Positions 1 through 33,770 of a stretch of 33,770 nucleotides of DNA are shown here, in pieces. This DNA comes from Oceanobacillus luteolus. Lineage in GTDB: Bacteria; Bacillota; Bacilli; Bacillales; Amphibacillaceae. The stretch covers positions 1-33,770 of the forward strand of contig NZ_JAMBON010000037.1 of the NCBI RefSeq assembly GCF_023715655.1. Direction: 5' to 3'. Both the position numbers and the translations under genes were made by a program. The notes below the pieces were generated by a model. The model saw nothing but the letters and a program-made list of their open reading frames with translations. It ran no database searches and had not been told where the DNA came from. Numbering within the stretch: the stretch's first letter is position 1; each line of letters opens with the position of its first letter.

Positions 1-132
1 TTTGATTACATACAAGATAAGCGATTTCCATGCGTAAGTCAAGAACCTACGTTCGTATTCATAAAAGAAAAAAATGAATTATTGACGGTAAAAATAAATC
101 AACATTATGTTTTCATTACTTTATTTGATTGA
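1..132 (+). CDS. C-terminal end of a gene cut by the window edge
   Basis: Frame 1 is open from the first base through 43 codons and ends at TGA (130-132). The residues look protein-like, with mixed charged and aromatic residues such as FVFIKEKNELL, but I recognise no family. Only the tail is visible, so no function can be given. The stop is followed by AT-rich DNA without a clear terminator. A chance open frame of this length in AT-rich DNA is possible, so confidence is limited. Confidence 0.35.
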   Translation, partial: FDYIQDKRFPCVSQEPTFVFIKEKNELLTVKINQHYVFITLFD

Positions 133-210
133 AAAATAACAGTCTAATAATAAATCATGTTGCAAAATTCAATTTGGTTCATAAAAAACTTTTTAAAAAG
201 AATATTAAAA

Positions 211-276
211 AGCTAGAACTGAAGAAAACCTGTAAGTGATCAGCCCTAGCTAACTATATAATCATTGACAAATTTC
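211..276 (+). repeat. Hairpin repeat, copy A
   Basis: This stretch aligns over its length with 3539-3603, in the same orientation, with roughly three quarters of bases identical by eye. Both copies begin AGCTAG, close with CTAGCT about 35 bases later so that they can fold into a hairpin, then continue with a TATATAAT block and TTGACAAATTTC. Copy A runs directly into a GGTGCCAGGCACC palindrome. It has the look of a small non-coding dispersed repeat. Confidence 0.6.
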
Positions 277-293
277 GAGTGGTGCCAGGCACC
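266..293. repeat. Palindromic GGTGCCAGGCACC repeat, copy 1
   Basis: The 13-base palindrome GGTGCCAGGCACC lies at 281-293, preceded by TGACAAATTTCGAGT. The same 28-base block recurs at 947-974 with about three differences. Short palindromes of this kind resemble REP-like elements, but no transposase gene is in this window. Confidence 0.65.
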
Positions 294-340
294 GGATATT
301 TTATTCAAAGCTGTCTCGGAAAAGGCACTGAAGACTTTCG

Positions 341-838
341 TTACTTTTCTACCGAGACTTTATCTGAAAAGAACTGGTCAAAAACAACCTTTGCATATGC
401 CTTCACTTCACGGATTCCACTGTCAATCCGAACTCGAACAAATTCTTTTGAAGTTATCTGCGCTTCCTCGTGCAATTCAACTGTTTCAGGGTCCATTTCC
501 CAATATTTAATTACCTTTTTAATCCCTAATTTGATGCTACCGCTTTTTTCACCAAACCAAGGCCCAAAATCCCATCCATGGTCATTAGAAAAAACTGCTG
601 CTTCCTTAGAGCCACCAACAACTTCTTTTGGCAAGCCAAAAAACTCCCCAGATATTTTATCTGGATTTGCTAATTGAACAAGGTCGTCTGAAATTGTTAA
701 TATCTTTAGCAATTCATAGGAAATATCCGGTCGATCATCTGTTTCAACTAAGTATCCTTTAAGTTTCTCATCAAGATCCTTGCATAGTTCAAGAATTGTT
801 GCAGCAGAATGAACTACAATTGAAGAATAATCGCTCAA
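341..838 (-). CDS. Hypothetical protein, 165 aa
   Basis: I do not recognise this protein. It is acidic, soluble-looking and without a signal peptide or membrane segment. A tryptophan/glycine-rich stretch (DHGWDFGPWFG, about residues 87-97) sits in the middle. The start is TTG at 838, supported by an AAGGAG site 8 bases upstream. No better start with a ribosome site is visible. It is transcribed against the neighbouring ATPase and HNH genes and lies between two copies of the GGTGCCAGGCACC palindrome, which suggests cargo of an accessory region. Coding status is fairly secure because of the ribosome site and residue composition. Confidence 0.6.
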   Translation of the reverse strand: MSDYSSIVVHSAATILELCKDLDEKLKGYLVETDDRPDISYELLKILTISDDLVQLANPDKISGEFFGLPKEVVGGSKEAAVFSNDHGWDFGPWFGEKSGSIKLGIKKVIKYWEMDPETVELHEEAQITSKEFVRVRIDSGIREVKAYAKVVFDQFFSDKVSVEK

Positions 839-946
839 AGTAACCGCTCCTTCTACAATTAATACTTACTAATTGAATCATATCACCCACTTTGGATAGA
901 ATCTATAAATAAATCTAATAAATACATTTTTGCATTCGACATAAAC

Positions 947-974
947 CGACATATTTCGGGTGGTGCCAGGCACC
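947..974. repeat. Palindromic GGTGCCAGGCACC repeat, copy 2
   Basis: The palindrome is at 962-974, preceded by CGACATATTTCGGGT. It is continuous with the beginning of the truncated ATPase frame: the first residues of that frame (MVPGT) are encoded by the repeat itself. This marks the breakpoint where the ATPase gene lost its 5' part. Confidence 0.65.
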
Positions 975-1865
975 CAGAATTATGTAGGGTATGGAAAAAA
1001 AGAACTGTATTTTGAAGTGTCGGAATATGCCCGAAATAGCATTATCGATCGATCTATACAGAGAATAGAGAGAATAGGAAGAAAGTTAAGGGAAAACAAT
1101 AAAGAGTTAATTGATTATATACAAATTGATTCTATTATTCAAAATAAAGTTAAAGAGTATAGTTTTCAACTAAAAAACTTTGGTAATAGATTTGTCACAA
1201 AAGTAGAACGTAACTTATCCAAACTACAAGATAGAAGGTTGAGAGCAGAATATAATATAGAGTATGAAAAAATTATGAATGACAAAATACTATTAGAAAA
1301 TATCGTAATAGAATTAACATTTATTCATGAAAAATTACTTGTAATATCAAGGTTAGCTCAACATGAGTTTAAATCCGGTAGAAGACGTTTAATCAATATC
1401 TCAGATATTGATTTTATATATCCCGGCGGAAGATGCCAGTTAGATAAAGATTTAAAGTTCCTAAGTTTATTTGATATTAATAATCTTGTAACAGATATTT
1501 GGATAGAGCAAAATTTTAATAGAGAGTTATTTCCTATTTCAACTATGAGTTCAGGTGAATTAAGTTTATTAATTAGATTTCTCGATCTATATGAATATGT
1601 TGAGGACGACTCAATTATTTTAATTGATGAACCTGAGACACATTTGCATCCGAAATGGATACGAGAGTATATTGAGAGGATAATCGAAATAATTGGGAAA
1701 AAAAGGTGTCATGTTATTATAGCTACACACTCACCGCTAATAGTATCTGATGTTACTAAAGAATGTATAATAGCCTTTAAAAAAGAAGATAACTATATTT
1801 CACAAATAGACCTCAAAGAAAGAACTTTAGGCATGAATTATGAAGATGTGTTTTGCAAAATATAA
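960..1865 (+). pseudogene. Truncated Septu-type (PtuA-like) ABC/AAA ATPase
   Basis: About 300 residues of an SMC/OLD-like ABC ATPase can be read. Visible are a charged, probably coiled-coil middle (about 30-130), an ABC-signature-like SSGE (197-200), a Walker B with catalytic glutamate in IILIDEPETHLHP (219-231), and a switch histidine in ATHSP (255-259). The N-terminal nucleotide-binding part with Walker A is missing. The frame opens inside the GGTGCCAGGCACC repeat with no ribosome site. The gene also stops early where a hairpin-rich insert begins, and the likely continuation is at 2049-2261. An HNH nuclease gene follows, the arrangement of Septu PtuA-PtuB. ATP binding should be lost without Walker A. 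A shorter unrelated ATPase is possible but less likely. Confidence 0.7.
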
Positions 1866-2055
1866 GTTAAGAGTATTGCAATGGCATACCTCGTTGCAAC
1901 TTTACATGGAGAAGTGGGCATGATAGCCTTGTTAACTTAGCCAAGCCCTTATACGGCTGGCTTCTTGGCTAAATATTCATGCTCACAGAGGCTCCATGTC
2001 AAGTTGCAACATTCTAAACTGTTGCTTGCAAAGTTCTAAAGTTTTGCTTTGCAAA
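1861..2055. mobile_element. Hairpin-rich insert splitting the ATPase gene
   Basis: A non-coding block of about 195 bases separates the two parts of the ATPase frame. Its core folds on itself: GTTGCAACTTTACATGGAG (1893-1911) pairs with 1992-2010 with one mismatch. GTGGGCATGA (1914-1923) pairs with 1977-1986 with one mismatch, and TTAGCCAAG (1937-1945) pairs perfectly with CTTGGCTAA (1964-1972). TTTGCAAAA occurs at both edges (1852-1860 and 2048-2056), as a target duplication or terminal repeat would. Removing exactly 195 bases rejoins the ATPase in frame. Simple removal of one TTTGCAAAA copy with the insert (196 bases) does not, so the exact insertion event is unresolved. It has no ORF and is probably a MITE-like element. 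Confidence 0.5.
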
Positions 2056-2261
2056 ACACAGAAGAGTTATTATCAGAGGTATTCGGACTTGAAGATTACA
2101 AAGGAACAATGATTAATAATTATATTAAAAAGGTAGAACAGTTACTTCAAAATGAAAGAATAGATGAGGCTTTAGAAATTTATAATCAAATAGGGGATAG
2201 TGCTAAGAAATATAATTTATTCAAAAAAATCAAAGATTATATGGGTGAAAAATATGTATAA
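2049..2261 (+). pseudogene. Detached C-terminal piece of the PtuA-like ATPase
   Basis: About 70 residues begin at a TTG with no ribosome site. The segment reads NTEELLSEVFGLEDY followed by helical, charged sequence. The EVFGL.D phrase is the kind of sequence found after the last strand of OLD/RecF-like ATPases, where the upstream frame was interrupted (LGMNYEDVF). It is in the same numerical frame as the upstream piece and its stop codon overlaps the HNH start (ATGTATAA), so it is best read as the 3' end of the ATPase gene. Independent expression is unlikely. Confidence 0.55.
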
Positions 2262-3336
2262 GGTAGAGTGGACTCAGTCTTTACAAGATTTGATAAAGCC
2301 TTATCATGACTTTATTTTAGAGACCTTAGAATTTGTTAATCAAAACCCTAAATTTAGCGTTCAATCTCCTACAGATATCGAAGAATTAACCAATGCTATA
2401 AAATCATTGTCTGAAAACGATTCTTCTAAAGAGAACTTTTCCAAAATAGCTTTAAAAACAGATTTACCTAAGCATATATGTAATTTAAAATATGAAAATA
2501 GAGACTTACTAAATGAATATAAGAACTTTGTGTCAAACTACTATAATTTTTTAAATAAAGACTGGCATGTTACCAGCTCATATTCCAAAGAAGTTAAAGA
2601 TGCTTTTAACTATTTTTACGAAAATCTAATTCATGGCAAGACTTTTAATAAAGAATTTTTAAATAGTGATCTAGATGCTATTCATGAGTTTAGAAGAAAG
2701 TTAGCTTTAAAGAAGACTTGTCCCTATTGTGATCTACATGAAATGGAGTTTGATAGTGCTTCAGTGGATCATTTTATTCCGAAGTCTAAACATCCTATAC
2801 TAGCGATTTATCCAAAAAATTTAGTAGTAGCATGTACAGCATGTAACGATCGTATAAAAAAGGAGCATCTGTATTTACCTATAGTACATCCTTATTTTAC
2901 AAGCCCTAGTGACTATTTTATTTTTGTATATTCACATAAAAACAAGAAAATTACTATTCAATTCAAAACAATGCTTACATTTAAAGATAAACGTAAGTTA
3001 GCAAATTTCTTTAGGCTTTTTAATCTGATCTATCGATATAATACTAATAAAAGTGATTTATACGATAATTTAATACAAGAAATTCAAAAGGGGGTCAATA
3101 AGCAGTTTAAGAGAATGAGAAATCTATCTAGAGAGTTAATTGAAGAAATAATCTTAGAAGAAATTAAAGATAAAGAAAAAGAAGTTAGGGATCGAAAAGG
3201 GATTGAATTTCTAACAAAATTAAAGGCAGATTTGTATACTCAGATAAAAAAAGAAGAATTAAAGTGCTTAGTAGATTACTTTGCAGTTAAGTATGGAATA
3301 GAAAATATATATAGTCAACCTCAAATACAATCTTAA
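2254..3336 (+). CDS. HNH endonuclease, Septu PtuB-like
   Basis: This 360-residue protein has a zinc-bound HNH fold: CPYC (156-159), the catalytic DHFIPKSK (172-179), asparagine 189 and CTACN (194-198). The N-terminal 150 residues and the C-terminal 160 residues are helical and charged and are not recognised. I chose ATG at 2254 because it overlaps the upstream ATPase stop as ATGTATAA, with GGTGA just before it. A longer frame upstream has no ribosome site. In Septu systems an ATPase and an HNH nuclease act together in abortive-type defence. Here the nuclease appears intact while the ATPase is broken, so the pair is probably inactive. It could instead belong to another ATPase-HNH defence family. 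Confidence 0.7.
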   Translation: MYKVEWTQSLQDLIKPYHDFILETLEFVNQNPKFSVQSPTDIEELTNAIKSLSENDSSKENFSKIALKTDLPKHICNLKYENRDLLNEYKNFVSNYYNFLNKDWHVTSSYSKEVKDAFNYFYENLIHGKTFNKEFLNSDLDAIHEFRRKLALKKTCPYCDLHEMEFDSASVDHFIPKSKHPILAIYPKNLVVACTACNDRIKKEHLYLPIVHPYFTSPSDYFIFVYSHKNKKITIQFKTMLTFKDKRKLANFFRLFNLIYRYNTNKSDLYDNLIQEIQKGVNKQFKRMRNLSRELIEEIILEEIKDKEKEVRDRKGIEFLTKLKADLYTQIKKEELKCLVDYFAVKYGIENIYSQPQIQS

Positions 3337-3344
3337 TTTTTTCT

Positions 3345-3367
3345 GGAGATGACAGGCACCCAGAATT
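3345..3367. repeat. Degenerate palindrome copy bounding the ATPase-HNH pair
   Basis: The 15 bases CAGGCACCCAGAATT at 3353-3367 are identical to 967-981. The left half of the palindrome is eroded (GGAGATGACAGGCACC). The segment 967-3367 containing the ATPase and HNH genes is therefore bracketed by a direct repeat. The HNH stop lies immediately upstream, at 3334-3336. Confidence 0.6.
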
Positions 3368-3403
3368 TTTGACAGAGTCTTTTACCAAATATCATAAAAC
3401 CAA

Positions 3404-3474
3404 TTGTAACCGCTAGACTAAAGTGGACAGATTCTACTAGATAGAAATTGGACACTTTAGTTTAGCAGTTACAA
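3404..3474. repeat. Inverted repeat, 22-base arms
   Basis: The arm at 3404-3425 pairs with 3453-3474 with two mismatches, leaving a 27-base loop. The inner ends read CTAAAGTGGACA and TTGGACACTTTAG, which have the flavour of IS3-family termini, but there is no transposase between them. It could be a MITE remnant or a terminator-like hairpin. No U-run follows. Confidence 0.5.
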
Positions 3475-3538
3475 GATTGGCTCTCTCCTTCGCATTCAAC
3501 CGCTCTTATAACATCATTTGTTCCTTTTTAAATGAAAT

Positions 3539-3603
3539 AGCTAGGAACCGAAGACAGCCTATTATTGTTCAGTCCTAGCTTTATATAATAGTTGACAAAT
3601 TTC
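3539..3603 (+). repeat. Hairpin repeat, copy B
   Basis: This is the second copy of the repeat at 211-276, in direct orientation. The outer arms AGCTAGGA and TCCTAGCT are perfect complements. It ends in the same TTGACAAATTTC. The two copies bracket the unknown gene and the ATPase-HNH locus. Confidence 0.6.
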
Positions 3604-3664
3604 AACATGAATTGAAATAATTTGAGTGTTGAGATTATAGAGGAGGTTTTACATTTCTAGAAGT

Positions 3665-3752
3665 TGGCTCTCTAGTCCGCAGAGAGTGGCTCTTTCTTCC
3701 GCAATCACTGGCTCAGATCTCTGCACTCATGGCTTAATTCATCTGCAATAAT
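3665..3752. repeat. Degenerate tandem repeat, unit about 22 nt
   Basis: Four imperfect units begin TGGCTC/TGGCTT at 3665, 3687, 3709 and 3730, with spacings of 22, 22 and 21. The consensus is about TGGCTCTNNNTCCGCANTCA. A lone further unit with the same pattern starts at 3478. No protein is encoded. Function is unknown. Confidence 0.55.
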
Positions 3753-3841
3753 CAATATAACATCTCGGGTATTCTTTCGGTTTTGCTTATAGTTACCTAA
3801 TTGCTCGCCCAAGGGATACAAATAACTTCGTCGATTAAATA

Positions 3842-5584
3842 CTACTTCCCAACAATCTGCTCCACTCTACTGATCACATCTCTCTCCAACTCTTCCAATG
3901 CCTTTTCACTTTCTAGAAGCGAATCCTCTTTCACCCCAAAGTAAAACTTAATTTTCGGTTCTGTTCCAGATGGTCTTAAGCATACCCAAGCACCATCATC
4001 AAGTTTATATTTGATTACATTAGATTTTGGTAAAGTGATATCTTCAGTGTCAGTCGTCACAGAATACGTCCTCACACCGCTTAGATAATCTTCGATTAAT
4101 TGCACCTTTTTACCAGCAATTTCTACTGGAGGGTTATCTCGAAAATTGTTCAAGATAGAGCCAATTTGTTCTACTCCATCTTTTCCTTTCAATGTAAGAG
4201 ATACCAAGTTCTCACGATAGTAACCATATGTTTCATATAGTTCTATCAATCCTTCGTATAAGGTTTTATCGTTGGACTTATAATAAGCTGCTACTTCAGC
4301 TATTAACAAGCATGTTTGGATTGCATCTTTATCACGCACAAAGTCTCCAATAAGATAGCCATAACTCTCTTCATAACCAAACAGAAACCTTCTATCGCCA
4401 GTTTCCTCAAAGTTCTTGATCCATTCACTGATGTATTTAAAACCAGTAAGTGTATCGATGGTATCTAATCCATTTGCTGAAGCAATATCTCGGCCCATTT
4501 CTGAAGTAACAATTGTCTTTAATACAGTAGCGTTCGAATGTAACGTCCCTTGTTTTTTCTTTTCTTGGATAAGATAATGTAGAAGTAATGCTCCTACCTG
4601 ATTTCCTGTTAGCACCTGATATTCACCATTATTATTTCTTACCGCTACACCAACGCGATCTGCATCCGGATCGGTTCCAAGTAAAATATCAGCATTAGAC
4701 TTTTCACCATATTGGATTGCCAGTTCAAATGCAGCATGTTCCTCTGGATTTGGTGAGTGGACAGTCGAGAAATTAGGATCCGGCATTTCTTGTTCCTTGA
4801 CCACTTCGATATTCTTGAATCCAATAGATTCTAAACCTTTTCTCACCGGGATATTTCCTGTTCCATGAAGAGGTGTATAAACAATACGGAAGTCATCTGC
4901 AACATCTTGTATGACCTGTGGATTTACTATAATCGTTTGTAGTTGTTGAAGATAAGCTCTGTCCACAATTTCACCAATTGAGACTAATAAGCCTTCCTTC
5001 TTCAAGTCTTCCTCATTTGCAACAGCTACCGATAATTCATCTTTTACTTCATTCACTTTTTCAATAATCTTATCTGCGGCATCTGATGAAAGCTGCGCAC
5101 CATCTGGACCATACACTTTAAAACCATTGTATTCTTTTGGATTATGACTTGCAGTAATTACTACCCCGCTATAAGCATGTAAATACCTTACTGAAAAGGA
5201 CAACTGCGGAGTTGCACGCAATGACTCAAACACATAAGTTTGAATACCATGTGCACCTAATGTCTTGGCTGTTTCCAACGCAAATTCCGGGGACATGTGA
5301 CGTGAATCATAGGCAATGACAACTCCACGGCTTTTTGCTTCCTCACCATTTTCTTCTATGTAACGCGCAAGACCTTCAGCTGTCTTACGGATTGTATAGA
5401 TGTTCATTCGATTCGTACCTGGACCAAGTTCTCCACGCATTCCACCTGTACCGAATTCAAGGTGTTTATAAAAACAATCTTCTATTTGTTTTTCATCGCT
5501 CTCCATCTCATTAAGTTGATTACTTAATTCTAAATCCAACTTTACAAATTCATTCCATTTTTTATAATTTGTTTGCCAAGCCAA
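3842..5584 (-). CDS. pgcA: Alpha-phosphoglucomutase (phosphohexomutase family)
   Basis: The 580-residue protein interconverts glucose-6-phosphate and glucose-1-phosphate in the cytosol, feeding GalU. Motifs include the phosphoserine loop [11 protein letters not shown] (Ser about 146), the metal loop DPDADR (about 305-310), the sugar loop GYEESYGY and the C-terminal phosphate-binding RPSGTEPK. The start is taken as TTG at 5584: GAGG lies 8 bases upstream and the protein then opens with the family-typical AWQTNYKKW. An in-frame GTG at 5665 adds 27 unrelated residues, has no ribosome site and reads through a perfect palindrome. It is the last gene of the minus-strand polysaccharide series, downstream of UDP-glucose dehydrogenase. 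Confidence 0.9.
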
Positions 5585-5610
5585 TCGGGTAACCTCACTT
5601 CTATAATTAA

Positions 5611-5632
5611 ACCCCAATCCATGGATTGGGGT
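5611..5632 (-). terminator. Perfect 22-bp palindrome between ugd and pgcA
   Basis: This is a perfect palindrome centred on CCATGG with 11-base arms (ACCCCAATCCA). It is followed on the minus strand by TTTAATTATAG and on the plus strand by TTGTTTTGATTTT. It lies between the ugd stop and the pgcA ribosome site. It may act as a terminator or partial attenuator, or protect mRNA ends; the tails are weak. Confidence 0.45.
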
Positions 5633-5679
5633 TGTTTTGATTTTAGTGTATAAACTAACGTCCACTGGATTATTACATC

Positions 5680-6846
5680 TTAATCCCTGCTAAACACATC
5701 TCTTGTATAAACTTTATCCTTCACAACTTGTAACTCATCTGACATTCGGTTGGCAATAATTACATCTGATAGCTGTTTGAATGTATCAAAATCACTTATT
5801 ACTTTATGTCCTTCAAATGTATCTTCTGTAAGTGTAGGTTCAAATATAACTAACTCAATTCCTTTATCTTTTAATTGCTCTATAACACCTTGTATAGCTG
5901 ATTGACGGAAGTTATCGGATCCGGATTTCATAATTAGACGGTAGATACCGACTACTTGAGGGTTCCTCTTGGCAATAGTGTCTGCAATATATTCTTTTCT
6001 TGTCTCATTGGAATCAACAATTGCTTGAACAATATTATTTGGAATACCTTCAAAATCAGCAAGTAACTGTTTCGTATCTTTCGGTAAGCAATAGCCACCA
6101 TAACCAAAAGAAGGATTATTATAATGTGATCCGATTCGTGGATCTAATCCAACTCCTTCAATGATCTGTTGAGTATTCAGCCCGTTCATCTCTGCATATG
6201 TATCTAATTCATTAAAGTAAGAAACACGCATAGCCAGGTAAGTATTTGCAAATAATTTAATTGCTTCTGCTTCCGTTGAATCAGTCAATATAACTGGAAT
6301 ATCTTCCTTAATTGCACCTTCAACTAATAGGTTAGCAAACTTTTGTGCCCGTTCGGATTGCTCGCCTACAATGATTCGAGATGGATATAAGTTATCATAC
6401 AATGCTCGACCTTCTCTTAAAAATTCTGGAGAGAAAATAATGTTGTCTGTATTAAATTTTTCACGGATTGTCTTCGTATATCCTACTGGAACCGTTGATT
6501 TAATAACCATGACCGCATTCGGATTCACGTTAATGACATTTTCAATTACTGATTCGACTGAGCTTGTGTCAAAATAGTCTTTTTCAGGATCGTAGTTTGT
6601 TGGTGTTGAAATAATTACAAACTCTGCATCCTTCAGAGCTACCACAGAATCCGTAGTTGCTTTTAAATTCAGGTTCTTCGTTTTTAAAAAGTCTTGAATT
6701 TCTGAATCAGCTATCGGAGCCTTTTTATTATTGATCATTTCTACTTTTTCTTGAATGATATCTAATGCAATGACTTCATTATGTTGGGCTAGAAGGACTG
6801 CGTTGGATAGACCAACGTAACCTGTGCCTGCGACGGTGATTTTCAC
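5680..6846 (-). CDS. ugd: UDP-glucose 6-dehydrogenase
   Basis: This enzyme oxidises UDP-glucose to UDP-glucuronate with two NAD+. The 388 residues match the short bacterial Ugd/HasB/TuaD type. The N-terminal Rossmann motif is GTGYVGL (7-13), followed by STPTNY (80-85), the SPEFLREG loop with Glu141, Lys197 in [10 protein letters not shown], and the catalytic Cys253 in [15 protein letters not shown]. The GTG start at 6846 has AGGAG 8 bases upstream. It lies just after the UDP-glucuronate 4-epimerase-like gene, so UDP-GlcA made here is the likely substrate of that neighbour. Confidence 0.92.
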
Positions 6847-6901
6847 AAGAAACGCTCCTTATCTAATAATAATTTAGCAAACTGCTTTTACAAGTTTAAG
6901 T

Positions 6902-7930
6902 TTATTTTTTGTTGTAATAATCGACATACCAATCGGCAAACTTCTGTAATCCTTTTTCAATTGAAGTTTCTGGTTTGAAGCCAACGGCTTCCTGCAGTAA
7001 CTTAGTTGATGCATATGTTGCTGCTACATCTCCTGCTTTCATTGGTTCATATTCCTTATCGAAAGTTACCTCTCTACCTAATGCATTACTTAAGGCTTTT
7101 TCCAATGTATTAATAAATACCATTAATTTCTCTGGATTATTGTTTCCAATGTTAAAGACCTTATGTTTTACTCCTTCACCTTCTGGTGGGTTACTTAATA
7201 AGCGCACAATTCCTTCTACAATATCATCGATATATGTAAAATCACGGTACAAGTCATTTTCAAAATCACCATTGTTAAATATTTTAATGGATTCACCATT
7301 AAAATATTTGTTCGCAAAGCCAAAGTAAGCCATGTCAGGACGTCCCATCGGTCCATAAACAGTGAAAAAACGAAGTCCAGTTGCCGGAATCTTATAAAGA
7401 TGACTATATGTATGAGCCATTAACTCATTAGATTTCTTCGTTGCTGCATATAATGAAACAGGAGTGTCTACAAAATCCGTTTCTTCAAATGGAACTTTTT
7501 TGTTAGCCCCATAAACCGAGCTAGATGAAGCATAAACAAGATGATCTACCGGGTAATGTCTACATGCTTCAAGTATGTTGTGGAAGCCAAGAATGTTGCT
7601 TTGTATGTAGACATCTGGGTTTTCAATTGAATATCTTACTCCTGCTTGTGCAGCAAGGTTTACTACTACTTGCGGTTTATATTCTTCAAATAATTGCTTT
7701 ACTTGTTCTTTATTTGATATATCACCTTTTATAAAAGTGAACTTCTCAAATCGAATTAGTGCGTTTAAACGTGATTCTTTAAGTCTTACATCATAATAGT
7801 CATTCATATTATCAATCCCGATTACTTGAAAGCCTTTTTCAAGTAATCTCTTCGAAAGATAGCTTCCTATAAATCCAGCCGCTCCTGTGATAAGATACTT
7901 TATATTTTTGTTCAACAAATTTTCAATCAC
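6902..7930 (-). CDS. UDP-glucuronate 4-epimerase-like SDR
   Basis: A 342-residue extended SDR enzyme with NAD motif TGAAGFIGS (15-23), SSSSVYG (about 135-141) and the catalytic Y161-x3-K165 pair. The IDNMNDYYDVRLK and RFFTVYGPMGRPDMA segments are typical of UDP-glucuronate 4-epimerases, which yield UDP-galacturonate. Its position next to ugd supports that substrate. The GTG start at 7930 has AGGAGG 7 bases upstream. An epimerase acting on another UDP-hexose remains possible, since SDR substrates are hard to assign from motifs alone. Confidence 0.82.
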   Translation of the reverse strand: MIENLLNKNIKYLITGAAGFIGSYLSKRLLEKGFQVIGIDNMNDYYDVRLKESRLNALIRFEKFTFIKGDISNKEQVKQLFEEYKPQVVVNLAAQAGVRYSIENPDVYIQSNILGFHNILEACRHYPVDHLVYASSSSVYGANKKVPFEETDFVDTPVSLYAATKKSNELMAHTYSHLYKIPATGLRFFTVYGPMGRPDMAYFGFANKYFNGESIKIFNNGDFENDLYRDFTYIDDIVEGIVRLLSNPPEGEGVKHKVFNIGNNNPEKLMVFINTLEKALSNALGREVTFDKEYEPMKAGDVAATYASTKLLQEAVGFKPETSIEKGLQKFADWYVDYYNKK

Positions 7931-8038
7931 ATTATAACCTCCTTTAATTCTTCACTAGTAAGATAAATACTTTTAAAAAATAAAAATTAACTTTTCTAAG
8001 TTAGACATAAAATATACGATTAATTGAAAGAAAAATGT

Positions 8039-8941
8039 CTATTTGTGTGATTTAGGTAATTTCAGCCAATCCCCCATCTTCAATTCAAACTCAGTGGGCC
8101 TAATAACTCCCATCCCACTTTGATGATAGAATGTGATTTCTCCAAATATAATGTTTCCATCTATATAGTAGAAATCAACTCTAGCATGAGGGAATTCAGA
8201 AGATAAGATTTTGCTTAACTTAATCATTTCATCCAACTTCTCAGGTTTGTTTATTTTTATATCTAATTCCTTTGGATATGTAATTTCTTCATCCATTAAA
8301 TTCCACTCTAAATCATATAAATTCCTTCTAGTCTTTTTCTTATCATTTATACTTAAATCTACAGTAATAAATTTGGGTTCACCATTAAAGCAAAAGAATC
8401 GATAGTCTCTTAATTCTTCATCATTATCTTGCTCAATAAACTTTTCACATATGATCCGAGGTTTAATATCCTTGTAAACCCATTCTCTGTTTCCTAAATA
8501 ATAATTTGTACTAAGCCATCTATCCATTTCTTTCTTTTTTTCATCCCATTTGACTTCATTCTTATTTTTACATACGAAATTAAAACCAGAACCATGAGTT
8601 CCTTTTAGAACAAAAGCCGTCGGTAAGGAGTTTATGTCAATTTCTTCTACAGATTCATACACACCGTATAGATCATTTAAATATTGATTGCCTATCTTTT
8701 CACTAATATATTCACGGACTTTATATTTATCAGCACATTTCGTTGCTAGGGGATCTCGCCAGTTAAGTTTTAACCACTGAAGCTTATCATTGTACATCAC
8801 AGGAGTTTCAAAATTGACCTCTCTACCTAACCTCTTCTTAAAACTTCTATTAATAATAAATTTATCAGAGGCTAGTTTATAATACATATTCCTTACTATA
8901 TCCCTCAATGATAAAGATTTATTTCTTTGAAAATTCGTCAT
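8039..8941 (-). CDS. TupA-like ATP-grasp protein
   Basis: A 300-residue protein of the TupA-like ATP-grasp family. Recognisable segments are KCADKYKVREYI, VLKGTHGSGFNFV (nucleotide-binding loop), REWVYKDIKPRIICEKFI, DYRFFCFNGEPKFI and the C-terminal GEITFYHQSG metal-binding part. The family is named after TupA of teichuronopeptide synthesis in alkaliphilic Bacillus. Members occur widely in capsule clusters, probably joining amino acids or similar groups to sugar carboxylates. AGGTGAG precedes the ATG and the Wzx stop is only a few bases upstream, so translation is probably coupled. The ligated group is not predictable from sequence. Confidence 0.8.
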   Translation of the reverse strand: MTNFQRNKSLSLRDIVRNMYYKLASDKFIINRSFKKRLGREVNFETPVMYNDKLQWLKLNWRDPLATKCADKYKVREYISEKIGNQYLNDLYGVYESVEEIDINSLPTAFVLKGTHGSGFNFVCKNKNEVKWDEKKKEMDRWLSTNYYLGNREWVYKDIKPRIICEKFIEQDNDEELRDYRFFCFNGEPKFITVDLSINDKKKTRRNLYDLEWNLMDEEITYPKELDIKINKPEKLDEMIKLSKILSSEFPHARVDFYYIDGNIIFGEITFYHQSGMGVIRPTEFELKMGDWLKLPKSHK

Positions 8942-8946
8942 AAACT

Positions 8947-10200
8947 CTACTCACCTGCTTTAATGAATTTAATAATTTTCATTTCACAATAAATAAAGGA
9001 GAATAATAGCCCTAATAATAAAGTCAAAACAGTACCAACCGCTGGGCCGACTAAACCAATCATTTGAATAAGTATTATACTTAACAATACATTTACAATA
9101 GCTATTGCAATATTTAACATTTGCAATACAGCATGCTTACCATTACTGTTATAGAATAGCATATAAAAAACAGTTACATATTTTATCATACTTGCAAACA
9201 TCAATATATTAAAAATCGTTACCGACTTTAGGTATTCTTGACCATATAAGATTGTTATAATAGGTTTAGACAAAGTAATTGCTACTAGATGCATACCTAT
9301 ACTAGCTATAATAATATATATTCTTTCTTTATAATAAAAAGCTTTAATAGGCTGTGTTTTATTACTAGTAAAGTATGAAGATATACTCGGTGCATAATAG
9401 CTGGATATTACATAAGAAAACCCAGCTACTGCATTAAAGAGCTGATATGCAGCATTATAAAGACCTACATCCTCATTAGTCATATAATATTTAACAACAG
9501 CTATATCACCAAAATTTAATAAGTATATCCCCGCAAAACCAAACAATTGCCACAATGAGAAATTAAGTAATTCCTTAAACCAAGATTTATCAAACTCGAA
9601 GCGACCAATATCTCTTTTATTCATACCCAATATATAAAATAGTACTGACGCATGACTAATGATGTATATAATTATTAGCGTAACTACATCAAATGGAATA
9701 AATAAAATTAATAAAATATAAATAACTTTGGCTGTTATTGATAATAAGCTTGAGGTAATTTGTTTTTTCACAGCTAAAAAGTATTGATTTAAATAATTTT
9801 CAGCTACACTTACGTATAGCCATACTAATAAAAGAAACCAGATATTTAATCCAATATAGTTATTAATTTGATCTCTAAACAGGAAAATTCCTATGGTAAC
9901 AATAAATAAACTGATAAAAATAATTATATTGCGAGACCAAAAAGTTTTATTGAGTGTTCCGTATTTTTCCCTTTCTTTACTCCCAAAATATAGTATAGAG
10001 GATGAACTCCAATTAAAACCAAACGTTGTCAACAAATTAACCACCAGTAAAGTAACAGAAAAAATACCAAAATCTCCTACAGACAACTCTCTAACAATAA
10101 TAATATTAGAAACTAAACCTAACACCATTGAGAGTATACGTAGAATCGAAAAAGAAATAAATCTTTTTCTTTGAAATATAAATCTAAAAATCTTGCTCAT
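8947..10200 (-). CDS. wzx: Wzx-type oligosaccharide flippase
   Basis: A 417-residue, very hydrophobic protein with about 12 predicted membrane helices. Its N-terminus (ISFSILRILSMVLGLVSNIIIVRELSVGDFGIFS) is typical of the MOP/PST polysaccharide exporter family. It would flip the undecaprenyl-linked repeat unit across the membrane. Wzy lies immediately upstream and the initiating transferase and three glycosyltransferases lie further upstream, which supports a Wzy-dependent pathway. The ribosome site (GGCGG) is weak. Confidence 0.85.
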   Translation of the reverse strand: MSKIFRFIFQRKRFISFSILRILSMVLGLVSNIIIVRELSVGDFGIFSVTLLVVNLLTTFGFNWSSSSILYFGSKEREKYGTLNKTFWSRNIIIFISLFIVTIGIFLFRDQINNYIGLNIWFLLLVWLYVSVAENYLNQYFLAVKKQITSSLLSITAKVIYILLILFIPFDVVTLIIIYIISHASVLFYILGMNKRDIGRFEFDKSWFKELLNFSLWQLFGFAGIYLLNFGDIAVVKYYMTNEDVGLYNAAYQLFNAVAGFSYVISSYYAPSISSYFTSNKTQPIKAFYYKERIYIIIASIGMHLVAITLSKPIITILYGQEYLKSVTIFNILMFASMIKYVTVFYMLFYNSNGKHAVLQMLNIAIAIVNVLLSIILIQMIGLVGPAVGTVLTLLLGLLFSFIYCEMKIIKFIKAGE

Positions 10201-10263
10201 TTAACTACCGCCCTGGTAATAAGATAAATAAACTTCACACAATAATTGAGTTTAGTTTTTTTG

Positions 10264-11751
10264 TTAATTTAACTTCTTTCTATAAATAATCATTTGAACC
10301 AACACAATTATTACTGTATACAGTATTACACCATAGAACCAATTTTTTAAGAGTAATTGAAAGTAGTTTCTAGTAACTGGTAAAAATACATGCAAAGACG
10401 TAACTGCAAAGAAATATCGTAGAGGTTTCTCAGAATATAATATATTTTTATCTAAATAGACTAACGAAGATATAATAAAGCCTATTAAAATCATTACTAA
10501 CGGTGCAATATAGGGTCCATAATTTAAAACTGACTCTGCAACCATTGAAAATCCAGCACCCCATGATATACCTAAATAATCTTGTGAAAACCAAGAACTA
10601 ACTACGGAAAATGGGACATCAAGGGAATAAATTACTTCATTTGTTGCCATTCCAAGTATACCTAGAAGATAAGTGTTTGCATACGGCCAGACATCCCATC
10701 CATATTTAATAAGAAATGTTACGACATTCATTGATCCCCCCATTTCAAAGATTGTTGAAATCAATGGGGAATTTTCAAAAGCAAAACTTTTTATGAATTC
10801 TTCAAATGTGATTGAACCCAACCCAATATTCCTTACAGAAACAATGGCCTCTACTATATATAAGCCCACCAAGGACAAAATTATATATTTTAATAACTTT
10901 TTAAAATTTATCTTTTTATAGCATGTATGGCTAAGCCATATGAGGATAACTATTTTATAAACCCAAGTACCACGATCTCCGGCTAATAAGTTTAATAAAA
11001 GATAAATTGAAAAAGTAGAATATACAAATATCATTACATTTTTCTTAAATCGACTACCTAGAAGTAAACCAACTAGACTTGGGAAAAACATCATTTCTGC
11101 TAAGGCAAAAATATTCGACTTGTTTGCAGCATAATCAGAGTAATACAATTCTTTATAACCCGAAGTCAGCGCTACCTGTAAAGATTCCATAGCATTATAT
11201 AGTGTAACTGGAATAAATACTGCACCAATAATTACACTTGATATAAACATTGCCTTCAGTGTTGTATCTTTAATATTTCTGAGTGATTCATTATGTACTT
11301 TATAAGTTCTTGGTTTATAACAGATAACAGCTCCAAAATGAAACAGTAATCCACATATTAACGTTATAACTTGACCATTTAATATATCTGCATTAGTAGG
11401 TACTCCAAATTTTCCATAAAATTGAACTTCCCCTATTTCTGTAGGTATATGTATTCCTAATGCCCACATAATAGGTTGACCAAAATTAAAGAAAAAATAG
11501 AACATCATAAATATTGTATAAAGTGAAAAAAACACTCCTGTTAACTTATACCAAGTGAATAATATATACATACCTAAGAAAATTCCTAACCAACTGAATA
11601 GAAATATAATAGTTTCAGAAATATAAACTGAACTATATAAGGGGAATTTAAATAAATATATTGAATATGTTAATATAACTATAGTTAATGTAACAAACGC
11701 TACTTCAAAAGTATTATTTACTTTATTAGGATTAAGATAGTTTTTCTTCAT
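10264..11751 (-). CDS. wzy: Wzy-like O-antigen/capsule polymerase
   Basis: A 495-residue membrane protein with roughly 12 hydrophobic segments and a long external-type loop. No strongly conserved catalytic motif is visible, as is normal for Wzy proteins; the GDRGTW stretch near the middle is typical of oligosaccharide repeat-unit polymerases. The call rests on topology and on its place between the glycosyltransferases and Wzx. The ATG at 11751 follows GAGGCG. The gene begins inside the end of the upstream GT4 gene, with a 20-base overlap, so translation is coupled. Confidence 0.78.
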   Translation of the reverse strand: MKKNYLNPNKVNNTFEVAFVTLTIVILTYSIYLFKFPLYSSVYISETIIFLFSWLGIFLGMYILFTWYKLTGVFFSLYTIFMMFYFFFNFGQPIMWALGIHIPTEIGEVQFYGKFGVPTNADILNGQVITLICGLLFHFGAVICYKPRTYKVHNESLRNIKDTTLKAMFISSVIIGAVFIPVTLYNAMESLQVALTSGYKELYYSDYAANKSNIFALAEMMFFPSLVGLLLGSRFKKNVMIFVYSTFSIYLLLNLLAGDRGTWVYKIVILIWLSHTCYKKINFKKLLKYIILSLVGLYIVEAIVSVRNIGLGSITFEEFIKSFAFENSPLISTIFEMGGSMNVVTFLIKYGWDVWPYANTYLLGILGMATNEVIYSLDVPFSVVSSWFSQDYLGISWGAGFSMVAESVLNYGPYIAPLVMILIGFIISSLVYLDKNILYSEKPLRYFFAVTSLHVFLPVTRNYFQLLLKNWFYGVILYTVIIVLVQMIIYRKKLN

Positions 11752-12829
11752 AATCGCCTCGCCAAATCTTTTGTATATATTCTAGCCATTTATTACTTAT
11801 AACTTCCGAAGATAATATCTCTCTTATTTCTCGACTATTTAAGGATAATTCATTTGCGAGTTTTTTATCAGAGATCACTTTTTTCATTGCTTCATAAAAC
11901 TCTTCTGTGTTTCCAACTTCGGTTAGCATTCCATTTTGTTCGTGTCGAATAAACATCCTTGCTCCACCTATCGGTGAGTCAGTAGAAACAACTGGGATAC
12001 CTATAGCTAATGCTTCGAGCATTGAATTTGATATACCTTCATAGTTTGAAGAGATTACAAACAGACTAGACTTCACCATTTCTTCATGTATATTATTAGA
12101 AAATCCAGGTAATATAACGTCCTTTGTTAAACCCAACTCATTAATATTTTTCTGTATTTGTTTATGCAATTCACCTATCCCAAATATCTTTAACTTATAG
12201 TCTGGAAATTCCTTCTTTAATTTGGCAAAGGCATTTAAAAGCATAGGTATATTTTTTTGTTTGACAAGTCTGCATGCTGTTATTATAGTTTTTTCAGTAT
12301 TTTCATTATTCCAGCGAGGCAAGCCTTCTTTTATTGGGTTTGGTATGATAACTCCTTTTTTCTGAATGTTTAATGGGAAATACTTCATTGCATCTGGTGT
12401 CTGAAAAACATAGCCATCGCAAAAAACATATAGAAAATCTCTTAGCTTCCTAATATACTTATTTTCAGGGTTTTGATAAGGATCATTTCTCTCTGAAACA
12501 ATTAATTTTGTATTATTAAATAGATTAGCAATAATTGTATATATATTAATAATAGCTACAAATGAAATTAAAATATTAGGTCTTCTTTTCTTAATGATTT
12601 TTCTCATCTGATAAATTATTTGAATGAAGCGGGATAATTTATTATTTGGACCAATTGATAAGGGGTGTATATGAATTCTATCATCATTAATATAATCATT
12701 TTTACTTCCATAGATAGTAATAATATCAACCTCATACCCCATTCTTATAAAACTATTTGCTAGGACGGAAATAACTCTTTCTGCACCTCCATTACTCAAT
12801 ACACCAATTACAAACATAATCCTTTTCAT
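11732..12829 (-). CDS. GT4 family glycosyltransferase
   Basis: A 365-residue GT-B enzyme. The N-terminus has VLSNGGAERVISVLANSF, the acceptor-side glycine-rich motif common in EPS GT4 enzymes. The C-terminal donor domain has the E-x7-E region SSNYEGISNSMLEALAIGIPVV. It probably adds one sugar of the repeat unit on the cytoplasmic face. ATG at 12829 is chosen because GAGGTG lies just upstream; a TTG four codons earlier would sit inside that site. Sugar specificity is unknown. Confidence 0.85.
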   Translation of the reverse strand: MKRIMFVIGVLSNGGAERVISVLANSFIRMGYEVDIITIYGSKNDYINDDRIHIHPLSIGPNNKLSRFIQIIYQMRKIIKKRRPNILISFVAIINIYTIIANLFNNTKLIVSERNDPYQNPENKYIRKLRDFLYVFCDGYVFQTPDAMKYFPLNIQKKGVIIPNPIKEGLPRWNNENTEKTIITACRLVKQKNIPMLLNAFAKLKKEFPDYKLKIFGIGELHKQIQKNINELGLTKDVILPGFSNNIHEEMVKSSLFVISSNYEGISNSMLEALAIGIPVVSTDSPIGGARMFIRHEQNGMLTEVGNTEEFYEAMKKVISDKKLANELSLNSREIREILSSEVISNKWLEYIQKIWRGDYEEKLS

Positions 12830-12879
12830 AATACACCTCAAAACTATCCATCTTTAATATGTAAAAAATTAATATATTC

Positions 12880-13677
12880 CTATTTTCTATTCTTTTTAAA
12901 CCTATCTATTAATCTCACAGGGATTAATCCTAAAATTAGTGGTTTAAAAATATATGGGACGCCCCTAATTGGAAAACCTAATTTTTTAAAACCTTTATAT
13001 CTAATAATAGCTTCATTTACCCTATATTTATATTTTGTTTTTTTCTTCTTAATGACTGGATTAATATAATATCTAAACAATGGCTCCTGGATATTATACC
13101 CCTTTAGTCCACTAGCATATAACCTCATAAAAAGATCGTAATCTTGGGATTTAATAGTTTCTCTAGCAACCCGGTAACCGTCGACTCGTTTTAAAGCGTC
13201 TAACCGAAACATTGTTGCAGGATGAATAAAACGACTTTGCCATAATAGGTCCTGTTTAGTTGGTTCTTCAATTAACCTTACTTTGGATTTGTACAAGTTA
13301 ACTCCATCAAAAATATCAGTCTTACATGATACAAATGCATAATCAGGGTTAGTATCTAAAAAATTCACCTGCTTTTCAAACCTATTAGCGTAACTTATAT
13401 CATCGTCGTCCATTCGCGCTATGTATTCTCCAGTACAATATTCAATACAATGGTTCAATGTTGCCGCTAAACCTAAATTATCATTATTTTTTATAGGAAC
13501 TATCCTACTATCCCTTTTGCTCCATTCTAATAACCTTTCATAAGTATGGTCTGTCGAGCCATCATCACATATTATAAATTCCCAATCTGAGAAAGTTTGA
13601 TTGATTATAGATTCAATTGATTCATCTAATCTAGATGCAGCATTCATAACCCCCATTATTACCGAAACTCTTGGCAT
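12880..13677 (-). CDS. GT2 family glycosyltransferase
   Basis: A GT-A fold enzyme with PRVSVIMGVMNAA at the N-terminus, CDDGSTDHT, the metal/nucleotide-binding RMDDDD (DxD type) and SQDYDLFMRL near the acceptor region. I prefer the ATG at 13677, giving 265 residues and the family-typical MPRVSVIM start. AGGACGG just upstream overlaps the previous stop. Frames opening at 13710 or 13704 would overlap the upstream GT4 gene. It adds an inner or middle sugar to the lipid-linked unit; the donor is unknown. Confidence 0.84.
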   Translation of the reverse strand: MPRVSVIMGVMNAASRLDESIESIINQTFSDWEFIICDDGSTDHTYERLLEWSKRDSRIVPIKNNDNLGLAATLNHCIEYCTGEYIARMDDDDISYANRFEKQVNFLDTNPDYAFVSCKTDIFDGVNLYKSKVRLIEEPTKQDLLWQSRFIHPATMFRLDALKRVDGYRVARETIKSQDYDLFMRLYASGLKGYNIQEPLFRYYINPVIKKKKTKYKYRVNEAIIRYKGFKKLGFPIRGVPYIFKPLILGLIPVRLIDRFKKNRK

Positions 13678-13690
13678 TTCATACACCGTC

Positions 13691-14821
13691 CTATATTTTT
13701 TCATAGACACTTTTAATTAAATCTACTGCCATACTTCTATCATATCTTTTAGCAAATTCAATATTATTTTCACTTAAATTACTCAACAATTCTTTATTGT
13801 TTTTTAATGTTATTATAGCCTCTGAAAAACCTATTACATCATTGGGATTAAACTTAAAGCTAGTTATATTATGAATCGAATAATCATTAATTCCATGAAC
13901 ATTCGAAGTTATTAAAGCAAGTCCAGATGCCATTGCCTCTATCCCAGCCAGTCCTAACCCCTCCCTTTTAGAGGGAAACGCAAATAAATCTGCTATTTTT
14001 AAGATTCTTGGTATATCTGATCGAAAACCTAAAAATTTCACTCTTTCTCTTAGTCCTAAGGAATTCGCTAATCTTTTTAATTGTCCAGAAATATTCCCTT
14101 CCCCACATATTAGATAGTAAATTTCCTCATCCTTTGCTTGTTCAATTGCTTTTATTATTACTTCATGGTTTTTGTTACTATTAAGCTCTCCCACAGAAAT
14201 AACAACAAATGCATTTTGTGGAATGCCAAGTTCAAGTCTTAGTTTATCTTTATCTATTTCGTTCTTACTATATTTGGAAATATTAATACCGACACCCGGT
14301 GAATAATGCACACTTCCATTGTTACGTAACTTGAATTTCTTAGCTCTATTATAATCCTCTTTGTTTATTGTAATTAATTCATCTGTTAATAAAGCAAATA
14401 TTGCTTCTGCAGGATAGTATAGTAACCAGTTTTTTAAAGGAGCTCCACTGAAAAAGTGAAAACCATGAGCCATATATATAACCTTATTAATACCAGCTTT
14501 CTTAGCCGCTAACCTTCCTAATATACCCCCTACAGGAGTATTACAATGCACTATATAATATTTTTCTTTTCTTATTAATTCTAATAGTTGCTTATAAGCA
14601 TGAAAATTCTTTGGATGAAATGGATTTCTATTAAAATCAATATGATGTAGTTTTATTCCATATTTTTCTTCTTCGGTCTTCATAATCTGTGAAGTTGATT
14701 TACTCCAATTTGCTGCTAAATGAAATTCAAACCCTAACTCTTTAGCAGCCATAATACTAGAAATGGAAAAATTACTTACCAACTTACCACTAATATTACT
14801 AATAAATAGTATTTTTTTCAC
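13691..14821 (-). CDS. GT4 family glycosyltransferase
   Basis: A 376-residue GT-B enzyme resembling EpsD/EpsF/CapM-type transferases. The N-terminal half carries YYIVHCNTPVGGILGRLAA and MAHGFHFF, typical for the enzyme acting soon after the initiating transferase. The C-terminal donor site has FPSKREGLGLAGIEAMASG. The start is taken as GTG at 14821, with GGTGTG upstream; a GTG four codons earlier overlaps that site. Its position directly after the initiating transferase suggests it adds the second sugar. Confidence 0.85.
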   Translation of the reverse strand: MKKILFISNISGKLVSNFSISSIMAAKELGFEFHLAANWSKSTSQIMKTEEEKYGIKLHHIDFNRNPFHPKNFHAYKQLLELIRKEKYYIVHCNTPVGGILGRLAAKKAGINKVIYMAHGFHFFSGAPLKNWLLYYPAEAIFALLTDELITINKEDYNRAKKFKLRNNGSVHYSPGVGINISKYSKNEIDKDKLRLELGIPQNAFVVISVGELNSNKNHEVIIKAIEQAKDEEIYYLICGEGNISGQLKRLANSLGLRERVKFLGFRSDIPRILKIADLFAFPSKREGLGLAGIEAMASGLALITSNVHGINDYSIHNITSFKFNPNDVIGFSEAIITLKNNKELLSNLSENNIEFAKRYDRSMAVDLIKSVYEKI

Positions 14822-14888
14822 AACTATACACACCGTTTCTTTATTAAAAGGATTTCTTCAAAATAGTTTATAAAACTTATAATTTAAC

Positions 14889-15515
14889 CTATTTTTTTGT
14901 AGGATTATTTCGTGAAGTGTTTTCTCCTGTATTAGTATACAATCCCTCTTTTGAAAAAACTGTTAATATTGTTTTACATACAATTTTAAAATCTAACAAC
15001 AAAGATAGATTATTGGCATACCAAGCATCTTTAAGTCGCTTTTCTCTATTAGATAGACCGTTTCTAAAGTATGCTTGTGTATAACCTGTAATTCCGGGTC
15101 TTACTTTCATTTTATCTATTTCATCATCTTTATAAGTATCCAATACACTCGACAAACTGGCCCTTGGACCTATCAGACTCATATCACCTTTAAGAACATT
15201 TATTATTTGAGGAATTTCATCAATACTAGATTCTCTCATGAATTTACCTATTTTAGTTACCCTTGGATCATCCTCAGAATTATAAGTACTTCCATCTATA
15301 TTAAATAAAGTTGGGGCATCTACTTTCATAGAGCGAAATTTATACATCTTAAATATCCTACTATTTTTCCCAATTCTTTCTGCTTTATAAAATACAGGAC
15401 CTCTGTCTTCTAATTTAATAAGTAGGCCGAAAATAATATAAAATACTATGAAAATAGGTAATGCAATTACACTAGCAAAGATGTCAATTATACGTTTGAA
15501 AAACTTACTATACAT
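14889..15515 (-). CDS. Initiating undecaprenyl-phosphate sugar-1-phosphate transferase
   Basis: A 208-residue single-domain bacterial sugar transferase of the PglC/EpsL/WcaJ C-terminal type. It has one N-terminal membrane segment (about 8-32), KMYKFRSM, SSIDEIPQIINVLKGDMSLIGPR and KVRPGITGYTQA. It loads the first sugar-1-phosphate onto undecaprenyl phosphate at the inner leaflet. Small enzymes of this type often use UDP-linked 4-amino or 4-acylamino-trideoxy sugars, which fits the dehydratase, aminotransferase and formyltransferase genes upstream. The ATG follows GAGGTG by 5 bases. Confidence 0.9.
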   Translation of the reverse strand: MYSKFFKRIIDIFASVIALPIFIVFYIIFGLLIKLEDRGPVFYKAERIGKNSRIFKMYKFRSMKVDAPTLFNIDGSTYNSEDDPRVTKIGKFMRESSIDEIPQIINVLKGDMSLIGPRASLSSVLDTYKDDEIDKMKVRPGITGYTQAYFRNGLSNREKRLKDAWYANNLSLLLDFKIVCKTILTVFSKEGLYTNTGENTSRNNPTKK

Positions 15516-15543
15516 GGCTTCACCTCTGTTAGTTTTTAATAAT

Positions 15544-16737
15544 TCATTCCACTAATCTTATAATCCCTTTATCAACTAGCCTCAAAGCTTTTTCAGTTTT
15601 AAATAAAGCATCTTCTAATTTTTTGGAGACTGATATTATATATCCACAACCATCTAGATTATTACGATATTCTTTTATCTCGCTTCCCAATTCTAAATAA
15701 TGGTATATCTCGACTTCAAACTCCTTTTTAATATGATTAAAGTCTGGCAAATGTATCACTTTACCTGGGGTTAGCGCCAATAATCTAGTAGAAACATTTA
15801 CTTTTGTTACTGGATCCTCTATCTCAACTGTCCCCCCAGTAGCTGCTTTAATTATTATGTTCATGTAATCAATACCTGTACTTAATGGAATAATGTGCGA
15901 ACCGATTAGATTACCACCCATTCTAGCTCCTACATCAATAATACATATATCATTACTATTAGTAACTAATATATCCATATTAACCGAACCAAAGTTAATA
16001 CCTAATGACTTTATTGCATTTCTTACTACTCGCTTTATCTTTTCTTCAATTGATAATCCGCTCGGCATATAATGCCCTAATTCTGCATAATCTGGTGGGT
16101 CTGTCATTTGCTTACCCATGACACCAAGTATATGTACTTGACCATTAAATACAAAGGATTCTACGCCAAATTCCTTTCCTTCAATAAAATCTTCTATTAG
16201 TGCCTTACCTTCTAAAGAGGCATTTATAGCATCATTGCATGCAAGAACTAATTCCTCAAATGTATTCACTTTATTTATAGCCTTACTACCTGACCCGTCA
16301 CAAGGCTTTACAATAACTGGATAACTTATATTATCTTTAATTTTATTTAGTTTTGTTAAGTTAGCAATTTCATAATATTGTTTAATATCATCAACCTTAT
16401 TCTCAAATAAGTTACGTCTAACTAAATATTTATTTTTAACAATTTTAGCAACCTCATAATTAAGACCTGGAAGATTCATCTCCTGAGCCACATATGCAGC
16501 GGAAATAACTCCATAGTCTGTTGCGGCAGTAATTACTCCATCCACTTTCTTTGAAATTGCATACTGCAGACAAGCTTCTTGATCCACAATATCAATCACT
16601 TCATACTCATCAGCAAATTTAAATCCTATGGAGTTTGGATTTTTATCTATAGCAAAAGTATAATAATCCATCTCCTTTGCCTTTTTTATAATAAAAGATT
16701 GTAAAAATCCTGCACCGATTATCAGTATTTTCTTCAT
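15544..16737 (-). CDS. ATP-grasp carboxylate-amine ligase-like protein
   Basis: A 397-residue PurK/CarB-like ATP-grasp protein. It has an N-terminal Rossmann-like IIGAGFLQS, the nucleotide loop PVIVKPCDGSGSKA (about 136-149), EDFIEGKEFGVESFVF and the metal-binding IDVGARMGGN. It would activate a carboxylate by acyl phosphate and join it to an amine. It sits between the formyltransferase and initiating transferase genes, so an amino-sugar or amino-acid substrate linked to the polysaccharide is likely, but the actual substrate cannot be read from the sequence. GGAAGG precedes the ATG and the formyltransferase stop is 11 bases upstream. Confidence 0.8.
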   Translation of the reverse strand: MKKILIIGAGFLQSFIIKKAKEMDYYTFAIDKNPNSIGFKFADEYEVIDIVDQEACLQYAISKKVDGVITAATDYGVISAAYVAQEMNLPGLNYEVAKIVKNKYLVRRNLFENKVDDIKQYYEIANLTKLNKIKDNISYPVIVKPCDGSGSKAINKVNTFEELVLACNDAINASLEGKALIEDFIEGKEFGVESFVFNGQVHILGVMGKQMTDPPDYAELGHYMPSGLSIEEKIKRVVRNAIKSLGINFGSVNMDILVTNSNDICIIDVGARMGGNLIGSHIIPLSTGIDYMNIIIKAATGGTVEIEDPVTKVNVSTRLLALTPGKVIHLPDFNHIKKEFEVEIYHYLELGSEIKEYRNNLDGCGYIISVSKKLEDALFKTEKALRLVDKGIIRLVE

Positions 16738-16748
16738 TTTATTCCTTC

Positions 16749-17441
16749 CTACGAACTAATTATTGTATGTGGAGTTAATATACGTTCACTTGGCAGTTGA
16801 CTTTCGTTATAACTTCGATACTTTTCAAATTCTTTTGGTGTGAGTTTATTAAAATAACGCTTTAAACCGCCAACCTGTTTACCTTTATAGCCATTTTCTA
16901 CCAACTGAATGGCTGCCGGGAGTAGGTGGGCACATAATTCCGCTGTTCTTCGATGTAAAATTTCTGGAGTTTCTTCTATAAACAATTTCAGTCTTCCTTG
17001 AACTATAATATTACCATCATCAAATTCTTCATTCATATAATGAATAGTTGCACCATAAAAACTTTCGCAATTCGCCCAATAATGCATATACGCCCTATTT
17101 CCTCTATAATCTGGCAATATAGAGCCGTGACAATTTATTGGGGTATACCTTGATTGTTTAAGAAAAGACAAGGGAATTTTATAGGGCCAGCCACAACTAA
17201 TCAATAAATCTACCTTTTCCCTTTGGGCCAGTTGAAAGCTTTCTTCATCATTTAATCTTTCATTGTTAAAAATTATAGTCTTTATATCTCTATTCATGCA
17301 AAATTCATAACAAATACCGTCAGTCTTTTCTGTATAAAATACAATCTCTTTATCCTGCAATATATTCATTTCTAAAAGTGTCTCAATAATAATTTTCGGT
17401 TTCAAAGCATTTGCAGAGCCAAGAATCGCTATTTTCTTCAT
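16749..17441 (-). CDS. Sugar N-formyltransferase-like protein
   Basis: A 230-residue formyl_trans_N-fold protein. The catalytic set is visible: Asn103-x-His105 in INCHGSILPDYRG, then GATIHYMNEEFDDGNII with the D-x-G aspartate near 141. Family members transfer formyl from N10-formyl-tetrahydrofolate to methionyl-tRNA, glycinamide ribonucleotide or a sugar amine. The gene lies directly after a DegT-type sugar aminotransferase, so a nucleotide-linked 4-amino sugar is the best substrate. ATG at 17441 with GGTGA upstream is chosen. An ATG eight codons earlier has no ribosome site. Confidence 0.8.
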   Translation of the reverse strand: MKKIAILGSANALKPKIIIETLLEMNILQDKEIVFYTEKTDGICYEFCMNRDIKTIIFNNERLNDEESFQLAQREKVDLLISCGWPYKIPLSFLKQSRYTPINCHGSILPDYRGNRAYMHYWANCESFYGATIHYMNEEFDDGNIIVQGRLKLFIEETPEILHRRTAELCAHLLPAAIQLVENGYKGKQVGGLKRYFNKLTPKEFEKYRSYNESQLPSERILTPHTIISS

Positions 17442-17472
17442 ATATTCACCAACTTTATTAAACATTCATATT

Positions 17473-18684
17473 TCAAGTAATTATATTTTTGAAATTCTCT
17501 ACCACATAAAGCACTTCTTCATCACTTAATTGAGTATGCAACGGTAGTGTAACTTCATTAATATATTGGTTATACGCATTTGGATAATCATTAATATCAA
17601 AACCAAGATTTCTATAGGCTGTAAACATTGGTAATGGCTTATAGTGAACATTACAAGCAATACCCACTTCAGCCATTCTCGAAATAATTTCATTTCTTTT
17701 CTTTTCACTAATACCATGAATTCTTGTTAAATATAAATGTCCAGAAGAGGAATAGTTTTCACCATGATGCTCTAACACCTGTACATTTAAAGAGGATAAA
17801 TAACTGTCATATAATTCGATAATTTGCTTACGTCGTTTTAATAAATCATTATAACGGGCCAATTGTATTAAACCGATACTCGCACTGATATCTGTCATAT
17901 TACACTTATAAGCAGGATAAAGAATATCGTATTCCCATGAACCTTTTTGAGTTTTAGCAAGTGCATCTTTTGATTGACCATGAAGACTATACAACATAAA
18001 CTGATTGTATAATCTATTATCGTCTATCCCACGATCATTACGCCATACAACAGCTCCACCCTCTGCCGTTGTGAGATTTTTTACAGCATGGAATGAAAAA
18101 CAAGTAAAGTCAGCTGCTTGCCCACAATTCAAACCATTACTTTGTGCACCAAAAGCATGTGCAGCATCTGCCAAAACTACTATCCTATTGAATAGTTTTT
18201 GTAGATCATTATTCGATTTATACAATTCCTTTTTACTATTTATAATCTCGTAAATGGTATCATAATCACACATTTTGCCACCAATATCCACAGGTATAAT
18301 AGCTTTAGTTCTATCTGTAATTGCATTGGAAAGCTTTGAATAATCCATTTCAAATGAATTTGGAGCAGTATCTACTAAAACAATTTTTGCCCCAACATGT
18401 TCAATTACTGACGCAGATGCTGTGTATGTATAAGCAGAAGTAATAACTTCGTCTCCTGGACCGACCCCGAGAATCCTTAGTGTAAGTTCCATAGATGCAG
18501 TTGCAGAATTTAAACAGACGGCTTTGTTTACTCCTACAAATTCAGCTATTCTTTTTTCAAACTCTTTAGTTCGTGGTCCAGTTGTTATCCATCCCGATTT
18601 TAAAGATTTTACGACCTCTTCAATCTCCTCATCCGAAATATCAGGGGGAGAAAAAGGTATATTCCTGAACTCTATATTTTTCAT
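17473..18684 (-). CDS. DegT/DnrJ/EryC1/StrS-type sugar aminotransferase
   Basis: A 403-residue PLP enzyme. It shows GWITTGPRTKEFE at the entrance, CLNSATASMEL (phosphate binding), LADAAHAFGA with Asp173, and the PLP-binding Lys202 in FSFHAVKNLTTAEGG. Such enzymes transaminate nucleotide-linked keto sugars made by 4,6-dehydratases. A PglF/EpsC-type dehydratase is two genes upstream and a formyltransferase immediately downstream, consistent with a UDP-4-amino-4,6-dideoxy-HexNAc intermediate. The ribosome site GAGG lies about 7 bases before the ATG. Confidence 0.88.
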   Translation of the reverse strand: MKNIEFRNIPFSPPDISDEEIEEVVKSLKSGWITTGPRTKEFEKRIAEFVGVNKAVCLNSATASMELTLRILGVGPGDEVITSAYTYTASASVIEHVGAKIVLVDTAPNSFEMDYSKLSNAITDRTKAIIPVDIGGKMCDYDTIYEIINSKKELYKSNNDLQKLFNRIVVLADAAHAFGAQSNGLNCGQAADFTCFSFHAVKNLTTAEGGAVVWRNDRGIDDNRLYNQFMLYSLHGQSKDALAKTQKGSWEYDILYPAYKCNMTDISASIGLIQLARYNDLLKRRKQIIELYDSYLSSLNVQVLEHHGENYSSSGHLYLTRIHGISEKKRNEIISRMAEVGIACNVHYKPLPMFTAYRNLGFDINDYPNAYNQYINEVTLPLHTQLSDEEVLYVVENFKNIIT

Positions 18685-18837
18685 TTAATATCCTCGCTTT
18701 AATGTGCTTAAACTTTTTTACAACTTTATTGATATTGATTTGGTATTTTAGAATTGAATTGAAATAATATTAAAGGCTAATCAATTCGGCTTAAGTAAGT
18801 TTCTTAACTACAAAGTTGCTAACTAGCCAAAATATAT

Positions 18838-19722
18838 TTATCTAACCGCTGAATTCATTTCCTCAACCTTAGCAACTAAGTAATCATATAACTCATCTTT
18901 CATTTCATCATTTTGCAAAGCAAAATCGATTGTGGTTTTCACAAATCCCATTTTCTCTCCAACATCATAACGTGTTCCTTCAAAGTCATAAGCATACACA
19001 CTTTGAACTTCATTCAACATTTGTATCGCGTCTGTAAGTTGAATTTCCCCACCAGCACCAATTTGCTGCTTATCAAGGAAACCAAAAATTTCTGGTGTAA
19101 ATATATAACGCCCCATAATTGCAAGATTTGAAGGAGCTGTGCCTGGCTCAGGTTTTTCCACAAAGTTATTCACCTGGTACAATCGACCTTCTTTGGTGCT
19201 CGGATCGACAATCCCGTAGCGGGAAGTTTCTTCATCAGGCACACTTTGAACTCCAACCACTGAACACTGAGTCTCTTCATACTGCTCAATCAACTGTCTT
19301 AATCCCGGTTTTTCAGCTTGAACAATATCATCTCCAAGCAATACCGCAAACGGTTCATTTCCAATAAACTTACGCGCACACCATACGGCATGTCCCAGTC
19401 CCTTAGGTTCTTTTTGGCGGATATAATGCAAATCAATATTGGAGGCATAATTTACTTTTTCAAGCATCTCAAATTTATGTTTCTTCATTAAATTATCTTC
19501 TAATTCATAATTGTGATCGAAATGATCCTCAATCGCACGTTTACCTTTTCCTGTTACGATAATAATATCTTCAATACCTGATTCAATTGCTTCTTCAACA
19601 ATGTATTGGATTGTCGGTTTATCGACAATCGGTAGCATCTCTTTTGGCATAGCCTTTGTAACAGGAAGAAATCTTGTACCTAACCCTGCTGCTGGAATAA
19701 TTGCTTTTTTGACTGTATTCAT
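18838..19722 (-). CDS. galU: UTP-glucose-1-phosphate uridylyltransferase
   Basis: A 294-residue GalU/GtaB enzyme making UDP-glucose from UTP and glucose-1-phosphate. The N-terminus carries [30 protein letters not shown] (nucleotide-binding and catalytic Lys), then [14 protein letters not shown] and FVEKP. GGAGG lies before the ATG. It links PgcA (last gene of this series) to Ugd. It is separated from the downstream aminotransferase by about 150 bases without a clear terminator. Confidence 0.95.
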
Positions 19723-19774
19723 CTTATTTCCTCCAAAATATTAATTAATAATTATGATATTATTTTTTCTGTTT

Positions 19775-21604
19775 TTAAGCCTGCGCGGTAAGCTGCTCCC
19801 TTTCCAAATAAACAATCCTCATCAACGCATCCTTCAACTCCACCCGATCATATTCCCTAAAATTCTCAATCAATTCATCAATCAAGCTTGGATGCACTTC
19901 AACCGTCTTTCCTACATAAATCTTCTCATAAACCTCACCAGGAAGAACCTCATCCTCACCCAATAATTCCTCAAACATCTTCTCACCAGGTCTTAGACCA
20001 CTATATTCAATTTTAATTTCATCCTCAGAATAACCCGATAACTTAATCAAGTTCTTAGCAAGATCAACAATCTTCACCGGCTCACCCATATCCAAAACGA
20101 AAATCTCTCCGCCTTTGGCCAAGGTTCCAGCCTGAACTACAAGCCTTGAAGCTTCAGGTATCGTCATAAAATACCTCGTAATATCTGGATGAGTTACTGT
20201 GATAGGCCCACCATTCTCAATCTGCTTCCGAAACAGCGGAATAACACTTCCCCTGCTCCCAAGTACATTCCCAAATCGCACTGCAACAAATTTCGTCTCA
20301 CTTTTCTTAGCCATGTTCTGCACGACCATTTCAGCAATCCGCTTGGAAGCACCCATGACGTTGGTTGGGTTAACAGCTTTATCTGTTGAAACAAGCACGA
20401 AAGTTCGTACAAAGAATTTATCCGCAGCTTCTGCGACATTTTTCGTACCAATGATATTATTTTTCACAGCCTCATGTGGGTTGTATTCCATTAAAGGTAC
20501 ATGCTTATGAGCTGCCGCATGATAGATGATTGCCGGCAGATGTTCTTCAACAATTTCAAAAATACGCTTCCGGTCTTTTACATCGCCAATGATTGGTACA
20601 ATCTCTGTCTGTTCTTCCCCAAACGTTTTTCTTAATTCCATATCAATGTTATAAATACTATATTCCCCGTGTCCAACAAGGAGAATTTTTTTCGGAGTAA
20701 ACCGCATTAATTGACGACAAATCTCAGAACCTATCGAGCCACCTGCACCAGTAACCATAACAGTGTTTCCAGTCACATATTCAGAGATAGCATTGATATC
20801 AAGTTTTACTGGCTCACGTCCAAGCAGATCCTCTACCTCAACGTTTTTCAAGGAATTGACTGTAACTTTTCCAGTCATCAAATCTTCAATCTTAGGAATC
20901 ATTTGCACCTTGGCTGCAGTACCACTACAAGCATCGACAATCTTTTTTAGATCACTACTACTTAATGATGGAATGGCAACAACGATATGGTCAATCTGAT
21001 AATTTTCAACAACTGTAGGAATATCATCAACTTTCCCAGCAACGGGCAAGTTGTACATTTCCATCTTTTGCTTCATTAAATCATCATCTACAAAAGCAAC
21101 TGGATAGAGTTCTGAGTTATGTTCGTTCTGCAATTGACGGACAATCATCGCTCCGGCAGAACCAGCACCGACAATAAGAGTGCGTTTTTGGGAATTGTTA
21201 TTGTTATTAATGTAACGATCGCGGTACATGCGCCAAATGAAACGTGATCCTCCGATTAGAATAATATGTAAGAGCCAGGTGACAACTAAGGCACGGCGGA
21301 GGATAGTGAAGTCATTAAGTAGTAGCTGTACGATACCGGCAGCTGTTACAGTAAGCGTCACAGCCTTTGCGATAGCTTTTAATTCACCAACACTAGCATA
21401 GGACCATACTTTATTATAGAGTTTAAATACTGCAGCAAATAGATGGTGGAAGATTACGAGTGCGATAGCAGAAATGATAATTGCAGTAGAAGTTAGAATA
21501 TCGGTATATGCCGGATAGACAATCCACGCTGCGACAAAAATCGCTGTTGCTACTATTAACGTATCAAGCAAAATAAGCAATGATAAACGTCTCGAGTAAG
21601 ACAT
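19775..21604 (-). CDS. Membrane nucleotide-sugar 4,6-dehydratase (EpsC/CapD/PglF type)
   Basis: A 609-residue enzyme with four or five N-terminal membrane helices (about 5-125), a CoA-binding-like Rossmann domain (TLIVGAGSAGAMI, about 142-154) and a C-terminal SDR domain with VTGAGGSIGSE (about 284-294). VSTDKAVNPTNVMGASKR has Met where classical SDRs have Tyr, as in the PglF/WbpM/CapD group. It would convert UDP-GlcNAc to the 4-keto-6-deoxy intermediate for the DegT aminotransferase. ATG at 21604 has AAGGAG six bases upstream; the longer frame from 21622 lacks one. Confidence 0.9.
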   Translation of the reverse strand: MSYSRRLSLLILLDTLIVATAIFVAAWIVYPAYTDILTSTAIIISAIALVIFHHLFAAVFKLYNKVWSYASVGELKAIAKAVTLTVTAAGIVQLLLNDFTILRRALVVTWLLHIILIGGSRFIWRMYRDRYINNNNNSQKRTLIVGAGSAGAMIVRQLQNEHNSELYPVAFVDDDLMKQKMEMYNLPVAGKVDDIPTVVENYQIDHIVVAIPSLSSSDLKKIVDACSGTAAKVQMIPKIEDLMTGKVTVNSLKNVEVEDLLGREPVKLDINAISEYVTGNTVMVTGAGGSIGSEICRQLMRFTPKKILLVGHGEYSIYNIDMELRKTFGEEQTEIVPIIGDVKDRKRIFEIVEEHLPAIIYHAAAHKHVPLMEYNPHEAVKNNIIGTKNVAEAADKFFVRTFVLVSTDKAVNPTNVMGASKRIAEMVVQNMAKKSETKFVAVRFGNVLGSRGSVIPLFRKQIENGGPITVTHPDITRYFMTIPEASRLVVQAGTLAKGGEIFVLDMGEPVKIVDLAKNLIKLSGYSEDEIKIEYSGLRPGEKMFEELLGEDEVLPGEVYEKIYVGKTVEVHPSLIDELIENFREYDRVELKDALMRIVYLEREQLTAQA

Positions 21605-21992
21605 AAAAATCTCCTTTCTCATGAGGTTGTCGCCTTCATGATAGTACTAGTATATTTTGTAGTGTATAATAACCCTTATCAGTAGCATGAATTGAGTTAA
21701 TGGATTTGAAAATCCAACAGAGATTATTCACATGCCACTAATTAGTATACAATATATCCAAGCCTTTTTTAGGCTTTCTCAAAGAATAGGATGCATTCTA
21801 TATTTTCCTGTCCGAAAGCTATTTTTGTAGGTATGAATAACTATTCAAAATATCATATACCGGGGCTATTTAGTGATGTTTTCCATTTTTGTTACTTATG
21901 ATTAACTTCAGGCTTTAAAAATCAATAGTTAAGGATAATCGAATCTTAACTATTTTGTATAGTATTCTCTCTTACTAGTTTTCAGTTTTTTC
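21605..21992 (-). other. Intergenic interval between cpsB-like and dehydratase genes
   Basis: 388 bases without a gene. It contains a hairpin just after the cpsB stop (listed separately) and AT-rich sequence in which a promoter for the dehydratase and the rest of the locus would be expected. TATACT sequences are present on the minus strand but I cannot pair any with a convincing -35. Confidence 0.5.
21924..21954 (-). terminator. Terminator-like hairpin after cpsB-like gene
   Basis: The perfect 10-base arms AATAGTTAAG (21924-21933) and CTTAACTATT (21945-21954) are followed on the minus strand by GATTTTTAAA. It lies about 40 bases beyond the phosphatase stop and could end or attenuate the regulatory-gene transcript. 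Confidence 0.5.
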
Positions 21993-22757
21993 TTAAAACA
22001 AACCAAGAAACTTCTTCTTCTTTATTTGAGTCGGCTCCAAGCGATGGACGTTTTGATTATCAATTAGTAGTTCGCTATTTTCCAAGAACATATATGCATA
22101 ATCGCTACCAAAGTCATTATTGATTACTTGGAAAGCTTCCTTCATCGCAAACCCTCTAGATTTCGTATTATGCGCATCGGAAGCGATAAAGTGAGTTAGA
22201 TTTGCCTCAATCAGCTGACGGCTGAACTTCTGAATGTCCTTTCCAAACTTGCCAACTACACTCGCAGCAGTCACTTGTGTCAGCGCCCCTTTTTTCACAA
22301 ACTCATAAAGTCTCGATGGATGTTCTAGTAGTTCTTGGTTACGCTCTGGATGTACAATTATAGGAATGTAGCCAGCTACTTGAATATCAAAGAGCATTTG
22401 ACTGGCATATCGTGGTACGTGTGCAGAAGGGAACTCAACAAAGATGTACTTCGTATCGTTAATCGGTAAGATGATGTTATTCTCCAACTCATCCAACATA
22501 TCTCCATTGATACGTGTCTCTTGTCCTGGAAGAATAGTAAGCGGGATATCTTCGTTTATCAATAATTCATTTAAAGTATCTACCCAGCGGATGATGCTCT
22601 CCCGATCGTTATCGAATACTCCATTACGATGATGTGGGGTTGCTACAATTGTTGTTATCCCTTCTTTAACTGCAGCCTTTGCCATATCCAGGCTGTCGAA
22701 TTCTGTTTTTGCTCCATCATCGATTCCAGGTAAAATATGCGAATGAATATCAATCAT
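21993..22757 (-). CDS. PHP-family protein-tyrosine phosphatase (CpsB/CapC/YwqE)
   Basis: A 254-residue metal-dependent phosphatase that removes phosphate from the tyrosine-rich tail of the BY-kinase. The metal ligands are clear: MIDIHSHILPGIDDGAK (His5, His7), ATPHH (about 40-44), the PGQE glutamate, IVHPERN and ASDAHN. ATG at 22757 gives the typical MIDIHSH start. AGGAG is 10 bases upstream, and a TTG two codons earlier is closer to it, so the start is uncertain by two residues. It follows the kinase gene but a terminator lies between them. Confidence 0.92.
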   Translation of the reverse strand: MIDIHSHILPGIDDGAKTEFDSLDMAKAAVKEGITTIVATPHHRNGVFDNDRESIIRWVDTLNELLINEDIPLTILPGQETRINGDMLDELENNIILPINDTKYIFVEFPSAHVPRYASQMLFDIQVAGYIPIIVHPERNQELLEHPSRLYEFVKKGALTQVTAASVVGKFGKDIQKFSRQLIEANLTHFIASDAHNTKSRGFAMKEAFQVINNDFGSDYAYMFLENSELLIDNQNVHRLEPTQIKKKKFLGLF

Positions 22758-22826
22758 CGACAAAGCACTCCTCTCTTTTTTCAGAATCGAGGAAAAAGCC
22801 AGACTATCGTCCCGATTCGAATATTC

Positions 22827-22832
22827 ATTATA
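22827..22832 (-). promoter_or_regulatory. Likely -10 element upstream of cpsB-like gene
   Basis: TATAAT is present on the minus strand about 70 bases before the phosphatase start, downstream of the terminator that follows the kinase gene. No good -35 lies 17 bases upstream. It supports separate initiation for the phosphatase. Confidence 0.35.
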
Positions 22833-22922
22833 TCAAACTTCCGATAAAATTAGTAGCTATTCTTAAATAATTAACGATTATTTATCGTTTGTCTTTATCC
22901 AATTTCGACAATGCAAATATTA

Positions 22923-22968
22923 TTAAAAAAAGCCCCTCCTGTCACTCTATTTTTGCGACTAGAAGGGG
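22923..22968 (-). terminator. Rho-independent terminator after the tyrosine kinase gene
   Basis: On the minus strand a GC-rich stem (CCCCTTCTAGTC / GACAGGAGGGG) is followed by CTTTTTTT. It begins 9 bases after the kinase stop. It would separate the Wzz-kinase pair from the phosphatase and the biosynthetic genes, or act as a partial attenuator. Confidence 0.75.
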
Positions 22969-22976
22969 ATTCACCA

Positions 22977-23678
22977 TTAATTCGTGCCGTAATAGTAATA
23001 ATAATTAGACGCCTTTTTCTCCCGACCATTTAAGACAACGCCTAAAAGCTTTGCCTTGGCAGGCGCGAGTGATTCTTTAGCTTTTTCTGCTGCTTCGACC
23101 TCTGTCTTACCACTTCGGACGACGAGGACAGTGCCATCAACAATATTCGCTAAAATCTGAGCGTCAGTTACCGCAAGCACAGGAGGGGTATCAAAGATTA
23201 CCAGATCATAACTTAGCTTAGCTTCTTTTAATAGATTTTCCATCTTTCTCGAAGCAAGTAACTCAGACGGATTCGGAGGAATCGGTCCACAGGTCATCAC
23301 ATCAAGAGTTTCAACGTCTGTCTGATTCACTGCTTCTTCCAGTGTATTCTCACCAACAAGCACATTACTTAACCCTCTTAAGTTATCAAGACGGAATGTG
23401 TAATGCATCGTTGGTTTTCTTAAGTCTGCATCAATGAGCAAGACACGTTTACCTTGTTGCGCATACACAACAGCAAGATTCGCAGTTGTTGATGATTTTC
23501 CTTCAGCTGGCCCAGATGACGTGACAAGGAAAGATTTCAATTCATTATCTACGGAAGAGAACTGCATATTCGTTCTCACCGTCCGATATTGCTCAGAGAT
23601 TGGTGATTTTGGATTAACTTTTGTAATTAGATGACGGATATTACTGCCAATTTTAGACTGATTCTTTTTGCGCAGCAT
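22977..23678 (-). CDS. BY-kinase, CpsD/YwqD/Wze type tyrosine kinase
   Basis: A 233-residue cytoplasmic autokinase. It has Walker A in SSGPAEGKSST (about 54-64), Walker A' in LLIDADLRKPT (80-90), Walker B in VIFDTPP (160-166) and a C-terminal cluster of five tyrosines (226-230) as autophosphorylation sites. It works with the membrane adaptor encoded just upstream and is reversed by the PHP phosphatase downstream. ATG at 23678 has AGAGG 8 bases upstream; the GTG nine bases earlier lies in that site. It overlaps the end of the adaptor gene by 26 bases. Confidence 0.93.
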   Translation of the reverse strand: MLRKKNQSKIGSNIRHLITKVNPKSPISEQYRTVRTNMQFSSVDNELKSFLVTSSGPAEGKSSTTANLAVVYAQQGKRVLLIDADLRKPTMHYTFRLDNLRGLSNVLVGENTLEEAVNQTDVETLDVMTCGPIPPNPSELLASRKMENLLKEAKLSYDLVIFDTPPVLAVTDAQILANIVDGTVLVVRSGKTEVEAAEKAKESLAPAKAKLLGVVLNGREKKASNYYYYYGTN

Positions 23679-24417
23679 TGAATCCACCTCTTTTCTGCCT
23701 GTTTGGCTGGAAGCTCATTTGATTGGAACGCATATCTTCTTGTGAAATGACGGAGATAACACCAAGTATCGGAAGTCCAAGATGCTTTTCTACATCGTCT
23801 TCAGTCGTTACTGTATTGTCAAGATATTCAAGTAAGAATGCTAGACCGACACCGATCATGATTCCAAGTACAATCGCAATGGCGATGTTAAGTACCGGGT
23901 TCGGTGCAACTGGTGTTGGATTTGGACTTAGTTGTGCTTCTGTCAGCACACTTACGTTATCCACATTCATGAACTCCTGCACTTTATCTTGAAATACAGC
24001 AACGGTTGTATTCGCAATATCTACTGCTAGAGCAGGATGCTCATCTACTGCAGTTACTGTAACCACTTGTGAATTCTGCTCGTTTGATACCGTGATGTTT
24101 TCACTAAGCGCTTGAACTGAGTAAGGCAAATCTAATTCTTTAATGACTTCTCCCAGAATGGCCGGGCTTTTTATAATGACATTATAAGTATTTATGATTT
24201 CGACGTTCGCTCGGATATCGTTTACGTTGTATGGTACATTCTGTTCTTGCGGGCTTTGGTTAACGATGAACTGTGAACTAGATTGATAGGTAGGAGTTAA
24301 TACAAAGTAACTCACTACTGCTGCTACTACAGCTGTCCCAAGTGTAATCGCCATAATAAGCAACAGGCGTTTCTTGATTACATTGAATATTTCCTTTAAG
24401 GAAATGGTTTCCTCCAT
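23653..24417 (-). CDS. Wzz/CpsC-like chain-length and kinase-activator protein
   Basis: A 254-residue membrane protein with helices at about 18-40 and 174-198, an extracellular Wzz domain between them, and the proline-rich PNPTPVAPNPV before the second helix. The cytoplasmic tail after residue 198 would activate the separate BY-kinase, as CapA/YwqC do in Gram-positives. It is the first gene of the minus-strand polysaccharide series; GGAGG lies upstream of the ATG. Confidence 0.92.
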   Translation of the reverse strand: MEETISLKEIFNVIKKRLLLIMAITLGTAVVAAVVSYFVLTPTYQSSSQFIVNQSPQEQNVPYNVNDIRANVEIINTYNVIIKSPAILGEVIKELDLPYSVQALSENITVSNEQNSQVVTVTAVDEHPALAVDIANTTVAVFQDKVQEFMNVDNVSVLTEAQLSPNPTPVAPNPVLNIAIAIVLGIMIGVGLAFLLEYLDNTVTTEDDVEKHLGLPILGVISVISQEDMRSNQMSFQPNRQKRGGFNAAQKESV

Positions 24418-24515
24418 GGTGTTACCTCCATATATCTGTTTTATTCTACCTTCTGCGATGAGTTTCGCTAATAATAATTGAATTCACTGACAAGTTTTAC
24501 ACACTACAGTAAGTG

Positions 24516-24521
24516 ATTATA
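24516..24521 (-). promoter_or_regulatory. Likely -10 element of the Wzz-kinase operon
   Basis: TATAAT occurs on the minus strand (context TGTGATATAATC) about 100 bases before the wzz start. The -35 region is not well conserved. It is the best promoter candidate for the first operon. Confidence 0.4.
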
Positions 24522-24705
24522 TCACAGAACAGGGAAAAAAGTAGTGCTTTTTTTGTTTTTTTAATAGAAATCAATGGAGAAGTCGTGATTATTCTAGATA
24601 CAGCGCATATTTAAAAAAACGCTATATAGTTGAAAGACGATTAATAAATCTACTTTCTAGGAACCAAAGGTCCTATTCCACATCTCCCACATTTTTCCTA
24701 ATAAT

Positions 24706-24722
24706 ATTACAAAGAGATTACA
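24706..24722 (-). promoter_or_regulatory. WalR (YycF)-like binding box
   Basis: On the minus strand this reads TGTAAT-CTCTT-TGTAAT, a full match to the known WalR consensus TGTWAH-N5-TGTWAH. It is 37 bases before a plus-strand TATAAT (24760-24765). WalRK controls LytE/CwlO-type hydrolases in Bacillaceae, so a box upstream of a LysM-NlpC/P60 gene makes biological sense. Binding is inferred. Confidence 0.55.
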
Positions 24723-24759
24723 AATCAGTTAATCTCATTCTTCTATTGTCATTTTGCGA

Positions 24760-24765
24760 TATAAT
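24760..24765 (+). promoter_or_regulatory. Likely -10 element of the LysM hydrolase gene
   Basis: TATAAT with no good -35, as expected of an activator-dependent promoter. It would leave a leader of about 155 bases before the TTG start at 24926. Confidence 0.4.
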
Positions 24766-24925
24766 GTTGGTAAATATAGTAGATTACTAGCATTTCATCC
24801 ATATTCTTCTTATATACTATCGCACTTTGCTACTACTAGTAACTTTTTCACCAAACCAATTCTTCTAATCTATTTTAGTCGAAATGACTGATAATCTATT
24901 ATTACATCTTAAGGGGGATATTATT

Positions 24926-26026
24926 TTGGCTAACAAGAAAGTAGTCATGTCAGTAACAGCATCAGCTGCAATTGCAGCTGCAATATTCGGAGCACAGGAA
25001 GCAGAGGCATCCTCACATAAAGTGCAGCGTGGAGATTCACTATGGTCCATCGCACAAAAGTATGGAACTACGGTATCTCAACTAAAGTCCGTAAATAACT
25101 TATCCTCGGATATCATTTATCCGAATCAAGTATTGCAAACAGCTGGTTCTACATCGAGCTCGAAATCTTCATCATCCAGCAGTAGCAAGTCTAGCAGTTC
25201 AAAGAATGGATCATCTTCTTCGGGAAGTACATATACCGTTAAGGCTGGCGATACATTAAGTGGGATTGCTTCCAGACATAATATCTCACTGCAGAACTTA
25301 ATGAAGTGGAACAACTTGGATACGACATTGATTTTCCCTGGTAATGTCTTTGTTGTAAGTGATCCTGGCAAGAGTTCTGGAAAATCTTCAAGTAGTAGTT
25401 CTAAATCGAGCTCATCCAGCTCATCCAATAAACAGCAAGTGTCAAGCGCTACAGTATATACGGTAAAGTCTGGTGACACCCTTTCCCGTATCGCATCGAA
25501 TCACGGTGTTACGGTTTCAAACCTTAAACAGTGGAACAATTTGAAATCTGATTTGATTTTAATCGGACAGAAGTTGAACATTAACGGATCGAAAAGCACT
25601 GCTAAGTCAGGAAGCTCAAGCTCCAGCAGCAGTGGAAGCAAGCAAACTGCCAATGCGGGCTATGACGTGGACAAGCTGATCAGTGAAGCACGTAGTCAAA
25701 TCGGTGTACCTTACGCTTGGGGAGGAACGACATCGAAAGGATTCGACTGTAGTGGATTCATTTATTATGCATATAACAAAGCAGGCATGAACATCAGCCG
25801 ACTTTCCACTCAAGGTTATTTCGACCGTTCGTTCTATGTGAACACCCCTGAAGTGGGAGACTTAGTGTTCTTCTCCGGCACGTATAAATCCGGTATTTCC
25901 CATATGGGGATCTATATCGGGAATAACCAGTTCATCCATGCAGGATCTTCAACTGGCGTAACGATTACGAGCTTGGATAATTCTTATTGGAAGAAACATT
26001 TCGATAGCTATAAACGTTTTTATTAA
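24926..26026 (+). CDS. Secreted LysM-NlpC/P60 peptidoglycan endopeptidase (LytE/CwlS type)
   Basis: A 366-residue wall hydrolase predicted to cut the D-Glu-meso-diaminopimelate bond in stem peptides. It has a signal peptide (1 to about 28, ending AEA), three LysM domains (about 30-72, 102-145, 177-220) separated by serine-rich linkers, and a C-terminal NlpC/P60 domain (about 247-366). The latter has Cys275 in FDCSGF, His326 in SHMGIYIG and His338 in FIHAG. The start is TTG at 24926, with AAGGGGG 8 bases upstream. An in-frame ATG at 24884 lacks a site and would spoil the signal peptide. A WalR-like box upstream suggests WalRK control. Confidence 0.92.
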   Translation: MANKKVVMSVTASAAIAAAIFGAQEAEASSHKVQRGDSLWSIAQKYGTTVSQLKSVNNLSSDIIYPNQVLQTAGSTSSSKSSSSSSSKSSSSKNGSSSSGSTYTVKAGDTLSGIASRHNISLQNLMKWNNLDTTLIFPGNVFVVSDPGKSSGKSSSSSSKSSSSSSSNKQQVSSATVYTVKSGDTLSRIASNHGVTVSNLKQWNNLKSDLILIGQKLNINGSKSTAKSGSSSSSSSGSKQTANAGYDVDKLISEARSQIGVPYAWGGTTSKGFDCSGFIYYAYNKAGMNISRLSTQGYFDRSFYVNTPEVGDLVFFSGTYKSGISHMGIYIGNNQFIHAGSSTGVTITSLDNSYWKKHFDSYKRFY

Positions 26027-26040
26027 AATATGAGATTTGC

Positions 26041-26070
26041 AGCCTCCCTATATGGGAGGCTATTTTATTT
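26041..26070 (+). terminator. Terminator after the LysM hydrolase gene
   Basis: A perfect AGCCTCCC/GGGAGGCT stem with a 5-base loop is followed by ATTTTATTT. Confidence 0.85.
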
Positions 26071-26175
26071 GTAAAAGCGAGCTGATATATATGAATCGTT
26101 TACTTTTACTAACTCATCAATTTAAAAGAATAATTCCCCCATCTCATCAATAGAATGATACAGGGGGCATGTGAA

Positions 26176-26556
26176 ATGGAAAAAATTCATGTGGACAAGC
26201 TGGAACGTTTTTATAACCTGCTGGAAATGAAGAAGGAAATTGATTTGGAACTAGGTGAATTGAAGAAGGAGTTTAATCAGCTTCTTGATGAATCTGTTGG
26301 AGAGAATCGAGCTGGAGAGTTTGTAGAAGCTGGCTATCAGCTGAAAAGGCAGATCAGGAAAACTGAAAAGTATGATGAGGAGCGGACTGTACAGTTATTA
26401 GAAGATTTGCAAATGGAAGACTTGATTGAGACGGTAAGGCGTCCGGATAAGACGAAGATCCATGCAGCGATAGAACTTGGACTTATTCGAGGGGAACAAC
26501 TGGAGGACATGATTGTTAGGCAGTATTCAAGGGTGTTGCAAGTCAAGCAGGTTTAG
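26176..26556 (+). CDS. Hypothetical coiled-coil protein, 126 aa
   Basis: I do not recognise a family. The protein is highly charged and helical, with a likely coiled coil over about residues 1-45 (KLERFYNLLEMKKEIDLELGELKKEF) and no signal peptide or membrane segment. A short C-terminal section reads KTKIHAAIELGLI. ATG at 26176 is chosen because GGGGG lies 8 bases upstream; the frame can be extended seven codons upstream without a ribosome site. It stands alone between terminators, so it gives no clear link to the polysaccharide genes. Confidence 0.65.
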   Translation: MEKIHVDKLERFYNLLEMKKEIDLELGELKKEFNQLLDESVGENRAGEFVEAGYQLKRQIRKTEKYDEERTVQLLEDLQMEDLIETVRRPDKTKIHAAIELGLIRGEQLEDMIVRQYSRVLQVKQV

Positions 26557-26589
26557 ATTTTGATTGGAGTGCAGTCTGTAACCAAAAAT

Positions 26590-26652
26590 AAAAGGGCTAA
26601 TGTATGATGCAGTCTCGGAAAAACGGAGTCCGCATTCATCATTAGCCCTTTT
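26590..26652. terminator. Bidirectional terminator between convergent genes
   Basis: The perfect arms AAAAGGGCTAATG (26590-26602) and CATTAGCCCTTTT (26640-26652) enclose a second imperfect stem (TGATGCAGTCTCGG with CGGAGTCCGCATTCA). T-runs follow on both strands. It serves the unknown plus-strand gene and nagB, which point at each other. Confidence 0.85.
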
Positions 26653-26657
26653 GTTAT

Positions 26658-27383
26658 TTAATTATCTCCCCAAGCGGCTTCGTCAATAATGACAGTAGTA
26701 TTCGGGTGCTTGTGTAGAGCGGATGCTGGGAAATCTTTACTGATTTCACCTTGAAGAAGCTTCGTTACCGCTTCACGTTTACCTTCACCAGAGATGATCA
26801 TGAGGATTTCTTTGCTTTCAAGAATGGTACCAATTCCCATCGTGATCGCCTTTGTTGGAACGTCATCAATCGAATCGAAGAAACGGGCATTCGCTTGTAT
26901 CGTTGTTTCATCCAAATCGACGATATGTGTTCTGCTGTCAAAAGCTGTTCCTGGTTCATTAAATCCGATATGACCGTTTTTACCAATTCCTAAAATTTGG
27001 AGGTCGATTTTACCGGTACTTTGAATTAATGATTCATAATCACGGCACTCTTGTTGCACATCTTCTGCCATTCCACTTGGTACATGGGTATTTTCAGCAG
27101 GTATGTTGATGTGTTTGAATAGATTTTCATTCATAAAATAATGGTAGCTTTGCGGGTCATCATCCGGCAACCCGATATATTCGTCGAGGTTGAAAGTGAC
27201 CGTCTTTGAAAAGTCAATTTCACCTTGTTTATATTTTTCGACTAAAATCTTATATAACCCTTCCGGAGTAGAGCCGGTTGCAAGACCCAATACTGGTTTT
27301 TCGGATTCCTTTACGCGGTCGGCTATCACTTCTGCGGCCTTCATACTCATTTCTTTAAAGTCTTTTACTTTAATAAATTCCAT
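26658..27383 (-). CDS. nagB: Glucosamine-6-phosphate deaminase
   Basis: A 241-residue NagB that turns glucosamine-6-phosphate into fructose-6-phosphate and ammonia. It has LGLATGSTPEGLY (substrate phosphate loop), TFNLDEYIGL (general-base aspartate), and LGIGKNGHIGFNEPG (catalytic His region). The length fits the short Bacillus type. AAGGAGG lies 8 bases before the ATG. nagA and a NagR-type regulator are not next to it. It may balance amino-sugar supply for the neighbouring UDP-HexNAc pathways, but a simple catabolic role is as likely. Confidence 0.93.
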   Translation of the reverse strand: MEFIKVKDFKEMSMKAAEVIADRVKESEKPVLGLATGSTPEGLYKILVEKYKQGEIDFSKTVTFNLDEYIGLPDDDPQSYHYFMNENLFKHINIPAENTHVPSGMAEDVQQECRDYESLIQSTGKIDLQILGIGKNGHIGFNEPGTAFDSRTHIVDLDETTIQANARFFDSIDDVPTKAITMGIGTILESKEILMIISGEGKREAVTKLLQGEISKDFPASALHKHPNTTVIIDEAAWGDN

Positions 27384-27543
27384 TTCTTATTCCTCCTTAA
27401 AGGATGGGTTTAAGTAATATCATTGTTTTTATTATATCCAAATATGGCGATATATGATATATATTATACCCAGACTGAAAAAACACTTTCTAATTTTACC
27501 TGATTCTTTTTTATTTGACTAGTAGAATTAAGGAATATTGTGT

Positions 27544-27574
27544 AAAAAAATGACCCTTTCATGTAAGAAAGGGT
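27544..27574 (-). terminator. Terminator after the YvrJ-like gene
   Basis: The arms ACCCTTTC and GAAAGGGT are perfect, with a 6-base loop, and are followed on the minus strand by CATTTTTTTACA. Confidence 0.8.
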
Positions 27575-27614
27575 ATTCGTATTAGATGATATTCTTTTTA
27601 TTATCCTCATGCGT

Positions 27615-27749
27615 TCATTTCATCTTCTCTGGCAGCTGGTGAATCGAGTCGATCAGCTGGTTGAGCTTGCCTTCTATACGGTGGAGCAAGTAAAAAGTCA
27701 CCGCAATCGGAAAGCCGACTTCTGCGATAAACGAATACCAGGCATCCAT
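27615..27749 (-). CDS. YvrJ-family small protein, 44 aa
   Basis: This short gene starts at ATG 27749 after AAAGGAGGG and ends TGA 27615. It encodes MDAWYSFIAEVGFPIAVTFY, then LLHRIEGKLNQLIDSI and a short charged tail. The pattern of one membrane helix with a LLHRIE-type boundary and a short amphipathic helix is that of YvrJ proteins. It lies downstream of DUF1659 and DUF2922 genes, a common Bacillaceae trio of unknown function. A terminator hairpin precedes it, so its expression may be reduced or separate. Confidence 0.8.
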   Translation of the reverse strand: MDAWYSFIAEVGFPIAVTFYLLHRIEGKLNQLIDSIHQLPEKMK

Positions 27750-27779
27750 GAGACGTCCCTCCTTTTTTGGGTGTAACAA

Positions 27780-27822
27780 AACCCCCGATCACCCCGCGGT
27801 AACCGGGATAATCGGGGGCTTG
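27780..27822 (-). terminator. Terminator-like hairpin between DUF2922 and YvrJ genes
   Basis: On the minus strand CCCCCGAT (27818-27811) pairs with ATCGGGGG (27789-27782), with a GC-rich inner segment, followed by TTTTGTT. It lies between two genes usually transcribed together. Confidence 0.7.
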
Positions 27823-27835
27823 TTTGGAAACCCAA

Positions 27836-28051
27836 TTAGTTGATTTCAATTTCTTCGATTTGTTGTTCTATGACACGTGCGCTTCGTTTGGCAACTAAAT
27901 CGCCACCGTTCGAAGTAAATGCATTTTGAGCAATCACCACATCCATTGCAGCGTTGACAGCATTGTGGTCGATTGGATCAACCGGGTCATCCAGTGTATA
28001 GGTTACGATTTTCCCCTCTTGGTTTTCAAATCGCATCTCTAGCCTCTTCAT
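27836..28051 (-). CDS. DUF2922 family protein, 71 aa
   Basis: A 71-residue protein with the family pattern: basic N-terminus MKRLEMRFEN, GKIVTYTLDDPVDPID (about 14-29), V.AAMD.VIAQNAF and a C-terminal E-rich tail with VIEQQIEEIEI. Its function is unknown. GGGGGAG precedes the ATG. It is the middle gene of the DUF1659-DUF2922-YvrJ trio. Confidence 0.85.
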   Translation of the reverse strand: MKRLEMRFENQEGKIVTYTLDDPVDPIDHNAVNAAMDVVIAQNAFTSNGGDLVAKRSARVIEQQIEEIEIN

Positions 28052-28088
28052 GTTTCTCCCCCTTTCTATTTACATGGTCGGTGCTAGC

Positions 28089-28313
28089 TTACGATAGAAG
28101 GATTTCTGACTTGTCACGACGGTTGATTTCTGTGACAAGATGTTGCTGTAAACCTTCAAATGCAACTGCAGTTTCGTACAATTGTTCAGCAGTCGCACTT
28201 GGCTTCACATTCGTGAAACTCTTCGTCTTGTAAACTGCGTCTCCAGATTCCGGGTCGACACCAGTCAAGAGAACAAGTTGCAGCGTGGACTGTGTTAAGT
28301 CTTGGTATGGCAT
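28089..28313 (-). CDS. DUF1659 family protein, 74 aa
   Basis: A 74-residue protein matching the DUF1659 pattern: LQLVLLTGVDPESGDAVYKTKSFTNVKPSATAEQLYETA, then a helical part. Its function is unknown. ATG at 28313 has GGGAGG 8 bases upstream; a GTG three codons earlier falls in that site. It is first of the three-gene cassette. Confidence 0.85.
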   Translation of the reverse strand: MPYQDLTQSTLQLVLLTGVDPESGDAVYKTKSFTNVKPSATAEQLYETAVAFEGLQQHLVTEINRRDKSEILLS

Positions 28314-28370
28314 GTGGCTCACCTCCCTTTCACCTCTATAATCGAAAGGAACGCAAAGTTGGGGGTGAGA

Positions 28371-28410
28371 ATTTTAAAAAAGCTAATCAAGGAATTTCCC
28401 TGATTAGCCA
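28371..28410 (-). terminator. Terminator after the UDP-ManNAc dehydrogenase gene
   Basis: GCTAATCA and TGATTAGC arms enclose an extended GGAA/TTCC pairing. On the minus strand the hairpin is followed by TTTTTTAAAA. Confidence 0.8.
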
Positions 28411-28415
28411 ATCCA

Positions 28416-29636
28416 TCATAATTTATATGCTGTTTCAACATCACAAATATTTTTTGTATCGAGAATATGCTTGTCTTTGATTAGGTCTAAGTTTTCTTTT
28501 ATATGATCATGTGCAACCATAATAACTACCACTTCAATGTCATCTAAGAAGTCTTGGAAGTTGGTGTATTGGTTATCAACCATCTGTTTCTGTAAGAACG
28601 GATCATATGATTTCACACCAGAGATTAATTGCTCATCCATTTTTTCAAGCAATTGTAGTGTTGGGCTTTCCCTTGTATCATCTACGTTTTCTTTGTAGGT
28701 CAATCCATAAAGGCCAACCTTCGACATATTCTTGAGTCCATGTTCATGCATGATATCACGAATGCGCATTAATACATGTTCCGGCATCGAGTCATTGATT
28801 TCCCTTGCCGTCAATATTATTTTCGTTAAATCAGGATAATCCCCAACAAGGAACCATGGGTCTACAGAAATACAATGTCCACCTACACCAGGACCTGGTT
28901 GTAATATATTTACTCGCGGGTGCTTATTGGCAATCCGAATAATTTCATATACATCCATATCATCAGAACGGCAAATTTTTGCCAACTCATTGGCAAACGC
29001 GATGTTGATGTCACGATACGTATTCTCCACTACTTTCGACATTTCTGCTGAACGGATATCGGTGACGACAATTTCACCTTTACAGAAGCTTGCATACAAT
29101 TCTTTTACAGATTCTCCAATTTTGGTATCATCTGCACCGATTGTTCTTGAATTATGCTCCAGTTCATAAACCATATTACCAGGAATAATTCGTTCCGGGG
29201 CATGGACAAGATGGAGATCCTCTCCAAGTATGTACCCACGTTTTTCAATCTCTGGTCGGACAAATTTATCAATCGTACCTGGTGAAACGGTGGATTCAAT
29301 AACAACCGTTGCACCTTTCTCACAAACGTCCATCACGGTATTGAGTGAAGAGATAATGTAAGATGGATCAATCTTCTTCGTGACGTTGTCATATGGTGTA
29401 GGTACAGTGATGATGTAAGTATCTGTTTTTTGATATTCCGTTGTAAACGTAATGCCATTTGCTACTGCTTGTTCGAATAGTTCCTGTAACCCTTTTTCCT
29501 CGAATGTCAGTTTATTATTATGTAAAGATTCCACTAGCTCTGGATTATTATCGGTCCCAACAATTTTCACTCCACTTTTCGCAAACATTAATGCTGTCGG
29601 AAGGCCGATATAACCTAAACCTATAATATTTATCAT
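28416..29636 (-). CDS. wecC: UDP-N-acetyl-D-mannosamine dehydrogenase
   Basis: This 406-residue enzyme oxidises UDP-ManNAc to UDP-ManNAcA with two NAD+. Motifs are GLGYIGLPTALMFA (6-19), TVPTPYD (77-83), ESTVSPGT (114-121), APERIIPG (146-153), Lys201 in EMSKVVENTYRDINIAFANE and catalytic Cys255 in GPGVGGHCISVDPWF. The HCI(S/A)VDPW phrase is typical of WecC/Cap5O-like enzymes rather than Ugd. The start is ATG at 29636, 8 bases after AGGAG; ATG at 29642 is too close to the site. UDP-GlcNAc 2-epimerase, its substrate supplier, is 460 bases upstream with a terminator between. A Rex-like box overlaps its promoter. Confidence 0.9.
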   Translation of the reverse strand: MINIIGLGYIGLPTALMFAKSGVKIVGTDNNPELVESLHNNKLTFEEKGLQELFEQAVANGITFTTEYQKTDTYIITVPTPYDNVTKKIDPSYIISSLNTVMDVCEKGATVVIESTVSPGTIDKFVRPEIEKRGYILGEDLHLVHAPERIIPGNMVYELEHNSRTIGADDTKIGESVKELYASFCKGEIVVTDIRSAEMSKVVENTYRDINIAFANELAKICRSDDMDVYEIIRIANKHPRVNILQPGPGVGGHCISVDPWFLVGDYPDLTKIILTAREINDSMPEHVLMRIRDIMHEHGLKNMSKVGLYGLTYKENVDDTRESPTLQLLEKMDEQLISGVKSYDPFLQKQMVDNQYTNFQDFLDDIEVVVIMVAHDHIKENLDLIKDKHILDTKNICDVETAYKL

Positions 29637-29681
29637 ATTCATGACTCCTTCTTAGTAAAGAGATTTTTGTATTTCGATATT

Positions 29682-29710
29682 ATTTTACAACAAAAATTGT
29701 TATTTGTGAA
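29682..29710 (-). promoter_or_regulatory. Candidate promoter of wecC
   Basis: On the minus strand TTCACA (29710-29705) and TAAAAT (29687-29682) are separated by 17 bases, each one mismatch from consensus. The leader would be about 40 bases. The -35 lies inside the Rex-like operator. Confidence 0.5.
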
Positions 29711-29722
29711 TAACTTCACAAA
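29703..29722. promoter_or_regulatory. Rex-like operator overlapping the wecC promoter
   Basis: TTTGTGAATAACTTCACAAA is a perfect dyad of 8-base arms with a 4-base spacer. It contains TTGTGAA-N4-TTCACAA, the known operator form of the NADH-sensing repressor Rex. It also contains TGTGA-N6-TCACA, the Fnr/CRP form, so Fnr is an alternative. Covering the -35 fits repression. Confidence 0.55.
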
Positions 29723-30017
29723 CAAGTCATATAAGAATGCTAGTAAAAGGACTGCTGTTTGCCCTTTATGATAAAGGGAGCAGCTATTTTCCCTGAGTTT
29801 TATGCTCTCTGTAATGTAACTAACACCAGCTATTAAATGATTAGTAACCCGGCTGTAATCTCTTAATGATATTGTTGATAGTATAATTCATTACTACATA
29901 TAAGAGTTGCCAAGTGAATATACAAGCCGTAATTTGTAAAATACTTAAGAAACATAAATATAACTACTATACTGATACATGTGTTAGATGCGGAAAACAT
30001 AAAACAAAATCTAATCC

Positions 30018-30057
30018 AAAAAAGCGAACCAGTAGTTCTACCTCTGGTTCGCTTTTT
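30018..30057. terminator. Terminator after mnaA
   Basis: AAAAAGCGAACCAG and CTGGTTCGCTTTTT are perfect arms with an 11-base loop and T-runs on both strands. It lies about 40 bases beyond the mnaA stop. Confidence 0.85.
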
Positions 30058-30094
30058 CTTAACTGGAGATAAATAACTCCAGTCCTCCATTCCA

Positions 30095-31210
30095 TTACTT
30101 ATTGAAATACTCTACAATCGCATCGGCGATTCGACGGGAAGCTTCTCCATCACCATAAGGATTGGATGCTTTCGCCATTTTATCATGTGCTTCTTTGTCA
30201 GTCAGCAATGTATTTGCCTCTTCAAAGATAACTTCTTCATCTGTTCCTACAAGCTTCAATGTACCTGCTTCAATCCCTTCCGGACGCTCAGTCGTGTCAC
30301 GTAACACTAATACCGGAACACCAAGTGAAGGTGCTTCCTCTTGAACTCCGCCAGAATCCGTTAAGATAAGATACGAACGGGCAGCGAAGTTGTGGAAGTC
30401 TACCACATCAAGTGGTTCAATTAATCGAATTCGGTCGCTATCACCTAAAATTCTGTTCGCAGTCTCTTGAACAACTGGATTCAAGTGGACTGGATAGACA
30501 ACATGGATGTCTTCATGTGTATCCACTAAACGGCGGATCGCACGGAACATTTGATTCATGTTTTCACCAAGGTTTTCTCTGCGGTGAGCTGTCATTAATA
30601 CTAAGCGATTGTCGCCAATCTCATCTAAAATTGGGTGAGAATAATTTTCGTCGACAGTAGTTTTTAGAGCATCGATCGCTGTGTTACCTGTTACAGAGAT
30701 TGTGTCCTCTGCTTTATTTTCATTCAACAGATTTTGCTTCGCCTTCTCTGTTGGTGAAAAATGCAAGTCAGCCATAACACCAGTAAGCTGACGGTTCATT
30801 TCTTCCGGGTATGGGGAATATTTATCCCATGTACGAAGCCCAGCTTCTACGTGGCCAATTGCAATTTGGTTATAGAATGCAGCTAATCCGGCTACAAAAG
30901 TCGTGCTCGTATCCCCATGGACAAGTACGATATCCGGCTGCACTTTTTTCATTACTTCATCAAGCCCTTCTAGAGCACGTGTCGTAATTTGCGCAAGGGA
31001 TTGCTGCTTTTTCATGATGTTTAAATCAAAGTCAGGTGTAATTCCAAAAATCTCTAATACTTGATCCAGCATTTCTCTATGCTGAGCCGTTACTGTTACA
31101 ATTGCTTCAAATTCTTCAGGGCGTTTTTTCAGTTCAAGAACAAGTGGTGCCATTTTAATTGCTTCTGGTCTTGTTCCGAAAATATTCATGACGCGAATTG
31201 GTTTCTTCAT
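30095..31210 (-). CDS. mnaA: UDP-GlcNAc 2-epimerase (non-hydrolysing)
   Basis: This 371-residue enzyme interconverts UDP-GlcNAc and UDP-ManNAc. Motifs are IFGTRPEAIKMAPL (near the N-terminus), TAQHREMLDQ, LVHGDTSTT, GHVEAGLRT, EEMNRQ, LMTAHRRENLG, PVHLNP and LTDSGGVQEEAPSLGVPVLVLRDTTERPEG. ATG at 31210 has GGAGTG about 8 bases upstream; the frame extends 13 codons further without a site. UDP-ManNAc is used for teichoic acid linkage units and, through the WecC-like enzyme, for UDP-ManNAcA. Confidence 0.95.
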   Translation of the reverse strand: MKKPIRVMNIFGTRPEAIKMAPLVLELKKRPEEFEAIVTVTAQHREMLDQVLEIFGITPDFDLNIMKKQQSLAQITTRALEGLDEVMKKVQPDIVLVHGDTSTTFVAGLAAFYNQIAIGHVEAGLRTWDKYSPYPEEMNRQLTGVMADLHFSPTEKAKQNLLNENKAEDTISVTGNTAIDALKTTVDENYSHPILDEIGDNRLVLMTAHRRENLGENMNQMFRAIRRLVDTHEDIHVVYPVHLNPVVQETANRILGDSDRIRLIEPLDVVDFHNFAARSYLILTDSGGVQEEAPSLGVPVLVLRDTTERPEGIEAGTLKLVGTDEEVIFEEANTLLTDKEAHDKMAKASNPYGDGEASRRIADAIVEYFNK

Positions 31211-31271
31211 TATATTTTCACTCCAATTATTTTGGTATATTCTTTTCATATAAGTTTACAATTATAAATGT

Positions 31272-31301
31272 ATCATACATGAAGAGTTTAGTTAAACACA
31301 A
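31272..31301 (-). promoter_or_regulatory. Candidate promoter of mnaA
   Basis: On the minus strand TTGTGT (31301-31296) and TATGAT (31277-31272) are spaced by 18 bases. The match is moderate. It lies about 60 bases before the mnaA start. Confidence 0.4.
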
Positions 31302-31459
31302 GATATTCATCATACATATAAAAAGTTATCATGATTACAAATCGAATCTAAATGTAATAAAGATGAAAAATAATTTTATAGAAAAAACCACTTCATTGGA
31401 CTATACTCGACCTCTAATTAAGGGTAGAATGGTTGTAGAATGTCAAAAGGGGTAAATAC

Positions 31460-32434
31460 ATGACTAAAAGAAAGAAAATAGTTATCACGATTCTTGTCAT
31501 TATTGGTGCTCTGCTTGTAAGTGCAGTTGGATATGCGGCATATATTTATAACCAGGCTAATAAAGTTGTTACAGATGCCCATGAAGATGTAGGTAGGGAA
31601 AATGAGACATCCGCTCTTCGAGATAAACAAGTGGATCCTGTCAACGACCATGTATCTGTGCTTTTCATCGGTGTCGATAGTCATGATGAAAGCGCAAACG
31701 AAAATAGCCGCTCTGACGCATTACTTCTTGGAACGTTCAACAAAGACGAAAATAACGTGAAACTCCTTAGCATCCCCCGGGATTCTTACGTGTATATTCC
31801 GGAAGTGGGATATTCGACAAAAATAAACCATGCCCACGCCTATGGGGGACCTCGGGCTACGATTGAAACAGTTGAAGATTTTTTTCATGTACCGATCGAT
31901 TATTATGTACGTGTGAACTTTAAAGCATTTGTTGATTTGGTCGAATCTGTCGGTGGGATTTGGTATGATGTCCCATATGAAATTTCTGAGCCTAATTCCG
32001 GCAACCATCGGGATTCCATTCATTTATATCCAGGGTATCAGCATCTGAATGGAGAAGAAGCATTAGCTCTCGCAAGGACCCGTAAATATGATAATGATAT
32101 TGAACGTGGAAAAAGACAGCAAGAGATTATTAAAACCATTGTGGAAGAAGCCACTTCCGTTTCCTCATTGTTCAACCTAGATGATGTCATACAAGCTATC
32201 GGATCCAATTTACAAACGAACTTAACGATGAATGAGATTCGTGGATTTTTATCCTATGGTGTTCACGGCAATATTCAAATTGATACAGTCAATTTGGAAG
32301 GTGAAGGTGGATATATGAATGATGGTGGCTGGTATTTCCAAGTGGATGAAGCAAGCAGACGGAAAGTTCAGGAAACACTGCAGAATCATTTGGATTTGGA
32401 ACCATACGAACAACAGGAAAACTACTCTTATTAA
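31460..32434 (+). CDS. LytR-CpsA-Psr (LCP) family ligase, first copy
   Basis: A 324-residue membrane-anchored LCP protein with a short basic cytoplasmic N-terminus, one helix (about 7-29) and an extracellular LCP domain. Motifs include VLFIGVDSH, RSDALLLGTFN, LLSIPRDSYV, KINHAHAYGG, VNFKAFVDLVESVGGIWYDV, and LARTRKYDNDIERGKRQQ. LCP enzymes transfer undecaprenyl-linked polymers (capsule or teichoic acid) to peptidoglycan. AGGGG lies 7 bases before the ATG. A second LCP gene follows 164 bases downstream on the same strand. Confidence 0.92.
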   Translation: MTKRKKIVITILVIIGALLVSAVGYAAYIYNQANKVVTDAHEDVGRENETSALRDKQVDPVNDHVSVLFIGVDSHDESANENSRSDALLLGTFNKDENNVKLLSIPRDSYVYIPEVGYSTKINHAHAYGGPRATIETVEDFFHVPIDYYVRVNFKAFVDLVESVGGIWYDVPYEISEPNSGNHRDSIHLYPGYQHLNGEEALALARTRKYDNDIERGKRQQEIIKTIVEEATSVSSLFNLDDVIQAIGSNLQTNLTMNEIRGFLSYGVHGNIQIDTVNLEGEGGYMNDGGWYFQVDEASRRKVQETLQNHLDLEPYEQQENYSY

Positions 32435-32537
32435 CTCAACCACAGTTTTTACACATAATCTACGAAACTTGTATTTTAGTTGTAACCTTCTCATAATATT
32501 TATCGTCTATAATGATAGATGGTGCAAAAATATGAGA

Positions 32538-32566
32538 TTGCAATATTTATAATTTGACTTTATAAT
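32538..32566 (+). promoter_or_regulatory. Candidate sigma-A promoter of the second LCP gene
   Basis: TTGCAA (32538-32543), 17 bases, then a perfect TATAAT (32561-32566). The leader would be about 26 bases, just enough for the AAAGGAG site before the ATG at 32599. It implies that the second LCP gene can be expressed on its own. Confidence 0.6.
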
Positions 32567-32598
32567 TATGAGGATAACCTTCTAAAGGAGTTTATAAC

Positions 32599-33609
32599 AT
32601 GAGTAAACGATTAGTAAGAAGAAAACGAAAAAAAGTAAGACGCCTACGGGTATTTCTTTTTGTCGTTTTACTTTTATTGATAGGTGTCGTTGGCATTGGC
32701 GGATATCTGGCGGTCCAAACAATGCAAGCTGCCAGTGAATCATATGACGATTTAGGTCGAGAAAAATCAGACCTCCGTGAGGAAGCAGTTTCGATTAGTA
32801 ATGACCCCGTTTCCGTATTATTGATGGGGATTGAGGACTATCAATCTGAAGGAGACCACGGCAGAACAGATACGTTGATGGTCGCTACATTCAATCCAGA
32901 TGATGAAAATCTAAAATTAGTCAGTATCCCACGTGATACGCTGGTAGAAATTGCCGGACGCGGACACGAGGACAAAATAAACCATGCCCATGCCTATGGC
33001 GGCAAAAAAATGACGATAGAAACAGTCGAGAATTTCCTCGATATTCCAATAGATTATTATGCAACGGTAAACTTCGATGCGTTTAAAAACATAATCGATA
33101 TTTTAGGTGGAGTCACCGTAGATGTTCCATTTAACTTTGAGCAAAACAGTGATGATCGTAAAGCTGAGAAATTACAATTCTATGAAGGTGAAATGGAGCT
33201 CGACGGGAGACATGCTTTAGCTTACGCGAGAATGCGTATGTCTGATCCGCGTGGTGACATTGGCCGGAATGAACGACAACAGGAAGTTATTGAAGCGATT
33301 ATCGATAAAACCTTATCTCTAGGTACCATTTCTAAAGTGGATGACCTCGTTCAAGAAGTTGGAAATAATGTAGAAACAAACTTACGAGTTTCAGAAGGAC
33401 TTGCATTTGTCAAGAAGTATTCTAATTTCAGAACGAGCAATATTGAAAAGCTTAATGTGGAAACTTATCCCACGCGAATTAATGGTGTAAGCTACCAAAT
33501 TCCAGAGGAAGAGTCATTACATGAGCTTCGAGCTGAATTGAAAGACCATTTAGAGATTACAAGTTTCACTGATAGTACAGAGAGCTATGAGCAGGTTTCT
33601 GGGTATTAA
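32599..33609 (+). CDS. LytR-CpsA-Psr (LCP) family ligase, second copy
   Basis: A 336-residue LCP protein with a very basic N-terminus (RRKRKKVRRLR), one helix (about 17-39) and the LCP domain: VLLMGIED, RTDTLMVATFN, LVSIPRDTLVEI, KINHAHAYGG, VNFDAFKNIIDILGGVTVDV and YARMRMSDPRGDIGRNERQQ. It is a diverged paralogue of the upstream gene. The conserved arginines and aspartates are present, so both look active. AAAGGAG lies 8 bases before the ATG. One of the pair may serve the polysaccharide of this locus and the other teichoic acid; the sequence does not say which. Confidence 0.92.
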   Translation: MSKRLVRRKRKKVRRLRVFLFVVLLLLIGVVGIGGYLAVQTMQAASESYDDLGREKSDLREEAVSISNDPVSVLLMGIEDYQSEGDHGRTDTLMVATFNPDDENLKLVSIPRDTLVEIAGRGHEDKINHAHAYGGKKMTIETVENFLDIPIDYYATVNFDAFKNIIDILGGVTVDVPFNFEQNSDDRKAEKLQFYEGEMELDGRHALAYARMRMSDPRGDIGRNERQQEVIEAIIDKTLSLGTISKVDDLVQEVGNNVETNLRVSEGLAFVKKYSNFRTSNIEKLNVETYPTRINGVSYQIPEEESLHELRAELKDHLEITSFTDSTESYEQVSGY

Positions 33610-33641
33610 ATGACACCTAACTTGTCTAGCATAATAAAAAA

Positions 33642-33722
33642 AGAAGAGGCTGGGACATAACTAGCCGAAAACAGTAATTAAAAAGGATCCAAGCAATCAA
33701 AACTTTGCTAGGATCCTTTTTT
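33642..33722 (+). repeat. Dispersed repeat with terminal hairpin (GAGGCTGGGACATAAC type)
   Basis: AGAAGAGGCTGGGACATAAC (33642-33661) is a sequence I recall as recurring between genes in Oceanobacillus, Staphylococcus and relatives. A strong hairpin follows: AAAAAGGATCCAAGCAA pairs with TTGCTAGGATCCTTTTT with one mismatch, and the T-run gives it terminator form for the second LCP gene. The remaining bases to 33770 contain no gene that I can support. Confidence 0.55.
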
Positions 33723-33770
33723 GAGTCAAATTTATCATTATCGGTCTTTAGATTGGGGTTGTTGGCGGTG

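Follow-up and report, generated by a model that had tools for sequence, protein, structure and literature searches.

Does the ATPase–HNH gene pair in this 33,770-nt stretch of Oceanobacillus luteolus DNA (the window, which is an entire contig) still constitute a working defence system, and if not, what broke it and what is the sequence lodged inside it? Jointly, it is highly probable that the locus is a Septu-like operon broken twice, with an intact HNH gene, and that the core of the insert is a conserved, strand-specific module found in miniature transposons (MITEs), IS3 and IS256 elements. The broken pair is ordinary defence-gene turnover, and the insert is the weightier object. Coordinates are collected in Table 1.

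Table 1 Features of the ATPase–HNH locus and its insert (positions in the window).
Feature	Position	Strand	Basis or detail
REP-like palindromic repeat at the ATPase truncation point	954–981	+	exact core GGTGCCAGGCACC at 962–974
Truncated ABC-type (AAA_21/PtuA-like) ATPase ORF	960–1865	+	301 aa; its GTG start codon lies within the palindromic repeat
Left 5-bp target-site duplication of the MITE	1842–1846	+
214-bp non-autonomous transposon (MITE) within the ATPase gene	1847–2060	+	ends, duplications, second copy
13-bp perfect terminal inverted repeats of the MITE	1847–1859, 2048–2060
Folded core of the insert, 127 nt (model R1)	1889–2015	+	covariance model, covariation
ATPase C-terminal remainder, frame kept	2061–2261	+	ORF continuation 2049–2261
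Right 5-bp target-site duplication of the MITE	2061–2065	+
Intact HNH endonuclease gene, 360 aa	2254–3336	+	ORF open from 2200
Degenerate REP-like copy directly past the HNH stop	3340–3367	+

The ATPase gene is truncated and split

The ATPase fragment retained the SSGELS signature, the Walker B motif (ILIDEPETHLHP) and the switch histidine (ATHSP), all of which include invariant columns in a 15-row alignment that counts the window protein in. The Walker A motif, GENGTAKT or GENGTGKT in the aligned relatives, was missing, and the alignment thus bore out the motif set that the first-pass annotation had read from the letters. Homology began at ~981, corresponding to residue ~155 onward of a 501-aa relative; the closest relative (501 aa, E 2e-141) was 80% identical across 98% of the fragment. 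Among the 20 best-listed homologues, window protein excluded, 19 were 486–526 aa long and the remaining one, of 349 aa, was labelled partial. An intact short family of about 300 residues lacking Walker A was looked for, and none was seen among the homologues listed or aligned. By its alignment, the ORF is a member of an intact family of ~500-residue PtuA-like ATPases. The same comparison demonstrated that the 5′ part of the gene, ~150 codons including Walker A, is gone, with the break at the REP-like palindrome. Further copies of this repeat lie at 273–300, in another contig (G000:C153) and, in degenerate form, beyond the HNH gene. The assembly is a draft of 206 contigs and the break lies ~1 kb from a contig end, so that misassembly across a short repeat might have produced the break; this is very improbable, however, with only three exact occurrences of the 13-mer repeat core in the assembly and with the lost N-terminal part absent from the rest of the assembly when the latter was searched.

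The second break was caused by the insert, which supplies the final codons of the truncated ORF and an in-frame stop within the C-terminal part of the gene. Beyond it, 2052–2258 matched residues 433–501 of the 501-aa relative with 90% identity (tblastn). The ORFs and coordinates agreed with the original description of an ATPase that starts inside a palindromic repeat and is split again by an insert.

The intact HNH partner is Septu-like and scores best with PDC-M01B

The two genes overlap by 8 nt, from the HNH ATG to the ATPase stop; of the four loci read from relatives, three show this arrangement too. The motifs CPYC, DHFIPKSK and CTACN, reported as intact at first reading, held up in a 19-row alignment (window protein counted in), where their key residues were invariant. 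The motifs are preceded by a region of ~150 residues. The closest relative (360 aa, E 4e-206) was 87% identical. The gene is sparsely distributed: across 28 genomes of the genus we found its own copy and one weak match (E 2e-5), and across the order 14 of 397 genomes had a match at E ≤ 0.001, its own counted, the next best at E 8e-22. Relatives elsewhere comprised three loci in genome contigs and four plasmid records, one of which covered most of the query; searches of viral contigs and phage records returned none. The predicted structure (pLDDT 80.8) had no match in the PDB at E ≤ 0.001, and the best HNH chain among the fold-search rows shown reached a TM of 0.18 by query. Between 850 and 3480 we counted 22 promoter-like sites versus 15.2 (sd 3.5) in shuffles; a search for an HNH promoter inside the insert gave only two 9-of-12 sites, both on the minus strand.

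Profile searches, proposed together with the original description of the pair as Septu-like (PtuA–PtuB), supported that type, with a qualification on the HNH side. The ATPase fragment scored 107.3 bits with a PtuA model and matched a retron I-A PtuA in the PDB (E 3e-14), and its intact relatives scored 118–120 bits with PtuA models and 111–118 bits with those of the PADLOC candidate family PDC-M01A. In contrast, the HNH protein scored 67.6 bits with PDC-M01B versus 46.5 bits with PtuB, PDC-M01B also ranked over PtuB for three HNH relatives, and the best PtuB chain in the PDB was reached, by sequence only, at E 0.28. An ATPase of 504–514 aa stands directly upstream of the HNH relatives in all four neighbourhoods inspected, so that these HNH matches did not fall outside ATPase–HNH pairs. 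The locus thus shares with Septu and PDC-M01 the order ATPase then HNH, a PtuA-like ATPase, the C-x2-C pairs (as C-x2-C, H and C-x2-C-N motifs in the HNH neighbour) and overlapping genes, and differs from Septu in the ~360-aa length of its HNH protein, the long pre-HNH region, the PDC-M01B best score and the broken ATPase, whose motif set is incomplete. Since PDC-M01B outscores PtuB, "Septu-like" is the right name, and "Septu" would claim more than the profiles show.

Loss of the pair appears recent

The operon was probably acquired horizontally and then broken twice, by the 5′ ATPase deletion and the MITE insertion, probably in the recent past. Changes found in the window alone affected 1 of 78 conserved ATPase columns and 2 of 68 conserved HNH columns, making the window proteins barely more divergent there than their closest relatives. 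The few changes at conserved columns, and the identity of the insert to a second copy, fit the very recent loss that had been proposed. Over all aligned positions, private changes numbered 11 in the window versus 7 in the closest relative for the ATPase and 13 versus 6 for the HNH protein; because the window has the excess in both, some relaxation of selection is possible, HNH included.

The intact HNH ORF with its catalytic residues, and an ATPase frame open as far as the insert, might also mean that one or both proteins still function. This is very unlikely: the ATPase lacks Walker A and is split, the Septu study PMC13096335 reports that immunity was abolished by Walker A/B mutants and by H-N-H mutants alike, and the open frames are equally well explained by recent loss. 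As studied relatives need both partners, we infer that the pair no longer defends and that the HNH protein is harmless alone. The first-pass annotation had regarded a lone surviving nuclease as unexpected, a view not supported by the retron-Eco7 experiments reported in PMC11555353, in which PtuA or PtuB singly produced no growth arrest and only the pair did. Because PtuB alone did not arrest growth in that relative, the survival of the HNH gene would be unsurprising; for the remaining role suggested as the alternative, our analysis gave no positive evidence.

The insert is a MITE with a folded core

The insert is short and without a transposase, has inverted ends and a target duplication, and is present in more than one copy: a second, 100% identical copy occupies G000:C11:27011–27224 and has its own 5-bp duplication. 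It had previously been called hairpin-rich, without being identified as a transposon. Folded as single-stranded DNA, it reached −47.5 kcal/mol versus −25.2 (sd 3.2) in shuffles. Its exact 13-bp end occurred nowhere else in the draft assembly beyond the two copies, and no full-length IS carrying it was found there. A familiar bacterial MITE is bcr1 of the B. cereus group. The two types have in common that they are small, non-autonomous and foldable with short target duplications; the element described here differs in that its core also occurs in full IS belonging to more than one family of transposases.

The core consists of two consecutive stems, with an internal loop carrying a conserved AGAGG between them, followed by a junction with two hairpins. 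In 49 sequences, picked by motif or by the covariance model of the core (R1), 92.4% of 1561 cells were paired and double-sided changes occurred in 24 of 32 pairs; 0 of 500 shuffles reached this pairing level. Covariation ran in the same direction in 12 sequences aligned before the R1 model existed. The outer stems held 49 G-T cells against 6 A-C cells, and the covariation analysis established the predicted fold as strand-specific. One 5′ strand has two alternative pairings, both covarying. A pseudoknot of junction letters with an apical repeat was rejected as weak (68.8% of cells) in favour of a small hairpin (87.8%). Rfam 15 returned no match to the core up to E 1 (window 1–6000), and on ten related loci its single match was a pemK site outside the core. 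Judged by title, the papers listed in searches on IS with structured RNA, copy-out replication and conserved IS structure include no description of the module, and of the 7 papers containing 12–14-mers of the core none has a title about transposons.

The core takes a fixed orientation in IS3 and in IS256

Within the order, 397 genomes were sampled; R1 matched 146 of them, spread over 83 of the 136 genera. Across the phylum it matched 23 of 398 genomes. The hairpin lies within the repeated IS unit in one IS256 case (G225) and two IS3 cases (G202 and G276). In IS3 elements, all 11 sampled loci with the two within 200 bp of each other place it 3′ of the transposase and on the transposase strand, 6–173 bases past the matched transposase region. 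In IS256 it is likewise 3′ of the transposase, on the opposite strand (6/6), and it is also antisense to single IS30, IS66 and UPF0236 neighbours. Three of 14 IS3 matches, all more than 200 bp away, depart from the IS3 pattern; three rve-type/IS3 cases from outside the order conform to it. These comparisons show that orientation relative to the transposase gene is fixed within each of these two families, IS3 and IS256. IS3 and IS256 are certain carriers, and IS30, IS66 and UPF0236-type elements perhaps are.

In a survey of 72 sampled loci, with transposase queries taken from within that sample and, for one query, from L125, 47 had no listed transposase within 400 bp. Sixteen of the 72 combined inverted ends with a target duplication of 5 bp or more; when flanks were swapped, the mean was 0.17. 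The core also occurs on plasmids, where one copy (L153) follows a replication initiator gene at a distance of ~490 bp and shares its strand.

Possible function of the folded core

What might such a module do? We tentatively suggest a folded, strand-specific accessory of transposition, common to unrelated replicative IS and MITEs, that would load host replication or other conserved machinery. In copy-out/paste-in transposition the host replicates a figure-eight intermediate. In folded, single-stranded form, the module's DNA could attract a host factor, most plausibly the replication machinery, during copying of replicative transposons. The MITE would then be a minimal element retaining ends and module, moved in trans by a transposase recognising TGT…ACA ends. 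The likeness to ssiA, the primosome assembly site of pAMbeta1, would lie in being a strand-specific folded site; across whole pAMbeta1 the best R1 match had E 0.18 (18176–18212), and the stretch from repE to the next gene (2704–3243) gave none among those up to E 10. The rolling-circle single-strand origins of pUB110 and pTA1060 (8600 of 8737 bases searched) were rejected as homologues of the fold, with a best E of 0.19.

The loading site leads as a guess, by a narrow margin over a regulatory RNA, which is doubtful in its own right: in IS3 the core would close the transposase mRNA at its 3′ end, in IS256 it would be a small RNA, antisense or free, and it would act in stability or in controlling transposition. 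A strand-specific fold with many G-U cells, the same-strand position shortly past the transposase match in all 11 near IS3 loci, and the two alternative pairings, which would suit a switch, argue for it. However, an mRNA role cannot be general because the hairpin is antisense in the IS256, IS30, IS66 and UPF0236 cases, and the core has no Rfam match. It is less probable still that the hairpin is a small spreading unit of REP/RAYT type that repeatedly landed beside IS genes and has no role there. The many contexts, including plasmids and loci with no listed transposase nearby, would be expected of such a unit, but orientation is family-specific, spacing is tight in IS3 and IS256, the repeated units seen are entire MITEs or entire IS, and the compensatory changes imply that the fold has been under selection for a long time.

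Returning to the loading site, the opposite strands at the same 3′ position in IS3 and IS256 are a feature that a simple copy-out scheme leaves unexplained. Structured RNAs at IS ends include the omega RNA of IS200/IS605 and the bridge RNA of IS110, which share with R1 a conserved fold in a non-coding IS end. No such fold is known to extend beyond one transposase family, whereas R1 recurs in DDE families unrelated to each other and takes one strand in IS3 and the other in IS256. A single fold is kept here by compensatory changes across many genera and unrelated transposase families, and in copy-out-type elements it offers a concrete site for testing, whichever answer emerges.

A covarying fold inside the insert

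The interest of the locus lies in a widespread folded module common to unrelated insertion sequences, found with family-specific orientation in IS3 and IS256 elements and in MITEs across Bacillota, and reached here through the insert that splits the ATPase gene. The defence-locus finding itself is real and mostly ordinary.

Features of the ATPase–HNH locus in the window
Feature	Position	Basis or remark
REP-like palindrome	954-981
ATPase ORF (truncated)	960-1865	ORF calls
Insert (MITE)	1847-2060	214 bp
Folded core of insert	1889-2015	127 nt
ATPase remainder, same frame	ends 2261	ORF calls
HNH gene	ATG 2254, stop 3336	ORF calls
Inverted repeat downstream of HNH gene	3404-3474	33 nt, 82% complementary, 5-nt loop

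BLAST of the insert matched 11 of the 28 genomes of the genus (own included); outside its own genome the matches covered parts of the insert, mainly its middle, embedded in stretches with differing surroundings. Twelve such middles, chosen by BLAST and motif and aligned by MAFFT, shared one fold with 88.2% of 399 cells paired and both-sided changes in 20 of 34 pairs, a level reached by 0 of 500 shuffles. A larger set, reduced from 64 sequences chosen by model or motif to 50 after near-duplicate removal and to 49 after one odd match was dropped, paired in 92.4% of 1561 cells, with both sides changed in 24 of 32 pairs and again 0 of 500 shuffles as high; partners slid by 1–3 columns paired in 28–38% of cells. 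In the fold, an outer stem that carries a conserved mismatch leads through an AGAGG internal loop to a second stem and then to a junction bearing a short and a longer hairpin. Unpaired positions conserved in 44 or more of the 49 sequences include AGAGG, the mismatch C and the junction letters TA..T. The least well-supported helix on the alignment is that of the longer hairpin (75.3% of cells paired). Its 5′ strand pairs with either of two tandem 3′ copies (about 1935–1975, core alignment A5), and among the 49 sequences both alternative pairings covary with that strand, a level matched by 0 of 200 shuffles for either pairing, which would suit a hairpin able to change partners. Non-Watson-Crick cells in the two outer stems comprise 49 G-T versus 6 A-C, with a smaller bias in the core hairpins (37 versus 17), and this excess of G-T over A-C therefore indicates that the core fold acts on one strand.

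Distribution of the module

At a threshold of E ≤ 1e-4, R1, a covariance model of the core with 127 positions, matched 146 of 397 sampled genomes of the order, spread over 83 of 136 genera; by our own count, the match was weaker than E 1e-10 in just 18 of these genomes. No more than eight candidates per genome were scored, which makes the copy numbers minimum values. In the phylum-wide sample, 23 of 398 genomes matched at E ≤ 1e-5, two in the order, one elsewhere in the class and 20 in other classes. Very weak matches call for caution, the antisense strand of true sites reaching 31.5 bits. BLAST of the core returned 12 plasmid records, among them one Aliarcobacter and one Aeromonas, and no phage record; a core 18-mer was present in five viral contigs. 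The copy on the Aliarcobacter butzleri plasmid NZ_CP104333.1 (L147:2491-2618) is flanked by the erm(B) leader on one side and aph(3′)-IIIa on the other, within a multi-resistance region. Another, on the Metabacillus plasmid NZ_CP088246.1 (L153:2496-2622), follows a same-strand replication initiator gene at a distance of ~490 bp; that gene is the sole feature listed in the 5.1-kb stretch, where the gene table is incomplete.

Placement in MITEs and insertion sequences

The repeated unit was a MITE of 215–228 bp in three of the compared multicopy genomes and a full insertion sequence of 1.37–1.57 kb, with the hairpin inside, in three others. One of the latter elements (genome G225) carries Transposase_mut, that is, IS256, and those of G202 and G276 are read as IS3 from their rve/HTH_21 domains. 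We sampled 72 loci, with between one and three from any one genome: 29 were best matches, 40 were picked in addition, and three came from the multicopy insertion sequences. A transposase of the kinds named here lay within 400 bp of the hairpin at 25 of the 72, which is not an unbiased rate, the queries having come from the same sample plus one from locus L125. IS3 matches occurred at 14 loci; in all 11 within 200 bp the hairpin lay 3′ of the gene on the transposase strand, and the three beyond 200 bp break this pattern. At all six loci with IS256 matches the hairpin was 3′ of the gene and antisense to it. One neighbour each of IS30, IS66, UPF0236 (ISLre2) and IS21 type had the hairpin 3′ and antisense, and a single Mu_C-type transposase had it at its 5′ side; end searches at the IS21 and Mu_C loci gave a MITE-sized unit. 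Carriers beyond IS3 and IS256 are possible. When 64 ORFs around the 48 other loci were scanned against Pfam, the 25 commonest of 87 families included no transposase. Outside the order, the hairpin follows an rve-type transposase gene at L200 and L208, and an annotated IS3 gene on the Aeromonas plasmid, with gene and hairpin on one strand in each case. At 16 of 72 loci, inverted ends that begin with TG are accompanied by a target duplication of 5 bp or more; a control with swapped right flanks gave 0.17 such loci on average and never more than one.

Possible roles of the module

IS911 belongs to the IS3 family. Two papers cite it for the replication step of copy-out transposition, and describe the copy-out/paste-in route, whose figure-eight intermediate is replicated by the host, for the IS256-family ISCth4 and for IS30 (PMC7780238, PMC9333248). 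Because a strand-specific folded site is common to copy-out elements, the module may tentatively be regarded as a loading site for host machinery on single-stranded DNA, an idea beside which the same-strand initiator gene of the Metabacillus plasmid can be cited. Against it count the absence of an R1 match in pAMbeta1, described in PMC5703833 as carrying the known site ssiA, and the unexplained location of the hairpin at the same end but on opposite strands in IS3 and IS256. A regulatory RNA, itself a doubtful reading, is almost as likely as a loading site; the antisense hairpin in IS256 argues against a general mRNA role. That the core is a passive mobile hairpin appears distinctly unlikely, and these three readings leave the remaining probability unassigned. 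The core had no match in Rfam 15, nor did the module appear among the titles of the literature listings searched.

The ATPase–HNH pair and its disruption

The window, 33,770 bp in length, is one entire contig of a draft assembly of 206 contigs. The broken Septu-like pair proposed in the first-pass annotation is borne out: the ATPase lacks Walker A and is split by the insert, and the HNH protein (27 matches among 4471 candidates, itself included) keeps key residues invariant in 19 aligned proteins. The ATPase fragment matches the C-terminal parts of AAA_21 and AAA_15 and the PADLOC PtuA models (best 107.3 bits). Of 1788 candidate homologues, 271 reached E ≤ 0.001, the fragment itself among them, and the 120 listed are mostly 430–520 aa, which speaks against an intact family of ~300 residues without Walker A. 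When 15 proteins including the fragment are aligned, it starts near residue 155 of its closest relative P0002 (501 aa), and the preceding portion, with Walker A, is absent from the window protein. An own-genome search with P0002 found just two ATPase pieces, both in the window, and not the missing N-terminal part.

We read four loci of HNH relatives (Bacillus sp. V5-8f, Fictibacillus barbaricus, Paenibacillus tyrfis and a Priestia megaterium plasmid). An ATPase of 504–514 aa lies directly upstream in all four, arguing against HNH matches outside ATPase–HNH pairs, and three share the 8-nt overlap of the window's genes. The Septu assignment stood for the ATPase match and gene order and fell short for the HNH partner, which ranks the PADLOC candidate PDC-M01B above PtuB in the window and three relatives. 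PMC11811056 describes PDC-x as unpublished candidate systems and some PDC-M01 calls as duplicating Septu calls; given this and the ranking, the pair is, as judged from sequence, Septu-like, and a strict Septu label is unearned. Among the 28 genomes of the genus, the HNH protein occurs in its own genome alone, plus one weak match elsewhere, which fits horizontal gain. Its survival without a partner had been called unexpected; in PMC11555353, PtuA or PtuB singly gave no growth arrest and the pair did, and PMC13096335 reports that Walker A/B or H-N-H mutations abolish Septu immunity, so an orphan HNH gene is unsurprising.

The left ATPase break coincides with the REP-like palindrome. The 13-bp core of this repeat occurs three times without mismatch in the assembly, twice within the window, with a degenerate copy after the HNH stop; the 5′ part may have been lost through a deletion at, or by, this repeat. 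The second break is the insertion, with perfect 13-bp inverted ends and a flanking 5-bp duplication; its other copy (C11:27011-27224, own genome) is identical over 214 bp and flanked by a different 5-bp duplication. Conserved columns show five deviations in 78 for the ATPase, four common to the relative, and three in 68 for the HNH protein, one common to it; over all positions, private changes are more numerous in the window than in the relative for both the ATPase (11 versus 7) and the HNH protein (13 versus 6). Since the frame is open up to the insert and conserved columns carry few changes, the pair was probably broken recently, in line with the very recent loss suggested earlier and with the identity of the two insert copies. 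The third exact REP-like copy (L011:1494-1513; G000:C153:7066-7078) seems, by eye, to lie within a coding region, and the repeat may have truncated a further gene there. By our reading of the ORFs, the region after the HNH gene, on the other strand, reads like an exopolysaccharide cluster.
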